DNA from: a virus
Strand: one strand, 5' to 3'
Length of the DNA: 64,000 nt
Virus record (IMG/VR): IMGVR_UViG_3300027970_000019
Location: 1 to 64,000 of that record
Under the pieces are notes generated by a model. The model was not told where the DNA came from. It did no database searches and was given only the letters and a program-made list of their open reading frames with translations. The position numbers and the translations under genes are program-made. This document shows positions 1-64,000 of this stretch, one piece after another. Each line of letters starts with the position of its first letter. Position 1 is the first letter of the stretch.

Positions 1-84
1 TTCATAATTTTTTTCATAATTTTTTGATAATTGATTTTATTATATCATATAAATAGTTTATTTTTATAAAAAAAACACAATAAA

Positions 85-804
85 ATGAAAATTACATTTA
101 TATCAGATACTCATAGTAAACATAAACAAGTTGAAAGGGATTTACCATGGGGTAATCTACTTATTCATGCTGGAGATATGTCTTCTATGGGTTACAATCA
201 CGAGATACAAGATTTCTGTCAATGGTTTGATGGATTGGACTATGATTTCAAAGTGTTCATTGCAGGAAACCACGATTGGGGTTTCATTGATAGAGAACCA
301 TTCTTTGTTCATGGTAGCGTTCTAATACCTAGACGTACCGAAGAAATATTAAACAGCTATAAGAACTTTGAATACCTAAGAGATAGTTCAGTAGAAGTCC
401 AAATTGGCGATGAAAAACCAGTGAAAGTATATGGTAGTCCTTGGCAACCAGAATTCTTTGATTGGGCATTTAACTTACCAAGAAAAGGTGAGGAACTAAA
501 ACGTAGATGGAGTAATATCCCAACTGATGCTGACATCCTTATCACTCACGGACCTGCGTATGGTTATGTTGATCAAGTTATTGGTAGAACAGAACATCTA
601 GGTTGTGAATTATTGGCCGAAAGAATCAAGGAAATTAAACCAAAGATTCACGTTTGTGGTCATATTCATACTGGCTATGGTTATGTATTTGATGGTGATA
701 CTCATTATATCAATGCAAGTGTATTGAATGAAAGATATGAGTATAAAAACAAACCATTGACTGTGGAATGGAATCAAGAAACTAATGAACTTGTATTCTT
801 ATAA
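85..804 (+). CDS. Calcineurin-like metallophosphoesterase
   Basis: 239 aa. The metal-binding blocks of the calcineurin-like phosphoesterase superfamily occur in order: SDTH near residue 7, GDM near 30, GNHD at 61-64, THGP near 154 and GHIHTGYG near 192. These enzymes hydrolyse phosphomonoesters or diesters with two divalent metals; the substrate cannot be read from the sequence. The gene stands alone rightward and ends at a strong terminator. The ATG follows an A-rich leader without Shine-Dalgarno, as in Bacteroidota and their phages. Confidence 0.9.
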   Translation: MKITFISDTHSKHKQVERDLPWGNLLIHAGDMSSMGYNHEIQDFCQWFDGLDYDFKVFIAGNHDWGFIDREPFFVHGSVLIPRRTEEILNSYKNFEYLRDSSVEVQIGDEKPVKVYGSPWQPEFFDWAFNLPRKGEELKRRWSNIPTDADILITHGPAYGYVDQVIGRTEHLGCELLAERIKEIKPKIHVCGHIHTGYGYVFDGDTHYINASVLNERYEYKNKPLTVEWNQETNELVFL

Positions 805-806
805 TA

Positions 807-834
807 AAAAGCCCCACCTAAAAAGTGGGGCTTT
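807..834. terminator. Rho-independent terminator
   Basis: GCCCCAC and GTGGGGC stem with an A-rich loop, flanked by A and T runs on both sides. It can serve both the phosphoesterase gene and the leftward endolysin gene, which converge here. Confidence 0.85.
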
Positions 835-838
835 ATTT

Positions 839-1642
839 TTAAAGTAGCAATAGTTTTTCAAATCTTTTGAATTCTGATTTTCTGTGTTGGAGTCCGTTAT
901 CACCTCCATTTACTCTTCTACTTACTCTTGTTACAACTTCTTCTGATAAACCTTCATCACATATCGGCCAAAGATTATTTTTATAAAAGAAATGAGCAGC
1001 TGAAGACAATGGGTATGTTGTTGCAACTAAGTCTGGATTAGATACCAAATCAACATTTAAAAAATCACCTAATATTTGGTAATTTTGTTTGCCTGTTACT
1101 TGCAAAAATCCGCGACCACGAAATTTCCACCCCTCTTTAGATGTTTCATCCCCATTACCCATTCTACTCCCATAAACACGAGAAGCAATCTTCTCAGGTT
1201 GGTGTGCGTATGATTCAGCCAAGTTACCAGGGAAATAACCAGGGAAAATTTTCATTAAACCAGATGTGGAATAATTTAAATTCTCAAGGGTTAGTTTAAA
1301 GTTACCTGATTCAGTTGAACATTGAGCTAAAAAGTGACACAATCTTAAATTGGTAATGATTCCAAATTTATCGGCAATCATTGCGATTTCCGAAATTACG
1401 GCATTAGGTATTTGACCTTTAAGTTTATCCAATTTTAGGTCTTCTTTTTTTATAGTTGGGATTTCAATTCCCATCTTTGACAAAGTAATAGGTCCAGCAA
1501 CTCCATCTGAAATTAGTCCATTTTTAGTTTGCCATTCTTTTAGTGATTTTTCAGTCATAGGACCGAAATCACCATCAGCGGTTACTCCCAACTTTTCTTG
1601 AAGTTGTTTCACCAAATTTCCTTTTGATCCGATTTTTAACAT
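839..1642 (-). CDS. Endolysin: peptidoglycan-binding domain plus GH19 chitinase-like domain
   Basis: 267 aa. Residues about 3-55 form a PG_binding_1 repeat (GSKGNLVKQLQEKLGV, DGDFGPMTEKSLKEWQ). Residues about 75-265 match glycoside hydrolase family 19: FLAQCSTESGNF carries the expected catalytic Glu, followed by KFRGRGFLQVTGKQNY and a late RRVNGGDNG motif. GH19 phage endolysins cleave the peptidoglycan glycan strand at lysis. It lies 7 nt behind the GAF-domain gene and is probably co-transcribed with it from the late-type motif upstream of 2255. No signal peptide is visible, so it should depend on a holin for export. Confidence 0.9.
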   Translation of the reverse strand: MLKIGSKGNLVKQLQEKLGVTADGDFGPMTEKSLKEWQTKNGLISDGVAGPITLSKMGIEIPTIKKEDLKLDKLKGQIPNAVISEIAMIADKFGIITNLRLCHFLAQCSTESGNFKLTLENLNYSTSGLMKIFPGYFPGNLAESYAHQPEKIASRVYGSRMGNGDETSKEGWKFRGRGFLQVTGKQNYQILGDFLNVDLVSNPDLVATTYPLSSAAHFFYKNNLWPICDEGLSEEVVTRVSRRVNGGDNGLQHRKSEFKRFEKLLLL

Positions 1643-1649
1643 ATTTTAA

Positions 1650-2255
1650 TTATTGTTTTAAGTGATTCATTAATACCCCACCAAGAGTTCCAGCATAAAC
1701 TGACAAATGATTGATTGCTTCGGGGTTTAATTTTGTTTTCTTTTTAGTAAAATCAATTCCTAATGTCCCAATGAATTTATTATCAATTGATTTAATTGCA
1801 AAAGCGTAATGTGACATACAACCAATTTCTTCAGCTATATATTTTAGTCCGTATGTTGCTGTTGTTATATCCTCAAAATCATAAATTTCAATAATATCAT
1901 TTTCCAACAATTGATTGATTGATTTACTGAATAAATTAACTGGAATGTTTTGGAAATTAGTTTGTTTTGACACAACACTATGTCCAACACTTTCATACAT
2001 AATACTAAATTTAGCCATTGATTTTCCTGTTGGGTAAAAATTCCCTCCATTATGGAACTGAGTAATAAAAACTCTATCGCAACGTATTTCTTCTCTTAGT
2101 GATTCGATTTTTGTTGTTACCAATTCGCTAACTTTTAAGGTTTCTTTAACCGTATCAGGTTTTCTCTTTCTTTTATCTATAAAAGCCTTTGCATAAATTA
2201 GGGATAGAGGTCCCATAACACCAGTTATAAAAGCTACAATAATTTCAGTTGACAT
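1650..2255 (-). CDS. Membrane-anchored GAF-like protein, possible lysis partner
   Basis: 201 aa. An N-terminal hydrophobic segment (residues about 4-24) is followed by a short basic stretch KRKRK and then a GAF-like fold (residues about 45-198: VFITQFHNGGNFYPTG, GCMSHYAFAIKS, GTLGIDF). GAF domains bind small molecules or act as sensors. It sits immediately upstream of the endolysin in a leftward pair and the start is preceded by the late-type motif (leftward ATATTTATTATC in 2280-2297). A role in timing lysis is inferred from position only; there is no homology-based proof. Confidence 0.6.
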   Translation of the reverse strand: MSTEIIVAFITGVMGPLSLIYAKAFIDKRKRKPDTVKETLKVSELVTTKIESLREEIRCDRVFITQFHNGGNFYPTGKSMAKFSIMYESVGHSVVSKQTNFQNIPVNLFSKSINQLLENDIIEIYDFEDITTATYGLKYIAEEIGCMSHYAFAIKSIDNKFIGTLGIDFTKKKTKLNPEAINHLSVYAGTLGGVLMNHLKQ

Positions 2256-2303
2256 TTACTTTGATTTATAAATTTATTTTATGATAATAAATATTATAAT
2301 AAT

Positions 2304-2501
2304 TTAAAAAGGGGTCGAATTCGACCCCTTTTTTAATTTACTGAACTTTGGTTCTCCTTTGTAAATGTTTTCCACCTCATAAGCGTTCTTACCATATTTT
2401 TTATCATATCTCCATATTTGGATTATATCTCCACAATCAAGGACATATTCATATTTGGTACTTTTTGTTTTTGGTGTTTCCACATTTTGTTTCTTTGCCA
2501 T
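2304..2501 (-). CDS. Small hypothetical protein whose 3' end is a terminator hairpin
   Basis: 65 aa, basic, family not recognised. Start ATG lies 3 nt from the stop of the synthetase-like gene, so it is probably its operon partner. The last codons are made of one arm-loop-arm of a perfect palindrome (see 2306-2335), so the terminator is partly coding. Confidence 0.6.
   Translation of the reverse strand: MAKKQNVETPKTKSTKYEYVLDCGDIIQIWRYDKKYGKNAYEVENIYKGEPKFSKLKKGSNSTPF
2306..2335. terminator. Perfect-palindrome bidirectional terminator overlapping a coding end
   Basis: AAAAAGGGGTCGAA followed by its exact complement, with an EcoRI site GAATTC at the centre. Leftward it ends the synthetase-like operon. 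The stop codon of the 65-aa gene lies at 2304-2306, so the hairpin is translated. Confidence 0.8.
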
Positions 2502-2503
2502 AA

Positions 2504-3337
2504 TTAAGCGATTTCTGCACTAAGTTTTTTTTGAAGATTCAATTCATACGCTCTTGCCAATCTGGTCATACCACAACCCCAACCAAATCTTGGGAAGAAG
2601 TCCAAAGATAAGAATTCTTCCAATTCTTTTTCTACTCTTTCCTTACCAAATAATTCAAAAAGTTTTGCTGAATAGTTTCCACCTTCAATTGTGTAGAACA
2701 TTTCCTTCATTCCTTCTTTGTCACAAGAACGTTCAGCAGAACCAATTGTCTCTTGTCCGAATAGAATAACATCAACCTTTTGGAATTTGTCACCTTCACC
2801 CTTTTGCATATTCCAGAATGGGTTTGTTCTTAGTGGGAAGTTTTGTAATGAAATAGAATCACCGATTTCATTCCACATTTTTGTTTCGTGTTCAGCTTCA
2901 AGGATTTCTGTTCCGTATTTTTTACAAAGTTCATTGTAGTCAGCGACAGTTGGGGTATTAAATCCAAGATATTCTAACATTTCGGCTTGAAGTTTAACCA
3001 TATCTTCTTTTGTACCTTTTGTCTCAACCTCAAACATTTGAAAAATGAGTTCATGTCGGCCAACTATTGGTGTTTTCTCTTGTCTATAAGATGTTGAAAT
3101 ACAATATACTCCAGGATATTCAGGGTTTTTGAGTAATTCATACTCCAACCACATCTGACCTGTTTGTGGTAAAGGCCAAATTTGTCCTAAATATTCAAAT
3201 TTAGTGATTGAATGTGGATTTTCACACGCAGCGAGGATTGATAATCTTGATTGTGTTGGTACTTCCAAGAATCCTTTTGCTTGGAAGAAAGTTCTCATTT
3301 TTTGAACTAGTTCGTTGTAGATTTTTGTGTTTTTCAT
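2504..3337 (-). CDS. Stand-alone class II aminoacyl-tRNA synthetase catalytic core (Asx-like)
   Basis: 277 aa. Motif 2 is visible as SYRQEKTPIVGRHELIFQMFEVE-type sequence near residues 83-105 and motif 3 as RFGWGCGMTRLARA near residues 248-261. These are the ATP-binding motifs of class II synthetases, most like the Asp/Asn group. The anticodon-binding OB domain expected at the N-terminus is missing: the protein starts in the catalytic domain. It may aminoacylate tRNA without anticodon recognition, modify a protein (as EpmA does), or act like AsnA-type paralogues. No late motif precedes it; instead a leader terminator lies 40 nt upstream. Confidence 0.75.
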   Translation of the reverse strand: MKNTKIYNELVQKMRTFFQAKGFLEVPTQSRLSILAACENPHSITKFEYLGQIWPLPQTGQMWLEYELLKNPEYPGVYCISTSYRQEKTPIVGRHELIFQMFEVETKGTKEDMVKLQAEMLEYLGFNTPTVADYNELCKKYGTEILEAEHETKMWNEIGDSISLQNFPLRTNPFWNMQKGEGDKFQKVDVILFGQETIGSAERSCDKEGMKEMFYTIEGGNYSAKLFELFGKERVEKELEEFLSLDFFPRFGWGCGMTRLARAYELNLQKKLSAEIA

Positions 3338-3366
3338 TTTTAAAAATTTAAATTTATTGGTTAATT

Positions 3367-3400
3367 ATAAAAAAAAATCCCCCTAAAAACAAGGAGGATT
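3367..3400 (-). terminator. Leader terminator or attenuator upstream of the synthetase-like gene
   Basis: On the minus strand AATCCTCCT - 7 nt - AGGGGGATT is followed by a run of nine T, ending about 30 nt before the synthetase start codon at 3337. No leftward gene lies between this hairpin and dnaK. It therefore either ends a short leader RNA (attenuation) or blocks antisense reading from the dnaK promoter region. Confidence 0.6.
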
Positions 3401-3489
3401 GTATTTAATCTTTTAATATGTTGAATAAGTTGATGTCCATAATTTTTCATTTAGGAATAAATACAAATAAATTTTAAAAAAGTCATAAA

Positions 3490-3506
3490 ACTGACAATTT
3501 GTCAGT
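3490..3506. promoter_or_regulatory. Palindromic operator upstream of dnaK
   Basis: ACTGACAATTTGTCAGT is a perfect 17-bp inverted repeat about 100 nt before dnaK. The core TGACAATTTGTCA recurs once more in the same orientation relative to the gene upstream of clpC (52107-52121). This suggests one regulator for both chaperone genes. Confidence 0.6.
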
Positions 3507-3604
3507 AAAAATTTTATTGGTTTAATTTTTATATATGGGATAGTAAGTTGGGGGTTGACTCCATAAAAAATAAAACATATAATTAAACAAAAAACATTTA
3601 AATT

Positions 3605-5464
3605 ATGAGTAAAATTTTGGGTATTGACCTAGGGACTACAAATTCATGTGTAGCGATTATGGAAAATGGTGAACCAGTAATTATCACCAATTCGGAAGGT
3701 AAAAGAACTACCCCATCTATTATTGGATTTATAGATGGTGGAGAAAGAAAGGTGGGTGATCCCGCAAAAAGACAAGCTGTAACAAATCCAGAGAAGACAA
3801 TCTATTCAATTAAACGATTTATGGGCTCAAGTTATGACGAAATCAAGTCTGAGGTTAAGAGAGTACCATATAATGTCACAAAAGGGAAAAATAACACCCC
3901 TAAAGTTAAGATTGATGGTAAGGAATATTCTCCACAAGAACTTTCAGCAATGGTTTTACAGAAAATGAAACAAACTGCTGAGGATTACTTGGGTCAAACC
4001 GTAACTGAAGCGGTTATTACAGTACCAGCATACTTCAATGATGCTCAAAGACAAGCAACAAAGGAAGCTGGAGAGATTGCGGGTTTAAATGTTAGACGTA
4101 TTATCAATGAACCAACAGCCGCAGCATTGGCTTATGGTCTTGATAAGAAGAATAAAGACTCAAAAATAGTTGTCTTTGATTGCGGCGGTGGGACACATGA
4201 TGTGTCTATCCTTGAATTAGGTGGTGGCGTGTTTGAAGTATTGTCAACTGATGGAGATACTCACCTTGGTGGTGATGATTTTGACAACGCAATAGTTGAT
4301 TGGTTGACATCTGAGTTCAAAAATGACAATAATGGTTGGATTGAAGATTCTATGGCTATTCAGAGACTTAGAGAGGCATCAGAGAAGGCGAAAATTGAAC
4401 TTTCATCATCTCAAAGTACGGAAATTAACTTACCTTACTTTATGGTGATTGATAATCAACCGAAACACCTTATCAAGACCCTCACAAAGTCAAAATTTGA
4501 ACAAATTATTGACAAATTGGTACAAAGAACCATTGACCCATGTAAATCAGCTCTAAAGAACGCTGGATTGACCCCAAATGACATTGATGAAATCATTTTG
4601 GTGGGGGGTTCTACTAGAATACCAGCAATTCAAGAGGCGGTTAAGAAATTTTTCGGAAAAGAACCATCAAAAGGTGTAAATCCCGATGAAGTTGTAGCTT
4701 TAGGTGCCGCTATTCAAGGTGGTGTGTTGGCTGGGGATGTAAAAGACGTCCTTTTGTTGGATGTAACCCCACTTTCACTAGGAATTGAAACAATGGGGGG
4801 TGTATTTACTAAATTAATTGAGGCAAATACCACAATTCCGACTAAAAAGTCACAAATTTTCTCTACTGCGGTAGATAATCAACCAACTGTTGAAATTCAT
4901 GTCTTACAAGGGGAAAGATTAATGGCAAAAGACAATAAAACCATTGGTAGATTCCATTTGGATGGGATTCCAACCTCAATGAGGGGGATTCCACAGATTG
5001 AGGTGACCTTTGACATTGATGCTAATGGTATTATCAGTGTGTCGGCATTGGACAAAGGTACGAATAAACAACAGACCATCAGAATTGAGGCGTCATCAGG
5101 TCTTTCACAAGAAGAAATTGACAGAATGAAGAAAGAGGCTGAAGAAAATGCTGAATCTGATATAACCGCTAAGGAAACTGCTGAAAAATTGAATGAAGCT
5201 GATAGTGCCGTATTCAATATTGAGAAAACATTGAAGAATCTAGATGAAAAAATCAGTGAAGAACAAAAAGAAGAGGTTAAACAGGGTTTAACTGAACTTA
5301 AAGAGAGTATGAAGTCTAATGATATTGATACAATTGACAAAGCATTAGATAATGTTAATATGTCAATGCAAAAGATTACTCAAGAATTGTATAGTAATGT
5401 AAATCAAACCGAAAATACCGATGGTTTTAGTGGTTCTGACGTTGAATTCGAGGAAGTGAAGTAA
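3605..5464 (+). CDS. dnaK: Hsp70 chaperone DnaK
   Basis: 619 aa, full bacterial length. The nucleotide-binding domain shows [10 protein letters not shown] at the start, [15 protein letters not shown] (phosphate-2 loop; Cys and His replace the usual Leu and Phe of DLGGGTFDVS) and [10 protein letters not shown]. The substrate-binding domain shows [17 protein letters not shown] and a helical lid, and the C-terminus ends EFEEVK as in Bacteroidota DnaK. It refolds proteins with ATP, normally with DnaJ and GrpE, neither of which is seen here. It is rightward and monocistronic, with a palindromic operator upstream and a terminator downstream. Full-length DnaK is unusual in phages; acquisition from a host is likely. 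Confidence 0.95.
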
Positions 5465-5496
5465 TTATCATTTCGTTGACACCAACAAAACGATAA

Positions 5497-5530
5497 ATAA
5501 CCCCCAACTCATCATTGGGGGTTATTTTTT
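5497..5530. terminator. Bidirectional terminator after dnaK
   Basis: AATAACCCCCAA and TTGGGGGTTATT stem followed by T residues; it also faces the leftward 100-aa membrane gene. Confidence 0.85.
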
Positions 5531-5831
5531 AGTTAATTGAATCTTGTGTTTCTTCAGTTGGGGTTTCAGATTTCTTTTCTTTTTGAATTTGGTGGATAAT
5601 ATATCCTGAGATAGCAAATTCAACACCAGCCCACATGATTAAATCGGTCATAGTCAATGATGAGTTTTTTTCTAATAGGAAGAAAATCATACCCCATTGT
5701 GCAACAATAAATGCAATACCGGATTCAATTCTTTTTTTGGAAAATACTGAGTTTTTTGATGAATAGATTTTACCAAGTTCTCTAAACAACCATTTTGTAT
5801 TTTCCCATCCAAAAAATAGTTTAGTTTTCAT
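5529..5831 (-). CDS. Small two-TM membrane protein, holin-like
   Basis: 100 aa. A basic N-terminus, two hydrophobic segments (about residues 37-54 and 62-80) and a charged C-terminal tail give a class-II-holin-like layout. No family was recognised. A late-type motif (leftward GGTATTTATAAA) lies 9-20 nt before the start. A holin role is inferred from topology and late promoter only. Confidence 0.5.
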   Translation of the reverse strand: MKTKLFFGWENTKWLFRELGKIYSSKNSVFSKKRIESGIAFIVAQWGMIFFLLEKNSSLTMTDLIMWAGVEFAISGYIIHQIQKEKKSETPTEETQDSIN

Positions 5832-5839
5832 AGTTTTTA

Positions 5840-5851
5840 TTTATAAATACC
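5840..5851 (-). promoter_or_regulatory. Late-type promoter motif
   Basis: Leftward GGTATTTATAAA just upstream of the holin-like gene. It is one of the repeated TATTTATA-type motifs found before lysis, virion and homing-endonuclease genes. Confidence 0.5.
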
Positions 5852-5857
5852 GATAAA

Positions 5858-5890
5858 AGAAAAAGAGGACGTAGCGATGTCCTCTTTTTT
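5858..5890. terminator. Bidirectional terminator
   Basis: AAAGAGGAC - loop - GTCCTCTTT with T and A runs. Leftward it follows the 175-aa gene and precedes the promoter of the holin-like gene. Confidence 0.8.
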
Positions 5891-5938
5891 TGTTACCATA
5901 ACTAGTAACGGTCCTAAAAGTCCTCCTAAGAGGTTAGA

Positions 5939-6466
5939 TTATTCCCCTTTAGCCAAAGCTAAACATCTTTTTAGATATTCTTTAGCTCTTGGTGAGGGTG
6001 TGTATTCATCGTCTTTTGTTTGAAGATTTAAAACTCTTTCAATGTCCTTAACAAGTTCAGTTCCGTGTTCATTTTCTTTGTATAATTCAATTATTTTGTC
6101 CATTGCTTTGTTACATTGATTGGATGTTTCATCATAATAGTTCTTATTTCTGAACTTATTTAAATGGTGCATCATATTGTAAGCCAAATGTGAACCACCA
6201 TCTTTAACATCATTGAATAGTCTTATATTATTAAGAATCCCCAAGGTATCAACCATTGAATTCACACCTAATTTTCTTTTACTTACACCTTTTGCATAAT
6301 CAACATATTCATCAGCAGTACCAACAATTTCATCTAATGGTATTACATTTTCAGGAACACAACGAGGAGCTTGTTTTTGTTCCTTTTGTTCCATTCCCAT
6401 TTCTTCTTTAATTGTCTGTCTTAATACTCTTCTAATGTCAGATTCTTTAACGATATATTTTCTCAT
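5939..6466 (-). CDS. Hypothetical protein with N-terminal capsid-targeting-like peptide
   Basis: 175 aa. The first 22 residues (MRKYIVKESDIRRVLRQTIK then EE) match the amphipathic leader seen on several unrelated proteins in this window and contain IKE, an (I/L)xE site like those cut by T4 prohead protease gp21. The rest is helical with no recognised domain. A late-type motif (leftward TATATTTATAAAG) precedes the ATG. Probably packaged in the virion (inference). Confidence 0.6.
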   Translation of the reverse strand: MRKYIVKESDIRRVLRQTIKEEMGMEQKEQKQAPRCVPENVIPLDEIVGTADEYVDYAKGVSKRKLGVNSMVDTLGILNNIRLFNDVKDGGSHLAYNMMHHLNKFRNKNYYDETSNQCNKAMDKIIELYKENEHGTELVKDIERVLNLQTKDDEYTPSPRAKEYLKRCLALAKGE

Positions 6467-6505
6467 AAATTTTTTCTTTATAAATATACCAAAAAATAGA
6501 AAATT

Positions 6506-6757
6506 TTATTGTAGAGTTATGTCGTTATTGTTTTTAATTTCTTTTTTATTTGGTAACATAGATATTAACCAAATATCAAAAATTAAAAAATATATCCACC
6601 AAGTTAATGAATTAATATCGTGGGATTCTGGATAGTAATAAGTCATACATAAAAGGTAAAAAACCTTAGCAAATACATATAATCGTATTATTATGTAAGT
6701 AAAGGAGTAAAGAAATAAAAATATATTAGTCATATTGTTCAAGTTATTAAATTTCAT
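6506..6757 (-). CDS. Possible small membrane protein
   Basis: 83 aa if started at 6757. Mostly hydrophobic with three potential TM stretches and a lysine/asparagine-rich tail. It lies between divergent late promoters and has no recognised family. High AT content can generate hydrophobic ORFs by chance, so this one is uncertain. Confidence 0.35.
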   Translation of the reverse strand: MKFNNLNNMTNIFLFLYSFTYIIIRLYVFAKVFYLLCMTYYYPESHDINSLTWWIYFLIFDIWLISMLPNKKEIKNNNDITLQ

Positions 6758-6769
6758 AATAATAGTAGT

Positions 6770-6778
6770 GATATTTAT
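6770..6778 (+). promoter_or_regulatory. Late-type promoter motif
   Basis: GATATTTAT. Its position over the ATG at 6777 argues that translation of the next gene starts at 6795 instead. Confidence 0.45.
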
Positions 6779-6794
6779 GGGTAAATCAAAATTT

Positions 6795-7421
6795 ATGAAC
6801 AAAAATCTAGATAACCTAATTAAAAAAGTTTTGAGAGAAAGTGTAGACAATTCGATGAGATTAACTCAACCAAGTATGATTTCTGAAGAATTACAATACC
6901 ATTTAAGTAATAAAATCCCATTATCTGAAAATGTATTTAGAATTTATTCTGACAAATATTTCAAATTAATCAATGAAGTTAGAAATTTATATTACGAAAA
7001 TAAAATCACTTTGAATGGTGATGACACTTGGTTAGTTGAATCTGACTTGGGTAAGAAAGTATTATTGGAAAATGGTGATGAAGTTTGGCTGGATGCCCCA
7101 ATGTATGAAGAAGAAGTTGAGGAGTTATTGTCTGAAGCTAAACATAGAGGAAAAAATGTTAACCTAAATTCTCCATTCAGAACACCTGGGGGTCCAAAGA
7201 AATTTGCGGTATATGTTAAAACACCAAAAGGCACAATCAAGAAAGTTACATTTGGTGATCCAAATCTTAAAGTAAGAAATAGAAACCCTAAAGCAGCAAA
7301 ATCATTCAGAGCAAGACATAATTGTGCTCAAAAGAAAGATAGAACTATGGCTGGGTACTGGAGTTGCAATGTGGGGAGGCACGCTAAGAAATTAGGTCTT
7401 AAAAGTTCAAAATCTTGGTAA
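6795..7421 (+). CDS. DUF5872-like phage protein with capsid-targeting-like leader
   Basis: 208 aa from ATG 6795 (6777 also possible). The leader MNKNLDNLIKKVLRES resembles the shared amphipathic peptide and includes LRE. The C-terminal 75 residues carry NSPFRTPGGPKKFAVYVK, VTFGDPN and SFRARHNC...YWSC, a small domain common at the end of tailed-phage proteins (DUF5872 by my recollection). Its function is unknown. Stop and next start overlap (TAATG). Confidence 0.65.
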   Translation: MNKNLDNLIKKVLRESVDNSMRLTQPSMISEELQYHLSNKIPLSENVFRIYSDKYFKLINEVRNLYYENKITLNGDDTWLVESDLGKKVLLENGDEVWLDAPMYEEEVEELLSEAKHRGKNVNLNSPFRTPGGPKKFAVYVKTPKGTIKKVTFGDPNLKVRNRNPKAAKSFRARHNCAQKKDRTMAGYWSCNVGRHAKKLGLKSSKSW

Positions 7422-7690
7422 TGGAAAACCTGCCATATCAACAACAAATAATTGATAATAAAAAACTAAGAGTATTCTCCCCAAACGTTGATTCAGAAGA
7501 ACTGAAATGGCATCGTGACAGAGAGAATAGACTTGTTGAAGTATTGGAAGGTGATAATTGGTATTTACAAATGGATGATGAACTACCTAAGAGGTTGACC
7601 GTTGGAGAAAAATATTATATACCAGTAGGGGTTTATCATAGAGTAATTAAAGGTGATGGGGAATTGAAGGTATTGATAACTGAAATGTAA
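7421..7690 (+). CDS. Small cupin-like protein
   Basis: 89 aa. WHRDRENRLVEVLEGDNW and YYIPVGVYHRVIKGDG resemble the two conserved cupin motifs, with histidines and an acidic residue placed for a metal site. Cupins are often metal enzymes or sugar-binding folds; no specific activity can be assigned. It overlaps the preceding stop codon by one base and ends exactly where the leftward GuaC-like gene ends. Confidence 0.6.
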   Translation: MENLPYQQQIIDNKKLRVFSPNVDSEELKWHRDRENRLVEVLEGDNWYLQMDDELPKRLTVGEKYYIPVGVYHRVIKGDGELKVLITEM

Positions 7691-8716
7691 TTATTTGTAA
7701 TATCTGTTTAAAGCATTTTGGGTAATAAAAACATATTCAGTTTCTTTGAATTCTTCCAAAGTTCTTGAGTTAGTATAAGACATTGCTGACTTTAAGTAGT
7801 CTTCAAAGTTTTCAATCCATTTTTCCATTGTATATTCAACTTTGTTATACTTAACAATACCCTCTGATGTTGTTAATTTCTGTTTCCCCCACTTTTTCTG
7901 AACTTCTTTGGTGCTCATACCTCTGAATTTCTTAAACATAAATCTCCTCAAAAATTTAAGGTTATCCCACATATATTTTGATGTTGATTTATTCAATGGA
8001 ATTAGTTTTCCAAAATAAACTGGGGAACAAGATTCAAGGGATTTATTTAAAACACCACCCAACATCACATAATCAGCACCTAGAGCCAATGCTTTGATTA
8101 TGTCATCATAATTTCTGAATCCACCATCGGCAATAATCTTCGTATGGTAGTTTCTATTCTTTTTGATTTGATAACATTCTGAAATTAGGGAAGCCATTGG
8201 GTAATGTATTCCGGTATTTGCTGATGTAAGACAACCAGATCCTCCACCAATACCAACTCGGACATAATCAACCCCCAATTCTGCAAACTTTTCATAGGTT
8301 GTGGGATTGGCAATATTCCCAATCATCAATTTATGATTTGTTTTGATTTCATTAACAAAATATTTGCATAAATCATATAATTTTGTCATATGACCATTGG
8401 CGATATCAACCAATATTTTGGTTTCAATGGGTTCTACTTCAAAACGTTTGTGTTTGTCAATCATTAATTCAAATTCTGTTAATGATATTGATGTAAACCC
8501 ATCGTATTCATCTAATCTTTCGTTTCTTGGTAAACATACTTCCATTTTCATATCTGAGAATATGGAATAGTTGTTATAATCAATAACAGTGTCCATTGGA
8601 CTGACTATTATTGGTAATTTGTTGTTTGAATTTTTAATATCAATCTCATTTCTTGATGAAATTGAGGAGAGGGCTTCTGGAACTAATGTAATGTCTTTAA
8701 AATCGAACTTTTGCAT
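7691..8716 (-). CDS. guaC: GMP reductase / IMP dehydrogenase family enzyme
   Basis: 341 aa. The TIM-barrel signatures are present: VSPMDTV near residue 38, then the catalytic-Cys loop VGIGGGSGCLTSANTGIHYP near residues 155-174, and IIADGGFRNYDDIIKALALGA. GMP reductase turns GMP to IMP with NADPH; IMP dehydrogenase runs IMP to XMP. The length without CBS domains favours GMP reductase. The Arg that usually follows the active Cys-x-Thr (CxTR) is Ser here. No late motif precedes it, so it is probably an early or middle gene altering purine pools. Confidence 0.75.
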   Translation of the reverse strand: MQKFDFKDITLVPEALSSISSRNEIDIKNSNNKLPIIVSPMDTVIDYNNYSIFSDMKMEVCLPRNERLDEYDGFTSISLTEFELMIDKHKRFEVEPIETKILVDIANGHMTKLYDLCKYFVNEIKTNHKLMIGNIANPTTYEKFAELGVDYVRVGIGGGSGCLTSANTGIHYPMASLISECYQIKKNRNYHTKIIADGGFRNYDDIIKALALGADYVMLGGVLNKSLESCSPVYFGKLIPLNKSTSKYMWDNLKFLRRFMFKKFRGMSTKEVQKKWGKQKLTTSEGIVKYNKVEYTMEKWIENFEDYLKSAMSYTNSRTLEEFKETEYVFITQNALNRYYK

Positions 8717-8768
8717 ATTAACCTTATTTTTTAAAAAGGATAATCATTAAAAATGGATAGTTCAAGTT

Positions 8769-9392
8769 CTATCCCTTGAATCGCCTCACCATTTTGGATA
8801 ATAGTTCTTTGAAGATAATGCCAGATAATGTTAATCCAGTGAATCCAATGATTCTGATAGCAAATTCTTTCAAATCAAGGCTAGTTACCAATCCATCTGT
8901 AACCATTTGATATATTAGGGGGATTAATGGTATGATGAAAGTATAACTCATCATATTTGTAATTTTATGAAAGGTCACACCCAGACCATCAACAAAATCA
9001 AGGAAAGTATTCCTTAATAAATCACTCTTTTTTAATATATTTTCAAATTGTTTGACAATTCCTTCATCTTTAATTTTGTTATAGATTTTTGTTAAGAATT
9101 TTTTATTCTCAACAAAATAGGTTGCAATAACACCAATCAAAATAAGGTTAAGTTGTAACTCAGAAAGACTTGGGTATTTTCCTCTAACAAAATCTTCAAT
9201 TGGACCCATAAAGCCACCAATACCAGCCCCCCAAGTTAACAAGAATTGAAGGTTAAGTCCTATTTGTGATTTGGCCTCCTCAATTATTTTTTTAACCCTT
9301 TCGGCATTTTGTTTAATGATACCACCTAGTTGTTCTCCAGTACTTTCTCTAAGTAGTATTCGTCTTTGACTTTCTGTTATTATAATTTTCAT
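8769..9392 (-). CDS. Membrane protein with capsid-targeting-like leader
   Basis: 207 aa from the ATG at 9392, chosen because a late-type motif (leftward TGTATTTATTAAAATATTTATC region) ends just upstream and because the start gives the shared leader MKIIITESQRRILLREST with LRE. At least three hydrophobic segments follow (about residues 48-62, 80-97, 145-165) and a basic tail MVRRFKG. Possibly an internal virion membrane-active protein; function unknown. Confidence 0.6.
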   Translation of the reverse strand: MKIIITESQRRILLRESTGEQLGGIIKQNAERVKKIIEEAKSQIGLNLQFLLTWGAGIGGFMGPIEDFVRGKYPSLSELQLNLILIGVIATYFVENKKFLTKIYNKIKDEGIVKQFENILKKSDLLRNTFLDFVDGLGVTFHKITNMMSYTFIIPLIPLIYQMVTDGLVTSLDLKEFAIRIIGFTGLTLSGIIFKELLSKMVRRFKG

Positions 9393-9440
9393 AATGATAA
9401 ATATTTTAATAAATACATTATATTTATGAATAAAAAGATT

Positions 9441-9998
9441 ATGAACGCATATTTTTTCAAAATGAATCAAGCAGAAAAGAATGATATTCTTGACCAACAT
9501 AGACAAGTGTATGATGGTTATGTAACAACATATGGTCAACAGATAAATCAACAACCATTATATGTACAAGATTTCGCTAATGACAAGGTTGGCTTGGTTG
9601 TTAATAATAAGGGTGTTGTTAAGCCATATTCTAATATGAGAATAAATGAAATGAGACATGATGGTATGGATATCGGATTGTTTTCTGACGAGGAAGACAT
9701 TTATATGACACCAACAGACGAAGATTTTGATGGATTGGATATGATTGGTGACGGTCCCAATGATTTGGAATATGGTACAATGGGTGATTCATCTGAAGAA
9801 GATGAGACATATTTAAAGGATATTGATGAAGAAGAATATTCTGAAGAAGATGAGACATATTTAAAGGATATTGATGATGAAGAATATTCTGAAGATTATG
9901 AGACATATTTAAATGATGTTGATGAAGATATGATTGAACCACTTCAAGAACAAGTAAATAAAACTTTGGATATGTTTAAACGATTTAAAAGATACTAA
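9441..9998 (+). CDS. Acidic repeat protein
   Basis: 185 aa from ATG 9441 (9426 alternative, but that codon lies inside the late-type motif TATATTTATG). The middle is very acidic and contains a 16-residue unit EEDETYLKDIDEEEYS repeated three times. The C-terminus EQVNKTLDMFKRFKRY resembles the EQI.RMKQIMKL-type tails of two other genes in the window. Probably a late virion or scaffold-associated protein (inference). Confidence 0.6.
   Translation: MNAYFFKMNQAEKNDILDQHRQVYDGYVTTYGQQINQQPLYVQDFANDKVGLVVNNKGVVKPYSNMRINEMRHDGMDIGLFSDEEDIYMTPTDEDFDGLDMIGDGPNDLEYGTMGDSSEEDETYLKDIDEEEYSEEDETYLKDIDDEEYSEDYETYLNDVDEDMIEPLQEQVNKTLDMFKRFKRY
9795..9935 (+). repeat. Three tandem 48-bp coding repeats
   Basis: Two near-identical 48-bp copies (9795-9842 and 9843-9890) and a diverged third (9891-9935) encode acidic 16-residue units. 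The near identity of the first two suggests recent duplication. Confidence 0.85.
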
Positions 9999-9999
9999 A

Positions 10000-10293
10000 A
10001 TGGAAATTATTGAGATTATTACATTTCATATTAACAAATTGGAGGAAGTTTTGGAGGTTTCGTTTAGAACAAACTCTGATAGTGACGAAGAATGTCGAGA
10101 AGGAAAAATACCGTTTATTGAAATTGACGATTTCGGATATACGTTTCACACAGAAATAGACGAATTTAGTTCTTCCGATGAATATGATGACATTGACGAT
10201 GACTTATTTGTTGATGAGAATGAAATTCAATCATTTTTGAATGAATACTATGTATTATTTATGGATAAATTACCAAAACCAGAATTATTCTAA
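10000..10293 (+). CDS. Hypothetical acidic protein
   Basis: 97 aa, strongly acidic with an SSSDEYDDIDDD stretch. It starts 2 nt after the previous stop and its TAA shares a base with the next ATG, so the three genes 9441-10553 are translationally coupled. No family recognised. Confidence 0.6.
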   Translation: MEIIEIITFHINKLEEVLEVSFRTNSDSDEECREGKIPFIEIDDFGYTFHTEIDEFSSSDEYDDIDDDLFVDENEIQSFLNEYYVLFMDKLPKPELF

Positions 10294-10553
10294 TGGGAGT
10301 ACACGAAATTGACAAAATTATTAATACGATGAGAAAATATACCACCAATGTCCATACCGATAGTAAAGAAACTGATGATGGTGAATTGGATGAACAGGAA
10401 GCTGCGGCTAGTGGTAGTGGAGATAAACCAGCTTATCCAACAGTGACAAAATGGGAGTCTGGTGCGACTAGAGGACCTGCAAATCAAATCGGATTAACAA
10501 AATGGAGAGATATTGTTAAAGTTACTAGAGGTAAAGCTAATACTTTATTGTAG
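10293..10553 (+). CDS. Hypothetical small protein
   Basis: 86 aa. A helical N-terminus (HEIDKIINTMRKYTT), a low-complexity acidic/Ala-Gly-Ser linker and a C-terminal PTVTKWESGATRGPANQIG region. Overlaps the previous stop by one base. Similar Trp-x-Ser/Gly-rich short phage proteins are often virion-associated, but I cannot name a family. Confidence 0.55.
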   Translation: MGVHEIDKIINTMRKYTTNVHTDSKETDDGELDEQEAAASGSGDKPAYPTVTKWESGATRGPANQIGLTKWRDIVKVTRGKANTLL

Positions 10554-10582
10554 TATGATATATTTATATTTAAATAAAAAAA

Positions 10583-12013
10583 ATGATAACTAAAGGTTTT
10601 GCAATTTCTGAAAATTTTAATTATATTTTTACACCTAAAGGAGTTGTTAAAGTTTCCAACGAAGAAAATAATCCTAGGTTCAAAAAAATAATACCATATA
10701 CTATGGATAACATAGATATAGCTTTTAATATTTTAAAAGAAAATTTATTATGCAAATATCAAAATAAAAAAATGGACTTGGTTGAGTATTCAAATTATCC
10801 TAGGAAAGTTTTATATAAAATGGTAGAAATATTCAAACCTAGTAATAATTTGAGTATAATAAGTGAGTGGGAAAAAAAATATGGTAACAAACTATTATTA
10901 ATTAATGAATCTACAGATAAATCAATTATCTTAGAAAGAGTAAATAATTCAATAAACCATATAAAAACAATTGTTGAACAATGGTATAATCCATTTTCAA
11001 AGGATTTTGTTGTAGCTCAAGCAGCAAGAAATGTTAAAGATGCTGCAGTAAGTGCTGGGAAATGGGTTGTAGACCAAGGTAAACAAATTGGTGAAAAAGG
11101 TTTATTAAATTATGTTGGAGAAAAGGCAAAATCGGCTTGGAATTATATTAGTAATGGCATAGCATCCGCTTGGAATTGTGTTACTTCAGGTGTTGAGTGC
11201 ATTATGGAAGGTATTCGTTCTATGCTATTTAGTGCAGTTGGAGTAGGAATTATGGCTGGGTTTTCTACTTTGATACCAGTTGTTGGTCAAATTGCAAATG
11301 CTGTTTTATATGGAGCTCTATTGATTTGGGATATATACAAAATGTTAAGTGGAAAATACGAAAGTGGAAAATACCAATGGAGTTATCTTGATATTTTTAT
11401 GGATATAATAGCAATGATTCCTAGTATGCAACTGATAGCAAAATCAGCTAGAACAGTTTTTGCTGGGGCACGGTCGTTTTTAGATATTGGTAAGATTGCT
11501 GCGAAACAAGGAGGCGTATTTGCTGGAATGGTAAACGCCATAAGAGGTGGTATTAATACAGTAATAGGTTTAATAGCTCAAGCTGCATCATTTTTTGGTA
11601 ATACATTAGGTATCAAATGGTTGGCTGATTGGGGAGGTAAAACTACCGCTAAGGTTAAACAATTCGTTGATGATTTAGCAGCTGGAGCTAAGGGAGGTAC
11701 TCAGACAACAACATCAATAGTTAAAAATTTAAAACAAAAATTAAAACAAATATGGGCTAAAGAATTAACACAAAAAGGAGGAACTTTAGGTCAAGCGGGA
11801 AAAACAACATTGTCAGCTGCAGTAAAACACGCTTTATTTTGTGCTGCTATGGGGGTTGATAATCCTATAACTTGTCGTGAAAAAGAACAAGCAAATGAAT
11901 TTACAGCCGAACAAAAAGCTAACGCTAAAGTTGAGGTTGATAAAGCGATGGCTGAAATGGCAAAAGAGATGGGGGGTAGCTTAGATAATGTTGAATTAAC
12001 TGGTGAATTATAA
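10583..12013 (+). CDS. Large probable virion protein with hydrophobic core
   Basis: 476 aa. An N-terminal globular part (1-130) is followed by an Ala-rich amphipathic region (145-205), a strong hydrophobic stretch GVGIMAGFSTLIPVVGQIAN and LYGALLIWDIYKML (about 218-255), and a Gly/Ala-rich C-terminal half. This resembles injected or membrane-active internal virion proteins more than an enzyme. A late-type motif ATATATTTATATTTAAAT lies at 10558-10575. It is followed by two more large genes in the same direction. No family recognised. Confidence 0.55.
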   Translation: MITKGFAISENFNYIFTPKGVVKVSNEENNPRFKKIIPYTMDNIDIAFNILKENLLCKYQNKKMDLVEYSNYPRKVLYKMVEIFKPSNNLSIISEWEKKYGNKLLLINESTDKSIILERVNNSINHIKTIVEQWYNPFSKDFVVAQAARNVKDAAVSAGKWVVDQGKQIGEKGLLNYVGEKAKSAWNYISNGIASAWNCVTSGVECIMEGIRSMLFSAVGVGIMAGFSTLIPVVGQIANAVLYGALLIWDIYKMLSGKYESGKYQWSYLDIFMDIIAMIPSMQLIAKSARTVFAGARSFLDIGKIAAKQGGVFAGMVNAIRGGINTVIGLIAQAASFFGNTLGIKWLADWGGKTTAKVKQFVDDLAAGAKGGTQTTTSIVKNLKQKLKQIWAKELTQKGGTLGQAGKTTLSAAVKHALFCAAMGVDNPITCREKEQANEFTAEQKANAKVEVDKAMAEMAKEMGGSLDNVELTGEL

Positions 12014-12028
12014 AATATAAAAAATATT

Positions 12029-13414
12029 ATGGAAAAAAAATTAATATCAGAAGAAATTGCGAGATTTAAACTTTTAAGTAATTACAATTCTAATTTAACT
12101 TTAACGGAAAATGAATCAAAGTTAGAGATAAATGAATTTGCTGAATTAGGGGAACAAACAAAAAAACAATTTTTGAAGATTTTCAACGTCGGTTTAAATA
12201 AAGCTGATGATGTCGCATTTTCAAATAGTGGAAAAAACTATGCAGATTTTATTAAAGGTGCAAGAAACGCTGAATATCAAGCTGCAAAAAATTTGTTAGA
12301 TAAAGTAACTAGTAAGGTAGGCGGAATCACACTCAAAGGTGGGGGTGTTGCGAGCTCAACTGATGAGATTTTAAACGCTCTTAAAGCTGGAACTATAACG
12401 GCAAATGGTTTGAGTAATTTAGCCAAAGGTTTACTAAAATCAGGTTCGTTTCCTTCCGGTAGTCCAATCAGAACCGCTCTAGTTGATAAAGCGGCTACTT
12501 TAAGTATAAAAACCGCACAATTTGCTGATGAGTTATCAGAAAAAGCTATTGCTAAGATATTAAAGGGTAAAGGTTACGCTGATGATGTAGCGGATGATAT
12601 TGCGGTTCGTATTAAGTCAAAACAAGGTGGAAGTCCTCGTCCTGGCCCTGGCCCTGTTCCAACACCTCCACCACCACCTCCACCACCAAAACCTTGGGTA
12701 CAGAGATTATGGGCCAACAAAACCTTTAGATATGCCTCAATTGCTGCAGCTGGTGCGGGAGGATTAGCACTATTACAATGGTGGTTTTCAGATGGACATA
12801 AAGATCCTGAAATTGAATGGGTTCCCGATTGTTTAAAGGTTATTTATGCTAAAGGTTCTAAAGGATTAACAGAAGACGATTTAAAAACTCTTTCAGAAAA
12901 AGGTAATCCTAATATGTTACCAATGGCAAATCCAAATACAGTTGATTCAAATGGAGAACATGTCCCATTTCCTGACTCAGTATTCAATAAAGATCGTAGT
13001 TTTGTTTCATCAAAAGGGAAAGGAAATTGGTTGGTACAAGGTGATAAAATAATAATAAACCAAGATGGTAATGTTTATTTTATTGATTGTAGTTTGACTA
13101 TTAATGTTACACCTAAACCAGTACCTCCAGTACCACCAGTTAGTGGATGTAAACCATGTAGTGGATTCCCTCAAGGATATTATTGTAGAAGTTCTGAAAT
13201 TGAAGAAATTCAAGGTTGTGTTGGTGCTTCAGTAGATGGTTGTTTAGGCCCTGAAACAGCTCGTAAGACTGGTGAGTTCTTAGGTACTAGTCCAGTTAAA
13301 ACAATAACTAAAGATATTTATGATCAGGTTAAGGCTAAATGTGGAAAATCAACAACAACAACAACAACTTCAATTACTTCTGGTGGTGATACATCAGTCA
13401 TTGATAATATGTAA
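12029..13414 (+). CDS. Proline-hinge virion protein with one TM and a PG-binding-like C-terminus
   Basis: 461 aa. The N-terminal MEKKLISEEIARFKLLSNYN resembles the EEI.RMK-type helix of other late genes here. A Pro-rich hinge (residues about 206-228) precedes a TM segment near 238-255. Near residue 390-430 GCVGASVDGCLGPETARKTG resembles a peptidoglycan-binding repeat (DG-x-x-GPxT). Thr/Ser-rich tail. It could span or locally engage the cell envelope during infection (inference). Confidence 0.55.
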   Translation: MEKKLISEEIARFKLLSNYNSNLTLTENESKLEINEFAELGEQTKKQFLKIFNVGLNKADDVAFSNSGKNYADFIKGARNAEYQAAKNLLDKVTSKVGGITLKGGGVASSTDEILNALKAGTITANGLSNLAKGLLKSGSFPSGSPIRTALVDKAATLSIKTAQFADELSEKAIAKILKGKGYADDVADDIAVRIKSKQGGSPRPGPGPVPTPPPPPPPPKPWVQRLWANKTFRYASIAAAGAGGLALLQWWFSDGHKDPEIEWVPDCLKVIYAKGSKGLTEDDLKTLSEKGNPNMLPMANPNTVDSNGEHVPFPDSVFNKDRSFVSSKGKGNWLVQGDKIIINQDGNVYFIDCSLTINVTPKPVPPVPPVSGCKPCSGFPQGYYCRSSEIEEIQGCVGASVDGCLGPETARKTGEFLGTSPVKTITKDIYDQVKAKCGKSTTTTTTSITSGGDTSVIDNM

Positions 13415-13441
13415 AATAAAAAAATAGATAAATAATTAATT

Positions 13442-15262
13442 ATGAAAATATTAAAAGAATCTAATGAGACTTTGGGGTTTGGGGATCCGTTATTGGCTGC
13501 GGCGTATGATAATAATTGTTTCCGTGATTTCCCAGCTAGTACCGTTGACTACGATGGAAAAAAAGCTTTAACTAGACCATCCAGAGATGGACTTTCAACC
13601 CTTTATCTTGTATCCGCAGGTTTTGGTGAACAAGTCGGTAACTCCGTTTATTATACATTATATGTTGTTAATAATGAAACAAAAAAGGTTACGTTAACAA
13701 AAAATAAATTAACTTGTCAAGGAACTGTTAATACTTTCTATGACCCTTTGAACTTATCCGGTACAAGGAAAACAGCGTACGAGACTTTAATTCATAACGA
13801 TAATAATTTTGTAACCTGGAAAGATATTAATGATAAGAAACTTAATTTGTCTAATTATACCTTAGTTGATATTGGTACAGACCCTGATGCCCAAAAACTC
13901 GTTCCTGCTACTACATATCCACAATTATTAACGGGGCAAAAACTTACATTATGGAAATTTAAGGGTTTGACGCAAGCGGCTAGAAATCTGTCTGAGGATC
14001 AAACCAATATTATAAATTACTTAAAAAAACCGCCGTTTAATTTTGTTGATTTTAGTGAAGGGGATGCAACTAAAATGAACGAATACGATAAATTTAATCT
14101 AAGAGATTTCAATAGCTACCCTAGAGAATTAAGTAACTATAATTATAGTTCTTATTTTAAGACTGACTATTTCATGCTTCGTCCTAAAAATACAACAATA
14201 GGTGGTTCTGACCCATCACTAAATCAAAAATTATTCAAAGAGAATAATACTATTCAATCTTGTGTGGATCAAATTGTAACTTACAGTGAGGCTTATACTG
14301 ACGCACTAACTAATAAAAGTAACGCAAGTCCAGATGCTGAAGATAAGGATAAGTCATTACAGTGTATTAAAAATTATGGCTTAGAGGGATTTAAAAAAGC
14401 AATGCAAAAAGGTATTATTAGTAAAAATCGTACTTATACTGAATTTGAAGCCAAAATAATAGACCCACTTTTTGCCGCATCACCAGTTCACTTAGCGGCT
14501 TGGAAACTTGGTAAGAACAAAGAACAGTATAGGCAAGCTAAAACATATATTGTTAATCCAAACCGAGTAAAGGAAGATGTTTTATTAAAAAATATAATAT
14601 CTGAAAATTTAAACAAATTAAAACGAAACAAACAAGAGTCGTTAAGTGAAGAAATGATAATCAAAAAACACCTACATATTTTAACTGAAGGTAGATACAT
14701 TAAAAAAAAAAGTGAATTAAATAATTTATTTGGTGATCTTCTGAATGAGGTTGTTTATCTTAATTCAAAAGGATATGATGAAAAAATTATTTCAGAAGAA
14801 GTGTTAAACAGCCTTGCAGGTCTATTCGGTGGGACTATTTTCGGCGGGGCTTATAGCTACTTCAAAGAGTATATTATGAAATGGGTTGTTGAGAAATTAG
14901 GGATAGATTCTAAAGGATGGTTAGGTAATATAATTATTGTCGGTTTAGGTAATTTAAAAATTGGTGATTTATTGACAATTTGGAAATGTGATAAATTTGT
15001 GTCATTTATGGGTGGAACAATAAGTGAGGCTATAATTAGAAAATACACATCAAGTAAAAATATGGAAGGACCACTTGAGGGTGTGTTAAGGAATTCAATC
15101 ACTAAAATGTTGGCTAGTACTCATTTTATTAAAGCAATTGAGGAGGGGTTAGAAAACGCCATATGTCCAATGTTGTCTGACTTGGGTTCTAAAATTGATG
15201 AGGTTTCAACCTCATTAGCTAATAAAGAACCAAGGGAAACTCCAAGTGAAACTAATACATAA
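13442..15262 (+). CDS. Large hypothetical virion protein
   Basis: 606 aa. It starts MKILKESNETLG, with LKE as a possible cleavage site. The first 350 residues look globular. A central lysine-rich stretch (about 375-440) contains the amphipathic SEEMIIKKHLHILTEG. The C-terminal third includes hydrophobic segments (LAGLFGGTIFGGAYSYF, WLGNIIIVGLGNL). Third in a row of large late genes; function unknown. Confidence 0.5.
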   Translation: MKILKESNETLGFGDPLLAAAYDNNCFRDFPASTVDYDGKKALTRPSRDGLSTLYLVSAGFGEQVGNSVYYTLYVVNNETKKVTLTKNKLTCQGTVNTFYDPLNLSGTRKTAYETLIHNDNNFVTWKDINDKKLNLSNYTLVDIGTDPDAQKLVPATTYPQLLTGQKLTLWKFKGLTQAARNLSEDQTNIINYLKKPPFNFVDFSEGDATKMNEYDKFNLRDFNSYPRELSNYNYSSYFKTDYFMLRPKNTTIGGSDPSLNQKLFKENNTIQSCVDQIVTYSEAYTDALTNKSNASPDAEDKDKSLQCIKNYGLEGFKKAMQKGIISKNRTYTEFEAKIIDPLFAASPVHLAAWKLGKNKEQYRQAKTYIVNPNRVKEDVLLKNIISENLNKLKRNKQESLSEEMIIKKHLHILTEGRYIKKKSELNNLFGDLLNEVVYLNSKGYDEKIISEEVLNSLAGLFGGTIFGGAYSYFKEYIMKWVVEKLGIDSKGWLGNIIIVGLGNLKIGDLLTIWKCDKFVSFMGGTISEAIIRKYTSSKNMEGPLEGVLRNSITKMLASTHFIKAIEEGLENAICPMLSDLGSKIDEVSTSLANKEPRETPSETNT

Positions 15263-15271
15263 TTCATTAAA

Positions 15272-15329
15272 GATACCTGTGAGGTAGGACTTACATGGGA
15301 TAAACTCAACTAAAAGAAAGGGAGGTATC
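15272..15329 (+). ncRNA. Possible small structured RNA before a terminator
   Basis: GATACCT at 15272-15278 pairs perfectly with AGGTATC at 15323-15329, with an inner GTGAG/CTTAC hairpin, followed closely by a terminator. It could be a 3'-UTR element or processed sRNA. A 7-bp stem alone can arise by chance in this AT-rich sequence. Confidence 0.3.
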
Positions 15330-15340
15330 CAACATCTACC

Positions 15341-15364
15341 AAAAGGACGTTTTTACGTCCTTTT
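15341..15364. terminator. Bidirectional terminator
   Basis: AAAAGGACGT - TTTT - ACGTCCTTTT between the convergent 606-aa gene and the HNH gene. Confidence 0.8.
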
Positions 15365-15368
15365 GTGT

Positions 15369-15860
15369 TTAATAGAATGTCGTTTTGAAATCTTCCCACA
15401 TATCACCAACAGAAGAATTAATTATCTCTGAGAATATATTTGGTTCATAGGGAAGAATATTCATTTTCATATTTGCTTGTTCTGGTGTTCTATCATCTTT
15501 TAATCTGTTACAAGGAGAACAACAAGTTATTAGATTCATCCAAGTATTCTGACCACCCTTTGATTTTGGGATGATGTGGTCAATTGTTAAATTCTTTTTA
15601 CTGCCACAATATGTACATTCGTGGCCATCTCTTCTGTATAATCTGTGTCTGTTAATCTTCAATTTATTAACTCTGAACTTAACAAAGTTGAATAAACGGA
15701 TGATTAAGGGACGAACAAATTCTTTGACTCCAGTACATAAGGGGGTTTTGCTTGCCTTCAAGATTTCAGCCTTTCCTTTGTTAACCAAGGTAAATCCTTT
15801 ATATACAGTGGTGACATTTATTGGGGTGAAATCAGCATTTAATACTAATACTTTTTCCAT
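15369..15860 (-). CDS. HNH endonuclease
   Basis: 163 aa from the ATG at 15860. The HNH/zinc layout is clear: CTYCGSKKNLTIDHIIPKSK, then NLITCCSPCNRLKDDRTPEQ. The N-terminus VLVLNADFTPINVTTVYKG is typical of a widespread bacterial and phage HNH family, distinct from the homing types below. Possible roles are DNA processing at packaging or mobility. A late-type motif (leftward ATATTTATATTGTATATAAA) precedes the start. Confidence 0.85.
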   Translation of the reverse strand: MEKVLVLNADFTPINVTTVYKGFTLVNKGKAEILKASKTPLCTGVKEFVRPLIIRLFNFVKFRVNKLKINRHRLYRRDGHECTYCGSKKNLTIDHIIPKSKGGQNTWMNLITCCSPCNRLKDDRTPEQANMKMNILPYEPNIFSEIINSSVGDMWEDFKTTFY

Positions 15861-15915
15861 ACTATTTATTTTATATACAATATAAATATTTAACAATCAC
15901 TATGTCAAATTTTTT

Positions 15916-16593
15916 ATGAAAATAAAAATAGTTTATTTTGCCTATCTTAAACCTGGTATTTGGGAACCAATTTTTTTAGAACAATTATCACAATTAAAAA
16001 ATTGTGGATTATATGATTTAGCAGATAATGTATACATTAGTTTAAGTTGTAATACTGATGACTTAAAACGAGCTAAACAATTAATTTGGGCAAAATTCAA
16101 AAAGGTTCAAATTATAAATTTATTTTCTGATAATTTATATGAATATCCGGGAATAAAAGCAGTGTACGATGTATCATTAGGGGAAGACTCAGTAATTCTA
16201 TATTTTCATACTAAAGGAATGACATCGGGTGAAAAAAATAATGGTAATCACACTCTTCGTAAAATATTATTCAAAAATGTTATTGAAAACTTTAATTTAT
16301 ATCTAGACGAATTCAAAAAAAACGACTCATTAGATGTTGGAACTATCTTGCCTAGTGAGTTTGGTTTTGCATGGTATAATTTTTTTTGGGTTAGGAGTGG
16401 ATATGTACAAAAATATTGTATACCTCCAGAATTTACCTCTCATAGGTATTATTGGGAAAGATGGTTGGGTAACGAACATTCAACAAAAAAAAATATTGTA
16501 ACTTATAGTCCTTTTCTTGGATACAATAAACTAAAAAATAGAGTGGATTTAAACAATAAAAGATCCATCATTTTTAAACAAACTAAATTATGA
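15916..16593 (+). CDS. Glycosyltransferase-like protein
   Basis: 225 aa. VILYFHTKGMTS and the later FFWVRSGYVQKYC and YYWERWLGNEH motifs resemble a group of bacterial cell-surface glycosyltransferase-like proteins with GT-A-type folds. It overlaps the next GT-like gene by 4 nt (ATGA). Together with 16590 and 17208 it forms a sugar-transfer cassette that could decorate the virion, phage DNA or host surface. Confidence 0.5.
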   Translation: MKIKIVYFAYLKPGIWEPIFLEQLSQLKNCGLYDLADNVYISLSCNTDDLKRAKQLIWAKFKKVQIINLFSDNLYEYPGIKAVYDVSLGEDSVILYFHTKGMTSGEKNNGNHTLRKILFKNVIENFNLYLDEFKKNDSLDVGTILPSEFGFAWYNFFWVRSGYVQKYCIPPEFTSHRYYWERWLGNEHSTKKNIVTYSPFLGYNKLKNRVDLNNKRSIIFKQTKL

Positions 16594-17201
16594 ACCATAT
16601 AATTGTAACTAGATGTTATTTTACTGATGAAGAAAAATTCAACTCATATTTTGAGGTGATGAAACAAACTTTTATTCCAGCAATAAATAATCAAACAAAT
16701 AAGAATTTTAAACTAGCCTTAATTTCCAAACCACATCATTTTTCATTAATTAAAGAAAAATTAAATACAAATATTGATGTTTTGAGATTTGAAAGCACAA
16801 AAGAAGATTACAAAAAATATGTTATTGATAATAACATAACTTTACAAACTAGGCACGATTGTGATGATATCATGGTAGAAAATTATATTGAGTATATCCA
16901 AAATTTATACCAAAGAAATAGTAACCTATATGATAATTTTATTATCACCTTTCAACCAACAAAATATGAATTAAACACAAAAAAGGAATATAAACATAGT
17001 AGAGATTACTCAAAAGTTTGTTCAATGTTTTCAACATTAATTCAAAAAAAAGTCAATTCAGGTATTTTTGATGTTGTTCACGATAGATTAAAAACTATAA
17101 GTAATAACATCATATATGTTAAAGAAACTTATGTTAAGTTGGTTATTCATGGAAATAACACACTATCCAAATTAAATCCAAATGACGTTTTAATTAAATA
17201 A
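16590..17201 (+). CDS. Putative rhamnosyltransferase-like glycosyltransferase
   Basis: 203 aa. IIVTRCYFTD at the start and LQTRHDCDDIMVENYIEY near residues 88-105 carry a DxD-type metal/nucleotide-sugar site in a context like the putative rhamnosyl transferase family. The protein is shorter than typical members. Middle gene of the three-gene GT cassette. Confidence 0.55.
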   Translation: MNHIIVTRCYFTDEEKFNSYFEVMKQTFIPAINNQTNKNFKLALISKPHHFSLIKEKLNTNIDVLRFESTKEDYKKYVIDNNITLQTRHDCDDIMVENYIEYIQNLYQRNSNLYDNFIITFQPTKYELNTKKEYKHSRDYSKVCSMFSTLIQKKVNSGIFDVVHDRLKTISNNIIYVKETYVKLVIHGNNTLSKLNPNDVLIK

Positions 17202-17207
17202 TTTATT

Positions 17208-18896
17208 ATGATTTCAATTATTGTTACCGCTTACAAAAATACATCATATATCAAAGAAACATTAGAATCAATCATAAATTCTTGTGGCGATTCGGAATAT
17301 GAAATACTGATTGGAATTGATAATTGTATTGAGACAATGAAATTCTTAATGTCAATTAAAAATCAATTATCTGATAAAGTAAAAATATTATTTTTCACTA
17401 AAAAAGTAGGCACATATATAATCAGAAATACTTTGGTTAAAAACTCTAGTTACGAAAAATTATTGTTTTTTGATTCCGATGATGTTATGACATCAACCTT
17501 AGTTTCTAATGTTGTAAACACATTAGATAATTATGAATATGTAAGGTATCGTTATATTACATTTAGAGATAACTATGTAAATTATATTAACAATACTCCG
17601 GTCAATCATTATCATGTTGGTACTTTTGGTATCAATAAAAAGGTATTTATGTCATTAAATGGTTTTGAGCCTTGGGATTGTGCTGCGGATGGTGAATTTT
17701 TTTGGAGAGTTACTGCGAACAAGATTAGAATTGAAACCTTGGATAGTGTTGGTTTATATTATAGGAAACATGGTGAAAGTTTAACATCAAACCCTAGTAC
17801 TGGTATGAACTCACCAATACGAAAATACTATCACGACAAAAAACATAAAAAACAAAGTAATAATAATTTTGGTCCTTTAGATAATTTAGTAATCTCTGAC
17901 TTTATTCTTTATGTGAATGATGACTCATTTTTGTTAGAGTATTTAGTTAGGCCAAAAATATCCATCCTCGTCCCCACATTCAAAAACCCAACAATGTTAT
18001 CTGAGTGTTTAAATAGTATTAGAGGGTACTCTGATTGTGAAATCTTGGTAGGAATTGATGGATGTGAGGAAACATTAGAATATGTTAAGAAAAACAAATA
18101 CAATGAAGACATAAGATTTTTTTATTTTGACAAAAACAACGGACCATATATTGTTAGAAACTCATTAGCCAAAATATCCAATTCAGATATATTACTTTTC
18201 TTTGATTCAGACGATATAATGAAAGAAAATATGATTTCAGATATATTAGGAAGAATGAGGACAAACGATTTTGTCAAACCAATGTATTCTGATTTTACAA
18301 ATACACCAAATTATAACATTACCAGATCAAACACATATGGTGAAGGTGTCTTTGCAATCAAAAAGGATTTATTTTTATCAATGAATGGATTTGAACCTTG
18401 GCCAGTCGCCGCAGATTCAGATTTTATGGGAAGACTTTATAAAAACAATAAGAAATTCAGTTATACAAATGATGTTGTATTTTATAGGAGAGTACATCCA
18501 AATAGTTTAACCCAAAGAAAAGAAACTGGATTATCATCACCATTAAGAGGTAAATATTACTCAATGAGTAAACGTAAAAGTAATTTTGGTCCATTACAAG
18601 AATTGGTGACTAGTACTTTTAATGAGGTTAATACAAATAAAATATACAATACTGACCCATACATTGAGATCACCCCCAAAAAAGATATTTCCGCAATATT
18701 AACTCATCCAAAAACAATTGATTATGATAGAATCAATGAAATATTAGGAAAGAAACCAGAACAAAAGGTATTGCCAAATCAAAAACCTGAAAAACCTCAA
18801 GTCCAACAAAATAAACCAATATCAAGGAATGTTGTTAATGACAATAAGAACTTACAACGACATAATTTGGCAAAATTGAGTATTAAGAAAAAATAA
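17208..18896 (+). CDS. Tandem two-domain GT2 glycosyltransferase
   Basis: 562 aa. Two homologous GT-A (family 2) domains in tandem: the first begins ISIIVTAYKN with LLFFDSDDVMTS and GFEPWDCAADGEFFWR; the second begins ISILVPTFKN (about residue 250) with ILLFFDSDDIM and GFEPWPVAADSDFMGR. Each has a DxDD metal/UDP-sugar site. Both end in similar NFGPL motifs, showing an internal duplication. The C-terminal 80 residues are Lys/Gln/Pro-rich and probably disordered. Donor and acceptor cannot be read. Confidence 0.85.
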   Translation: MISIIVTAYKNTSYIKETLESIINSCGDSEYEILIGIDNCIETMKFLMSIKNQLSDKVKILFFTKKVGTYIIRNTLVKNSSYEKLLFFDSDDVMTSTLVSNVVNTLDNYEYVRYRYITFRDNYVNYINNTPVNHYHVGTFGINKKVFMSLNGFEPWDCAADGEFFWRVTANKIRIETLDSVGLYYRKHGESLTSNPSTGMNSPIRKYYHDKKHKKQSNNNFGPLDNLVISDFILYVNDDSFLLEYLVRPKISILVPTFKNPTMLSECLNSIRGYSDCEILVGIDGCEETLEYVKKNKYNEDIRFFYFDKNNGPYIVRNSLAKISNSDILLFFDSDDIMKENMISDILGRMRTNDFVKPMYSDFTNTPNYNITRSNTYGEGVFAIKKDLFLSMNGFEPWPVAADSDFMGRLYKNNKKFSYTNDVVFYRRVHPNSLTQRKETGLSSPLRGKYYSMSKRKSNFGPLQELVTSTFNEVNTNKIYNTDPYIEITPKKDISAILTHPKTIDYDRINEILGKKPEQKVLPNQKPEKPQVQQNKPISRNVVNDNKNLQRHNLAKLSIKKK

Positions 18897-18911
18897 TTCA
18901 TTCGTTGGAAC

Positions 18912-18942
18912 TTTGTTTAGTCAATAGTAGTTCTTATATTTG
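18912..18942 (+). promoter_or_regulatory. Host-like (Bacteroidota) promoter
   Basis: TTTG at 18912-18915 and TATATTTG at 18935-18942, 19 nt apart, match the Bacteroidota -33 / -7 (TAnnTTTG) pattern. It precedes the metalloprotease gene by about 20 nt. Confidence 0.7.
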
Positions 18943-18964
18943 TAACATCAAAAAATAAACAACT

Positions 18965-19669
18965 ATGAACGACTTAATCAAAATTGCCGTTGTTGCTCTT
19001 ATCGTATATTTTGTTTGGGATTATATGAAAGAAAAGAAACTCACATTGTCTGAAATGTTTGTGATTCATCCCCACAATTCATTTAACCAACCAACAAACC
19101 CAATTGCTATTACAATTAATAATCAAAAGGAAATTGACAATAATAATATCAATAATGAATATGTTGTTGATAATAAAACTCAAGTTGAAACGATAAATCA
19201 TTCTGAGTTTCCAAATAAAACAATTGTTATCAAATCTTTGGGGAATGTTGATTATAGTGATATTACTGATGCCGTTAGGATTATCAAAGGTTTTTATGGA
19301 TTTAATTGTATTATTGGAGATAATGAACCGATAAGTGATGATATGTACATAAAAGGTGCGAATCATATCCTTAATGCCGATATTTGTTTGAATAAACTTT
19401 TTAGTCAACAAAATGTTCTATATATTGTTGATAAAGAATTATGGGCTAGAGGTGATTATTTAAGAGGTTATGCCGCAGTGAATGGTGGGACTGCTATAGT
19501 TAGAGGTGAAAAATCTTTCCTCCAAGAAACTATCATTCACGAATTGGGTCATACATTAGGTTTAGGTCATTGTGGTGATTTATCTTGTGTTATGGCGATA
19601 GATAATGATGTGTATGATAGTGGTAATTTTTGTAAAAATTGTAAAAGAAGACTAAACATCTATGAGTAA
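18965..19669 (+). CDS. Membrane-anchored archaemetzincin-like metalloprotease
   Basis: 234 aa. An N-terminal TM (residues 4-20), a 70-residue Asn-rich linker and a metzincin domain. The active site HELGHTLGLGHC - 4 aa - CVM with a later CKNC matches the archaemetzincin (M54) signature, in which three His bind the catalytic zinc and four Cys bind a second zinc; the gap to CKNC is shorter than usual. The topology suggests a protease tethered at the inner membrane. It is the first gene behind a host-like promoter and overlaps the next gene by 8 nt. Confidence 0.8.
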   Translation: MNDLIKIAVVALIVYFVWDYMKEKKLTLSEMFVIHPHNSFNQPTNPIAITINNQKEIDNNNINNEYVVDNKTQVETINHSEFPNKTIVIKSLGNVDYSDITDAVRIIKGFYGFNCIIGDNEPISDDMYIKGANHILNADICLNKLFSQQNVLYIVDKELWARGDYLRGYAAVNGGTAIVRGEKSFLQETIIHELGHTLGLGHCGDLSCVMAIDNDVYDSGNFCKNCKRRLNIYE

Positions 19670-20045
19670 AAAATCTATAAATGAAAAACTCCGTGATCAT
19701 TATGAAAAACACGGTATTATCAAATTGAACAAGATGTCTTCAATCTCAGTTAAAGACCTGTGTGAGATGTTGGACTTAAACTTTAAGGTATTTGAGGATA
19801 TTGAATTCAGACCCCATCCATATATTGGAGGTGTTGTAAGTAGAATTATGTTTGACAATGGGTATGGAGCTTCAGTAGTGTGTAATGAAAGTTCATATGG
19901 TGGACAAAAAGGGTTATATGAATTAGACGTACTTGACAAAGATGGAAAACTTACTTATGGTACACCAATTACTAGTGATGTTGTAGGTAATCTAACACCA
20001 GAAGAAGTAACAAATATATTAATTCAAATACAAGATTTAAAATAA
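19662..20045 (+). CDS. Hypothetical protein
   Basis: 127 aa, no family recognised. Overlaps the metzincin stop by 8 nt, so it is translationally coupled. Mixed alpha/beta composition, no TM. Confidence 0.6.
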   Translation: MSKKSINEKLRDHYEKHGIIKLNKMSSISVKDLCEMLDLNFKVFEDIEFRPHPYIGGVVSRIMFDNGYGASVVCNESSYGGQKGLYELDVLDKDGKLTYGTPITSDVVGNLTPEEVTNILIQIQDLK

Positions 20046-20048
20046 CCC

Positions 20049-20080
20049 TTGACAACCTCAATCTAATATTCTATACTTTC
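20049..20080 (+). promoter_or_regulatory. Probable promoter of the Ro60-like gene
   Basis: TTGAC at 20049 with TATACTTTC at 20072 is a weaker fit to the host-like pattern, about 24 nt before the ATG at 20104. Confidence 0.4.
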
Positions 20081-20103
20081 AAAACAAATTAAATAAAAAG
20101 ATT

Positions 20104-21507
20104 ATGAACTTCTTAGACGCATTACAAACAGAAGACACATTTACTGAAAATGGTATGGTTACAAATTCATCAACTCTTAATGAGTGTGTGAATTTATTCT
20201 TCACCATTGGAGCAATGAGAGGACAAGACAAACAAAGATTGTTGAGTAATTTCTCAAAGGCATTTAATGAAAATCCATTGACTGCGATGCGTATTCTATT
20301 TTGGTCAAGAGATGTTCGTGGAGGTGCTGGTGAAAGACAAATATTCCGTGATATAATCCAATTCTTAGCAGAAACGGATTCAGAAGTATTGGCAAAGAAC
20401 ATTAAGTTCATCCCAGAATTCGGTCGTTGGGACGATTTAACTGTCCTATTCAACACCAAAGTGAATAACGATGCGATGGCGACAATAATCCAGGGATTAG
20501 AATCCCGTAATGGATTGTGTGCAAAGTGGATGCCAAGAAAAGGGGTTATATTTAACTCCATCAGAAAGGCTATGGGTCTGACACCAAAATCTTTACGTAA
20601 AATGTTGGTTGAACTTTCCAACACCGTAGAACAAAAGATGTGTGCAAATGAGTGGTCAAATATTGAATACTCTAAACTACCATCTTTATCTATGGGAAGA
20701 TATTCAAAAGCGTTTCCAAAACACGATAGTCTTGGGTTTGGTCAATATATTCTCGCCCTTAAAAATGGTGAGACTAAGGTAAATGCAAGTGCAGTTTATC
20801 CTTATGATGTTGTCAAAACCTTGAACTTAGGTAATAGAGAATTAGCTATTGAACAATGGAAAGCTCTTCCAAATTTTATGGAAGGATGTACCGAAAGAAT
20901 ACTACCTGTTGTGGATGTTTCAGGATCTATGATTAGCAGTGTTGGTGGAAACGCCAATGTTACTTGTATGGATGTTGCAATATCATTGGGATTGTATATT
21001 TCTGAGAGAAATGAGGGTGTATTCAAAGATAGTTTTATTACTTTCTCTGAAAAACCTGAACTACAAAAACTAAGTGGTGATTTGTATCAAAGATATACAC
21101 AACTTAGTCGTTCTGATTGGGGTATGAGTACAAACCTTGAGAAAGTGTTTAGAGTAATCCTTGGTCAGGCAGTGAAACATAATGTCTCTGAGAATGAAAT
21201 GCCAACGAAAATCCTTATCTTGTCTGATATGGAATTTAATCAAGCAACAAACCTACCTTTAACTGCAATGCAGATGATTCGTAGGGAGTACGAACAACAC
21301 GGATACACTTTACCTAGTATCGTTTATTGGAATATTCAATCAAGAAATAAGAACTTCCCAGTTCGTTTCGATGAAAAGGGAACATCATTGATTTCTGGTT
21401 TGAGTCCTGCAATAATGAAATCAGTTTTGGTAGGAAATATTGATTCACCAGAATCAATTATGAATATCACGATTGACTCAGATAGATACAAGATGTTAGT
21501 AATCTAA
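20104..21507 (+). CDS. Ro60/TROVE-like RNA-binding protein (DUF2828 type) with vWA domain
   Basis: 467 aa. Residues 1-265 form a helical-repeat region with FWSRDVRGGAGERQIFRDII, IPEFGRWDDL, CAKWMPRKG and KMCANEWSNIEYSKLPS, the pattern I know from DUF2828 proteins. Residues about 270-460 form a von Willebrand A domain with the MIDAS motif DVSGSM and a later LSDMEF. Helical ring plus vWA is the architecture of Ro60/Rsr, which binds Y RNAs and misfolded RNA. Three similar structured RNAs lie directly downstream (21514-21839). RNA binding is inferred from architecture and context, not shown. Confidence 0.7.
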   Translation: MNFLDALQTEDTFTENGMVTNSSTLNECVNLFFTIGAMRGQDKQRLLSNFSKAFNENPLTAMRILFWSRDVRGGAGERQIFRDIIQFLAETDSEVLAKNIKFIPEFGRWDDLTVLFNTKVNNDAMATIIQGLESRNGLCAKWMPRKGVIFNSIRKAMGLTPKSLRKMLVELSNTVEQKMCANEWSNIEYSKLPSLSMGRYSKAFPKHDSLGFGQYILALKNGETKVNASAVYPYDVVKTLNLGNRELAIEQWKALPNFMEGCTERILPVVDVSGSMISSVGGNANVTCMDVAISLGLYISERNEGVFKDSFITFSEKPELQKLSGDLYQRYTQLSRSDWGMSTNLEKVFRVILGQAVKHNVSENEMPTKILILSDMEFNQATNLPLTAMQMIRREYEQHGYTLPSIVYWNIQSRNKNFPVRFDEKGTSLISGLSPAIMKSVLVGNIDSPESIMNITIDSDRYKMLVI

Positions 21508-21513
21508 CAATAT

Positions 21514-21648
21514 GGAAAAATTGGTTTATAAGGAATGATTCCTGCAAATCTAACTACAATCAATAACTAGAATCGAGATGGTTAAACTCACTTCTCCCAC
21601 CAAGGAGATAAATTTTTAACCAAAACCCATTCTGAAACCAATTTTTCC
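21514..21648 (+). ncRNA. Candidate Y-like RNA 1
   Basis: 135 nt. A perfect 14-bp end stem (GGAAAAATTGGTTT with AAACCAATTTTTCC), an asymmetric internal loop ATAAG versus TG, an inner stem GAATG/CATTC, then the conserved loop sequence TTCCTGCAAAT, and an internal hairpin TCTCC/GGAGA. A T-run follows. The same layout repeats twice more downstream with base-pair-preserving changes. Confidence 0.6.
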
Positions 21649-21699
21649 TATTTTTTTCTTGACTTAATGAAACTTTTTATCTAATTTTACGTTATATAT

Positions 21700-21766
21700 T
21701 GTACAAGGGATAGTTCCAGCAAATTAAAAATCAAATTATAGGAATTTTGAAAAACCTATCCTGACA
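21700..21766 (+). ncRNA. Candidate Y-like RNA 2
   Basis: Same layout as RNA 1: short outer pairing TGT/ACA, internal loop ACAAG versus TG, inner stem GGATAG/CTATCC, and loop start TTCCAGCAAAT. The inner stem differs from copies 1 and 3 on both strands, which is covariation. Confidence 0.5.
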
Positions 21767-21772
21767 TTTTAC

Positions 21773-21839
21773 TGGTTATAAAGAATGAGTTCAGCAAACT
21801 AAAACAAATCCAAATTGTAAAAAAAATCATTCTGAACCA
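21773..21839 (+). ncRNA. Candidate Y-like RNA 3
   Basis: Outer pairing TGGTT/AACCA, internal loop ATAAA versus TG, inner stem GAATGA/TCATTC, loop start GTTCAGCAAAC and an A-rich 3' side of the loop as in the other copies. Confidence 0.55.
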
Positions 21840-21882
21840 AACTTTTTAATAAATTACAAATACTTATAAACAAATACAAATA

Positions 21883-21978
21883 ATGAAACGCTCAAATAAA
21901 CATAATGTAATATCAATTCAACCGCAATTTAGCAATTGCTGGATTGGTAATATCTATGGTTTGGGTATAGTAAGTTAA
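21883..21978 (+). CDS. Possible 31-aa protein
   Basis: ATG at 21883 to TAA at 21976-21978 gives a 31-residue peptide (begins MKRSNKHNV) between the RNA repeats and the terminator. No family; may be chance. Confidence 0.3.
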   Translation: MKRSNKHNVISIQPQFSNCWIGNIYGLGIVS

Positions 21979-22006
21979 TTTTACATTTTATTATTTTTCA
22001 TAATAA

Positions 22007-22038
22007 AAACCCTGAACCGAAAAAGTTCAGGGTTTTTT
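22007..22038 (+). terminator. Terminator after the Ro60-like gene and its RNAs
   Basis: AACCCTGAAC - C GAAAAA - GTTCAGGGTT followed by T residues. It closes the transcription unit starting near 20080. Confidence 0.85.
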
Positions 22039-22070
22039 TTGTTCATTGACATCGTTGGTAAAAATATAAT

Positions 22071-22143
22071 CCCCCTTGGTATAAAGGTTGATTACATCAG
22101 ATTTTGATTCTGAAAATGGTGGTTCAATTCCATCAGGGGGAAC
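22071..22143 (+). tRNA. tRNA-Gln(TTG)
   Basis: Acceptor TCCCCCT/AGGGGGA, anticodon arm TCAGA-TTTTGAT-TCTGA, T arm GGTGG-TTCAATT-CCATC, discriminator A. The D stem is weak. Confidence 0.85.
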
Positions 22144-22162
22144 AAAAAAAAATATCAAATCT

Positions 22163-22196
22163 TGGAACTAATAGGATGTGATATTGGTTTTAATAA
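22163..22196 (+). promoter_or_regulatory. Probable internal promoter of the tRNA array
   Basis: TTGGAACTAATAGG with TTTTAATAAAAG about 20 nt later. The TTGGAACT ... GGTTTA(T/A)ATA arrangement recurs near 30105, 31572 and 29874, each in front of RNA genes. Confidence 0.4.
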
Positions 22197-22198
22197 AA

Positions 22199-22264
22199 GA
22201 GTAAGGAAAGGTCGTAGGTAGCACTGTCCACAGCCAGCCTTAAACGTGGTGGATACTTACTCTA
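22199..22264 (+). ncRNA. tRNA-sized structured element, possible tRNA relic
   Basis: AGAGTAAG (22199-22206) pairs perfectly with CTTACTCT (22257-22264). The inside has a TCCAC/GTGGA stem and a GTAGGTAG D-loop-like stretch but no normal anticodon or T arm. It follows a probable promoter. Confidence 0.3.
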
Positions 22265-22289
22265 AATTTTTATGGTGATGTTGCCAAGT

Positions 22290-22360
22290 TGGTCAAGGCG
22301 AACGACTGAAGTGGTGGTGACCCACACGATTCATATGGTGAAGAAATTTTTGATGGTATT
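22290..22360 (+). pseudogene. tRNA relic (possibly His-like)
   Basis: A D-arm-like TTGCCAAGTTGGTCAAGGCG and an anticodon-like arm GTGG-TGGTGAC-CCAC (GTG, but G instead of T at position 33) are present. A matching acceptor stem and T arm are missing. Confidence 0.3.
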
Positions 22361-22392
22361 AAAATAATTCTTAATAAATAAAATCTAATGTT

Positions 22393-22542
22393 ATGTTGAT
22401 GTTTTATTCAATTTTTTTCCTTATCATTGCCTTGGTATTATTGATAATCTGGGTAACCAAAAGAAGTTCTGATTTATTATTGATTTCAATCGTTTTCTTT
22501 TTGGTTGTTATGTTGGGTTTTATTTATACGTTTTTTGTTTAA
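22393..22542 (+). CDS. 49-aa two-TM membrane peptide
   Basis: Begins MLMFYSIFFLIIALVLLII, then a short basic turn TKRSSD and a second hydrophobic segment. Small membrane proteins of this kind are common early phage products. No family recognised. Confidence 0.45.
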   Translation: MLMFYSIFFLIIALVLLIIWVTKRSSDLLLISIVFFLVVMLGFIYTFFV

Positions 22543-22580
22543 ATATATGTAGGTTCGAGTAGGTTTTTCCGTACTATCAA

Positions 22581-22597
22581 TATATTTATATATAAAA
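22581..22597 (+). promoter_or_regulatory. Late-type promoter motif before a homing endonuclease
   Basis: TATATTTATATATAAAA ends 8 nt before the start codon of the nuclease gene at 22605. Confidence 0.55.
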
Positions 22598-22604
22598 TAG
22601 ATAT

Positions 22605-23393
22605 ATGAAAGAACTATACAAAGGACACTACCAAAATGTTTTAAGAGGTCAAAAATTAGCAACTGAAGCTGCTAAGTTGAAATCTGATAAGGTAAAAGAA
22701 GAGTATAATAAAACCCCTAATAAATGTACGAATTGTGGGAATGATTTGACTTATCCTCAAAGACATAACAAGTTTTGTTGTAGTTCTTGTGCCGCAAGTT
22801 TTAACAATAAAAATAGAGGTGGACATAAGGAAGAAACTAAGATTAAAATTTCAAAGAAACTTGAGGGGAGAACTTTAAGTCCTGAACATAAAGAGAAGTC
22901 CATTAAATCCCTTCAACGAGTGGTCAAACAAAGACACGATGAGGGTTATGAAAGATTCTTAAACAAAAAGACAGGAAAAAATTGTGTTATATGTAACACA
23001 GAAATTACTTACGAAAATAGATTTAGAAAAACTTGTTCAGATGAGTGTCAAATAAAAAGTAAAACAAACAGAAAATACTTGAATGGTAGTAGAAAAACAA
23101 TAAACTACAATGGTATTATTTTGGAATCAAGTTGGGAATTAAAATTAGCAGAATGGTTGGATGAGTATAAGATTAAATGGATAAGACCAGAACCAATTAA
23201 ATGGGTTTTAGATGGTAAAAACAAACTTTATTATCCTGACTTTTATCTACCAGATTTCAACTTGTATCTAGATCCAAAAAATCCATATTGTATGGATAAG
23301 GATAGGGTGAAAATGGAAATTGTATCAAAAGAAATTAATATTATTTTTGGCGATATTGATTATGTAATTACTAAATTAGGGGATGTGGTGTAA
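22605..23393 (+). CDS. Homing endonuclease, PD-(D/E)XK-like with NUMOD3 and zinc-finger motifs
   Basis: 262 aa. Two Cys4 clusters (CTNCGNDL...FCCSSC and CVICNTEI...CSDEC) flank a NUMOD3-type DNA-binding motif GRTLSPEHKEK. The C-terminal part SSWELKLAEWLDEYKIKW, YYPDFYLPDFNLYLDPKN looks like a PD-(D/E)XK nuclease core (E, then PDF, then D-x-K). The gene has its own late-type motif and its last five codons (GGG GAT GTG GTG TAA) are the 5' end of tRNA-Pro, so it is inserted flush against, and overlaps, a tRNA gene. Confidence 0.75.
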   Translation: MKELYKGHYQNVLRGQKLATEAAKLKSDKVKEEYNKTPNKCTNCGNDLTYPQRHNKFCCSSCAASFNNKNRGGHKEETKIKISKKLEGRTLSPEHKEKSIKSLQRVVKQRHDEGYERFLNKKTGKNCVICNTEITYENRFRKTCSDECQIKSKTNRKYLNGSRKTINYNGIILESSWELKLAEWLDEYKIKWIRPEPIKWVLDGKNKLYYPDFYLPDFNLYLDPKNPYCMDKDRVKMEIVSKEINIIFGDIDYVITKLGDVV

Positions 23394-23450
23394 CTCGGTT
23401 AGCATACTTCGTTTGGGACGAAGAGGAGGCGTTCAAATCGCACATCCCCA
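23379..23450 (+). tRNA. tRNA-Pro(TGG)
   Basis: Acceptor GGGGATG/CATCCCC, anticodon arm CTTCG-TTTGGGA-CGAAG, T loop TTCAAAT on a weak T stem, discriminator A. The first 15 nt overlap the 3' end of the nuclease gene. Confidence 0.8.
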
Positions 23451-23458
23451 ACACAATA

Positions 23459-23532
23459 GGTTTTATAGCTCAATTGGTTAGAGCTTTCCGCTCATAACGG
23501 AGGGGTTCCAGGTTCGAGTCCTGGTAGAACCA
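23459..23532 (+). tRNA. tRNA-Met(CAT)
   Basis: Acceptor GGTTTTA/TAGAACC, D arm AGCTCAATTGGTTAGAGC, anticodon arm TTCCG-CTCATAA-CGGAG, T arm CCAGG-TTCGAGT-CCTGG. Could be elongator Met or lysidine-modified Ile. Confidence 0.9.
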
Positions 23533-23615
23533 CAAAAAAATATTCAACACTTGAAACTTTTTATTCTTTGGTGTGGTTTATATAATTGAAGTTTGAATCA
23601 TAAAAAAATAACACT

Positions 23616-23870
23616 ATGTACAGCACACAATTAATTTACACTAAAGAAGTTATTAAATATTTCAAAGATGGTGTTGAAGTTACACCAGAAACATATAATG
23701 AAAAATTGTTTTTTACTTTATATGGTGAAACTAAAGTTATAAAAACTGAAAAGATAGTGGAAGAATGGAAAGTGAAAACAAAAAAAGAGGTTAATTTAAA
23801 ATTCAATAATTGGATTAACGAAAACAATGTGAGTATAAGTGATTACCACCTTGTTTATGTAAATAAATAA
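23616..23870 (+). CDS. Hypothetical early protein
   Basis: 84 aa, soluble, Lys/Glu-rich, no family recognised. A promoter-like TTGAAACT ... GGTTTATATAAT stretch lies at 23551-23585. Confidence 0.5.
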   Translation: MYSTQLIYTKEVIKYFKDGVEVTPETYNEKLFFTLYGETKVIKTEKIVEEWKVKTKKEVNLKFNNWINENNVSISDYHLVYVNK

Positions 23871-23894
23871 AGTTCTGTCACCCATACAATAATA

Positions 23895-23971
23895 CGGCAA
23901 GTATACCCTCGTGCTGATACCACGTAGAAAGGTTAATTGGTTACATATAGGTTCGATTCCTATCTTGCCGA
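23895..23971 (+). tRNA. Aberrant tRNA, Ile(GAT)-like, lacking a normal D arm
   Basis: Acceptor CGGCAAG/CTTGCCG and T arm ATAGG-TTCGATT-CCTAT are perfect. An anticodon-like hairpin CGTG-CTGATAC-CACG (GAT, T33, A37) follows the acceptor almost directly, and a D-loop-like GTTAATTGGTTAC lies after it, where the variable loop should be. It may be a rearranged or dead tRNA. Confidence 0.45.
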
Positions 23972-24000
23972 CATAGATTAAAAGTCAATTGTTCGAATGT

Positions 24001-24017
24001 GATATATTTATATATAA
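24001..24017 (+). promoter_or_regulatory. Late-type promoter motif before a homing endonuclease
   Basis: GATATATTTATATATAA ends 16 nt before the nuclease start codon at 24034. Confidence 0.55.
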
Positions 24018-24033
24018 TAAAATATTACATAAA

Positions 24034-24651
24034 ATGAAAAGTTGTGAAAATTGTAGTTTAGAACACGATGGTACATATGGTTCTGGTAGATTTTGTTGTT
24101 CAAAGTGTGCTAGAAGTTTCAGTACTAAAAATAAAAGAAATGAGATTAATCGAAAGGTTTCGAAATCACTTGCTGGCAGGGGACATGGAAAAATAAAATT
24201 AATTTGTGAAAATTGTAAAAATCAATTTGAAGTTAATTGGACTAAACGAAATCAAAAGACGTGTTCATTTAGTTGTAGTTCTTCACTTAAATGGGAAAAC
24301 GAAGATTATAAAAGAAAGATGTCTATCATTAATTCAAATAATGCTTATGAAAGACATAAAAATGATGATAAAACTTTTGGTTGGAAAACTAGGAAAAAGT
24401 TAGAACCATCTTACCCCGAAAAGGTGGCTATGAGAGTTTTAGATTCTTTAAATATTCAATACGAATATGAAATGCCATTAGAAAGATATTATGTTGACTT
24501 TGCAATACACGATAGAAAAATTGCTATCGAAATAGATGGTAAACAACATGATAAGCCTGAACGAATCATAACTGATAAACTTAAAGATAAACTTTTGATT
24601 AAAAATGGGTGGGATTTTTCTTTTAAAATTTTCAACCGAAATGTTAATTAG
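24034..24651 (+). CDS. Vsr-like (EDxHD) homing endonuclease with zinc fingers
   Basis: 205 aa. The N-terminus has two Cys4-type clusters (CENCSLEH...FCCSKC; CENCKNQF...CSFSC). The C-terminus YPEKVAMRVLDSL, YYVDFAIHDRKIAIEIDGKQ then HD fits the Vsr-like homing endonuclease family described with fractured phage genes (E, D, ExDGxxH). Start at 24034 rather than the upstream 23989 because the late motif lies between. It sits just behind the aberrant Ile-like tRNA. Confidence 0.75.
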   Translation: MKSCENCSLEHDGTYGSGRFCCSKCARSFSTKNKRNEINRKVSKSLAGRGHGKIKLICENCKNQFEVNWTKRNQKTCSFSCSSSLKWENEDYKRKMSIINSNNAYERHKNDDKTFGWKTRKKLEPSYPEKVAMRVLDSLNIQYEYEMPLERYYVDFAIHDRKIAIEIDGKQHDKPERIITDKLKDKLLIKNGWDFSFKIFNRNVN

Positions 24652-24754
24652 AACGATGAACGGAACACTTACACATAACGGATGCAAATATAAAACGTTT
24701 ATTAACGAAAACTTAAATTGAAAAACAGAATTTAAAATATAAACCAATAACAAA

Positions 24755-24786
24755 TTTGGAACACTGAAATAAATGTTTTATATTTG
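24755..24786 (+). promoter_or_regulatory. Host-like promoter of the restriction-modification pair
   Basis: TTTG at 24755-24758 and TATATTTG at 24779-24786, 20 nt apart, 45 nt before the restriction gene. Confidence 0.7.
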
Positions 24787-24830
24787 TTGTTATAAGTATG
24801 TATTATTTTTTAACATAAAACTTAAATAGA

Positions 24831-25589
24831 ATGGAAGAACTTAAAATTTGGCTTGAAGGTTTTATTAGCCATACTGAAAAGAAAATTGAAAATATGAAAC
24901 GAGTTGTTCCAGATCATAGGAACATTAAAAGATTTGAAGGTGAAGTTAGTATGGCTAAGAAAAATCAAGACGTAAAATTTGCTGTTGACTTAAAAACAAC
25001 TTACAGGAAGAAAAGCGGAGTTTCTAGTTTTACTTTGGGAAGTCACGGAAGTTATTTCAAAGAAAGGGACAAAAAGAAAAATATTCAGTTTCCCTACAAT
25101 CAATATTTAGCACATTTTTGTTTGGGTGTAATTTACACAAGAACAGACTTGGCTGATGATGCTTCTGAAACAGAAATTTATCAAGTTCAAGAACTTCAAG
25201 AAGAATACGAAACGCCTAACCAAAAAGTAGGAGAAAGAGAAGTAGCAACCGTTAAAAATTTAAAATCAATTACATCAGTGATTAAAGATTTTGACTTTTT
25301 TGTCGCAGAGAAATGGAAAATTGCGAGTGACAAACAAGGTTTGGGAAATACTGCAAATATCGGTGCTACACTTAGCATTGACGATTTAAGAAGTGAAAAT
25401 GGAATTTTTAGCCAACTAGGTGAAGAATGGTTTGATGAATATTGGATAAATCACGGTTCTGCAACAATGGTAAAAGATGGTAAGCCAACAAAAATTACCA
25501 CTCTTAAAGACTTTTTAGAATTTAAAGGTAGGACAGACTTATGGGATAAGATAGTAAAGTGTTCAACTTTAAAAAAGGATGCCGAATGA
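24831..25589 (+). CDS. EcoRV-like type II restriction endonuclease
   Basis: 252 aa. The stretches FAVDLKTTYRKK (EcoRV has DIKTTY with catalytic Asp90 and Lys92), FTLGSHGSYF, IQFPYNQYLAHF, GVIYTRTD, KWKIASD and GNTANIG line up in order with EcoRV, which cuts GATATC. The N-terminus is about 36 residues shorter than in EcoRV and the Asp74 position is not obvious; Glu36 or Glu38 may replace it. The stop overlaps the methyltransferase start (ATGA). Activity is uncertain because of the short N-terminus. Confidence 0.8.
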   Translation: MEELKIWLEGFISHTEKKIENMKRVVPDHRNIKRFEGEVSMAKKNQDVKFAVDLKTTYRKKSGVSSFTLGSHGSYFKERDKKKNIQFPYNQYLAHFCLGVIYTRTDLADDASETEIYQVQELQEEYETPNQKVGEREVATVKNLKSITSVIKDFDFFVAEKWKIASDKQGLGNTANIGATLSIDDLRSENGIFSQLGEEWFDEYWINHGSATMVKDGKPTKITTLKDFLEFKGRTDLWDKIVKCSTLKKDAE

Positions 25590-26503
25590 AAGTAATTGTT
25601 CCACCAATAAAAAGTCAGGGCATAAAAACCAAGCTAGTTCCTTGGATTATGGAACTTGCACCAAAGGTTCAAGGTAAATGGATAGAACCATTTCTTGGAA
25701 CTGGTGTAGTTGCGTTTAATTCGGGTTACAAAAAAGCGATTTTAAACGATACAAATCCTCATATTATCAATTTTTATAAAGGTATTCAGGCAAAAGAAAT
25801 TACTGCACCTTTGATGAAACACTATCTTGAACAAGAAGGAGCGATTTTAAGTGAAGCCGACAATAATGGTTATGAGCATTATTTAAAAGTTCGTTCTCGT
25901 TTCAATGCTGGAGAATTTTCACCTTACGATTTTATTTTCCTTTCAAGAGCAGGATTTAATGGAATGATGAGATTTAACAACAAAGGTCATTGGAATATTC
26001 CATTCTGTAAAAAACCAGAACGTTTTGCTCAAGCATACGTGACAAAAATCACAAATCAAGTTGCAACGGTTTCTCAAATCATTCAAACTGAGCCTGACTG
26101 GACTTTTCACAACAAATCATTTGCTGACATAATACCTTTAGCTACTGAAAACGACATTATTTATTGCGACCCACCATATTACGGCAGACACGTTGACTAT
26201 TTTAACGGTTGGACAGAACAAGACGAAGAACTTCTATTCAATTTATTAAGTGAAACAAAAGCAAAATTTATTCTTTCAACTTGGCATCATAACGACTGGC
26301 GACAAAATGAAATGATTGAAAAATTTTGGAGTAAATTTAATGTAGTCACAAAAGACCATTTTTATCATAATGGCGGTAGTATTGAAAATAGACGGACAGT
26401 TGTTGAAGCATTAGTCTGCAACTTTAATACAGACCATTTTGACCAACACAATCACGGTCAGAAAGAAAAAATAAAATTATATGACGAATGTAAAAATTGG
26501 TGA
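25586..26503 (+). CDS. D12-class adenine-N6 DNA methyltransferase (EcoRV-type partner)
   Basis: 305 aa from ATG 25586. SAM-binding motif EPFLGTGVVAFN near residue 33 and catalytic DPPY (IIYCDPPYYG) near residue 190, followed by LSTWHHNDWR, typical of D12 (Dam-like) methyltransferases that include M.EcoRV. Overlap with the endonuclease gene gives a compact R-M operon. It should protect the phage and host DNA from the companion enzyme. GATATC sites are common in this window. Confidence 0.9.
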   Translation: MKVIVPPIKSQGIKTKLVPWIMELAPKVQGKWIEPFLGTGVVAFNSGYKKAILNDTNPHIINFYKGIQAKEITAPLMKHYLEQEGAILSEADNNGYEHYLKVRSRFNAGEFSPYDFIFLSRAGFNGMMRFNNKGHWNIPFCKKPERFAQAYVTKITNQVATVSQIIQTEPDWTFHNKSFADIIPLATENDIIYCDPPYYGRHVDYFNGWTEQDEELLFNLLSETKAKFILSTWHHNDWRQNEMIEKFWSKFNVVTKDHFYHNGGSIENRRTVVEALVCNFNTDHFDQHNHGQKEKIKLYDECKNW

Positions 26504-26693
26504 GTACCAGGTTGGTGATAAATTATATATTGATTATAGTGAAGATAATCCCAACAATCAGTACATTGAGATTAGATCCATAGTTGACATGGAGGTAGTT
26601 GTTTTTTTAGATGAAAAAAATAATTACAAAATGGAAACTATTCATTACTTTAATGTGTTATGTAGATGTAACTCTTTAAAACGAATACAATAA
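26481..26693 (+). CDS. Small beta-rich hypothetical protein
   Basis: 70 aa, overlaps the methyltransferase end by 23 nt. GEYQVGDKLYIDYSEDN and MEVVVFLDEKNNYKMET suggest a small SH3-like barrel; similar in style to the product of 33289. Not obviously part of the R-M system. Confidence 0.5.
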   Translation: MTNVKIGEYQVGDKLYIDYSEDNPNNQYIEIRSIVDMEVVVFLDEKNNYKMETIHYFNVLCRCNSLKRIQ

Positions 26694-26714
26694 CTCAATA
26701 AAAACAAATAAAAA

Positions 26715-26963
26715 ATGAAAAAAGTCCTCATCGGTTTGACACTCAGTTTAGTTTTAACCAGTTGTTTTGGAGAACCTACCGAGATTGTTAAAACAAACAA
26801 CAACGATTTCAATATTGAACTTCTATTTGAAGTTGATGGTTGTAAGGTTTATAGATTTTGGGATCGTGGTTACAAATATTTCACAACTTGTAATGGTTCT
26901 GTAAATTGGAAAACAGGTGATAAACATTCTGATAAAAAGGAAATACAAACCGGTATAAAATAA
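26715..26963 (+). CDS. Small lipoprotein, DUF4884-like
   Basis: 82 aa. Signal peptide with lipobox LTSC (Cys at residue 17). The mature part LLFEVDGCKVYRFWDRGYKY then FTTC matches a short family frequent in Bacteroidota and their phages (DUF4884 by recollection). Envelope location; a superinfection-exclusion role is possible but unproven. Confidence 0.7.
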   Translation: MKKVLIGLTLSLVLTSCFGEPTEIVKTNNNDFNIELLFEVDGCKVYRFWDRGYKYFTTCNGSVNWKTGDKHSDKKEIQTGIK

Positions 26964-27116
26964 ATGTACCACGAAGCTTACCATAAGAATAGCTCACTAG
27001 CTGTGGTCTTGTTGTCCATAAACGAATAGCCCAAGGTATAAGTTAGAGGACTTAACTCAACCTATCCCCCGCTGACGAGTGGGGTGATGTTGGGGGATTA
27101 AAAAAATAAATAATTA

Positions 27117-27188
27117 GGTCGGATGTCCGAGTGGCTTAGGTGCAGAGTCGCAACCTCTGTTAGGTGGGTTCGATCCCTACTCCGACCT
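27117..27188 (+). tRNA. tRNA-Cys(GCA) with C33
   Basis: Acceptor GGTCGGA/TCCGACC, anticodon arm CAGAG-TCGCAAC-CTCTG, T arm GTGGG-TTCGATC-CCTAC, discriminator T as expected for Cys. Position 33 is C instead of the near-universal T. Confidence 0.8.
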
Positions 27189-27198
27189 CAACTCAAAC

Positions 27199-27271
27199 GT
27201 AGATGCAGCTCAATTGGTAGAGCCGTTGATTCCAAACCAACTGGTTGGGGGTTCGAGTCCCTCCATCTATG
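27199..27271 (+). tRNA. tRNA-Trp(CCA)
   Basis: Acceptor GTAGATG/CATCTAT, D arm GCTCAATTGGTAGAGC, anticodon arm GTTGA-TTCCAAA-CCAAC with an A-C mismatch at 31-39, T loop TTCGAGT, discriminator G as expected for Trp. Confidence 0.88.
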
Positions 27272-27308
27272 CTATTTTTAACATTCAAAATATTTAATAA
27301 GAGAAACA

Positions 27309-27611
27309 ATGGTAAAACAATATATTATTGACACCCTAAACCTAATTAACCAAATAAATGAGAAGATATCTAAGCTCCATAGTTTGGGAGTTGATTTATT
27401 TGAACTTGAAACAGGGGTTAGTGGATTGGAAAACAGCATTTCGGCCATCCTCAGAAAAGAAAAAGACAAAGAGTACGGATATATCCAGGATTTAGTTGGT
27501 TGGTGGTTATATGATAATGTTGAGAAAACAATATGGGATGAAGAAACCACTTACCACCTTGACAATATGGAAGATTTTGTCGATTATTTAATACAAAAAT
27601 ATCAAAAATAA
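27309..27611 (+). CDS. Hypothetical phage protein
   Basis: 100 aa, helical. DLVGWWLYDNVEKTIWDEE and DNMEDFVDYLIQ form a recognisable compact motif but I cannot name the family. TAA shares a base with the next ATG. Confidence 0.55.
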   Translation: MVKQYIIDTLNLINQINEKISKLHSLGVDLFELETGVSGLENSISAILRKEKDKEYGYIQDLVGWWLYDNVEKTIWDEETTYHLDNMEDFVDYLIQKYQK

Positions 27612-28258
27612 TGGCTTATTTAAACATCCCAACCCCACCAATAGAATGTTACGTTAGAGGTAATTTTCTGAGAAATCAATTAGACTCTTTTGACAAAAAG
27701 TTTGAGTGTTACATTTTTGGAATGACTTCAATTCCAGGTAAAACACCATTATTTCATTTTATGATGAGTGATGGTGGAATATGGTGGAGGATGCCCATTC
27801 ATGCTTTTTGTTGGAAGGAGGACGCCGTTCAACAAGAACTAGATGAACTAGTTTTATGGGATAGTTATTCGTATTATGTGTCGTTAACACAATTTCCAAT
27901 GTTACGTAGTTCACCAGTTGAATTTGTTAGTAGGAGAAAAGAAAAATATAGAGGTAAAATATTATTTACATTAGATTGGGCTCACGAAGATAGAACTATA
28001 CCCCCTACTGGATTTTCTGAACATCCATCTCAACATAAGTGCGGTCATTTTATTATGATGGATAATGGAAATTTCGCAATACAACCTAATAATAGATTAA
28101 TCGTTTTTGATAGTACTTTCTATTCATCAAAAGAAATGTTAATTGAAAGGAAATATAATTCTTACGAATGGTCATCAGAGACAAACCCTAAATGGATTAC
28201 ACCTGATAGTGATAATTTAGCATTTGATTTTATAAACACAAATGAAAATAATATATAA
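27611..28258 (+). CDS. Hypothetical protein
   Basis: 215 aa, rich in aromatic residues (FHFMMSDGGIWWRMPIHAFC). No TM, no recognised domain. Overlaps the next gene by 17 nt, forming the unit 27309-28817. Confidence 0.55.
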   Translation: MAYLNIPTPPIECYVRGNFLRNQLDSFDKKFECYIFGMTSIPGKTPLFHFMMSDGGIWWRMPIHAFCWKEDAVQQELDELVLWDSYSYYVSLTQFPMLRSSPVEFVSRRKEKYRGKILFTLDWAHEDRTIPPTGFSEHPSQHKCGHFIMMDNGNFAIQPNNRLIVFDSTFYSSKEMLIERKYNSYEWSSETNPKWITPDSDNLAFDFINTNENNI

Positions 28259-28817
28259 CCATAATAATGGTTTATTTACTCAAACTGGTGAATCTCTTCT
28301 TGAAGTATATGCAATCACTGATAAAGAAACATCTAAGGATATGTTTGAGAATGGGTGGTTACCTTTTAGGGAAAAATGGTATCAAACAAAATCTAGTAGA
28401 TTGAAATTAAACGATATTTCTAATAGAAGAAAAAGAGAACTATCAAAAATTAAGATATCGGATCAAGGTGATTTAAATTCTATAGTCAAAAGAGCACTTA
28501 AATTTGGTAAGTTTGAGGTAGAGTATTTAGACGAATATTTAGAACTGCCTCACTATAAATTTTTTTTTGACGATTGTTTTTGTGGTATTGTTAATTTAGT
28601 TGATAATATTCCTTATTATACATTTATGATTTGGGATGAATCAAATAAAAACCATTCTTATGGTACATTATCTTACTACTATTTAATTGAGAAATATTTT
28701 AAAGAAAACTTAGACTATATTTATATTTCTGAGTACTATGAACAATTCTCTTATAAAAAAAAATTACCAAACTTTGAGTATTGGGATGGAACTAAATGGA
28801 ATCCCTCAATGTTATAG
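28242..28817 (+). CDS. Hypothetical protein
   Basis: 191 aa, no recognised family; aromatic-rich C-terminal half. Last gene of the coupled group starting at 27309. Confidence 0.5.
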   Translation: MKIIYNHNNGLFTQTGESLLEVYAITDKETSKDMFENGWLPFREKWYQTKSSRLKLNDISNRRKRELSKIKISDQGDLNSIVKRALKFGKFEVEYLDEYLELPHYKFFFDDCFCGIVNLVDNIPYYTFMIWDESNKNHSYGTLSYYYLIEKYFKENLDYIYISEYYEQFSYKKKLPNFEYWDGTKWNPSML

Positions 28818-28854
28818 TATCAAATAAGACAAAGAATTTTATTCACATAAAAAA

Positions 28855-29370
28855 ATGCAAACAATGATTATCATAAATTATTACAAACCATTTGACACCA
28901 CTTGGGAACAACTCCAACTCCAGGCATTAGATGTTATTGCCGAACACGAGAAAGAAGTTGAGGATGTTGAATATGGTGATTTATCAACCCAACAACAATA
29001 TGATGATTATCGTGAGGCTTGTATGAAAGGTCTTAAAACCTTTATTCTTCAAGTATTGAATGATTGGTCAAACAAGAACATTCTTTATGTTAAAGACAAA
29101 TTCTATGAGAAATTTGAACATATGGAAATGGATGGCAAATTAACCAACTACCAATATCCAAATCTATACAGAACATCAAAGGAAATCTTCAGTTTATTCA
29201 AAAAAGATAAGGTTCAACTTGATCCGGAATCTTTTGATATGATTCACGAGATTTTCAGTGAAAATAAAGATGTCATATGTAACATCAGTTATTTTGAATA
29301 TGAGATAAGAGAAATAAATGAGGATAACGATTTTTTGGATAACACCGGATTTAATGATTTATTTGAATGA
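28855..29370 (+). CDS. Hypothetical protein
   Basis: 171 aa, helical and acidic; alternative start at 28864. Ends in ATGA overlap with the downstream membrane gene. No family recognised. Confidence 0.55.
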   Translation: MQTMIIINYYKPFDTTWEQLQLQALDVIAEHEKEVEDVEYGDLSTQQQYDDYREACMKGLKTFILQVLNDWSNKNILYVKDKFYEKFEHMEMDGKLTNYQYPNLYRTSKEIFSLFKKDKVQLDPESFDMIHEIFSENKDVICNISYFEYEIREINEDNDFLDNTGFNDLFE

Positions 29371-29678
29371 AAAAGAATTTTTTAACAAAACAAATTAAAG
29401 TAGCGGATGCCGATACATCAGTATGGGAGTTAACCCGTGAAACATTAATTAATTTCAGCTGGGGATTCTTTGGTAATTCTATTGTTGTCTTTATGGCAAA
29501 GGAAATTGATGTCGCGGTATTAATTAATTTTTTCTTATATTATATGTTAATTTCATATATTGTTAATCGAGCAAAATATGAAAGTATATTTGGGAAATTT
29601 GTTGTATTACCTGGTTCTGCCGCATTAGGAGCTTATACTGGATACGAAGTGGCTCAATTAATTTCAAAATTTTTGTAA
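29367..29678 (+). CDS. Small membrane protein
   Basis: 103 aa with two to three hydrophobic segments (INFSWGFFGNSIVVFMA, VLINFFLYYMLISYIV, and a Gly/Ala-rich C-terminal one). Coupled to the upstream gene. Function unknown. Confidence 0.55.
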   Translation: MKKNFLTKQIKVADADTSVWELTRETLINFSWGFFGNSIVVFMAKEIDVAVLINFFLYYMLISYIVNRAKYESIFGKFVVLPGSAALGAYTGYEVAQLISKFL

Positions 29679-29683
29679 CAAAC

Positions 29684-29713
29684 TTGACACTTTTGTATTA
29701 TTCATTATATTTA
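29684..29713 (+). promoter_or_regulatory. Host-like promoter of a mini-transcript
   Basis: TTGAC at 29684 and TATATTTA at 29706-29713, 19 nt apart, close to the Bacteroidota pattern. Confidence 0.5.
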
Positions 29714-29737
29714 ATAAAAAATAGAACAACTTCAAAA

Positions 29738-29809
29738 ATGAAAAATTATTTATATACAGGTGAAACTCTTAGAGCTGAAGATTTAAATCTTCGGAATGGG
29801 CGTGTCTGA
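29738..29809 (+). CDS. Possible 23-aa peptide in a short promoter-terminator unit
   Basis: ATG at 29738, peptide starts MKNYLYTGETLRAEDLNLR, TGA at 29807. The coding stretch contains the perfect palindrome GAAGATTTAAATCTTC. The whole unit from promoter to terminator is about 165 nt, so it could instead be a regulatory RNA. Confidence 0.4.
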   Translation: MKNYLYTGETLRAEDLNLRNGRV

Positions 29810-29831
29810 ATATATCAGAAATAGTTCTCGC

Positions 29832-29862
29832 AAACCCATCTCCTAAAAAAAGATGGGTTTTT
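29832..29862 (+). terminator. Strong terminator
   Basis: AACCCATCT - loop - AGATGGGTT followed by seven T residues. Confidence 0.9.
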
Positions 29863-29948
29863 TTATTTTAATGTGGAACTAAGTGTGGATGGAGTTGGTT
29901 TAATATAGTAATAGAACACAAAATAAAAGAAAAAAATAAATCAAAGTA

Positions 29949-29980
29949 TTTGAAATCTTGATGAACTTTCTTTACCTTTG
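29949..29980 (+). promoter_or_regulatory. Host-like promoter before tRNA-Asp
   Basis: TTTG at 29949-29952 and TACCTTTG at 29973-29980, 20 nt apart, an exact TAnnTTTG, 33 nt before the tRNA. Confidence 0.7.
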
Positions 29981-30012
29981 TGATGTTCTTTGAAATAGAG
30001 GGAAAAATAAAT

Positions 30013-30086
30013 GAGCTATTGGTGTAGGGGTTTAACATTTCAGCTTGTCACGCTGAAGATCAGGGGTTCAAATCCCCTATAGCTCG
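30013..30086 (+). tRNA. tRNA-Asp(GTC)
   Basis: Acceptor GAGCTAT/ATAGCTC, anticodon arm TCAGC-TTGTCAC-GCTGA, T arm AGGGG-TTCAAAT-CCCCT, discriminator G. Confidence 0.92.
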
Positions 30087-30271
30087 CAACAAAAAGTTTC
30101 AAGGTTTGGAACTAAATGAAAAGGAAAAAGGTTTAGATAATATCTATGTCACGAGATTAAGATGTGACTTACGTTCTAAGGAGTTTACTTATTGTCAATT
30201 AGGGCGGACGAATCCAACATAAGTTATACTATGGTGACTTGATATTCACCATAAAGAAGATGAGATATCAA

Positions 30272-30396
30272 AAAGAGAAGTGGAGAAGCTGTAGTTGAGA
30301 AGTAGAGTGTTTATAATGCTGAAAAAGGATTCATAGTAAGTAGGCGTCACTCATTGCACTCAACCAAGAATCCTGGAATATTCTAAACTTCTCTTT
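30272..30396 (+). ncRNA. Candidate structured RNA with pseudoknot
   Basis: Nested stems AAAGAGAAGT/ACTTCTCTTT (10 bp, 30272-30281 with 30387-30396), GTTGAG/CTCAAC (30294, 30359) and GAGTG/CACTC (30305, 30348). GGATTC at 30327 in the apical loop can pair with GAATCC at 30368 outside the inner stems, a pseudoknot. The 30087-30404 gap holds no gene; a promoter-like TTTGGAACT lies at 30105. Confidence 0.45.
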
Positions 30397-30404
30397 AACT
30401 TAAT

Positions 30405-30438
30405 GCCTAGGTGGTGTAATGGTAGCCACGCAAGACTT
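30405..30438 (+). tRNA. tRNA-Leu(TAA), exon 1
   Basis: Acceptor strand GCCTAGG, D arm, anticodon-stem strand CAAGA and loop bases C32 T33 T34. The gene is broken after T34 by the intron 30439-31402; exon 2 is 31403-31453. Confidence 0.85.
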
Positions 30439-30499
30439 AAAGAAAACTCGTAAAATTTTAAAAAAGAATGTTTGAGGGTTCGATTTAATTAACTTTGTT

Positions 30500-30515
30500 G
30501 ATATTTATATATAAA
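30500..30515 (+). promoter_or_regulatory. Late-type promoter motif inside the group I intron
   Basis: GATATTTATATATAAA, 9 nt before the start codon of the intron-encoded nuclease. Confidence 0.55.
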
Positions 30516-30524
30516 GGAATATAT

Positions 30525-31358
30525 ATGAAAACAAAATACAATAAAGAAGAGTTAATAGAAGCCGTTAAAAAAAGTTATTCAATAGCTGAAACATGTAGAA
30601 ATCTATCAATTAGACCTATTGGGGGTAATTACAAAACATTGAATATATTAATAAAAGAATTTAATATTGATATTACTCACTTTACAGGCCAAGGTTGGAA
30701 TGTTGGATTGAAATTTAGACCAATGAAAACTTACTCATTAGAGGATATATTGGTTGAAAATTCACAATACAGGAGTTCCTACGGTTTAAAAAAAAAGTTA
30801 TTTGAACTTGGGGTGAAACAAGAAAAATGTGAAATTTGTTTAAATTCATTATGGAATGATAAAAAAATTCCTCTCGAATTGCACCATATTAATGGTGTGA
30901 ATACAGATAATCGAATAGAAAACTTACAAATTTTATGTTCTAATTGTCACGCACAAACTGAAAATTTTAGAAAAGGGAAGAGTGCTCTTTCTGAAAAGAG
31001 AGAAGTAGAATACCGTAAATTCAAGGAAGCCTCAGCTAGTAATGTTGGTGGTAATCTTGAGCCAAGTCTTAGAAATAAGAAAGGTGCAGAGACTAGACAC
31101 GGTACACCTAAGTCTAAACCCCCGAAAAGAACTTGTCATCTTTGTGATAATACTCTGACTCGTAATCAAAAAATATATTGTTCAACAGAATGTTATTTTC
31201 AAGGCACAAAAGGAAAAAGACCTCCAGTGTTTGAACTTATTAAAAAATTTGAAGAACTGAAATCTTTTGTCAGTGTTGGAAAATTTTATAATGTTAGTGA
31301 TAATGCAATAAGGAAATGGTGTTCTTATTATGGGATTTTAGATATGGTGAAGGTATAG
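30525..31358 (+). CDS. Intron-encoded HNH homing endonuclease
   Basis: 277 aa from ATG 30525. HNH domain with LELHHINGVNTDNRIENLQI and CSNCHAQT, preceded by CEIC (zinc ligands). Residues about 165-200 are encoded by the Q and R elements of the ribozyme core. Then come a Cys4 cluster (CHLCDNTL...CSTEC) and a helix-turn-helix-like end SVGKFYNVSDNAIRKWCSYY. The TAG stop lies inside the S element. The C-terminal module is shared with the unrelated nuclease at 32042. The protein should spread the intron into intronless tRNA-Leu alleles. Confidence 0.88.
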   Translation: MKTKYNKEELIEAVKKSYSIAETCRNLSIRPIGGNYKTLNILIKEFNIDITHFTGQGWNVGLKFRPMKTYSLEDILVENSQYRSSYGLKKKLFELGVKQEKCEICLNSLWNDKKIPLELHHINGVNTDNRIENLQILCSNCHAQTENFRKGKSALSEKREVEYRKFKEASASNVGGNLEPSLRNKKGAETRHGTPKSKPPKRTCHLCDNTLTRNQKIYCSTECYFQGTKGKRPPVFELIKKFEELKSFVSVGKFYNVSDNAIRKWCSYYGILDMVKV

Positions 31359-31402
31359 TCCAGACTACAAACCAAAAGGGTGGTGAAAGCCATAGTAGTA
31401 AG

Positions 31403-31453
31403 AAAATCTTGTGATTTGTAAGAATCGTGCGGGTTCGAGTCCCGCCCTGGGTA
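31403..31453 (+). tRNA. tRNA-Leu(TAA), exon 2
   Basis: Completes loop (AAAA) and stem TCTTG, long variable arm GATT/AATC, T arm GCGGG-TTCGAGT-CCCGC, acceptor CCTGGGT and discriminator A. Spliced product is 85 nt. Confidence 0.85.
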
Positions 31454-31466
31454 CAAAAAATATTAT

Positions 31467-31552
31467 GGGTGTCTATCCAAATTGGTGAAGGGGAATGACT
31501 GTAAATCATTTGCTATATGCTAAACTTGGGGGTTCGAGTCCCTCGGCACCCA
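31467..31552 (+). tRNA. tRNA-Tyr(GTA)
   Basis: Acceptor GGGTGTC/GGCACCC, anticodon arm AATGA-CTGTAAA-TCATT, long variable arm, T loop TTCGAGT, discriminator A. Confidence 0.92.
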
Positions 31553-31571
31553 CAAAAAAAAGTTCTAAACC

Positions 31572-31610
31572 TTGGAACTAAATGAAAGGAAAGTGGGTTT
31601 ATAATAAAGT
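31572..31610 (+). promoter_or_regulatory. Probable internal promoter of the tRNA array
   Basis: TTGGAACT at 31572 and GTTTATAATAAAG about 19 nt later; nearly the same sequence as near 30105. Confidence 0.4.
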
Positions 31611-31686
31611 AAGATTGGTGGAGTCCTAAGACAGAAATGTTGAAGAAGATACGCAAGTCCTCGTGAAAGTAAGGGAACTAATCAAT

Positions 31687-31780
31687 AGTTAGGTGGTGTA
31701 ATTGGTAGACACTCGCTTAAAGGTGCGGTTAGTCAACGAAATGTAAAGCTAACGTATAGGTTCGAATCCTGTCCTAACTA
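31687..31780 (+). tRNA. Leu-like class II tRNA with 8-nt anticodon loop
   Basis: Acceptor AGTTAGG/CCTAACT, D arm GTGT-AATTGGTAG-ACAC, variable arm GTTAG/CTAAC, T arm ATAGG-TTCGAAT-CCTGT, discriminator A. The anticodon stem TCGC/GCGG closes an eight-base loop TTAAAGGT, one base longer than normal, so the anticodon is ambiguous. Confidence 0.65.
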
Positions 31781-31862
31781 CTTGGTTGGGGAGAGACTGT
31801 TACTAATTCATAGAAGCCTCCATAATGGCGACCCTCTTAACGGTGGCGTAGAATTAGAATTT

Positions 31863-31955
31863 AGTTAGGTAGTTTAACTGGTGAAAACGGGGGAGGTTTT
31901 ACAAACTATTAAATTAGTACCAAATCTGTTACAGGTTCGAATCCTGTCCTGACTA
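31863..31955 (+). tRNA. Class II-like tRNA with abnormal anticodon region
   Basis: Acceptor AGTTAGG/CCTGACT, D arm GTTT-AACTGGTGA-AAAC and T arm ACAGG-TTCGAAT-CCTGT are regular, and ACTA/TAGT can form a variable arm. No proper 5-bp anticodon stem is found in the 42 nt between D and T arms. Isotype unassigned; may be a pseudogene. Confidence 0.5.
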
Positions 31956-32025
31956 CAAAAAAATTACCAAGAATCAAATAAATTGAAATTTTTTGGTTAG
32001 GATACTAAACTTACGAACACTTGTG

Positions 32026-32040
32026 TATATTTATATATAA
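32026..32040 (+). promoter_or_regulatory. Late-type promoter motif before a homing endonuclease
   Basis: TATATTTATATATAA directly upstream of the ATG at 32042. Confidence 0.55.
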
Positions 32041-32041
32041 A

Positions 32042-32950
32042 ATGAATATTATGTTTAAGTGTAAAGTATGTCAAAAAGAGTTTTCTAATAAGGGGGGTCT
32101 AGTTACTCACGAAGGTGCTTGTGAAAAGGTTTTTACATATAAAGAAGAAATTAAAAAACTTTATAGTGAGGATTTGTGGAGTATAAGAAACCTATGTGAG
32201 AAATACAAGGTCGGTAAGGGGATTATCAGTGATATATTGTGTGACTTGATAAGGAGTAATAGTGAAAGTAGTAAAATAGGAAAAAAAAGGTTTCCATATG
32301 TGCATACCGAGGAGTCCAAAAAAATACTCAGGGAGAAAAGATTAGAGTTTATGAAAAAACACCCTGAAAAAACTTCTTGGCGTCAAAAAAATATTTCTTA
32401 TCCTGAAAAAGTTTTTTTTAACAAAATAAATGAAATTGGGTGGGATAAAAAATATTCAATAGTTAGAGAGTTTTCAGTATTTCCTTTTTTTATTGATTTC
32501 GCATTTATGAATGAAATGGTTGCTGTAGAAATTGATGGGTCACAACATCTCTTAGAAGAAAGAAAGAAAAAAGATCAAATTAAAGATAAAGTATTAAACG
32601 AACAAGGATGGTGTGTAATAAGAATTAGTGAAAATGAAATCAAAAAAAATATTGATGAAACTATTGAAAAGTTAGAGGTTATTTTGTTATCTTTGGTGAA
32701 GGAAAAAAAATACGAGTTTGGTATTATAGAATTACCTAAAACAAGAGTAAAAAAAGAAAGATTGGAAAATGGATTAACTAAAGGTGAATTGAATCGTATG
32801 GTAAATGGAAGAAGAGTGGAACGTCCATTTTATACTGAATTGATTAAATCGGTGGAAGAAATTGGATATCTTGCAACAGGAAAAAAATATGGGGTTAGTG
32901 ATAATGCCATAAGAAAGTGGTTAAGATTTTACTTAAAATATGAAAAATAA
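32042..32950 (+). CDS. Vsr-like (EDxHD) homing endonuclease with C2H2 finger
   Basis: 302 aa (ATG 32051 also possible). A C2H2-like finger FKCKVCQKEFSNKGGLVTHE opens the protein. The nuclease core is YPEKVFFNKINEIGW, FFIDFAFMNEMVAVEIDGSQ then H, with the E, D and ExDGxxH layout. The C-terminus GYLATGKKYGVSDNAIRKWL is nearly the same DNA-binding module as in the HNH nuclease at 30525. The stop codon lies 4 nt before tRNA-Glu, so it is again wedged between tRNA genes. Confidence 0.8.
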   Translation: MNIMFKCKVCQKEFSNKGGLVTHEGACEKVFTYKEEIKKLYSEDLWSIRNLCEKYKVGKGIISDILCDLIRSNSESSKIGKKRFPYVHTEESKKILREKRLEFMKKHPEKTSWRQKNISYPEKVFFNKINEIGWDKKYSIVREFSVFPFFIDFAFMNEMVAVEIDGSQHLLEERKKKDQIKDKVLNEQGWCVIRISENEIKKNIDETIEKLEVILLSLVKEKKYEFGIIELPKTRVKKERLENGLTKGELNRMVNGRRVERPFYTELIKSVEEIGYLATGKKYGVSDNAIRKWLRFYLKYEK

Positions 32951-32954
32951 ATAT

Positions 32955-33026
32955 GTCCCGTTCGTATAATGGCAAGTACTCCAGATTTTCATTCTGGCAA
33001 TAGGGTTTCGACTACCCTACGGGATA
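32955..33026 (+). tRNA. tRNA-Glu(TTC)
   Basis: Acceptor GTCCCGT/ACGGGAT, anticodon arm CCAGA-TTTTCAT-TCTGG, T arm AGGGT-TTCGACT-ACCCT, discriminator A. Confidence 0.88.
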
Positions 33027-33077
33027 CAAATCACAGAAGTAATTAATCTGTGGCTGAGAGGTTCGAAACTCTCGAAT

Positions 33078-33134
33078 GATTATGGTGTAGTGGGCATACC
33101 ACCTTCCAACACGGTTCGACTCCGTGGCTAGTCT
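33078..33134 (+). pseudogene. Truncated tRNA-Gly(TCC)-like relic
   Basis: D arm GGTG-TAGTGGGCA-TACC, an anticodon-loop-like CTTCCAA and T arm CACGG-TTCGACT-CCGTG are present, but the 3' half of the anticodon stem and the variable loop are missing. Acceptor pairing is only partial. Just upstream, 33030-33080 holds another T-arm-like fragment (GAGAG-GTTCGAAA-CTCTC). Confidence 0.4.
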
Positions 33135-33181
33135 TGGTTGACAAAGGTGGGAGATTAAGGTTCGATTCCTTATTAATCAAC
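33134..33181 (+). pseudogene. tRNA minihelix relic
   Basis: TTGGTTGA/TTAATCAA acceptor-like stem stacked on a T arm TAAGG-TTCGATT-CCTTA, with only 14 nt where D and anticodon arms should be. Looks like an internally deleted tRNA or an acceptor-T minihelix. Confidence 0.4.
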
Positions 33182-33190
33182 AAAACATAT

Positions 33191-33273
33191 TGCAGGATGT
33201 GAGCAATTGGTAGCTCAGGAGTCTCATAATCTCCCGTCCTTTGACCTTGGGGGTTCGAGTCCCCCTCCTGCGA
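33191..33273 (+). tRNA. CAT-anticodon tRNA with long variable arm
   Basis: Acceptor TGCAGGA/TCCTGCG, D arm GAGC-AATTGGTA-GCTC, anticodon arm GGAGT-CTCATAA-TCTCC with a T-T mismatch at 31-39, T arm GGGGG-TTCGAGT-CCCCC. The variable region of about 14 nt can form a GTC/GAC hairpin, unlike normal Met or Ile2 tRNAs. Confidence 0.75.
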
Positions 33274-33288
33274 CAAAACATATTACAT

Positions 33289-33519
33289 ATGACACAACAC
33301 ATTAAATCTGGTATTAGATTACTTGAAATGAAGTATTTGAGGGTTGGTGACAGGATTCATTTATATTCAAGGAATGGAATCTATAGAGTGGTTAAGGCTA
33401 AAAAGAATGAGATTGATATTACTTGTAATGTTTGGGGGTATGAAGAAAACCCAATCAGAACAATTAGATATGATGACTTCAAATGTTTGGCTGGTGGAAT
33501 ATGGAAAAAGGGGGGTTAG
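33289..33519 (+). CDS. Small beta-rich hypothetical protein
   Basis: 76 aa from ATG 33289, chosen because the longer reading frame would begin inside the preceding tRNA. LRVGDRIHLYSRNGIYRVVK suggests an SH3-like fold. Its stop codon TAG lies inside the following tRNA-Ala. Confidence 0.55.
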   Translation: MTQHIKSGIRLLEMKYLRVGDRIHLYSRNGIYRVVKAKKNEIDITCNVWGYEENPIRTIRYDDFKCLAGGIWKKGG

Positions 33520-33583
33520 CTCATTCAGCAAGAGCACTTGTTTTGCACACAAGAGGTGATCGGAGCAAAGCCGATACTCTCCA
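33510..33583 (+). tRNA. tRNA-Ala(TGC) with rewritten D and T loops
   Basis: Acceptor GGGGGGT/ACTCTCC, anticodon arm CTTGT-TTTGCAC-ACAAG, discriminator A. The T loop is AGCAAAG instead of TTCRANY and the D loop ATTCAGCAA lacks the GG pair, so the usual elbow contact cannot form. The 5' end overlaps the previous gene by 10 nt. Confidence 0.8.
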
Positions 33584-33602
33584 CTAAAAAAACCTTTATT
33601 AT

Positions 33603-34205
33603 ATGAAAAAAATTTTTTTATTTCTTTTAGCGATTGTTTTATTAACATCCCTCACTTACAAAACACCCCCACGTAGGGTATTATACATCGGTGATAGTTT
33701 AACCTGTGCCGCAGGTGGGTGGCAGGATCAAGTATCAAAACATTTTGGATACCAGAGTCTAAATCTATCAAAAGGTGGTGTAAGGACGGATTATATGAGG
33801 TCAACGTTAAACACTTGTTTTAAAACAGATTCAGCTTTTACAAGGGTATTCATTTATGGTGGATGTAACGATGCGTTTTCTATGGTAGATTTACAAGGGG
33901 CGGTGAATAACATTCAAGCAATGGTGGATAGTTGTAATCGAAGGGGAATTGAACCAATTGTTATTGTTGGTTTTAATCCAGCTCAGGTAGCAACAAAGAC
34001 TGTGTATGACGCAGAAACAACCAAGAGATGTGTTGGAAGATACATTGAGTTTCAAAAACTAATGGTTAAAGAAAAAACTGGATTAAAGAATTGTAAAATA
34101 ATTCCTATGGACACAACAATGTTTTATAGTGATACTTGGGATGGTATTCACTTTGCACCATCTGGACATAAGAAATTTTCTAATTGGGTAATTGAACATC
34201 TATGA
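33603..34205 (+). CDS. Secreted SGNH/GDSL hydrolase
   Basis: 200 aa. An N-terminal signal peptide (about residues 1-19) precedes the GDSL-type blocks: LYIGDSLTC (nucleophile Ser), YGGCND (oxyanion Asn) and DGIHFAPSGH (Asp and His). SGNH enzymes deacylate lipids, sugars or proteins; a secreted one in a phage could modify envelope glycans or lipids. It overlaps the following lipoprotein gene by 4 nt. Confidence 0.8.
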   Translation: MKKIFLFLLAIVLLTSLTYKTPPRRVLYIGDSLTCAAGGWQDQVSKHFGYQSLNLSKGGVRTDYMRSTLNTCFKTDSAFTRVFIYGGCNDAFSMVDLQGAVNNIQAMVDSCNRRGIEPIVIVGFNPAQVATKTVYDAETTKRCVGRYIEFQKLMVKEKTGLKNCKIIPMDTTMFYSDTWDGIHFAPSGHKKFSNWVIEHL

Positions 34206-34450
34206 AACTAATTTTTGTAATCTTAACATCATTGATTTTAACATCTTGTTTTGATTTACCCAAACTTGAGGAGGGTGATACGCTTAAGAAATGTGTAATT
34301 GACACTATGATTATAACCGAATCACCCTCCACTTTAGAGTATGGTAAAGTGTATCATTATATAACTGATTGTGGTTATAGAATTTCAACAAGGAGAAATA
34401 CGATTTATAATGTTGGTGATACAATTACATATATCTATAAAAAACGATAA
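34202..34450 (+). CDS. Small lipoprotein
   Basis: 82 aa with lipobox LTSC at residues 13-16. The mature part has two Cys and a beta-rich C-terminus. Coupled to the SGNH hydrolase, so both probably act in the periplasm or at the envelope. Unknown family. Confidence 0.6.
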   Translation: MKLIFVILTSLILTSCFDLPKLEEGDTLKKCVIDTMIITESPSTLEYGKVYHYITDCGYRISTRRNTIYNVGDTITYIYKKR

Positions 34451-34457
34451 TATACTA

Positions 34458-34529
34458 TCCGGTAAAACATATGTGGTGATGTACTCGGTTTGTACCCAAG
34501 AAAATGGGGTTCGATTCCTCATACCGGCT
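34458..34529 (+). tRNA. tRNA-Thr(TGT)
   Basis: Acceptor CCGGTA/TACCGG, D arm ACAT-ATGTGGTG-ATGT, anticodon arm CTCGG-TTTGTAC-CCAAG, T arm TGGGG-TTCGATT-CCTCA. The first acceptor pair is mismatched. Confidence 0.8.
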
Positions 34530-34541
34530 CTACCAATTCTA

Positions 34542-34612
34542 GCGGGTATAGCATAAAAGTAATGTTCTAGTCTTCCAAACTAGATAAGTTGGGGCAGTAC
34601 CAACTATCCGCT
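34542..34612 (+). tRNA. tRNA-Gly(TCC) with rewritten D and T loops
   Basis: Acceptor GCGGGTA/TATCCGC, anticodon arm CTAGT-CTTCCAA-ACTAG, discriminator T as expected for Gly. T loop GGCAGTA and D loop AAAAGTA lack the conserved TTC and GG. Confidence 0.78.
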
Positions 34613-34643
34613 CAAAAAAATTTTTAAAAAATATTATGAAAAG

Positions 34644-34675
34644 GTTGTGTAATTAAAAAACTCTATCTATATTTG
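34644..34675 (+). promoter_or_regulatory. Host-like promoter
   Basis: GTTG at 34644-34647 and TATATTTG at 34668-34675, 20 nt apart, 23 nt before the gene at 34698. Confidence 0.65.
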
Positions 34676-34697
34676 TGAACACTAAAACGGAAATACA

Positions 34698-34928
34698 ATG
34701 CCTAAAGAGAAAAAAACAATCCAAATTGAGTACATCAAAGACTTCGCTAACAAACAATTGTCACATCCAAATAACACAATGGAAGAAAAACTTGGCATTA
34801 TCACAATGATTGAAAAGATTCTACTCGAAGCTAACGCTTACAGGGGATTTATGTTTCTTCATTTAGATGAAAATAACAACGCACCAAGTTTAGGAACTGA
34901 GGGATATGTTACTAGAAAATACTTTTAA
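34698..34928 (+). CDS. Small hypothetical early protein
   Basis: 76 aa, basic N-terminus, helical middle (EEKLGIITMIEKILLEANAY). No family recognised. First and only gene after a host-like promoter. Confidence 0.55.
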   Translation: MPKEKKTIQIEYIKDFANKQLSHPNNTMEEKLGIITMIEKILLEANAYRGFMFLHLDENNNAPSLGTEGYVTRKYF

Positions 34929-34933
34929 AAAAT

Positions 34934-35041
34934 AGTCAGTTGGCGTAAGTGGGAATGAATACCACATATGGGTAACGTCCGAGGTAGAATAGTATTCTTT
35001 AAGCATCCTGGGGGATATAGGTTCAAATCCTATACTGACTA
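34934..35041 (+). tRNA. Aberrant class II-like tRNA with enlarged middle
   Basis: Acceptor AGTCAGT/ACTGACT is perfect and the T arm TATAGG-TTCAAAT-CCTATA is strong; ATCC/GGAT can form a variable arm. The region between D and variable arms is too long (108 nt total) and no clear anticodon arm fits. Isotype unassigned. Confidence 0.45.
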
Positions 35042-35102
35042 CAATGAGTAAGGGATACTCACCAGTCTTTGGTTCAAGACTCATTTAACAATGAACTCGG
35101 TT

Positions 35103-35172
35103 TAGACTGGGAAATGCCGATAGTACCCAGCCGTGGAATAACGGTCCCAACACGCCGCCACGTAGTCTGACT
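35103..35172 (+). ncRNA. Possible structured RNA
   Basis: TTAGACT/AGTCTGA end pairing encloses CTGGG/CCCAG and CCGT/ACGG hairpins, a three-way-junction layout. This 35087-35259 gap holds no gene. Weakly supported. Confidence 0.3.
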
Positions 35173-35259
35173 TTTTTCAAAGGGGATGCCCAGCAGGTTT
35201 TTTAAATAGGAAAAAACCGATGTAACTACTCACCAGTAATCTCAAGGTGGGGAAATTTA

Positions 35260-35333
35260 GCACCCATAGCTCAACTGGACAGAGCAAAAATTTTCTAAGT
35301 TTTCGGTTGTAGGTTCAACTCCTACTGGGTGTA
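35260..35333 (+). tRNA. tRNA-Arg(TCT)
   Basis: Acceptor GCACCCA/TGGGTGT, D arm AGCTCAACTGGACAGAGC, anticodon arm AAAAT-TTTCTAA-GTTTT, T arm GTAGG-TTCAACT-CCTAC, discriminator A. Confidence 0.88.
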
Positions 35334-35343
35334 CAAAAAAATA

Positions 35344-35374
35344 TTTGAAATTGTTTGAACTCTTTTTAACTTTG
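35344..35374 (+). promoter_or_regulatory. Host-like promoter
   Basis: TTTG at 35344 and TAACTTTG at 35367-35374, about 19 nt apart; 40 nt before the gene at 35416. Confidence 0.65.
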
Positions 35375-35415
35375 GGTGGTTTATATTAGAAATCACCCTT
35401 TAAAAACAAAACACA

Positions 35416-35679
35416 ATGGCACTAATATATCTTATAGTAAATAGGGAAGATAAAATCCCAGCACTAACTGCAACCAGTATGGAAAAGGCTAAAAATCTCT
35501 TGGATGAGTATATGGGAATGCCCCCATATTACCAGGATAAAGATGTAGAATACTTGGGTTATGAACCTTATTATTCTAAATATGGTGGAGACATATTTGA
35601 GGGTATTTACAAATATAGATTTGAGGGGGAAATACAAGAATACAATTTGTATTGTATGGAAATTGATAACTTAAATTAA
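35416..35679 (+). CDS. Hypothetical early protein
   Basis: 87 aa, acidic and Tyr-rich. No recognised family. Driven by the host-like promoter directly upstream. Confidence 0.55.
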   Translation: MALIYLIVNREDKIPALTATSMEKAKNLLDEYMGMPPYYQDKDVEYLGYEPYYSKYGGDIFEGIYKYRFEGEIQEYNLYCMEIDNLN

Positions 35680-35764
35680 AAATACTTGATAAGTTATTTG
35701 GAAATTAGAATAGGAAAGTGTAATTTTACATCAGAATATAACTCACCAATAAATCTTCAATAAA

Positions 35765-36163
35765 ATGTTTACAGCAAAGACCAAAATCTCAACTTTGTCT
35801 AAATACCAGGTTGCTAAACTTGCTAACATAATTGTTGAGTTTTGCCAAATCAATCTTGGTAAAAAACGTAACAAACAATTCCCCAAACTTGTTTTGTCTT
35901 ATAAGAATGAAGAAGATTGGGGTTGTTATGATCCAGAAGAACACATTGTTTATGTGTATGTGAATAACATACCAAACGTATCTGAGTTGTCAAAAACAAT
36001 TATACACGAATGGACTCATACCAAACAGAACATCATTGGTGAGTATGGAAGATTGTATCGTAAACATGGGTATGACGAACACCCAATGGAAATTGAGGCA
36101 TATGCTTCTGAGAAAGTATGGAATCGTAAATCATTATATTACCTAAGAAAAAAATTGAACTAA
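35765..36163 (+). CDS. Small zinc metalloprotease-like protein (HEWTH)
   Basis: 132 aa. TIIHEWTHTKQ supplies an HExxH zinc site and the later EHPMEIEAYA supplies a plausible third ligand Glu, as in SprT/ImmA-like minimal gluzincins. No export signal. It may cleave a host regulator early in infection (inference). Shares the A of its stop with the next ATG. Confidence 0.65.
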   Translation: MFTAKTKISTLSKYQVAKLANIIVEFCQINLGKKRNKQFPKLVLSYKNEEDWGCYDPEEHIVYVYVNNIPNVSELSKTIIHEWTHTKQNIIGEYGRLYRKHGYDEHPMEIEAYASEKVWNRKSLYYLRKKLN

Positions 36164-36555
36164 TGGACTTTTTATATCATAGTATTTTTAAAGACAAATT
36201 AAAGGAATTTGGATTTGATAATCCCGCCTTTGAAGACTTATATTTATTTGCTGAATCAAACAACATTAATTGTGTTATTGATGAGGTGGATGGTAAATGG
36301 GTTTATAGGATTTATTGTAATGAATATGTATTTGACGATTGTGACGAATATGATGACTTAGATGAATGTGAGTTGGATATGTTTAGACACTTGATTATGG
36401 ATTTAGAGTTCATTATGGGTATTGAGGAAGATTGGTATTATACATTAACTGATGAACAGAGAAAACAAATTGAGAGGGGACTGGAAGATGTTAAAAATGG
36501 TAGAGTTGTCCCTCACGAGGAAGTGATGAAACAAGTTAAGGAACTTTTTAAATAA
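36163..36555 (+). CDS. Hypothetical acidic protein
   Basis: 130 aa, very acidic middle (FDDCDEYDDLDECELDMF). Coupled to the HEWTH gene. No family recognised. Confidence 0.55.
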   Translation: MDFLYHSIFKDKLKEFGFDNPAFEDLYLFAESNNINCVIDEVDGKWVYRIYCNEYVFDDCDEYDDLDECELDMFRHLIMDLEFIMGIEEDWYYTLTDEQRKQIERGLEDVKNGRVVPHEEVMKQVKELFK

Positions 36556-36559
36556 AACT

Positions 36560-36635
36560 GCGGTTGTAGTATAAAGGATGATTATGTTGCCTTGCCAAGG
36601 CAGTGATATGGGTTCGATTCCCGTCAACCGCTCCA
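36560..36635 (+). tRNA. tRNA-Gly(GCC)
   Basis: Acceptor GCGGTTG/CAACCGC, anticodon arm TTGCC-TTGCCAA-GGCAG, T arm ATGGG-TTCGATT-CCCGT, discriminator T followed by an encoded CCA, the only one I see in the array. Confidence 0.9.
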
Positions 36636-36649
36636 AAAAAATAAAAATT

Positions 36650-36955
36650 ATGGATAAAAAGAAAGAATTTCAAAAAGAATATGAAGCATATATGAAACAA
36701 GTAACAGATAGTTTTATTAATATGCAAAGCGAGACGACAACACAAGAACATTCGAAAGATGTAATGTCACAAATGTTAATTGTTGAATGGAATTGTGGAT
36801 TAGATTGGAAAGCAATCAAAACAGAAGAAATGTTTCGTGATGGAAACTTAATGGAAGAAAACAGGCAATACAATTCTGAAATAGCGAAGAAATATTTACA
36901 AGCTAATACACTAACTTATGATGAGTGGGTTGCGAAGCATAAAACAAATTCATAA
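36650..36955 (+). CDS. Hypothetical protein
   Basis: 101 aa from ATG 36650, chosen because the longer frame begins inside tRNA-Gly. Helical, charged, no recognised family. The following 36956-37164 gap has an AT-rich stretch with TTGACAAT...TTACAAATATTTAAC near 37135 that may be a promoter, and no gene. Confidence 0.5.
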   Translation: MDKKKEFQKEYEAYMKQVTDSFINMQSETTTQEHSKDVMSQMLIVEWNCGLDWKAIKTEEMFRDGNLMEENRQYNSEIAKKYLQANTLTYDEWVAKHKTNS

Positions 36956-37164
36956 AATTTTTAAAATTAAACATAACTAAGAAATATACCCAGTAATCCC
37001 CAACCCCAACAAAATCAAGGGTTTGAATCTGTTGAATTACAAGATTAGAAAATAAAATAGTAATACTTATAATTATTCCCAGGTATTGATTGACAATGGA
37101 ATGTTACATATATTTAGTGAGAGTCAACTTGAGCTTGACAATAATCTTACAAATATTTAACATT

Positions 37165-37401
37165 ATGGAAAAGACACCAATTCAAAACGTAATTGACAAA
37201 ATTGATAACTTAAGAAAAGAATTTAACTCATCACCAACCGAAAAACGTATTTTCTATTTGGTTATTTCGGCCCTTTGGGATGAGTTGGATGGTGAGAGGG
37301 AGGTATTAACCAAGATATTTGATTCTGGCAAGAATGGTGATGATATGAGTGGTAAAATATGGGTGAATGAAAATTTTATTGACTATCAAAAAATATTGTA
37401 A
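37165..37401 (+). CDS. Hypothetical protein
   Basis: 78 aa from ATG 37165. Helical (NVIDKIDNLRKEFNSSPTEK). Stop overlaps the next start by one base. No family recognised. Confidence 0.5.
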   Translation: MEKTPIQNVIDKIDNLRKEFNSSPTEKRIFYLVISALWDELDGEREVLTKIFDSGKNGDDMSGKIWVNENFIDYQKIL

Positions 37402-37553
37402 TGAAAGAAAAAAATCAAGGTAAGACTGAATCTCAAAAAGAATTCGCGTTATTTATGTTTTCCGGTGCAATGATTGGAATAATCATATTGGGTTTGATTT
37501 ATCTCATTAAGGTGGGATTTGGTTTTAACCCCTCATTTAACTATGATACATAG
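37401..37553 (+). CDS. 50-aa single-TM protein
   Basis: A charged N-terminus (MKEKNQGKTESQKEF) is followed by one strong TM (MIGIIILGLIYLI). Its 3' end lies in a perfect hairpin ATGATACAT/ATGTATCAT (37541-37571). Confidence 0.55.
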   Translation: MKEKNQGKTESQKEFALFMFSGAMIGIIILGLIYLIKVGFGFNPSFNYDT

Positions 37554-37666
37554 AGAAAACTGGTATGTATCATTTAAGGTTCGACCCCCTTTTCTTTGAA
37601 CCCCACGCTCACTTTGGTCGGCGTCTAGGTTTCTGATAGGTTCCCAGATAAGTTGAACATATTCAT

Positions 37667-37740
37667 ACCCCCTTGGCGGAATTGACATACGCATATGATT
37701 TAGGACCATAGTTTTGAGAGTTCGAGTTTCTCAGGGGGTA
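37667..37740 (+). tRNA. tRNA-Leu(TAG) with short variable loop
   Basis: Acceptor ACCCCCT/AGGGGGT, anticodon arm TATGA-TTTAGGA-CCATA, T arm GAGAG-TTCGAGT-TTCTC, discriminator A. The variable region is class I-sized, unusual for Leu, and the D loop lacks GG. Confidence 0.72.
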
Positions 37741-37763
37741 CTAACAATTTAAAAAATAAAAAA

Positions 37764-38012
37764 ATGGAAGTAATTGTATCATCATTGTTAATGTTTTCTG
37801 GACTATTCAGTGTACTTAGTTTCGGAATTGAAACTAATTTTAAAAAAGGTTTAACTCTTCTTATTGTTGGTTTTATTGTTTTTATGGTTGGTTATTTCAC
37901 ATTCCCAAAACCCCCATTGAAACCAATTGTATTGAAATCTGGTAAGGTTATTAATACCGATTCAATTTATACAAAGGGATATAAAGATGGGATTAAAGAT
38001 TGTCAAAAATAA
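37764..38012 (+). CDS. Small two-TM membrane protein
   Basis: 82 aa. Two TM segments (residues about 3-20 and 30-47), then a short soluble tail ending YKDGIKDCQK. No family recognised. Confidence 0.55.
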   Translation: MEVIVSSLLMFSGLFSVLSFGIETNFKKGLTLLIVGFIVFMVGYFTFPKPPLKPIVLKSGKVINTDSIYTKGYKDGIKDCQK

Positions 38013-38070
38013 TTTACAATTTGGGAACATTTGGTGGTGATGGTTGGTTATAATAAAAAACATAATCAAA

Positions 38071-38232
38071 ATGAAAAACAAGAATAAACTCCAAGTCACA
38101 ATCAACGCCATCGGTAATGGCGCAAGATTGGACTATCTTGAGAAACATCCACATGGATTTGCCTCAGTTACAAAAGTCCACAAAAGTGTAAAAAATTATT
38201 CACGTAAAAACAAAAAGAATAATGAAATATAA
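38071..38232 (+). CDS. Small basic protein
   Basis: 53 aa from ATG 38071, with NAIGNGARLDYLEKHPHGF and a Lys-rich tail. Stop overlaps the following gene. No family recognised. Confidence 0.5.
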   Translation: MKNKNKLQVTINAIGNGARLDYLEKHPHGFASVTKVHKSVKNYSRKNKKNNEI

Positions 38233-38589
38233 AATCTATTTGGATGATGAAAGAACCCCTAATGACAAAACTTAGATTGTTGTTAGAAATTATGACCAAT
38301 TCATCCAAAAAATATCTGAACTTGGTTTTGACAATATTGATGTCATTTCATTTGATCATGATTTGGGTGATACCAGAATTGAAGAAAAGACAGGATATGA
38401 CGCGGCAAAATGGTTGGTTAATGAATATTGCGACTATACAATTCATACCCCTCAAATTTATTCTCACTCAGCCAATCCTATTGGAGCTGCTAATATTATT
38501 GGTTATGTTAATAGTTTCTTAAAACATACTAAGAAAAAACAAACCGCTGAATTAAAAGTTGAACCTTTCACTATTCAAAACAAAGATTA
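38222..38589 (+). pseudogene. Cyclic-phosphate-processing receiver (cREC)-like gene with in-frame TAG
   Basis: Start MKYKIYLDDERTPNDKT, then TAG at 38273-38275, then the frame continues IVVRNYDQFIQKISELGF, VISFDHDLGDTR and DAAKWLVNEYC. LDDxRTP...IVVRNYD...SFDHDLG is the signature of the receiver-like family predicted to process cyclic phosphates in RNA-repair systems. Trp is common at the TAG position in relatives as I recall, one base away (TGG). The gene is either inactivated, read through, or restarted downstream. It abuts the next gene and lies 1.6 kb before the RNA ligase. Confidence 0.6.
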
Positions 38590-39081
38590 ATGAATATTTT
38601 CTTTTTGGATTATGATGTTGTTAAATGTGTAAAATACCATTGTGACAAACACGCAGTCAAAATGATCCTAGAATACGGACAACTTTTATGTGGGGCTCAC
38701 CATGTAACAGAATCCAAATTGGATATCCCTTATAAATTATCACACAAAAACCACCCTTGTTCAATATGGGTTAGAGAATCATTATCTAATTACTATTACC
38801 TATGTGAACTTGGGTTGGAGTTGTGTAAGGAATATACCTATCGTTATGGTAGAAGACATAAAACCCAAGATGTGATTGAGTGGTGTGTAATGAATCCAAT
38901 CAATGTAGTTGATAAAGACTTTACAGAACCACCAAAAGCAATGACAGATGAATATAAAGTTAACGATGTTATCCAGTCATATCGGAACTATTATATTGGG
39001 GCAAAAAAAAATTTTGTTTCTTGGAAAAATAGGGAAGTTCCTTATTGGTTTTGTGAAGAAAATAACTTAGAATTAGTGTAA
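38590..39081 (+). CDS. Conserved phage protein of unknown function
   Basis: 163 aa. FFLDYDVVKCVKYHCDKHAV, KNHPCSIWVRESLSNY, EYTYRYGRRHK and DEYKVNDVIQSYRNYYIGAK are blocks I recognise from a family widespread in T4-like cyanophages and other marine phages. Its function is not known to me. ATG directly follows the stop of the receiver-like gene. Confidence 0.6.
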   Translation: MNIFFLDYDVVKCVKYHCDKHAVKMILEYGQLLCGAHHVTESKLDIPYKLSHKNHPCSIWVRESLSNYYYLCELGLELCKEYTYRYGRRHKTQDVIEWCVMNPINVVDKDFTEPPKAMTDEYKVNDVIQSYRNYYIGAKKNFVSWKNREVPYWFCEENNLELV

Positions 39082-39111
39082 TCAAAATATTTATTATTAA
39101 ATTTACACTAT

Positions 39112-39180
39112 ATGAATAATTTATTAACATCCGCATTTATCCTATTTATGATAAAACTTCGTTGGAGGAGAAAAGCATGA
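39112..39180 (+). CDS. 22-aa leader peptide coupled to the next gene
   Basis: ATG at 39112, hydrophobic start MNNLLTSAFILFMIK, stop TGA at 39178 overlapping the ATG of the next gene (ATGA). A GGAGGAG sequence lies inside it as a ribosome binding site for the downstream gene. A late-type motif ATATTTATTATTAAA precedes it at 39086. Confidence 0.4.
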   Translation: MNNLLTSAFILFMIKLRWRRKA

Positions 39181-39446
39181 CACAGAATTTAACTAAATTC
39201 CAAAGTGAGGTTTGGAACAAAATTAAACCCCATATCAAGGAAGAATTTGATTTCCAGGTTACCTTTGATGACGAACTTCAAATAAAGTTTGACATTGAGA
39301 GTGGTAAGGTTAGTATTGAGATTTTTCCCCAAGATGATGTTTTATTATTTGTCCAATATGAAACTGAAGGATTTGAAAAACAATTTTTTAACAACAGTAA
39401 CTTAAATAGTTTAATAGAAATTTTAAAGAAAAATGAATATCAATGA
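39177..39446 (+). CDS. Hypothetical protein
   Basis: 89 aa from ATG 39177, chosen over the upstream TTG at 39162 because a Shine-Dalgarno-like GGAGGAG lies 8-14 nt before it, rare in this genome. Overlaps the next gene by 14 nt. No family recognised. Confidence 0.5.
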   Translation: MTQNLTKFQSEVWNKIKPHIKEEFDFQVTFDDELQIKFDIESGKVSIEIFPQDDVLLFVQYETEGFEKQFFNNSNLNSLIEILKKNEYQ

Positions 39447-39735
39447 AGCGTATGAGTTTGTAATGAACAAACTTGAAAAATTAAAAAATGATGGGGTTGA
39501 TTATATAATTAACGAACCAATTAAAACTTCCACCCTTATTGAAAAATATGATAAACCACAAAGACTTCCAGTTGACAAATGGATTAACGTCTCTTTTAAT
39601 TTAGAAAACGAAACTGACGTTCAAAAAATTAAGGATATGGAAGATCTATGTAAGATGGTAGGAATTTATTTTGATACAAGATTTGGTAAAACCCAACGAG
39701 ATTGGGAAATTGATTGGTCATTAAAAACAAATTAA
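39433..39735 (+). CDS. Hypothetical protein
   Basis: 100 aa, alpha/beta, no recognised family. One nucleotide before the following gene. Confidence 0.5.
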   Translation: MNINEAYEFVMNKLEKLKNDGVDYIINEPIKTSTLIEKYDKPQRLPVDKWINVSFNLENETDVQKIKDMEDLCKMVGIYFDTRFGKTQRDWEIDWSLKTN

Positions 39736-39736
39736 A

Positions 39737-40216
39737 ATGGGAACAAATTACTATAGAATTCCTAGTGTCCGAGAAATGGATGAAAAGAAATCTAAACTTA
39801 TTGAGGATATTAAAAATTTGGACATATCTCCATCCTCAATAATATTTAATTTTAAAATAGTCGGTGAAACATTTGAACAAATTTCTTATTGGGATGAATT
39901 TACCAAAAACACTTCAATCCATTTAGGTAAAAGAAGTAGCGGTTGGAAATTCTTATGGAATTTTCATGATAACAAATATTACTCAAACAAAGAAGAATTA
40001 TTTAATTTCATAAAATCAGGAAGAATAGTTGATGAATATGGAACTGAAATTGGTTTTGATGAGTTTATAACTATGTCACTTGAATGGGGACAACCTAATG
40101 GATTTGATATGAAAAAATATCGTCAAGAACATCCAAGACAATATCATTATGATTTTGAACATCAGGAGACATATATTGACGGATTAAGAGTTTCACCAAA
40201 TAATGATTTTTGTTAA
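39737..40216 (+). CDS. Conserved phage hypothetical protein
   Basis: 159 aa. MGTNYYRIP at the start and SIHLGKRSSGWKFLWNFH are motifs I recognise from a frequent phage protein family without known function. Second to last before the RNA ligase. Confidence 0.55.
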   Translation: MGTNYYRIPSVREMDEKKSKLIEDIKNLDISPSSIIFNFKIVGETFEQISYWDEFTKNTSIHLGKRSSGWKFLWNFHDNKYYSNKEELFNFIKSGRIVDEYGTEIGFDEFITMSLEWGQPNGFDMKKYRQEHPRQYHYDFEHQETYIDGLRVSPNNDFC

Positions 40217-40217
40217 A

Positions 40218-41228
40218 ATGGAAAGGAAATTAGCAAGCATACAAATTGTAAAAGAAGTCAAACCAATACCTGGTGCTGATATGATTGAAGTTGTTAGAAT
40301 AAACAACTGGGATGTTGTATCTAAGAAAGGGGAATACAAAGTTGGTGACTTCTGTATCTATTGTGAAATAGATTCATTCTTACCTATAAAGGAAGAATTT
40401 GAATTCTTGAGAAAAACATCTTACAAGAAAATGTCTGATGGATCAGAAGGATTTAGATTGAGGACAATCAGACTTCGTGAACAATTGAGTCAAGGTTTAA
40501 TACTACCTATTCATATTTTACCTTTGGGTGAATTGGTTAGTGAGGGAAAAGATGTTACTGAAATGTTGGGTATTGTTAAATATGAACACCCAATTCCTGC
40601 TGAGCTCGCTGGTAAGGTTAAAGGACAATTCCCATCTTTTATTCGTAAGACAGATGAAGAAAGAATTCAAAACCTATCTGACAAGTATGAAGAAATTAAG
40701 AATTATGGTAAGGATTTCTATGTTACAGAAAAGTTGGATGGGACTAGTGCAACATTCTACCTTAAAGATGGTGAATTTGGGATTTGTTCAAGAAATCTTG
40801 AGCTTTTGGATAGTGAGGGTAACACCTTTTGGAAAGTTGCAAGAGAATTGAACTTAGAGGATTCTTTATCCAAATTGGGTTATAATATCTGTATTCAGGG
40901 TGAGCTTATAGGTGAGGGGGTGCAATCCAATCCATACAAGATAAAAGGTCAGACAGTTAGATTCTTCAATGTGTTCAATATTGATGAACAAAAAAATATC
41001 CCATTCACAAAATTTCTAATCTTAATGGAAGAATTGGGTTTGAAACCTGTTCCAGTGTTGGATTACAATTTTGAACTACCAAATACAATTGATGAATTAC
41101 TTGTACTGGCAGATAAAAAATCTGAACTTAATGGGAACTTTGATAGAGAAGGAATCGTTATAAGATCATACGATAGAAAAATATCATTCAAAGTTATATC
41201 AAACCAATTTTTGTTAAACGAAAAATAA
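40218..41228 (+). CDS. RNA ligase, Rnl5/DraRnl type
   Basis: 336 aa from ATG 40218. An N-terminal OB-like domain (residues 1-150) precedes a nucleotidyltransferase domain: motif I TEKLDGTS (Lys nucleophile), motif III-like FGICSRNLEL, GELIGEG, motif IV REGIVIRS and motif V SFKVIS. N-terminal OB plus C-terminal ligase core is the layout of the Deinococcus RNA ligase group, which seals 3'-OH/5'-phosphate nicks in RNA. In a phage with many tRNAs, repair of cleaved tRNA is the obvious role, as with T4 Rnl1/Pnkp. Confidence 0.85.
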   Translation: MERKLASIQIVKEVKPIPGADMIEVVRINNWDVVSKKGEYKVGDFCIYCEIDSFLPIKEEFEFLRKTSYKKMSDGSEGFRLRTIRLREQLSQGLILPIHILPLGELVSEGKDVTEMLGIVKYEHPIPAELAGKVKGQFPSFIRKTDEERIQNLSDKYEEIKNYGKDFYVTEKLDGTSATFYLKDGEFGICSRNLELLDSEGNTFWKVARELNLEDSLSKLGYNICIQGELIGEGVQSNPYKIKGQTVRFFNVFNIDEQKNIPFTKFLILMEELGLKPVPVLDYNFELPNTIDELLVLADKKSELNGNFDREGIVIRSYDRKISFKVISNQFLLNEK

Positions 41229-41236
41229 TTATCACT

Positions 41237-41557
41237 ATGGGAAAGAGACTTTCATATGAACAGAAAAAAGAAAAGTTTGTTGTTGATGCAATAAACAAGA
41301 TGTTTAAAATATCAGGTCACAAGGTAACTTATGATGACATCAAGGATAGAAAAGATGCTTGGTATCAGGAATACACTATGACTGAGAAACAAAACGACAA
41401 ATGGCAAGAGTGGGGTATAAAAGAACTTCAAAAGAAACTGAATCTCACTGAGACTTATGCTAAAAGACAAATGGCTATGGTAAGTCTAATGTGGGGTCTT
41501 AAATTTAGTGACTTAGATATTTATAAAGAAAAACATTATGAAACAGATTCTTTGTAA
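41237..41557 (+). CDS. Conserved phage hypothetical protein
   Basis: 106 aa. YEQKKEKFVVDAINKMFKIS, YTMTEKQNDKWQEWG and KRQMAMVSLMWGLKF. Helical; seen in various phages but without known role. Last gene of the run 37764-41557. Confidence 0.5.
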   Translation: MGKRLSYEQKKEKFVVDAINKMFKISGHKVTYDDIKDRKDAWYQEYTMTEKQNDKWQEWGIKELQKKLNLTETYAKRQMAMVSLMWGLKFSDLDIYKEKHYETDSL

Positions 41558-41611
41558 ATTAATTCAAAAAATAACTTTTGGTAAAGTTTGTTTGGGTTGG
41601 TGTAAAATTTA

Positions 41612-41641
41612 AAAGGTGTGGGTTATCTCGCACCTTTTTTT
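41612..41641 (+). terminator. Terminator
   Basis: AAGGTGTG - loop - CGCACCTT followed by T residues. Confidence 0.75.
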
Positions 41642-41671
41642 GTATATATCAATATTTATTATTAAAATATT

Positions 41672-42235
41672 ATGAAAGAAATAAATTATAAATCTAGTAA
41701 TGGTGTTACAATAACTAACCCACCAGATCAATATTTTGATGCGTTTTCTGACTATTTATCATCAATTTTTACCTATTGGGAAAAAAATAATAGCGGATGT
41801 AAATTAACATTATCACCTAAATTACCAGCAGATACTAATGGAAAAACGGCGGAATTAAAAACAGAAACCTGCCCAAATGAATTAAGAGATTTAGTTAGTA
41901 CCGCATGGAATGCAAAAAATATAACGAAAGAACTTATTAGCGGTAATGATCGACATATTAAAATTGCTTGGGTAAAGGAGGGTCCCCCTAACAATACCCC
42001 AGGTGCAACAACGTCAAGTGAAAAAGTTACTTTAGATGATAAAGGGTCAACTGATGAGGCGAAACTTAAAGCTGACATAGAAGCAAAGGTTTATTCTACA
42101 TTGGCCAGCCAAGTAGCATCAAGCAGTGGTAATACTACAACTACTACTGCAGCCAAAGTTAAAACCGAGTCAATATTAAATAATAAGATTCTACAAGAAC
42201 AAATAATAAGAATGAAACAAATAATGAAGTTATGA
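41672..42235 (+). CDS. Probable virion protein with C-terminal helix motif
   Basis: 187 aa. Globular first half, Thr/Ser-rich middle, and C-terminus NNKILQEQIIRMKQIMKL, similar to the tail of the next gene. A late-type motif ATATTTATTATTAAA precedes it at 41651. The shared terminal helix may be a packaging or docking tag. Overlaps the next gene by 4 nt. Confidence 0.5.
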   Translation: MKEINYKSSNGVTITNPPDQYFDAFSDYLSSIFTYWEKNNSGCKLTLSPKLPADTNGKTAELKTETCPNELRDLVSTAWNAKNITKELISGNDRHIKIAWVKEGPPNNTPGATTSSEKVTLDDKGSTDEAKLKADIEAKVYSTLASQVASSSGNTTTTTAAKVKTESILNNKILQEQIIRMKQIMKL

Positions 42236-42867
42236 AATTTATAAAACCAATAAAATATGGAAAATTAATTGATGAGAGTCCAAAAAAATATATATATCAA
42301 GCGGATACTACAGATACAATTATAGCACCTTATGATGGAGTTATATATGACACTGATAAATCTAAATGTGATGGTTTTGTTCAAATTGCACATTTAATTG
42401 ATAAAAAAATAATATATTCAGAAATTTGTGGCGTGAATCGTAATATTTTTGTTGGAAACAATACGGAAGTTAAACAAGGGGATATTGTAGGACACTGTGG
42501 GGGGAACAATGTCACATATCAGGTTAAAGACTCTAATAGAGATACTATAAAAATTGAACCTTTTTTTATTGGTAAAATTGAAAAAGAACCAGAAAAAGAA
42601 GGATTAAAAAAAGAGAAAGAATCGGAAAAAGAAAAAGAAGGGTTAAAAAAAGAACCAAAAAAGGAAGATCCAAACAAAAATGTTGTGGATGACAAAGATA
42701 AAAAGAAGTGGGATTTTAACAGAAAACTAGATGATATTCCAGATTTGTTTGGTTCATTATTATTAACTCCTTTAGATATTGTCAATAAAGCATTTACATT
42801 TAAAAAAAAGAAAAAAGAGGAAGAATTAAATGAAGAAATAAAAAGAATGAAACGATTATTAAAATAA
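42232..42867 (+). CDS. Degenerate M23/LytM-like protein with C-terminal helix motif
   Basis: 211 aa. Residues 25-105 (TIIAPYDGVIYD, VQIAHL, VKQGDIVGHCGGN, VTYQV) follow the LytM beta-fold, but the catalytic HxH is replaced by TYQ, so it is probably not an active peptidase. A Lys/Glu-rich linker with repeated KEGLKKE follows and the end is EELNEEIKRMKRLLK, like the tail of the previous gene. Confidence 0.6.
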   Translation: MKFIKPIKYGKLIDESPKKYIYQADTTDTIIAPYDGVIYDTDKSKCDGFVQIAHLIDKKIIYSEICGVNRNIFVGNNTEVKQGDIVGHCGGNNVTYQVKDSNRDTIKIEPFFIGKIEKEPEKEGLKKEKESEKEKEGLKKEPKKEDPNKNVVDDKDKKKWDFNRKLDDIPDLFGSLLLTPLDIVNKAFTFKKKKKEEELNEEIKRMKRLLK

Positions 42868-42869
42868 AA

Positions 42870-42901
42870 AAATCCCCATTTCAATTAAGAGTGGGGATTT
42901 T
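42870..42901. terminator. Bidirectional terminator
   Basis: AAATCCCCA - loop - TGGGGATTT between convergent genes. Confidence 0.8.
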
Positions 42902-42920
42902 ACTTTTAACCTAAGTTCTA

Positions 42921-43103
42921 TTATTTACCTTCAGGTTTTTTTACTTCAACTTTAGCAGAATCAACAGATGGAGTTGTTACTGTAGTTGTTTCAACTTTAG
43001 TAGAGTCTTCAGTTGTTTTAGTTTCTTCTGTTTTAGTGGCAGTACCACAAGAAGTAAAAATAGTACCAAGTACCAATGCGATTCCAAAAATAGTGTTTTT
43101 CAT
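42921..43103 (-). CDS. Small Thr-rich lipoprotein
   Basis: 60 aa. Signal peptide with lipobox FTSC (Cys at 19), then a low-complexity Thr/Lys/Glu/Val tail. It stands leftward opposite the spanin-like genes. An outer-membrane lysis or exclusion role is possible; no family recognised. Confidence 0.6.
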   Translation of the reverse strand: MKNTIFGIALVLGTIFTSCGTATKTEETKTTEDSTKVETTTVTTPSVDSAKVEVKKPEGK

Positions 43104-43225
43104 TTTTAAGATTTTTTTTTATTTAATTTTGATTATTAATCAACAAATAAATACGCAACTAGTCTAAATAAGTCAAATATATTTGAATTTTTTTTAGTTA
43201 AAATTATACTTATAAATAAAAAGAT

Positions 43226-43582
43226 ATGAACTGGAAACACACCCTAATTATTGTTGCATCAATTTTACTTTTAGGTATTGTATTGGGATATATGATGAGA
43301 TTAAATCATGTAGAAAACAATAAGAACCAAAAGATGATTATTGAACAAGAAAGAAAGACCATTGATTCATTGTTTAAGGAAATTAGTAGTATTAGAACGG
43401 AGAGAAAAAATATGGAGCTCCAACTTAATGTATTGACAACTGATATTAAACGAAGTGAATCAAATTTGTCATACAAACTAAACCAATTAAAAATTCAAAA
43501 CAATGTTAAGATTGATTCTATTCGTAATAGTTCTAATGATGAACTTCTCATTGAGTTACGCAAGAGATTTGGAACAAAATGA
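43226..43582 (+). CDS. Inner-membrane spanin-like protein
   Basis: 118 aa. One N-terminal TM (residues 5-24) and a long coiled coil (30-105). Topology and the embedded downstream gene fit an i-spanin (Rz-like). Preceded by TACTTATAAATAAAA, a variant late motif. Confidence 0.55.
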   Translation: MNWKHTLIIVASILLLGIVLGYMMRLNHVENNKNQKMIIEQERKTIDSLFKEISSIRTERKNMELQLNVLTTDIKRSESNLSYKLNQLKIQNNVKIDSIRNSSNDELLIELRKRFGTK

Positions 43583-43991
43583 TACCATCCCCCCAATGAT
43601 AAATCTTGTTGTGATGAATGGGGATACCTTATTCACAATGAATAGGACAATGGTTGAAGAGATTACCATCCAGTACGATTCTTTGGTCAATACAACCAAA
43701 AAACTAAATGATTGTATGGAAGTTGTTGATTCATTTCTTTTAATACAAGAGAAGTACCAAACAGCGATAAAACAATCATCAGAAATATCTGATATGCTGA
43801 AAAAGGAAAATAATTCCAAGGACAAGGTTATTAGTAGCTATGAGAATATTGATAAACTCCAAAAGGACATTATTGGTGATATGTCAAAGGAATTTAGAAA
43901 AGCTAGAAATAGGAATAGGTTATTGACCGGATTGGCAATTGGTGGTATTACATTTGGATTTACATCTTTTATGCTTTTACTATTAAAATAA
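43503..43991 (+). CDS. Exported coiled-coil protein overlapping the spanin-like gene
   Basis: 162 aa. Signal peptide (MLRLILFVIVLMMNFSLSYA), a coiled-coil middle and a C-terminal TM (about 138-158). The first 80 nt lie inside the previous gene in another frame, the layout of nested Rz/Rz1 genes, although it is not a lipoprotein. May be the envelope partner in lysis. Confidence 0.55.
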   Translation: MLRLILFVIVLMMNFSLSYARDLEQNDTIPPMINLVVMNGDTLFTMNRTMVEEITIQYDSLVNTTKKLNDCMEVVDSFLLIQEKYQTAIKQSSEISDMLKKENNSKDKVISSYENIDKLQKDIIGDMSKEFRKARNRNRLLTGLAIGGITFGFTSFMLLLLK

Positions 43992-44044
43992 GTTGTTTAT
44001 TATTTTTATGTCTTCGGACATAAAAATTTAAATAATTTATTATT

Positions 44045-44479
44045 ATGGCAATTACTTATTTTGCTTTAGGTATGCTCACGATGGTTGCTCTAACTTTTAT
44101 TGGAGTTATTGTTTGGGGTCTGTTTAGAGTCAGTAAAATCCAACGTCAAATTGTTGACATAAAACAAAACTACAGATTTGAGTTTGACAATGTTCAACGA
44201 CAATTTGAGGGCATTTATCGCAGTTTTGATGACACCAGAAATGATTACAGACGTGAATTTGAATCCGTATTTCGTAGGTTTGAAACAATTGAAGAAAATT
44301 CAAGGTTAAACACCAATGAACTTGTTAGAACAATGGATGAAAGGTTCAATAAAATGGAACAATACGAAATCAAAAGATTTGATGAACTATTGAGGATTAT
44401 TAATGATAGGTATGACGATTCAATTAGATATACAGACAAACGAATTGATAAGTCACTAAATCAAAAAGAAGTGTTATAA
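44045..44479 (+). CDS. TM plus coiled-coil protein
   Basis: 144 aa. N-terminal TM (residues 4-27) followed by heptad-like repeats (FEFDNVQRQFEGIYRSFDDT, FRRFETIEENSR). Third protein of similar topology in a row; possibly also part of lysis. Confidence 0.55.
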   Translation: MAITYFALGMLTMVALTFIGVIVWGLFRVSKIQRQIVDIKQNYRFEFDNVQRQFEGIYRSFDDTRNDYRREFESVFRRFETIEENSRLNTNELVRTMDERFNKMEQYEIKRFDELLRIINDRYDDSIRYTDKRIDKSLNQKEVL

Positions 44480-44482
44480 CAA

Positions 44483-44512
44483 AAAACCCCTCCGATAAAG
44501 AGGGGTTTTTTA
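44483..44512 (+). terminator. Terminator
   Basis: AAAACCCCTC - loop - GAGGGGTTTTTT. Confidence 0.85.
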
Positions 44513-44557
44513 TTTTATGTAATATTTATTATGTAAATAAATAATCAAAAAAAAACA

Positions 44558-45106
44558 ATGAAGAAGATAGTAAGATTAACAGAAAGAGATTTAACTCGTT
44601 TAGTGAAAAGAGTTATAATAGAGAATGACGAAGAATGAGTGGGATTTGAAATATATGATGATTATGATAAAAAGATAGAAAGTTTAGTTGGTGTTGAAGT
44701 TGAGGTTAGTGATGACAAAGGATATCCTGAAAAATGGGGTGGACCAAAAGGTGGTATTAATAAAGGTGATAGAGGTACAATAATTGCTATTGATAAGGTG
44801 TCAGATAGTTCCGGACGTTGTGGCGTTGCGGATGTGTTAGTTAAATTTGGAGATAAAGGAGAATATTGTTATAATCATAGAAATTTAAAAATTAATGCTA
44901 ATTCTTTAAAAACAATTCTAAATAAACACAAAGAAACTAACATAACAAATCAACAAGTGTTTGAAAAATATCTGGAAGACCTTTTGTTTCGTATTGGGAA
45001 TAAATTTAGAAATCCAAAATTAATTGAGAATCAATTATTTGAAAAACTAAATCAAACTATTACCAATTATGAAAATGAAATAAAGAAACAAATTGGGTTT
45101 TTCTAA
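44558..45106 (+). CDS. Capsid-targeting leader and body separated by an in-frame TGA
   Basis: The leader MKKIVRLTERDLTRLVKRVI then IENDEE is encoded at 44558-44635 and ends in TGA at 44636-44638. GTG at 44639 follows at once in the same frame and opens a 155-aa body (GVEVEVSDDKGYPEKW, NKGDRGTIIAIDK). The leader is the same type as on genes 5939, 48619, 8769 and 6795, where it is fused to the body. Read-through, coupled re-initiation at GTG or a nonsense mutation are all possible. A late-type motif ATATTTATTATG is at 44521. Confidence 0.6.
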
Positions 45107-45111
45107 ATAAT

Positions 45112-45138
45112 AAAACCCCATCTTAATAGGTGGGGTTT
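45112..45138. terminator. Bidirectional terminator
   Basis: AAACCCCA - loop - TGGGGTTT between convergent genes. Confidence 0.8.
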
Positions 45139-45140
45139 AT

Positions 45141-45812
45141 TTATTTATTGATAATTCTGCCTTTTACCCACCCTTCGTTTAAAAAAGTAGATAAACCGTC
45201 TTTTTTAATTTTTTTATTTTGATTATCTTTTGTAATCCAAATTGTACCAAATTGTGAATTTGTTTCACCTAAACCTACATTTTTTTTTATCATAGACATT
45301 TTCTTTTTTGACTCCTCTGAGTGTTTTTTGCCTGTCCAATCATAAGTGAAGTTTTTTAATTTCCCCTCAAGATGTCTTTTTTTTCCTGATTTGGACATTG
45401 TTTCTGAATGTTTTTTACGGAATTCTTCATCATTCTTTAATTTTTCTATGAAAATCTTTTTTCCAAGTTCAGAACCTTTACGTTGGAAATTTAAAAAATG
45501 TTTTTCATCAATGAACCCACCTGACTCACCTCCAACTACCAAATTCATACACAAATTATCTAATAATAATTCTTTATTAACTATTTCTTTTTCTTTTTCC
45601 AATAAAATTTTTCTGCTTGAAAAAAATTCTAAAATTTCTTTAGTGTGGTTTTCTTGGCCGTGATAGTTTATGGAATTCCATAATCTTTTACCACTTCCAA
45701 AATAACGATCGTTTAAATTATCAGTAGAATGTATACCAATATAAAATCTATGGGTTTTTTTACAAGTTATTTTATAAAGATAGTGGTATTTTCTATTTTC
45801 TGCTCTCATCAT
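45141..45812 (-). CDS. GIY-YIG homing endonuclease with NUMOD3 repeats
   Basis: 223 aa from ATG 45812. The GIY-YIG core is HYLYKITCKKTHRFYIGIHS with YFGSGKRLWNSI and a catalytic Glu region (LEKEKEIVNKE). NUMOD3-like DNA-binding motifs follow (GKKHSEESKKKMS), and the end TIWITKDNQNKKI...GWVKGR is typical of phage GIY-YIG homing enzymes. It begins about 50 nt beyond the 3' end of the tmRNA gene and has its own late-type motif, so it probably homes to that locus. Confidence 0.88.
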   Translation of the reverse strand: MMRAENRKYHYLYKITCKKTHRFYIGIHSTDNLNDRYFGSGKRLWNSINYHGQENHTKEILEFFSSRKILLEKEKEIVNKELLLDNLCMNLVVGGESGGFIDEKHFLNFQRKGSELGKKIFIEKLKNDEEFRKKHSETMSKSGKKRHLEGKLKNFTYDWTGKKHSEESKKKMSMIKKNVGLGETNSQFGTIWITKDNQNKKIKKDGLSTFLNEGWVKGRIINK

Positions 45813-45823
45813 ATATTCTTTTA

Positions 45824-45837
45824 TTATATAAATATAT
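45824..45837 (-). promoter_or_regulatory. Late-type promoter motif before the GIY-YIG gene
   Basis: Leftward ATATATTTATATAA between the tmRNA gene and the nuclease start. Confidence 0.55.
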
Positions 45838-45858
45838 GATAAGAACAAAAACTTCCGA

Positions 45859-46239
45859 TGTGGAGATACGGGGAATCGAACCCCGGTGTCGCCCATCTTA
45901 ACTATTAAGGACTACATGTTTAGGACAACATTATTCGCAATGTTCCGAACTACTTGATTTTTATATCCCCCAAAATCAACAAAATCGGCCAATTCATTTT
46001 TAGGGATGAGAATTAGTTAGACAACCCTATAGTACTCCTGTTCCTGAGTGAATGTACCCCGACTCGAAAGTAATGACCTATTAACTAGGCTACTACCGTT
46101 TCTTCTGAACGGATTAAACCGACAGCAGAAAGTTTGTCAAAGATGTTGCCATCTGTGTTTTAAACCAGTTTAACAGACTTAGTTCAGGTCTGACATGCCC
46201 CTAATAACCAACAATGTCGATCGATGCCAATTTATCCCC
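45859..46239 (-). ncRNA. ssrA: tmRNA (ssrA)
   Basis: About 380 nt, leftward. 5' end GGGGATAAATTGGC and 3' end TATCTCC form a 7-bp acceptor stem (GGGGATA/TATCTCC); the T arm is CGGGG-TTCGATT-CCCCG, discriminator A, then CA. The D-loop-like AATTGGCATCGATCGAC start is typical of tmRNA. One frame gives a 21-codon tag starting Gly-Asn-Ile and ending EETVVA before TAG; another, starting Ala-Thr-Ser, is possible. tmRNA frees stalled ribosomes with SmpB (host supplied). Confidence 0.85.
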
Positions 46240-46322
46240 ATATTTTCAAATAACTATACTCAAGTATAAATATAATTATTGACAAAACCAATATTGGAAA
46301 GTATTTATAAAGAAAAATTTTT

Positions 46323-47765
46323 ATGACGCCAAAGAAACTGCGTAGGATATATGAACAGGATGATGATGAAAATAAATCACCTAAAGAAATTGCGGACGAA
46401 GGTATTGAGATATTATTTGAAGATGACTCGGTATTGTTATTACAAATATTTAAAAGGGTTTCTATGGAATATTATGCCCCACAAGAAATCAGTAGACAAT
46501 ATCAACATAATGACAAAAAAAATTATCTTGTTTTATCAAAAGGTGATAAGTTAGGTTTTTGGTTACAAGAACCAAGGTATGGCGCTTTTTATATTGAGGG
46601 ATTTGATGGTAAAACTTATTTGTTTGATAAGGTTATTAATGAATATCCCCAAATAGCTAAAGAAATTATTGAGTTAACTGGAAGTGATAATACCACATAT
46701 GGAATGTTAATGATGATAAAATTTGGGAAAAAATATGATAGATATGATTTAAGAAATCTTACTGATAAGTTTTTATGGGATATTGAATATAATGAGAAAA
46801 ACCCAAGCAAAAGTATGGTTGTTCTTAATTTTACTCACGATGAGTATTTCAACACATTTAGATTTGAAAATGATGAAGACCGAAATTATCTAGATATGGC
46901 ATTAGGTGAAAGTTCTTATTATGATGGTATGTTTTTTAGCGAAGATCCTTATGAATGGAATGAAGGTTATATTATGATGGGTTTTAACGACACTAATATG
47001 GAATTGGTTAAAAAAATATTAAAATACACACATCCAGATTTATTAAGAAAAAATCAAGACTCAAATGAATTCTATGAGGAAGCTTCAAACTTTTTATATA
47101 AAACATTTTATTATCCAATTGATAGTATTATTACAAATTATTTTGAACTCAAAAATGAAGGTGTAATAGAATCACTTAAAAAAGAAATTGTTGAAGATTT
47201 TACGGACATCTTCCAAAGATATGGAATATACAGGGAAGATGAAACCCCATTTAATAACTATCTTACCTCAGTCAATATTCTATTATCTTTATATGATAGA
47301 GTTGAGGATAAAACAATCCCATTAGTTAGTACAAGTAAAGAAGATAAAACAGTTTTTAGGAAACTTGGAAAAACTTTTGGAGAATTTGGAAATTATTATG
47401 AAAGAATTTATGCTACCGACAATATGGATTACAATAAATTTAAAGAATATGCTAAAGATAAGTTGGAAGAAATTCTAGAAGAGATTGAAGAAAATCCTGA
47501 AAAATATATTAACAATATTGGTAAAATTTATGATGAGTTGAGCAAATTAGGATATGACCTTAATAATGATTATCCCCTACCAACAGACAACTCAAAATCA
47601 TTCAAAATTATAGATATTGATAAAGATACACTACGAATTACCTTATCTCATTTTGATAAAGGTACTACTGAAAAAAGGTCATATAGCATTGATGAATTTA
47701 AAAATTATATCTCAAGTGGAGAACTTTTTGAACGATTAGTTAGGAAATTAAAAAAACTTTTGTAA
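46323..47765 (+). CDS. Large acidic hypothetical protein
   Basis: 480 aa, acidic, rich in Tyr and Glu, no TM and no recognised domain. Starts MTPKKLRRIYEQDDDEN, a short basic-amphipathic start with IYE that might be a cleaved leader. Late-type motif AGTATTTATAAAG at 46295. It is 9 nt before the peptidase gene. Confidence 0.5.
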   Translation: MTPKKLRRIYEQDDDENKSPKEIADEGIEILFEDDSVLLLQIFKRVSMEYYAPQEISRQYQHNDKKNYLVLSKGDKLGFWLQEPRYGAFYIEGFDGKTYLFDKVINEYPQIAKEIIELTGSDNTTYGMLMMIKFGKKYDRYDLRNLTDKFLWDIEYNEKNPSKSMVVLNFTHDEYFNTFRFENDEDRNYLDMALGESSYYDGMFFSEDPYEWNEGYIMMGFNDTNMELVKKILKYTHPDLLRKNQDSNEFYEEASNFLYKTFYYPIDSIITNYFELKNEGVIESLKKEIVEDFTDIFQRYGIYREDETPFNNYLTSVNILLSLYDRVEDKTIPLVSTSKEDKTVFRKLGKTFGEFGNYYERIYATDNMDYNKFKEYAKDKLEEILEEIEENPEKYINNIGKIYDELSKLGYDLNNDYPLPTDNSKSFKIIDIDKDTLRITLSHFDKGTTEKRSYSIDEFKNYISSGELFERLVRKLKKLL

Positions 47766-47774
47766 TTTTGTAAT

Positions 47775-48593
47775 ATGAAACAAGATTACGAATTACTAAA
47801 AAAGGTTTTGTCTGTACCTACCAAAACATACAAGGAGGATTTAATGATTGAATTTTTAACCAAGTGGTTGGTTGAAAATGACATCCCCCATTTTGTTGAT
47901 GATATGGGAAATATCTATGCAACAAAACAAATAGGTGAAGTTGAATATTTCCCTTGTGTTGTCGCACATACGGACACGGTACACGAATTGGATACAATCA
48001 ATATTAAAGAGATGATGTTACCCAATGACCAAAATGAAATGAAATTGGCTTATAAGGCGTTTAATGATTCAAACCAACCAACTGGTATTGGTGGGGATGA
48101 TAAATGTGGGGTATATATTTGTTTGGAGATGTTGAGACTTCTTCCCAATGTCAAGGTTGCGTTATTTGTATCTGAGGAAACTGGTTGTCACGGATCAAAA
48201 AATGCCGATAAGAATTTCTTTTCCAATGTTGGTTATGTTATTCAATGTGATGCCCCAGGTAACTGGATGGTTAGTGAATATTGTATGGGTACAAAATTAT
48301 TTGATAAGGAATCTGAATTCTTTAAAAAATGTGACAAGGTATTAACAGAGGGATTTAACAACAGAAACAAATATCAATCCCACCCTTATACGGATGTATA
48401 TGCGTTAAAGAATAAATTTGATTTTGCTTGTATCAACTTTGCTGTTGGTTATTATAACTATCACACCAAACATGAGTATGTTATTGTTGAGGATGTTTAT
48501 AACACATTGGAAATTGTAAAGAATATGATTAGTGATTTGGGTTATAAGAAACACGAACAAAAAAATGATGAAAAAAGGAAAATCATTTTTTGA
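47775..48593 (+). CDS. M20/M42-like metallopeptidase
   Basis: 272 aa. Zinc-ligand blocks in order: VAHTDTVH near residue 63, GIGGDDKCGV near 104, SEETGCHGS near 133, QCDAP near 159 and YHTKHEYV near 237. This fits co-catalytic zinc aminopeptidases such as PepT. The protein is shorter than typical PepT because the dimerisation domain is missing or reduced. Substrate unknown. Such peptidases recur in large Bacteroidota phages (recollection). Confidence 0.8.
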   Translation: MKQDYELLKKVLSVPTKTYKEDLMIEFLTKWLVENDIPHFVDDMGNIYATKQIGEVEYFPCVVAHTDTVHELDTINIKEMMLPNDQNEMKLAYKAFNDSNQPTGIGGDDKCGVYICLEMLRLLPNVKVALFVSEETGCHGSKNADKNFFSNVGYVIQCDAPGNWMVSEYCMGTKLFDKESEFFKKCDKVLTEGFNNRNKYQSHPYTDVYALKNKFDFACINFAVGYYNYHTKHEYVIVEDVYNTLEIVKNMISDLGYKKHEQKNDEKRKIIF

Positions 48594-48618
48594 TGATATT
48601 TATTATTAAAATTCAAAA

Positions 48619-49146
48619 ATGAAAAAAATAGTTTATTTAACAGAATCTGATTTATATAGAATCAGTAAAAGAATAATACAAGAAGAAAAAATTGAAATTG
48701 AGGAAGGTATTTTTGATGGAATTAGTAACATTTACCAAGGATTGAAAGGTGTTTGGAGGGGAGAGGGTTATGATTTTTTTAGGTATTTAAATACTTTAAA
48801 AAATATTGCTAAACAATTAAAAAATTTAGACGCCCCTAATCATAAAATCATGAACAAATTAACTGATTTAAAAAATAAAGTATCTGCGTCAACTATGCCA
48901 CAAGAAAAAAAAGGACAATTAATTTTTGAAATTGAAAAGGCGTTAAAAAATTTCAAAGAATACTCTGAACATATAAATAATATAGATGATATTGCGACTC
49001 AAAGATTAAAAGGTGTAAACACTTATTCTGAAACCTCAACTCGTGGATTAAACGAACCAAACCCCCTAAATACTACTCAAAATAAGCTACCTCAACCTAT
49101 AGAACCTCCAAGTGATATATCAGAACGAAGATATAGAAGATATTAA
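48619..49146 (+). CDS. Virion-type protein with capsid-targeting leader
   Basis: 175 aa. The leader MKKIVYLTESDLYRISKRII then QEE is almost the same as the one at 44558 and ends in an IxE site. The rest is helical with a Pro-rich tail. Late-type motif GATATTTATTATTAAA at 48594. Confidence 0.6.
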   Translation: MKKIVYLTESDLYRISKRIIQEEKIEIEEGIFDGISNIYQGLKGVWRGEGYDFFRYLNTLKNIAKQLKNLDAPNHKIMNKLTDLKNKVSASTMPQEKKGQLIFEIEKALKNFKEYSEHINNIDDIATQRLKGVNTYSETSTRGLNEPNPLNTTQNKLPQPIEPPSDISERRYRRY

Positions 49147-49172
49147 AAAAAGGGACTATTCAGTCCCTTTTT
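49146..49172. terminator. Bidirectional terminator
   Basis: AAAAAAGGGACT - ATTC - AGTCCCTTTTTT between the convergent 175-aa gene and clpC. Confidence 0.85.
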
Positions 49173-50433
49173 TCTTTTTATTCTTCTTTGGTGTCATTAA
49201 CACCACTTTTTCTTCTTCCACTGTAAGTTCATATTTCTCGTTCTCAACTATTTTCCCATTCAAGACTTCCTCAGATATGAAATCCTCAATTTGGTCTTGT
49301 ATGGCTCGTTTTATTGGCCTTGCACCATATGTTTCATCAAACCCAACTTTGGATATCAATTCCAATACTTTTTCATCACAAGTAATATTATATTTCAAAC
49401 CATTTAATCTGTTTATCAATTTGTCAATTTCAAGTTTAACAATTTGTTTAACTTCTTCTTCTTTTAGGGTATTGAATACAATAACTTCATCTATTCGGTT
49501 TAAGAATTCTGGAGCAAAGAATTTCTTAAGTTCTTTTTTCAACATGTCCCTTTTTTGTTCTTCTTCAATATAAGAATTTGTTGTGGTTTTGAATCCAACT
49601 CCAGTTCCGAATTCTTGGAATTTCTTAACCCCCAAATTTGATGTCATAATGATAATACAATTTTTAAAATTGATTTTTCTTCCTAAGCCATCGGTTAAAT
49701 GACCTTCATCCAATACTTGGAGTAAGGTTGAAAATACATCCTTATTTGCCTTTTCAATTTCATCAAATAGAATTACAGAATATGGTTTGTTTTTAACCAA
49801 TTCGGTTAATTGTCCTCCCTCATCATAACCAACATAACCTGGAGGGGCCCCAATCAATCTAGATATTGAATGTTTTTCTTGGTATTCTGACATATCAACT
49901 CTGATTAGATTTTCTTCACTACCAAATATTTCTTTGGCTAATTGTTTGGCTAAATATGTATTGTGTGACAAAATACCGTTAGTATAATATCTCCTATTAG
50001 AATTTTCATTCAATTCAAGATCATACATAATTTCCTTATAACCTAAATTAGTTATTTCTAACACCTCAGATTCAATTAAATTGCCGTTATTATCAGATAC
50101 CATAACAAACGAACCAATATTTAAATCTTTAACAAAGATTTCAGTTAAACCAATTGGTTCAAAAGTAATTTCATAATATTCGGTAACAAATACAATATGA
50201 TTATCCGCACATTTAAGTTCTTTACCATCAGATAATTTTAAATGATACACCTCATAAGGGATTGTTTCATGTAATGCCTCAATATCAATAAACCCATCAT
50301 CAGTTAAAACTTCGTATTCGGTTATTTTAGTCGTTTTGGTTATCTTTTTTAATGACTCTAATTCATGTCTATCTAATAAAAAAACATTATCTGAGTTTTC
50401 AATTAAATTCCTTATTTCTTCTAATTTATTCAT
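49156..50433 (-). CDS. clpC: ClpC-type ATPase, C-terminal part, fused to C-terminal split intein
   Basis: 425 aa. Residues 1-158 are a C-terminal intein half ending YYTNGILSHN, and the extein resumes with TYLAKQLAKEIFG directly after the Walker A Lys left in the upstream piece. NBD2 continues with GAPPGYVGYDEGGQLTE (pore loop), VILFDEIEKA (Walker B), TSNLG, LNRIDEVIVF (arginine finger region) and GARPIKRAIQ (sensor 2). Trans-splicing with the product of 50733-52058 should restore a full hexameric unfoldase. Confidence 0.9.
   Translation of the reverse strand: MNKLEEIRNLIENSDNVFLLDRHELESLKKITKTTKITEYEVLTDDGFIDIEALHETIPYEVYHLKLSDGKELKCADNHIVFVTEYYEITFEPIGLTEIFVKDLNIGSFVMVSDNNGNLIESEVLEITNLGYKEIMYDLELNENSNRRYYTNGILSHNTYLAKQLAKEIFGSEENLIRVDMSEYQEKHSISRLIGAPPGYVGYDEGGQLTELVKNKPYSVILFDEIEKANKDVFSTLLQVLDEGHLTDGLGRKINFKNCIIIMTSNLGVKKFQEFGTGVGFKTTTNSYIEEEQKRDMLKKELKKFFAPEFLNRIDEVIVFNTLKEEEVKQIVKLEIDKLINRLNGLKYNITCDEKVLELISKVGFDETYGARPIKRAIQDQIEDFISEEVLNGKIVENEKYELTVEEEKVVLMTPKKNKKKKGTE
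49960..50433 (-). other. Split intein, C half (ClpC)
   Basis: 158 residues ending His-Asn before the +1 Thr. Block-like stretches YEVLTDDGFIDIEAL, KELKCADNHIVFV and YDLELNENSNRRYYTNGILS are typical of Hint domains. Confidence 0.85.
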
Positions 50434-50434
50434 C

Positions 50435-50755
50435 TTATTTAGTTAAAAAATTTATACATTTATTTATAATTTCTTGTTTATTACCCCATCTATATTCTGA
50501 ATCCCATATAACTAATATTTCAAAACCTTGTTTATTTGCTTGAAATAATTTCTTTTCGTCTTTCTCCCACATTTCTTGTGCTGTAATGTTTTTTCTAAAT
50601 GGGTTTGGATAATCCGAAGCATTATATTTATTTGGGTTACCGTGATAATCATCCCCATTGTATTCAATAATTTTTTTATTTTTCAAATCGGTAAAATCAT
50701 ATAACCACACGCCACCATTTTCTTTTTCTATTTTATACTCTCCATTGTGTATCGG
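50435..50755 (-). pseudogene. Broken Vsr-like homing endonuclease inside the split ClpC gene
   Basis: The open part (50435-50710) encodes NKKIIEYNGDDYHGNPNKYN, DYPNPFRKNITAQEMWEKDE and ILVIWDSEYRWG, the C-terminal half of the nuclease found with split inteins. Coding resemblance continues upstream in frame to about 50755 (NGEYKIEKENGGVWLYDF) without a start codon and meets the intein N half out of frame. The first half of the nuclease is gone, so it is probably dead. Confidence 0.7.
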
Positions 50756-52058
50756 TAATGATATTTTCTATTTTTATTGTTTTTATTTCACCAGTTATTT
50801 TATTTCTAACAATTATTTCCGTATCTCCACTAATACACTTACCCACCCCAGTTGAACCTAAGAATATGAATGAACCAATTGGTTTATTGGGGTCTTTAAT
50901 CCCCAATCTATTTCTTCTGATAGCTTTGGCGATTTTCATTACAGCGTCGGATTGACCAATAACTTTTGATGATAAATTATCACCCAATGTTGATAGTTTA
51001 TTGGTTTCATCTGAATTCATTTTTGATATTGGTATTTTTGTCATATTGGACACAACCTCATATACTAGCTCAACGGAAATTTCTTTCTTTTCGTTTAACA
51101 AATCGGATTCAAATTTTTTCTTTTCTTCATCTAGTTTATCCAATATTTTAGTTTCCTTATCTCTTAAATCAGCCGCCAATTCATAATTTTGACTTTTAAC
51201 AACTTCAATCTTTTGTTGTTTGATATCTTGAGCTTTCTGTTTCAAATCTTCAATAATTTGTGGCATCTTAGTATCAACTTGACTTCTTGCACCAACTTCA
51301 TCAATAATGTCAAAGGCTTTGTCAGGAAATTCTCTATCTGTGATATATCGTTCCGCCAAATCAACACAAAGTTTTAGGACTTCATCGCTATAAGTTACTT
51401 TATGATAATTTTCATATTTGTCTTTAGTGTTTGTTAAGATATTTAACGTTTCTTTTTTTGTTGAGGGGTCAACAATTACTTTTTGGAATCTTCTTTCTAA
51501 TGCCCCATCTTTTTCAAAGTTCTTTCTATATTCATCTAGGGTTGTCGCACCAATACATTGGATTTCCCCTCTTGCTAATGCTGGTTTGAATATGTTGGAG
51601 GCATCTAATGACCCTGATGAATTTCCAGCACCAACTATTTGGTGGATTTCATCAATGAATAGAATTATATTTGGAGCATTTTGAAGTTCATCAATAATGA
51701 TTTTCATTCTTTCTTCAAATTGTCCTCTATATTTTGTTCCAGCGACAATGGATGTCATATCTAGGGACATAATTCTTTTGTCCATTAGATTTCTTGGACA
51801 TTCTCCATTTAATATTTTAAGGGCAAGACCCTCTACTATAGCCGTTTTACCGCAACCAGGTTCTCCGATGATAATTGGGTTATTCTTTTTTCTTCTTGAA
51901 AGAATTTGTGCAATTCTAGTTATTTCTCTATCTCTACCTACCACCGGATCTAATTTTCCTTCTTCGGCAAGTTTGATTAAATCTTTTGCAAAGTTATTTA
52001 ACACTGGTGTGTCCCCTTTGCCCTTGTTTGAGTAGTCTCCGTCTTTTGAATCTATCAT
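50733..52058 (-). CDS. clpC: ClpC-type ATPase, N-terminal part, fused to N-terminal split intein
   Basis: 441 aa. NBD1 shows GEPGCGKTAIVEGLA (Walker A), ILFIDEIHQIVGAG (Walker B) and IGATTLDEYRK. A UVR-like motif QNYELAADLRDKE in the middle domain marks it as ClpC-like rather than ClpB. NBD2 begins and stops at Walker A GSTGVGK, followed by intein start CISGDTEIIV (Cys408). The Clp-N adaptor domain is absent. A TGACAATTTGTCA palindrome lies 50 nt upstream, as before dnaK. Confidence 0.9.
   Translation of the reverse strand: MIDSKDGDYSNKGKGDTPVLNNFAKDLIKLAEEGKLDPVVGRDREITRIAQILSRRKKNNPIIIGEPGCGKTAIVEGLALKILNGECPRNLMDKRIMSLDMTSIVAGTKYRGQFEERMKIIIDELQNAPNIILFIDEIHQIVGAGNSSGSLDASNIFKPALARGEIQCIGATTLDEYRKNFEKDGALERRFQKVIVDPSTKKETLNILTNTKDKYENYHKVTYSDEVLKLCVDLAERYITDREFPDKAFDIIDEVGARSQVDTKMPQIIEDLKQKAQDIKQQKIEVVKSQNYELAADLRDKETKILDKLDEEKKKFESDLLNEKKEISVELVYEVVSNMTKIPISKMNSDETNKLSTLGDNLSSKVIGQSDAVMKIAKAIRRNRLGIKDPNKPIGSFIFLGSTGVGKCISGDTEIIVRNKITGEIKTIKIENIITDTQWRV
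50736..50837 (-). other. Split intein, N half (ClpC)
   Basis: 34 residues from Cys408 (CISGDTEIIVRNKITGE) to the stop, the length of the short N halves known from split phage inteins. Inserted directly behind the Walker A Lys. Confidence 0.8.
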
Positions 52059-52106
52059 AAGTTTTTTTATTCAATTATAGCCTTTTATTTTACATTTTCA
52101 ACAATG

Positions 52107-52121
52107 ATGACAAATTGTCAT
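52107..52121. promoter_or_regulatory. Palindromic operator upstream of clpC
   Basis: ATGACAAATTGTCAT is a perfect 15-bp palindrome; read leftward its core is TGACAATTTGTCA, identical to the dnaK operator at 3490-3506. Confidence 0.6.
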
Positions 52122-52217
52122 AGATTAAAAATATATTGCCCAATTATTTGTTTTTTGATTTTTTTGGTATATAATTAGTGTATTAGAGTATATAATAAAC
52201 TTATTAAATAATAATAT

Positions 52218-52643
52218 ATGTCAAACAAAGAATTTAGTAAAAGATTTGAAGAAATTTTAAAAGACTTATTTGGGGAAAAACCATTAGGTAGTTTTTTTGA
52301 TAAAATTGATTTAACTGATAATGTCAGTAATTTTAAAAAAATTATGAAGACACCTAAAGATGGTATATTCACGTCAATTATTTTTTTTAACCCAGAATCA
52401 GATTTCAAAAAATCAAATGAATATCCTCATCAAAAAGTGGTGAATGCCCTTCAAAAAGAACTTGATGAATGTATTAAAGAACAAGACTTTGAACGTGCGA
52501 CAATCTTAAGGGATGAGATTAAAAATCTAACCAAAAACAAATCAAAAGTAGCTGACCTCCAAAAAGAATTGGAAAAGGTAATCCAAGAACAAAACTTTGA
52601 ACGAGCAATTGAAATCCGTGATGAACTAAAAAAAATTAACTAA
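52218..52643 (+). CDS. UVR-motif protein, McsA-like candidate adaptor of ClpC
   Basis: 141 aa. Two UVR motifs in the C-terminal half: LQKELDECIKEQDFERATIL and LQKELEKVIQEQNFERAIEI. UVR motifs occur in UvrB/C, ClpC and the ClpC adaptor McsA. It is divergent from and adjacent to clpC, whose middle domain has a UVR-like motif, so a physical link is plausible (inference). No McsA zinc finger is present. Confidence 0.65.
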   Translation: MSNKEFSKRFEEILKDLFGEKPLGSFFDKIDLTDNVSNFKKIMKTPKDGIFTSIIFFNPESDFKKSNEYPHQKVVNALQKELDECIKEQDFERATILRDEIKNLTKNKSKVADLQKELEKVIQEQNFERAIEIRDELKKIN

Positions 52644-52647
52644 ACCT

Positions 52648-52673
52648 AACCCCCAACTCAATGGGGGTTTTTA
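52648..52673 (+). terminator. Terminator
   Basis: AACCCCCAACTCAATGGGGGTT followed by T residues. Confidence 0.8.
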
Positions 52674-52685
52674 AATATTAACACT

Positions 52686-52928
52686 ATGGGAATTTTAAGA
52701 GAAGAAATTAATGGAACAAAAATTATTAATGAAATTCAGTCAAGTAATATAAGAAGAACTGAATTTGATACAGAATCAAAAGAGTTAGTTGTGGAATTTA
52801 ACAACGGACTCAGATATTTGTACGAGAATGTTCCTCATCAACTATACACCCAATTTAGAATGTCCGAATCACAAGGAAAATTTTTCAATTCAAAAATTGC
52901 AAAATCATTTCAATATAAACGATTGTGA
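52686..52928 (+). CDS. KTSC-domain protein
   Basis: 80 aa. SSNIRRTEFDTESKELVVEF, LRYLYENVPHQLYTQF and SQGKFFNSKI fit the small KTSC domain (PF13619 by recollection), a fold related to lysyl-tRNA-synthetase C-terminal parts and common in phages. Role unknown. Confidence 0.75.
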   Translation: MGILREEINGTKIINEIQSSNIRRTEFDTESKELVVEFNNGLRYLYENVPHQLYTQFRMSESQGKFFNSKIAKSFQYKRL

Positions 52929-52945
52929 GAATATATTTATGTATT

Positions 52946-53689
52946 ATGGAATCATTAAAAAATGTAATATCTAGTTTTAATACACAAAAAACATTAAACC
53001 CAAAAATGTGGGTTGATGATGGCACAAAACTTAATCCATCGGTTAGAAGAAATCTTTTGGAAATCGCATATCAATTTATTGATTCATTTGGAATGGAAGT
53101 GGTTATTGACGATATTATTATTACTGGATCAATAGCTAATTACAATTGGTCAAAATACTCTGATGTTGATTTACACATCACAGTTGATTACAGTCAATTC
53201 CCAAAAGAACTTAAAGATTTATATATGGAATTTTTTGATTTAAAAAAAATTGTTTTTAACCAAAAAAGAGAATTAAAAATGTTTGGGTATGATGTTGAAC
53301 TTTATGTTGAAGGGGTTGATGCCGAGGGTATTAGTGGTGGTGTGTATTCGGTTATGAGAGATGAGTGGATTAAAAAACCATCAAAAGAAAATTTAAAAAC
53401 TAGTAAAACTGAAATTATTAAAAACTCAAAAAGGTGGATGCGTTTAATTGACACTTTAATTAAAAACTTACAAGGTGAGAGTATTGATGAAATTAATAGT
53501 GGTGTGAAGGTAATTAAAGACAAGTTAAAAAAATATCGTAAGAGTGGATTGGATAAATCAGGTGAGTTAGGGTTAGAAAATTTGGTGTTTAAAGTTTTGA
53601 GGAGAAATGGTTATATTGAAAAATTATATAATGTACCAGTTAAAATGATTGATAAAAAACTTTCTTTAGATGAAAAAGAAAAGAATTGA
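52946..53689 (+). CDS. Nucleotidyltransferase-fold protein
   Basis: 247 aa from ATG 52946, directly behind the late-type motif ATATATTTAT (52930). IITGSIANYNWSKYSDVDLH carries the GSxxN...SDxD active-site pattern of the pol-beta superfamily, and ELYVEGVD could give the third acid. Relatives lie among structural genes in T4-like marine phages as I recall. Substrate unknown. Confidence 0.7.
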   Translation: MESLKNVISSFNTQKTLNPKMWVDDGTKLNPSVRRNLLEIAYQFIDSFGMEVVIDDIIITGSIANYNWSKYSDVDLHITVDYSQFPKELKDLYMEFFDLKKIVFNQKRELKMFGYDVELYVEGVDAEGISGGVYSVMRDEWIKKPSKENLKTSKTEIIKNSKRWMRLIDTLIKNLQGESIDEINSGVKVIKDKLKKYRKSGLDKSGELGLENLVFKVLRRNGYIEKLYNVPVKMIDKKLSLDEKEKN

Positions 53690-53697
53690 TTATTTCA

Positions 53698-53707
53698 ATA
53701 TATTTAT
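53698..53707 (+). promoter_or_regulatory. Late-type promoter motif
   Basis: ATATATTTAT followed by ATTATAAAA, 22 nt before the structural gene at 53729. Confidence 0.5.
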
Positions 53708-53728
53708 ATTATAAAAACAAAAAAAATT

Positions 53729-54922
53729 ATGGGAAAACTAAGACCTATTGGTAGTGAGAAATTAGAAGGGATGGATAAAATAAGAAGGATGATTGAGATA
53801 TCTCAATATAATCTTAATACGCCAAAACCAATTAATGAAGTTTCATCTAATGAATATAGAAAGACCTTGGCTGATGGAAATACTTATCACATTGTTAAAG
53901 AAAGAACTGGATATGTAATTAAAAAAGGACTTTACGAATCAACTGCCGAATATATTGAACCAATCAAAAATAGAAAATTTTATCCTTCATATTCTCAAGC
54001 ATTAAAACGTTTGAATTTAATAACAAAAGAGGTAAATATAAATGAGGGTCAAACTAAAAATCTTTCATTGTTTGTTGAAAGTGATGAGCAAATGGAATAT
54101 TATTTGGAAATGGACGAACAAGCTCCTCCTACAGCCCCACCTCCTGTGCCAGCACCAGCTCCCGCTCCAGCACCTACTGATATGCCTCCAGCACCTGAAG
54201 GTGATATGCCGCCTATGCCAGAAGAACCAATGCCTGAACCTGAAGAACCGATGGATATGGGGGACGATGACGATGATGATGAGGATGTTACATTTAAAAC
54301 AATTCAAAAAGTAACTGGTAGATTAGCACAAAAAATTAGAACATTCTTGTCTAATGAAGACAACGAAATGACATCACAAGATACGAAATATGTTATTAAC
54401 TCAGTTCTTTCTGCTTTAGATTTATCAACACTTGAAGATGATGATATGGATGAAATTATGGCCAAATTTGAAGGTGGTGAGGAAGATGGTGAAGAAATGC
54501 CTGAAATGGGTGGAGAAGAAGGAGGAATGGAAGGTGAACAAATGCCACCACCACCAATGCCTGATGAAAGTATGACACCACCACCACCCGCACCAGAGAG
54601 TGAAATTGCGGAATATCGTACACATGGGGCTAGAAAAAACAGACATCAATCTATTGAAGAAGTTTTTGAAGAAGTTTTTTCTGAATCTAAAGTAGATAAA
54701 GTATTGGGTAAATATTTTGGTAAACAACAACATAAATCAAATAACAATATAGTGTCAAAAATTCAAAATTTATCTGAATCATTTAAACAAGAAACTCAAT
54801 CTGTTAAATTTATAAATGAGAATAATGATTTTAGACTTTTGGGTAAAAACAAACAAGGGTATTTAGTATTTGAAAATGATTATGAAAGAATTAGAGTAAG
54901 TCCAAAAGGTAATATTTTATGA
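53729..54922 (+). CDS. Acidic, proline-rich virion or scaffold protein
   Basis: 397 aa. A globular N-terminus (1-120), a Pro/Ala hinge PPTAPPPVPAPAPAPAPTDM, acidic runs (GDDDDDDEDV), a helical middle and a second Met/Gly/Glu-rich low-complexity stretch. Starts the late block 53729-57783 upstream of the terminase. Overlaps the next gene by 4 nt. Confidence 0.55.
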   Translation: MGKLRPIGSEKLEGMDKIRRMIEISQYNLNTPKPINEVSSNEYRKTLADGNTYHIVKERTGYVIKKGLYESTAEYIEPIKNRKFYPSYSQALKRLNLITKEVNINEGQTKNLSLFVESDEQMEYYLEMDEQAPPTAPPPVPAPAPAPAPTDMPPAPEGDMPPMPEEPMPEPEEPMDMGDDDDDDEDVTFKTIQKVTGRLAQKIRTFLSNEDNEMTSQDTKYVINSVLSALDLSTLEDDDMDEIMAKFEGGEEDGEEMPEMGGEEGGMEGEQMPPPPMPDESMTPPPPAPESEIAEYRTHGARKNRHQSIEEVFEEVFSESKVDKVLGKYFGKQQHKSNNNIVSKIQNLSESFKQETQSVKFINENNDFRLLGKNKQGYLVFENDYERIRVSPKGNIL

Positions 54923-55326
54923 GTTTTTTAATTTATGTTAATAAGTTGGGTTCTAATTACAAAGGTGAAAATTTGTATGAATTCATCTTTTCTGAAAATA
55001 TAAATGATGTTTGGGGGGAATCTTGGGATAGTAAACCAGCGAATGGTTACCCATCACCACCAGATTTGGAATTTATATCCAAAGTTGGATTATTAAAAAA
55101 TGTTTTAGATTTTGAAGTTTTACAAAATTCTGATACATTTTCAATGTTTGATGGAGTGGAAGATGTTATAGCATTAGGTTGGGAGAAAGAATCAGAATCT
55201 GTAAATTTTGAAAAGGATAAAAGATTAGTATTTAGATTTGGGGATACCATTGAAAGTGTTAAAAATAAACTATACGAAAGAGATATCGTTTTAGAGTTTG
55301 AAAAAAAAGTTCAATATGAATCTTAA
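54919..55326 (+). CDS. Conserved phage structural-region protein
   Basis: 135 aa. FLIYVNKLGSNYKGENLYEF and NDVWGESWDSKPA are motifs I recognise from T4-like marine phages, function unknown. Coupled at both ends (4-nt overlap upstream, 11-nt overlap downstream). Confidence 0.6.
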   Translation: MSFLIYVNKLGSNYKGENLYEFIFSENINDVWGESWDSKPANGYPSPPDLEFISKVGLLKNVLDFEVLQNSDTFSMFDGVEDVIALGWEKESESVNFEKDKRLVFRFGDTIESVKNKLYERDIVLEFEKKVQYES

Positions 55327-56575
55327 TAAAAAAATTGGTTTATTATTAGATAATGGGTTTAAACCTGAATTTATTTCATCCTTAACTGAAAGTAAAATTA
55401 ATTTTCTATTTGAAAAAATGTCAAAGAGAAAAGAGAATAAGGAAGCGACAACAACAACAAAAACTGAAAAGGTAACAACTTACACACCTGATGAACTCAC
55501 TAAAATGAAACAACAAAACACAGGTGTGAATGTAAATAATGGTGAAGTTACTCCAACGCCCCAAGGTGGTTTAATTGTTAAACAACAAGCCGAAGGTGAA
55601 ATAAAAGAAAAATTTGAATCTAAGGCGCAACAAGGTTTATTTTGGGCTAGATGTAACAAATGTAAAACTGACGATTGTAAGTGGTGTAAAATGGCTAAGG
55701 AATTTTCAAAGAGTACGTCTGAGAAACAATACAAAAAAATGCCAGAAAAAAAACATCCAAAAAAGACAGTAAAATATAAAAAGAAAGAAACTAATGAGGA
55801 ATTTACAATGGCTAATTACTATGATAAGGTTGCTAGTACATACACCAATTTAGCTAAAAGCAAATTAACCAAAGAAGAAATTATAAATAAACATTTAACA
55901 AAAATTGTTGAGTCAAATTTAAAACCAACTATGAAAAAAAGAGACTTACTCAGATTAATTGAATCTGAAAACAAAAATAAAAAAAATCTAAATGAAGATT
56001 TTTATTATGACGAAATGGGTGAAGATTTTGATATGATGTCAAAATACGAAGGAAGACCAAATTGGTATGAAGAAGATGAGGAAGACTATGAAGAGTATGA
56101 TATGCCTCCAGGTAGAGAAGATGATGATACTCCAAGGCCTAGAAATAAAATGAGTCGTTTATCTCGTAGAATGAATGACCCATTTGCACCAACAATTGAC
56201 CCTGGTATTAAAGAACCAAAAATTAAACCTATAGACCCTGATGTTGAGCCTGAGTGGACACCAGATGAATATGAACCTGAAAATCCTGATGAAGATGAAG
56301 AAACAAAGATTCAAGGAAAAAGAAATATGAATGGACCAGCTATTATACCTATTCGTATTGACCCAAATAGGAAAAGAGAAAGAGAAAGAGAAATAGAACC
56401 AGATGAGTGGCAACCAGATGAATATGAACCTGAAAATCCTGATGAAGATGAAGAAACAAAGATTCAAGGAAAAAGAAATATGGAATTTATGTTAGAAATT
56501 AGAAATAAGTTCAATAGAACAATGAATCGTTTAAATGAAACACATTACAAGCCAATTAAATATAATAAGTATTAA
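55316..56575 (+). CDS. Charged repeat-containing virion-region protein
   Basis: 419 aa from ATG 55316. An N-terminal helix with LTESKINFLFEKMSK, a cysteine cluster CNKCKTDDCKWCKM near residues 112-125 that may bind zinc, then an acidic, disordered C-terminal half holding a 23-residue unit (PDEYEPENPDEDEETKIQG...) twice. Two nt before the next gene. Confidence 0.55.
   Translation: MNLNKKIGLLLDNGFKPEFISSLTESKINFLFEKMSKRKENKEATTTTKTEKVTTYTPDELTKMKQQNTGVNVNNGEVTPTPQGGLIVKQQAEGEIKEKFESKAQQGLFWARCNKCKTDDCKWCKMAKEFSKSTSEKQYKKMPEKKHPKKTVKYKKKETNEEFTMANYYDKVASTYTNLAKSKLTKEEIINKHLTKIVESNLKPTMKKRDLLRLIESENKNKKNLNEDFYYDEMGEDFDMMSKYEGRPNWYEEDEEDYEEYDMPPGREDDDTPRPRNKMSRLSRRMNDPFAPTIDPGIKEPKIKPIDPDVEPEWTPDEYEPENPDEDEETKIQGKRNMNGPAIIPIRIDPNRKREREREIEPDEWQPDEYEPENPDEDEETKIQGKRNMEFMLEIRNKFNRTMNRLNETHYKPIKYNKY
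56261..56482 (+). repeat. Perfect 69-bp direct repeat in coding sequence
   Basis: Copies at 56261-56329 and 56414-56482 are identical over 69 bp and keep the reading frame. Identity at silent positions points to recent duplication or gene conversion. Confidence 0.9.
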
Positions 56576-56577
56576 AA

Positions 56578-57783
56578 ATGAAAAAAATTTTATACGAAGC
56601 ACCTGTTGATGATTTTATGGACGATGAGTCTAAAATAAATCTATATGCCGCACAAAAAAGAAAATATGAAAAAGCAAAAGGAGAAGGTGGGTCAAGTAAT
56701 AAAATGGGTGAATTAATGTATTCATTACCGAATTTAGAACGTGAATATAAAACCCAATTAATAAATTTAGCTTTGGCTATTTTTTATAGTAAATTTCCAA
56801 AAATAAAAGAAAGGGTTGACAATGGGTTACTAAAAATGGATGTTAATTTAACTAGTAGTCCTGGTGGTAGAATAAGTCCGCAAAAAGTTGACAAACAAAA
56901 AATTGAAAAAGCCAAAGAAATTGATTCTGATTTTGATGAACGAGTTAAAGCTAGAAATTTTATTAATGCTACAACACAAGGAGCTGCTTGGTCTGAAGGA
57001 TTCAATGCTTATAAAGAAATTGAAAATCAATTAAATCAGTTAAACCCTGAATTGGTAAATAAGTACAATCAATTTGAAAACTCAGCTACAGTATTTTATA
57101 ACGACAATATTGAGACATTAGAACGTATGGCCGAACAATCTAGTGGTCGTGTTGCGTATACAGACCTTGTTCCAGATAATAGTAACCCAGGTAATTGGAT
57201 TTTAATCGTTAGAGCACCACATTTTCCATTATTAATTCACGAATTATATAAAGGCGGGAGGTATTATAATTCAATTTTATATACACCAAAAGACAAAAAT
57301 GTAAGTAATACATTAAAAGATGTAACAGACACTCATAAACATGAAATCCGAAATATGATTAGTGGTAGAGAAATTAGTTCTAAATTAAGATTTTTATGGG
57401 GTGAATTGGTTGATGGATATGAGACATGGATGGATGGAGCAATTCAAACACAATTTAATAAAATGGCTAACGACAATCCAAGATTACACAATGAAATTAT
57501 GTATGATGGTGTTTTAGGTAATCCTAAACCTGGAGATTCCCCAGAAAAAAAACTAAAACATCAAAAAGCTATGGATAAATTTGAAAAATTTTCACAGATG
57601 ATTGTTGATGCAATTAGAAAAAATCCACCAAAAGTTGAAAAACCTAATTATGATAAAATCATACAGAGTCAAAAAAAGGTTGAACCTATCGAACCAGAAT
57701 ATGATGATGATGAGGAAGAAAATGACGATGAACCAGAGGATGATGATACAAGTTGGATGGACGATATAGACGATGAAGATTAA
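56578..57783 (+). CDS. Virion-region protein upstream of terminase
   Basis: 401 aa. Starts MKKILYEAPVDDF, with a possible LYE cleavage site. Globular centre (ILIVRAPHFPLLIHELYKGG) and a very acidic tail. Position directly before the terminase suggests a neck, head or packaging accessory, but no family was recognised. Confidence 0.55.
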   Translation: MKKILYEAPVDDFMDDESKINLYAAQKRKYEKAKGEGGSSNKMGELMYSLPNLEREYKTQLINLALAIFYSKFPKIKERVDNGLLKMDVNLTSSPGGRISPQKVDKQKIEKAKEIDSDFDERVKARNFINATTQGAAWSEGFNAYKEIENQLNQLNPELVNKYNQFENSATVFYNDNIETLERMAEQSSGRVAYTDLVPDNSNPGNWILIVRAPHFPLLIHELYKGGRYYNSILYTPKDKNVSNTLKDVTDTHKHEIRNMISGREISSKLRFLWGELVDGYETWMDGAIQTQFNKMANDNPRLHNEIMYDGVLGNPKPGDSPEKKLKHQKAMDKFEKFSQMIVDAIRKNPPKVEKPNYDKIIQSQKKVEPIEPEYDDDEEENDDEPEDDDTSWMDDIDDED

Positions 57784-57785
57784 AA

Positions 57786-57818
57786 AAAACCCCCCATTTA
57801 GAAATAAGTGGGGGTTTT
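57786..57818 (+). terminator. Terminator before the terminase gene
   Basis: AAAACCCCCC - loop - GGGGGTTTT. Confidence 0.8.
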
Positions 57819-57827
57819 GATATTTAT
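57819..57827 (+). promoter_or_regulatory. Late-type promoter motif of the terminase
   Basis: GATATTTAT, 13 nt before the ATG. Confidence 0.5.
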
Positions 57828-57840
57828 GTAGAAAGGATTT

Positions 57841-58851
57841 ATGAGTTTAACAAAAGAACAAGTTATGATTGAGTATGTAAAGTGTATCAAAGATACACCT
57901 TACGCTCTTAAAACATATTTGGAAACATACGACAACACCGTATCAAAATATGTCCCCTTGGAGTTATTTCCTGACCAAATTTCATTATTAAATGATTATG
58001 AAGATTATAATGAAAATATCGCATTAAAATATCGTCAGGCTGGGGTGTCAACGGTAACTGCGGCTTGGATATCTAAGAAAATAGCTTTTGCTAATAAAAA
58101 GAAACCTGAGAAAATTTTAATTATTGCCAACAAATTGGATACATCCCAAGAAATGGCAAATAAGATAAGATTGTTTATTGCCCAATGGCCTAGTTGGGTT
58201 GGAATTGATTTCTCCAAAGATAAAGACTCCCAAAAACATTTCAAAACAAATAATGGGTGTGAAGTAAAAGCGGTTGCAACGTCAAAGGATGCTCTTCGTG
58301 GTTTTACACCAACAATCCTAGTATTTGACGAAGCTGCGTTTATTGATGCCGACTCAGACTTTTGGGCAGCTTGTATGGCCTCACTATCAACTGGGGGTAA
58401 GGTTATTGTGGTATCAACACCAAATGGATATGACCCAATTTATTATGAAATCTATAACCAAGCAAATAGGGGAATGAATGATTTCAAAATATCTGAAATG
58501 TTTTGGTTTAGAGACCCAAGATACACAAAAGATTTATACCTAGTCAAAACCAAAGATACAGTCCACTACCTACTCAATAAAACTGAGTATAGTAAAGATG
58601 ATATTATAAGTTGGGATAATATACCATTTGAGAATAGAAACTTCGAAGAACTCAAAATTATAATGAGTACAGGGTATAAACCTTGTTCATCTTGGTTTGA
58701 GGGTATGGTGAAGAAATTGAAATACGATAAGAGAAAGGTATCTCAGGAATTAGAGTGTGTTGATTATAATACAATGGTAACACTACGAGACAAAAATACA
58801 AATGAAATTTTTGATGTTAGAATTGGTGATTTATATGAAAATCTATTGTAG
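57841..58851 (+). CDS. terL: Large terminase, ATPase part, fused to N-terminal split intein
   Basis: 336 aa. T4-gp17-like ATPase: Walker A-like KYRQAGVSTVTAAW near residue 62, Walker B ILVFDEAAFI near 160 and coupling motif VVSTPNG near 190. After RKVSQELE the intein starts at Cys306 (CVDYNTMVTLRDKNTNEIFD) and the ORF stops after 31 intein residues. The rest of the terminase resumes with CNFLGSGDNV in 60071-62470. Splicing in trans is needed for DNA packaging. Confidence 0.92.
   Translation: MSLTKEQVMIEYVKCIKDTPYALKTYLETYDNTVSKYVPLELFPDQISLLNDYEDYNENIALKYRQAGVSTVTAAWISKKIAFANKKKPEKILIIANKLDTSQEMANKIRLFIAQWPSWVGIDFSKDKDSQKHFKTNNGCEVKAVATSKDALRGFTPTILVFDEAAFIDADSDFWAACMASLSTGGKVIVVSTPNGYDPIYYEIYNQANRGMNDFKISEMFWFRDPRYTKDLYLVKTKDTVHYLLNKTEYSKDDIISWDNIPFENRNFEELKIIMSTGYKPCSSWFEGMVKKLKYDKRKVSQELECVDYNTMVTLRDKNTNEIFDVRIGDLYENLL
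58756..58848 (+). other. Split intein 1, N half (TerL)
   Basis: 31 residues starting at Cys306, matched by the 109-residue C half at 60071-60397. Confidence 0.8.
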
Positions 58852-58886
58852 AATATAGTTCTTGAGTTACTTTTCATTAAAATTGT

Positions 58887-58895
58887 GATATTTAT
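58887..58895 (+). promoter_or_regulatory. Late-type promoter motif before the nuclease inside terL
   Basis: GATATTTAT immediately before the ATG at 58900. Confidence 0.5.
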
Positions 58896-58899
58896 TTAT

Positions 58900-60081
58900 A
58901 TGGAACTTAAAGAACTCAAATCAAAAATAGAAGAAACTGGATATATTGACAATGTTAAAATTGGAAATTATTTCCATATGAAATACCCCTCAATTTATTC
59001 TGAAGTTATAAAAATAACATCTTGTTTAGAAGATTCATATTGTGACAACAAACTTTTTAGAGCTAGGGTTATCTTCATTTTAAAATATAATTTAGACGTT
59101 AACAAAATTAAAAACGACAAAGGATGGTTTCGTTTTAATAGAAAAAAAGATGATTTTTTTGAAAAAAATATTGACTATGTGAAACAGGGTTGGGAAACAA
59201 GTAAGTGTAACTCGACTAATAACTTTTTAAGTTTAGATGAAACTATTAAAATACTTAGAACAGAAGATTGTTATAAAAATTACTTAGGGAGGTCAAAAAA
59301 TAGAACTTTAATTAAAGAAAATATCAAATTATATGATTCTATTTACCAACACACAAAATTTATGGATTTTTTTAATAAAAATAGTAACAAATTCTCTATG
59401 AGAATTTTATTTTTAGTTAATAAGAATGGTGAAATAAATCAAATAAAGTGTAAAAGTTGTAACGTAAATTTTACTTCATTTAACTATTCAATAGGTGATT
59501 ATAATGAAAATTGTGTAAATTGTTTTCATAATACTATTAATCATTATCCGACAATTGGTTATTTTAAAAAAAAATATGGTGACGAATATCAAAAATTTTA
59601 TGATGAAGATAGAAAAAGGGTTTCTAATTTAAAAGTTAATAGTAAACAATGGTTTATTAGGAAATACGGTGAATGTAATGGGGTTAAAAAATACGAAGAA
59701 TATTTATCAAACAGAATTGAGATTCTTGAGGGTATTAAATCAAAAAAATATTCAAAAATATCTCAAAAACTTTTTTGGTTAATATATGAAAAATTAAATG
59801 AAGAGGAGAAAAAAAATTGTTGGTTTAAAGAATTAAATAAAGAGGTATTAGTTAAAGTAAGTGAAAACAAATTTTATTTTCCTGATTTTTTGATGGGTAA
59901 AAAAATAATTGAATATGATGGTAAATATTGGCATCAACAAGATGATGATGATATAAGAAATTCATTATATAAAAAAAATGGATATGATATAATGATAATT
60001 AATGAGGATGATTTTAGTAGAGTCCATATAAGTGATAATATAATTAATAATTGTGTAAATTTTTTAAGAAATGAAATATAA
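58900..60081 (+). CDS. Homing endonuclease inserted in the fractured terminase gene (Vsr-like)
   Basis: 393 aa from ATG 58900. The C-terminus FYFPDFLMGKKIIEYDGKYW then HQQDDDD and YDIMIINEDD matches the Vsr-like nuclease of split-intein loci (D...ExDGxxxH). A zinc-ribbon-like CKSCNVNF...CVNC is near residue 190. Two ARVIFILKY/helical repeat regions may bind DNA. It overlaps the downstream terminase piece by 11 nt. It presumably homes into intein-less terL genes. Confidence 0.8.
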   Translation: MELKELKSKIEETGYIDNVKIGNYFHMKYPSIYSEVIKITSCLEDSYCDNKLFRARVIFILKYNLDVNKIKNDKGWFRFNRKKDDFFEKNIDYVKQGWETSKCNSTNNFLSLDETIKILRTEDCYKNYLGRSKNRTLIKENIKLYDSIYQHTKFMDFFNKNSNKFSMRILFLVNKNGEINQIKCKSCNVNFTSFNYSIGDYNENCVNCFHNTINHYPTIGYFKKKYGDEYQKFYDEDRKRVSNLKVNSKQWFIRKYGECNGVKKYEEYLSNRIEILEGIKSKKYSKISQKLFWLIYEKLNEEEKKNCWFKELNKEVLVKVSENKFYFPDFLMGKKIIEYDGKYWHQQDDDDIRNSLYKKNGYDIMIINEDDFSRVHISDNIINNCVNFLRNEI

Positions 60082-60397
60082 TAACGGTAAATATGAAATA
60101 TCTAGTCCAGAAGGATTTGTTGATTTTTTAGGGGTTCAAAAACTACAAAGAAAAACTATTGAAATATCATTTTCAAATAATTTAACTCTACGCGGATCTT
60201 TAAATCATACTATTTTTGATTTTGATAATCACCCAATTGAACTTTCAAATATTAAAATTGGAGACTCTATTAAATCTTTTGATGGTAACTTGGTTGTTGT
60301 TGATATACTAAACTATGAGGATGAAACTGATGTGTATGATATAATTGACTCAGGTAAATTACATTTATATTACACTAATAAGATTATTTCACATAAT
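60071..60397 (+). other. Split intein 1, C half (TerL)
   Basis: 109 residues ending His-Asn, +1 residue Cys. Confidence 0.85.
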
Positions 60398-62470
60398 TGT
60401 AATTTTCTTGGATCTGGTGATAATGTATTTGACTCATTATTAATGCAAAAAGTAAAAGACAATTACATAAAAGAACCCCAAAATAAAATGATGGGTAATT
60501 CTTTATGGATATGGAAAGAACCTGTGATGGGACACAAATATGTTATGGGTTGCTTACCTCCAGGTGAAAAAGTATTAACAAATTTTGGGTTGAAGAATAT
60601 TGAGGATGTGACTTTTAACGAGTTATTAGTTAATGAAACTGGTAATTATGTTAATATTATTAACAAACAAATATATCCAGTAATTGATGAAGATATCTAT
60701 ACAATAAAAGTAGATAATACATTTAGAACAACAACTTTTACAAAAGAACATCCAATTTTAATAAGTAAAACAATATTAAAAAGAAATTATAAGAAAAATA
60801 ATAAAGATTATCAATTTAATGAAAGATATTGGGATTTTGATTTTAAATATGTTAAGACTGAAGATATTGAAGTTGGGGATTGGATTAAAGTTCCAAATCA
60901 ATATTTTAATAAAAAAATAGAAAATATTGATAACTATTGGAAAATTTCTGAAAAAGTAAGAACTGATTTTAATATTAGTTCGCCACTAAATAATAAAGAG
61001 TTTTGGTGGTTTATAGGTATGTGGTTAGGCGATGGTTGGTTAGAACAAAAAAATGATAACTATTTAATTGGTATTTGTTTTGATAAAAAACAAAAATCAT
61101 ATTTATATGAAATGGAAAAAATTATTTTTAAATTATTTAATCGTAATCCAACTTACATTGATAAGGAGAGTTCTGATAATTTAGTTTTTAATAGTAAATT
61201 TTTATATTATTTTTTATTGGAAAATTTTGGTAGATATTCATATGGTAAAATGATAAGTGAATGGGTAAAAACAATTCCTAATGAATTTAAATATGAGTTA
61301 ATTCGTGGTTATTTTGATAGTGATGGATGTTGGGTTAAAGTTAAAAAAAAGGATAAATATAACTCTAAGTTAAGCTTTGTAAGTATTAGTTTAACACTAT
61401 TAGAGTCAATACAAGATATTTTATTTTCAATTGGTATAATATCATCACTAAACTTATTAAGAAACCTAGGTGAAATTACATTTAAAAATAAATTATATAA
61501 AACAAAAGAAACATATTCTTTAAATTTAGGAAATAATGATTCATTGGAATTACTGCGTTTTATTAATAATAAAGATGATATTAAACTACAAAAATTTAAT
61601 ATTAATGAATTCTCAATAGTTAATAAAAGAATAATTAGTTCATGCCATTTTAATCAGACTAAAGAATTTATTTTTTTTAGAGTAAAAAATATTAAAAAAA
61701 ATAAATTTACAGGTAATGTTTATAATTTTGAGTGTGAAACAAATACATTTATGTGTCATCATATAACAACGCATAATTGTGATGTTAGTCGTGGAGATAG
61801 TGAAGATTTTAGTGCGTTCCAAATAATTGATTTTGATGAAAGAGAACAAGTTGCCGAATATGTGGGAAAATTACCCCCAGATACAATGGCTGAAATATGC
61901 TATAAATGGGCAAATATGTATAACTGTTTTATTGTAATAGATATAACTGGTGGTATGGGGGTATCAACCTCAAGAAAATTACAAGAAATGGGTTATAAGA
62001 ATTTATATGTTGATGGTGTTGATTTGGCGAATAAATGGAAGTATGACCCAAAAACATTGGATAAAATCCCCGGACTAAATTTTAATAACAAACGTGTTCA
62101 GATTATTGCTTCATTTGAGGAAGCTATGAGACACGAATTTAAGATATATAGTTCAAGGTTATTTGATGAGATGAATACCTTTATTTATGTGAGTGGTAGA
62201 CCTGACCACCAAAAGGGACAACATGATGACCTTATTATGTCAATTGCAATGGCGACATATGTTGCAGAATCATCTTTCAGTAGTTTAGAAAAAGTTACGG
62301 AACAAACAAAGGCAATGTTGGAATCTTGGTCTGTATCTAATAATGAAAATATGGGAAAACAATTGGATTTTAATCCAGTAATACCATTTGGACACGAAAG
62401 AATAAATCAAAGAAATCAAAATGTAAGTAAAGATGACTATATGAAATACTCTTGGTTATTTGGAAGATGA
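60071..62470 (+). CDS. terL: Large terminase, nuclease part, with split intein C half and a second full intein
   Basis: 799 aa. Residues 1-109 are the C half of split intein 1 (ends YYTNKIISHN). The extein runs CNFLGSGDNVFDSLL...KYVMG (110-160). A second, contiguous intein spans 161-569. The extein resumes CDVSRGDSEDFSAFQIIDF at the RNase-H nuclease active site (first catalytic Asp), followed by IVIDITGGMG and the late DHQKGQHDDLIMSIAMA acid cluster. Functional TerL therefore needs one trans- and one cis-splicing event. Confidence 0.92.
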   Translation: MKYNNGKYEISSPEGFVDFLGVQKLQRKTIEISFSNNLTLRGSLNHTIFDFDNHPIELSNIKIGDSIKSFDGNLVVVDILNYEDETDVYDIIDSGKLHLYYTNKIISHNCNFLGSGDNVFDSLLMQKVKDNYIKEPQNKMMGNSLWIWKEPVMGHKYVMGCLPPGEKVLTNFGLKNIEDVTFNELLVNETGNYVNIINKQIYPVIDEDIYTIKVDNTFRTTTFTKEHPILISKTILKRNYKKNNKDYQFNERYWDFDFKYVKTEDIEVGDWIKVPNQYFNKKIENIDNYWKISEKVRTDFNISSPLNNKEFWWFIGMWLGDGWLEQKNDNYLIGICFDKKQKSYLYEMEKIIFKLFNRNPTYIDKESSDNLVFNSKFLYYFLLENFGRYSYGKMISEWVKTIPNEFKYELIRGYFDSDGCWVKVKKKDKYNSKLSFVSISLTLLESIQDILFSIGIISSLNLLRNLGEITFKNKLYKTKETYSLNLGNNDSLELLRFINNKDDIKLQKFNINEFSIVNKRIISSCHFNQTKEFIFFRVKNIKKNKFTGNVYNFECETNTFMCHHITTHNCDVSRGDSEDFSAFQIIDFDEREQVAEYVGKLPPDTMAEICYKWANMYNCFIVIDITGGMGVSTSRKLQEMGYKNLYVDGVDLANKWKYDPKTLDKIPGLNFNNKRVQIIASFEEAMRHEFKIYSSRLFDEMNTFIYVSGRPDHQKGQHDDLIMSIAMATYVAESSFSSLEKVTEQTKAMLESWSVSNNENMGKQLDFNPVIPFGHERINQRNQNVSKDDYMKYSWLFGR
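60551..61777 (+). other. Intein 2 with LAGLIDADG-type endonuclease (TerL)
   Basis: 409 residues from Cys161 (CLPPGEKVLTNFGLKNIEDV) to THN before Cys570. Block B-like FTKEHPILIS is present. The endonuclease has two LAGLIDADG helices, WFIGMWLGDGWLE and LIRGYFDSDGCWV. Inserted just before the nuclease-site Asp. Confidence 0.9.
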
Positions 62471-62493
62471 TAATATTTATAATATAAAAACAT

Positions 62494-62634
62494 ATGGGAT
62501 TAGTAGATAGAAAAAAAACAGGTAGAATAATTGCTTCAAAAGTATTAGTTCCAAACCAAGGTATTGTAACTTCCAAGATACAAGTACCAGATAAATTAGA
62601 AATCAAAACTACCAAAATTAAGGGAAATGATTAA
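62494..62634 (+). CDS. 46-aa hypothetical protein between terminase and portal
   Basis: Starts MGLVDRKKTGRIIASKVLV, beta-rich, basic. Late-type motif ATATTTATAATATAAAA at 62473-62489. No family recognised. Confidence 0.5.
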   Translation: MGLVDRKKTGRIIASKVLVPNQGIVTSKIQVPDKLEIKTTKIKGND

Positions 62635-62671
62635 GTCTTTAATTATTTCACGAATCAATTAAATTAGATTT

Positions 62672-64000
62672 ATGGAACAAAATCAAAATAATTTAACGGT
62701 TTGGCAGAGGTTATCCAAAGCCTTTGGACCAAATGCTTTATTAAATCAAGATTATCCAACTTATAAATTTGATAAGAAGGAATTATTACGTGCAACATCA
62801 AAACAAGAGTACGAAAAAGAGCTTTTACAAGCTCAACAAACTTATTACTTAGGTAATCAGTGGACAAAGATTGAAAGTAATCTCTATACACAAGCAATAT
62901 ATTATGAACCAACTAGATTGGCTTCTTTTTATGATTACGAATCTATGGAGTATTCAATACATGGTGAAACTAAAATTGCAACACCCAATGGTTTTATCAC
63001 GATTAAAGAATTAGCTGATAAAGGAAGAGATTATGAGTTTATAACATATGCTTATGACCACAATTTAAAAAAAGTTGTGCCGGCTAAAGCAAGAAACGCT
63101 CATTACACTCGTGATGAAATGACTTATAAAATTACATTTGATGATGATTCTCATATTATAGCAACATATGGGCACAGATTTCTTAAACGAGATAGTGTAT
63201 TTGAATACGTTGAAAATTTAAAACCTGGTGATTCTATGATGCCTTTTTATCGTAAATCATTTTACAATAATGAGAAATATAATTGGGTTTATACTTGTAA
63301 TTCTGATGAAGGACATAATGGGTGGATTTCTGAACATAATCTTATTGCTGAATGGTTTTATGAAACCAAAGTAAAAGAAGATGAGGAAGTACATCACGTA
63401 GATTTCAATGGTAAAAATAATTTACCTGAAAATCTTCAAATTATGACTATATCGGAACATAGAGCTTACCACGCAAGATTAAATAATGAAAAATTATGGG
63501 CTAATCCCAAATACAGACAAAAAATGTCTGAGGTGGCAAAAAGAAAAGGTAAGTTAATTTGGGGTGGAAGAAGAAGTGGTGATAATAATCCATCATATAT
63601 AAAAATTCCATTTGATGAAATTGTTAGGGTAGCAAAAGAAAAAAGGGGGGTAGAAGAAACAGCAAAAACTTTAGGGGTATCATATAGAAAGATTCAAAAT
63701 GAATTAAGGTTTAATGGTTTTAAAAATTGGGACGATTTTCTTTCAGTATATAAAATAAAAAAATATCTAAAAGTTTCAGAAGACTATCATTTAATTAATT
63801 TCAAATTAATACCTTGGGATTTATTAGTTGATGTAGCAAAAAAAGAAAAATTAATGAAAAATGTTTGTAAAACATTGGACATTACAATGGGTAAATTACG
63901 TTCAACTATAAGACAAGGTGGATATAATAATTGGACTACATTTATGACAGCATATGGATTAGAGATTGGTAAAACAGGAAGAAAAAAAGAAATTAAAGAA
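62672..64000 (+). CDS. Portal protein, 5' part, with intein (runs off the window)
   Basis: 443 codons visible. Residues 1-94 (VWQRLSKAFGPNALL, YLGNQWTKIE, YYEPTRLASFYDYESMEY) fit the start of a T4-gp20-like portal, which forms the dodecameric DNA gate. An intein starts at Ser95 (SIHGETKIATPNGFITIKEL) where portals usually continue with PEI. Inside it HHVDFNGKNNLPENLQIMTI and EHRAYHA form an HNH nuclease, followed by helix-turn-helix-like repeats (VEETAKTLGVSYRKIQNEL, MKNVCKTLDITMGKLRSTI). The end lies outside. Confidence 0.8.
   Translation, partial: MEQNQNNLTVWQRLSKAFGPNALLNQDYPTYKFDKKELLRATSKQEYEKELLQAQQTYYLGNQWTKIESNLYTQAIYYEPTRLASFYDYESMEYSIHGETKIATPNGFITIKELADKGRDYEFITYAYDHNLKKVVPAKARNAHYTRDEMTYKITFDDDSHIIATYGHRFLKRDSVFEYVENLKPGDSMMPFYRKSFYNNEKYNWVYTCNSDEGHNGWISEHNLIAEWFYETKVKEDEEVHHVDFNGKNNLPENLQIMTISEHRAYHARLNNEKLWANPKYRQKMSEVAKRKGKLIWGGRRSGDNNPSYIKIPFDEIVRVAKEKRGVEETAKTLGVSYRKIQNELRFNGFKNWDDFLSVYKIKKYLKVSEDYHLINFKLIPWDLLVDVAKKEKLMKNVCKTLDITMGKLRSTIRQGGYNNWTTFMTAYGLEIGKTGRKKEIKE
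62954..64000 (+). other. Ser1 intein with HNH endonuclease in the portal gene (partial)
   Basis: Starts at Ser95; Hint blocks GETKIATPNGF and ATYGHRFLKRDSV are visible. The endonuclease is HNH type, unlike the LAGLIDADG enzyme of TerL intein 2. C-terminal end beyond the window. Confidence 0.8.

What the first reader, a model, noticed from the sequence alone, without database searches (positions are those of the whole stretch)
20104..22038. Phage Ro60-like protein with three covarying structured RNAs directly downstream
A DUF2828-type helical-repeat plus vWA (MIDAS DVSGSM) protein is followed by three RNAs sharing one layout: outer stem, asymmetric internal loop A(U/C)AA(G/A) versus UG, 5-6 bp inner stem, then a conserved UUC(C)NGCAAA loop start. 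The inner stems GAATG/CATTC, GGATAG/CTATCC and GAATGA/TCATTC differ while keeping pairing. Bacterial Ro60 (Rsr) genes are known to sit beside Y RNA genes, whose end stem with a conserved internal loop binds Ro60. A phage Ro60-Y-like ribonucleoprotein encoded beside a tRNA array would be new to me.
Basis: partly seen in the sequence, partly recalled or inferred. Interest (0 to 1): 0.88.

Follow-up and report, generated by a model that had tools for sequence, protein, structure and literature searches.

The report
Phage Ro60-like protein with Y-like RNAs
This virus of bacteria carries a gene for a ring-shaped RNA-handling protein resembling animal Ro60, together with three small structured RNAs of a kind that also turns up in other viruses with the same gene and that looks strikingly like an orphan RNA class of slime moulds.

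Summary
The gene at 20104-21507 (PHROG 850; Pfam DUF2828+DUF7788) has a predicted Ro60 fold (VIA Z 13-19 to ten Ro60/TROVE entries; first other row 11.7), and three RNAs follow it at 21516-21839. They belong to a covarying RNA family: AA-[RG.. stem]-UUACAGCAA...[stem CY]-G, sometimes with an outer stem. A covariance model from 30 copies finds it in 12 of 15 records with the gene (7 of 10 that gave no seed) and in 0 of 6 phages without it (E<=0.1). An RNA-only DNA pattern leads back to the gene in 42 of 47 stretches, each on the same strand. Five longer copies in four phages hold a permuted tRNA-like module; the window's RNA1 does not. Phage Ro60 and phage Y RNAs were already proposed (mycobacteriophages, Listeria phage cka15; a Thermus-phage Ro60 is solved), so the kind is known. 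New here: one signature across distant tailed phages, and its likeness to Dictyostelium Class I RNA (RF01414), reported as unique to dictyostelids: 15 of 21 RF01414 hits (E<=0.1) in these records fall on our RNAs, all below Rfam's cut-off. Binding and function are inferred; nothing was tested biochemically.

The parts
20049..20077 (+). sigma-70-like promoter TTGACA-17-TATACT upstream of the gene
   Evidence: consensus scan, 11 of 12; promoter-like sites as a whole are not enriched in this region (8 found, shuffles 11.1), so inferred
20104..21507 (+). Ro60-like protein: helical repeat (DUF2828) plus vWA domain with MIDAS (DUF7788), PHROG 850
   Evidence: AF2 model pLDDT 78.7, pTM 0.73; Ro60 fold
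21516..21646 (+). Y-like RNA 1 (131 nt): 12-bp outer stem, inner stem, CTGCAAA loop start, long interior with a further hairpin
   Evidence: R1 only 19.6 bits, E 0.59 (long interior)
21700..21766 (+). Y-like RNA 2 (67 nt)
   Evidence: R1 44.5 bits (it is a seed of R1); RF01414 20.0 bits
21773..21839 (+). Y-like RNA 3 (67 nt)
   Evidence: R1 42.1 bits (it is a seed of R1); RF01414 22.8 bits
22005..22037 (+). intrinsic terminator-like hairpin downstream of the RNAs
   Evidence: 3 such sites found, shuffles 1.1
22070..22143 (+). tRNA-Gln, first of the phage tRNA genes that follow
   Evidence: ARAGORN, 16 tRNA genes in the window

Best explanation
The locus encodes a phage version of the Ro60-Y RNA particle. 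Shown computationally: a protein with the predicted Ro60 fold (helical repeat plus a vWA domain with an intact MIDAS) and, beside it, RNAs of one covarying family whose presence follows the gene across distant phages. Inferred: the conserved end of each RNA (AA-RG stem, flanked on one side by UUACAGCAA and on the other by CY-G) is the site the protein binds, while the variable interior, which in some phages is a permuted tRNA-like module, differs between RNAs and recruits or imitates something else (a host exoribonuclease such as PNPase, or tRNA enzymes). The most likely job is to hold or present structured or damaged RNA, especially tRNA, for degradation or quality control during infection, in phages that bring their own tRNAs.
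For: Fold: VIA Z 18.6 (9kop, TROVE), 17.8/17.7/17.5 (Ro autoantigen 2i91, 1yvr, 1yvp), 17.5 (9l5y, Thermus phage Ro60), 13.1 (2nvo, D. radiodurans Rsr); ten such entries over 384-400 residues; first other row 11.7 over 183. MIDAS residues D271, S273, S275, T343, D375 invariant in 26 relatives. RNA family: all 7 inner pairs show two-sided changes, covariation score 0.927 against 0.216 (sd 0.030) in shuffles (rows were chosen for pairing, and the number of pair types does not exceed shuffles, 354 of 500 as high). R1 hits in 12 of 15 gene-bearing records (the window's own and 14 phages), 7 of 10 of those that gave no seed; 0 of 6 phages without the gene at E<=0.1 (gene 15 of 15 against 0 of 6). 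R1 hits at E<=0.05 in 7 of the 10 loci found in bacterial assemblies (loci). In 77 of the 80 loci L001-L080, 61 have an R1 hit at E<=0.05, and all 79 hits at E<=1 lie on the gene's strand. Reverse test: 42 of 47 stretches with an RNA-only pattern hold the gene, 42 of 42 on the same strand. Permuted T-arm / closed acceptor / D-arm modules: rotated, 5 of 6 tested are read as tRNA by ARAGORN, 0 of 6 as they stand, in the first run; with relaxed scoring native and antisense calls appear too. In Listeria phage cka15 the relative CKA15_055 was found in CsCl-purified particles with 20 peptides (passage).
Against: No expression, binding or phenotype data for these RNAs. No TROVE (PF05731) match. No Rfam Y RNA match in the window. 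The window's RNA1 shows no T- or D-arm, and RNA2 and RNA3 are too short for one. The RNAs are not always next to the gene: about 7-11 kb away in KVP40, Ci1, phiAS5 and two of the S13 copies, and about 200 kb away in GAP32. RtcB, the partner of Rsr in some bacteria, is in only 2 of the 15 records, so a general RNA-repair operon is not supported. No R1 match with default filters in Enterococcus Bop, Acinetobacter ME3 and Prevotella Lak-B4. The PHROG 850 profile also rings in 6 of 14 cellular control genomes, so it is not specific to this phage protein.
Confidence: 0.8

Rival explanations
1. The RNAs are cis-acting: 3'-UTR or leader elements (protection, processing or attenuation) that the protein binds to regulate its own mRNA, rather than trans-acting Y-like RNAs.
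For: In the window and many relatives the first RNA starts about 10-30 nt after the last codon on the same strand; in LAh9, CPX and Listeria RNAs lie directly upstream of the gene.
Against: Several copies in many of the phages, interleaved with tRNA genes in UAB_69, 7-11 kb away in KVP40, Ci1 and phiAS5, and about 200 kb away in GAP32; a cis-element would not be expected to carry a tRNA-like module.
Confidence: 0.1
2. The RNA-protein particle is a virion component that is injected and acts at once on host RNA (shut-off or protection), rather than a quality-control factor made during infection.
For: CKA15_055, the Listeria relative, was detected in CsCl-purified particles with 20 peptides and 57% coverage (passage of PMC12282133).
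Against: The authors say that, given the sensitivity of the method, they cannot conclude that all such proteins are genuinely particle-associated (passage); a single phage; no RNA measured in particles in the passages seen.
Confidence: 0.2
3. The tRNA-like RNAs are decoys for host anticodon nucleases, and the protein stabilises them.
For: tRNA-like modules in 4 phages; several gene-bearing phages have tRNA genes around the locus; a competitive-inhibitor role was suggested for Salmonella YrlA (PMC7790460, passage).
Against: Of 20 long-interior RNAs looked at, only 4 show a T-arm followed by a D-arm by pattern, a fifth (S13) only through ARAGORN after rotation; the short copies have no room for one; no conserved anticodon loop was seen.
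Confidence: 0.15
4. Chance hairpins or inverted repeats near an unrelated vWA protein.
For: RNA2 and RNA3 are not unusually stable; the flanks are AT-rich.
Against: 62 copies against 2.6 in shuffles; hits in held-out phages and the reverse linkage.
Confidence: 0.01

Closest known systems
Bacterial Ro60 (Rsr) with Y RNAs (D. radiodurans Y RNA; Salmonella YrlA/YrlB), and the Y RNAs reported in mycobacteriophages by Chen et al. 2014 (not held; cited so in PMC12282133)
   Same: Ro60 fold; small RNAs with paired ends encoded near the gene; in some phages a tRNA-like module, as YrlA has (tRNA-like domain: PMC7790460, passage; its permuted order is recalled)
   Different: Protein branch DUF2828/DUF7788 without a TROVE Pfam match; RNA signature RG-stem-UUACAGCAA...CY-G, with no Rfam match at threshold in the window; often several copies per phage; RtcB in only 2 of 15 records. 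Whether TROVE-type bacterial Y RNAs carry CAGCAA could not be tested
Listeria phage cka15 CKA15_055 and its putative Y RNAs (PMC12282133, 2025; passages)
   Same: Same protein family (54 Listeria records match); Rsr-like by HHpred in that paper; it proposed that abundant RNAs nearby may be Y RNAs
   Different: The passages seen name no Y RNA sequence. The only one of its three abundant regions with coordinates that I saw (26,236-26,727) matches ROOL RNA (90.1 bits, cut-off 99.1). The Y-like trio lies at 25,282-25,558, directly upstream of CKA15_055
Ro60 of Thermus phage phiLo (PDB 9l5y)
   Same: Phage protein with Ro60 fold; Foldseek's best match to our model (E 3.9e-8)
   Different: 18% identity; molecule named TROVE domain-containing protein; its RNAs could not be examined here
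Dictyostelium Class I RNA (Rfam RF01414; Kjellin et al. 2021, PMC7919456, passages)
   Same: AAG start and CUGU end, short covarying stem between the ends, 11-nt motif next to the 5' strand (CCUUACAGCAA in Rfam's consensus), variable interior, genes often clustered
   Different: Eukaryotic, own promoter element, known direct binder is an RRM protein (Rnp1A); phage copies score about 18-31 bits against a cut-off of 41.5 and are about 1 nt shorter between stem start and CAGCAA

Membership tests
Ro60 / TROVE proteins | Helical-repeat ring plus vWA domain (Ro60 fold) | tested here: met
   VIA Z 13.1-18.6 over 384-400 residues to ten Ro60/TROVE/Rsr entries; Foldseek's top 4 rows are all Ro60. On a predicted model; ring closure itself was not measured
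Ro60 / TROVE proteins | Sequence match to Pfam TROVE PF05731 | tested here: not met
   Pfam scan: only DUF2828 and DUF7788 above cut-off; no PF05731 in the own record. I therefore call it Ro60-like, not a TROVE member
Ro60 / TROVE proteins | Intact MIDAS (DxSxS...T...D) | tested here: met
   D271, S273, S275, T343, D375 invariant in 26 sequences; the pattern itself is recalled
Ro60 / TROVE proteins | Binds Y RNA on the outer ring and misfolded RNA ends in the hole | not testable with these tools
   needs biochemistry
Bacterial Y RNAs | Encoded near a Ro60 gene | tested here: met
   42 of 47 pattern stretches; 61 of 77 loci; but 7-11 kb away in some T4-like phages and about 200 kb in GAP32
Bacterial Y RNAs | 5' and 3' ends paired in a stem interrupted by a loop or bulge | tested here: met
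   RNA1 and RNA3 clear, RNA2 with a 3-bp outer stem; the outer stem is not general in the family
Bacterial Y RNAs | At least one RNA per genome with a tRNA-like domain (Chen 2014, recalled) | tested here: inconclusive
   Seen in Snenia, Bop (two), UAB_69 and, only after rotation, S13; not in the window's RNA1; not examined in all phages
Bacterial Y RNAs | Match to an Rfam Y RNA family | tested here: not met
   none at gathering threshold in the window; none up to E 10 in 21490-21880
Dictyostelium Class I RNA | Stem, 11-nt motif and end signature as in RF01414 | tested here: met
   15 of 21 RF01414 hits (E<=0.1) in 15 records fall on R1 hits that cover 0.05% of the sequence, 1 more on a seed RNA, 4 on places scored with R1 only afterwards, 1 on none
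Dictyostelium Class I RNA | Score above Rfam's cut-off of 41.5 bits | tested here: not met
   0 of 15 records; best 30.7 bits, in L017
Dictyostelium Class I RNA | Found in a dictyostelid, with the DUSE promoter element | tested here: not met
   these are phage records; DUSE itself was not searched for

The most novel reading that the evidence does not exclude
Phage Y-like RNAs and Dictyostelium Class I RNAs are one structural class, AAG-stem-UUACAGCAA...stem-CUGU, read by Ro60-fold proteins. Class I RNAs, an orphan family reported as unique to social amoebas, would then be Y-like RNAs with an unrecognised Ro60/DUF2828-type partner, and the phage particle would be a widespread viral form of the same RNP.
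Probability: 0.35. Interest if true: 0.92.

Novelty: new variant of a known kind. Interest (0 to 1): 0.74.

Why it matters
682 of 50,697 phage records, among them Vibrio, Escherichia, Salmonella, Listeria, Campylobacter, Enterococcus, Staphylococcus and mycobacterial phages, carry a relative of this gene. In the papers I saw, its RNA partners were reported for mycobacteriophages or only guessed at. A single signature and a covariance model make partner RNAs findable in distant phages and the particle testable in laboratory phages. The likeness to Dictyostelium Class I RNA gives an orphan eukaryotic RNA class a concrete hypothesis for a protein partner. It also assigns the region of the most transcribed annotated genes of a Listeria phage to ROOL-like RNA rather than to Y RNA.

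Tried and rejected
A TROVE (PF05731) match was sought and not found. PDB sequence searches gave no significant Ro60 match: the single sequence none (best E 0.072); the profile touched 9l5y and 9kop only at E 0.18, and its only row under 0.001 (engineered repeat protein 4rv1, E 5e-4) has no stretch that passes on its own. The Ro60 link therefore rests on fold comparison. RtcB as a general partner: 2 of 15, 0 of 6 controls, rejected. The Listeria paper's region 26,236-26,727 as a Y RNA: it is ROOL-like, rejected; a first scan of the whole 4.2-kb stretch, to E 0.01, missed it. RF01414 E-values taken at face value: rejected, because phage T4, which lacks the gene, has a hit at E 0.0024 (24.3 bits) inside coding sequence 31.2, and RF01414 rings in 4 of 6 control phages at E<=1 and in 7 of 14 control genomes; only the coincidence of positions is used. 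Seven RNAs of the 37-row alignment A2 were left out of A3: one each from L150, L167 and L047, two each from L169 and L166; five of the seven were misaligned at the 3' end. Loci L004, L033 and L038 of the 80 were not scanned with R1, because the DNA held ends in the gene or within 100 bases of it. Of the 16 of 77 loci without an R1 hit at E<=0.05, eight clearly show a long-interior version of the motif (L015, L016, L020, L026, L036, L045, L074, L076); the other eight were not settled one by one. In one search some inner stems of the 44 RNAs were misassigned (for example L016, L020, L031, L040), which weakens the outer-stem test. ME3 and Lak-B4 RNAs were looked at only because RF01414 pointed there; Lak scores 13.6 bits with R1 and stays uncertain. 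Whether TROVE-type bacterial Y RNAs carry CAGCAA could not be tested: the attempts to draw bacterial genomes failed and Chen et al. 2014 is not held. Whether Dictyostelium encodes a DUF2828 or TROVE protein could not be tested; paper searches gave nothing. Novelty rests on searches of the held open-access library only and on PMC7919456, whose text holds no 'phage', 'Y RNA' or 'Ro60'.
Full report
What is there. The window belongs to a 71,712-base IMG/VR virus record. ORF 20104-21507 encodes 467 aa and matches DUF2828 and DUF7788 and PHROG 850, labelled 'RNA-binding protein'. A consensus-like promoter precedes it, a terminator-like hairpin lies at 22005-22037, and tRNA genes follow (16 in the window).

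The protein. AlphaFold2 on 26 relatives gave pLDDT 78.7 and pTM 0.73; residues 1-24 and 424-431 are unreliable. Foldseek's four best PDB rows are all Ro60, led by Ro60 of Thermus phage phiLo (E 3.9e-8). VIA-align gives Z 13.1-18.6 over 384-400 residues to ten Ro60/TROVE/Rsr entries, and 11.7 over 183 residues (the vWA part) to the first other entry. MIDAS residues are invariant in 26 sequences. No TROVE Pfam match exists, and sequence searches of the PDB would not have shown the link. I therefore call it Ro60-like. The family is widespread: 682 of 50,697 phage records have a relative, all under 60% identity, and 549 IMG/VR stretches encode one in the wider scan, of which 80 were kept.

The RNA family. 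A motif scanner found 62 copies in 106 flanks of the gene, against 4 on the opposite strand and 2.6 in shuffles. The rule was tuned on part of this material, so I also tested it otherwise. A 30-row alignment (A3) covers IMG/VR phages and Aeromonas, Campylobacter, Felix O1-like and Listeria phages; all seven inner pairs show two-sided changes (rows had been chosen for pairing, and the count of pair types is no higher than in shuffles). Model R1, run over whole records, hits 12 of 15 records with the gene at E<=0.1. Five of the 15 gave seeds; of the ten others, 7 have hits (KVP40, Ci1, S13, phiAS5, Snenia, 6ec, GAP32; Snenia only at E 0.06-0.07) and 3 do not (Bop, ME3, Lak-B4). With filters off, Bop has three copies (20-25 bits) and ME3 one (29.8 bits), while Lak-B4 stays weak at 13.6 bits (the ME3 and Lak places were chosen from RF01414 hits). 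Six phages without the gene (T4, SPO1, phiKZ, K, RB43, P1) have no hit at E<=0.1; the best is 0.86. The PHROG profile itself also rings in 6 of 14 cellular control genomes. Several records have clusters of copies: nine hits in LAh9, four in UAB_69. Of ten loci found in bacterial assemblies, 7 have an R1 hit at E<=0.05. In 77 of the 80 nearest IMG/VR loci, 61 have a hit at E<=0.05, and all 79 hits at E<=1 are on the gene's strand. In the other direction, an exact pattern for one version of the RNA, searched in IMG/VR without reference to the gene, gave 47 stretches; 42 hold the gene or part of it, each on the same strand. Four of the five others have at most about 400 bases held on the gene's usual side; L230 is a real exception within the DNA held. 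Many of these loci are near-identical phages, so the numbers are not independent events.

Signature. From the alignment: A(A)-[R-G-n4-5]-n3-4-CAGCAA(A)...[n4-5-C-Y]-G; UUA before CAGCAA is common. An outer stem beyond a small asymmetric loop is strong in some phages (12 bp in window RNA1 and in S13) and not seen in others such as two Listeria copies. RNA1 is supported by 9 relatives: 31 pairs, 17 with two-sided changes.

tRNA-like modules. Of 20 long-interior RNAs searched by pattern, four (Snenia, Enterococcus Bop twice, UAB_69) contain, in this order, a T-arm and a D-arm motif, with an acceptor-like stem closed by a short loop between them in the predicted folds: a circularly permuted tRNA inside the Y-like stem. 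Rotating six candidates makes ARAGORN call a tRNA in 5 of 6 (these four and S13, which the pattern had missed); the native strands give 0 of 6 in that run. With relaxed scoring the numbers blur, as native strands and antisense calls appear too. L008, a near relative of the window, has only a T-arm motif, and the window's RNA1 has neither. A tRNA-like domain is known for bacterial YrlA (PMC7790460, passages); that its order is permuted is my recollection of the YrlA structure papers, which were not seen.

Dictyostelium Class I RNA. Rfam's RF01414 gave sub-threshold matches on RNA2 and RNA3 and on other phage copies. Run over the 15 records it gives 21 hits at E<=0.1: 15 lie on R1 hits, which cover 0.05% of the sequence searched, 1 on a seed RNA, 4 on places scored with R1 only afterwards because RF01414 pointed there, 1 on none. 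None reaches Rfam's cut-off, and a chance hit at E 0.0024 occurs in T4 inside a coding sequence, so single E-values mean little; the coincidence of places does. Kjellin et al. describe Class I RNAs as starting with AAG, ending with CUGU, with a short covarying stem and an 11-nt motif, found in no organism outside dictyostelids that they searched (PMC7919456, passages). The phage RNAs share these features. This may be common descent or convergence on a similar binding surface; I cannot tell which.

Prior knowledge and a correction. The Listeria cka15 paper proposed that CKA15_055 is an Rsr and that highly transcribed RNAs nearby may be Y RNAs, citing Chen et al. 2014 for mycobacteriophages (PMC12282133, passages). 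One of its three most transcribed regions, 26,236-26,727, holds CKA15_059-061; CKA15_059 and 060 are its most transcribed annotated genes. That region matches ROOL RNA over the whole model (L251 763-1314 = 26,195-26,746; 90.1 bits, E 8e-19, just under the cut-off 99.1). The Y-like trio lies at 25,282-25,558, directly upstream of CKA15_055 and unannotated. The passages I read do not say whether the trio is among the other two regions. The protein was detected in purified particles, with the authors' own caution. A jumbo-phage survey also notes TROVE proteins in a small subset of its phages (PMC7824862, passages).

How it probably works. By analogy with Ro60, the shared stem end docks on the protein and the variable interior gives each RNA its partner or target. 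RtcB is present in only 2 of 15, so the RNA-repair operon of Salmonella is not the general context. tRNA genes lie around the locus in several gene-bearing phages, which fits a role around tRNA or other structured RNA; this was not tested statistically. Every step after 'Ro60 fold plus co-occurring RNA family' is inference.

Verdict. Observation confirmed, interpretation supported, kind already known in outline, with a new RNA signature shared by distant phages and an unexpected eukaryotic look-alike.

Noticed in passing
L251 763-1314 (Listeria phage cka15 OR088597.1 26,195-26,746, minus strand); L165 1962-2513: ROOL-like RNA (RF03087, 90.1 and 87.4 bits, cut-off 99.1) covers one of the most transcribed regions of the phage in a 2025 paper, annotated there as small ORFs CKA15_059-061.
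   Followed up: yes
L165 about 1500-1830: Unannotated stretch behind a strong-looking promoter (TTGACA..TATACT) between a CDS and a tRNA gene in Listeria phage LP-124; no Rfam match listed; perhaps another RNA.
   Followed up: no
L160 4356-4598 (Cronobacter phage S13): Two neighbouring tRNA genes of 121 and 113 nt carry an insert with the same 26-nt core (CGCAAACTGAYAAGTTTGTATTCAGC), apparently before the anticodon arm; the core has no exact match in IMG/VR.
   Followed up: partly
window 31687-31781 and 31863-31956: Unusually long predicted tRNAs (95 and 94 nt), one with an anticodon called as four bases.
   Followed up: no
window 45858-46239 (-): Phage-encoded tmRNA (RF00023, 83 bits).
   Followed up: no
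window 18965-19669: Archaemetzincin-like (Peptidase M54) protein two genes upstream of the Ro60-like gene.
   Followed up: no
L100 4631-4839: Group I intron (RF00028, 51.5 bits, cut-off 50) downstream of the Ro60-like gene in an IMG/VR relative.
   Followed up: no
NC_016562.1 95530-96138 (record of L163): Campylobacter phage CPX has a second, partial match to PHROG 850 (72.6 bits, 232-aa open frame) far from the full-length gene.
   Followed up: no
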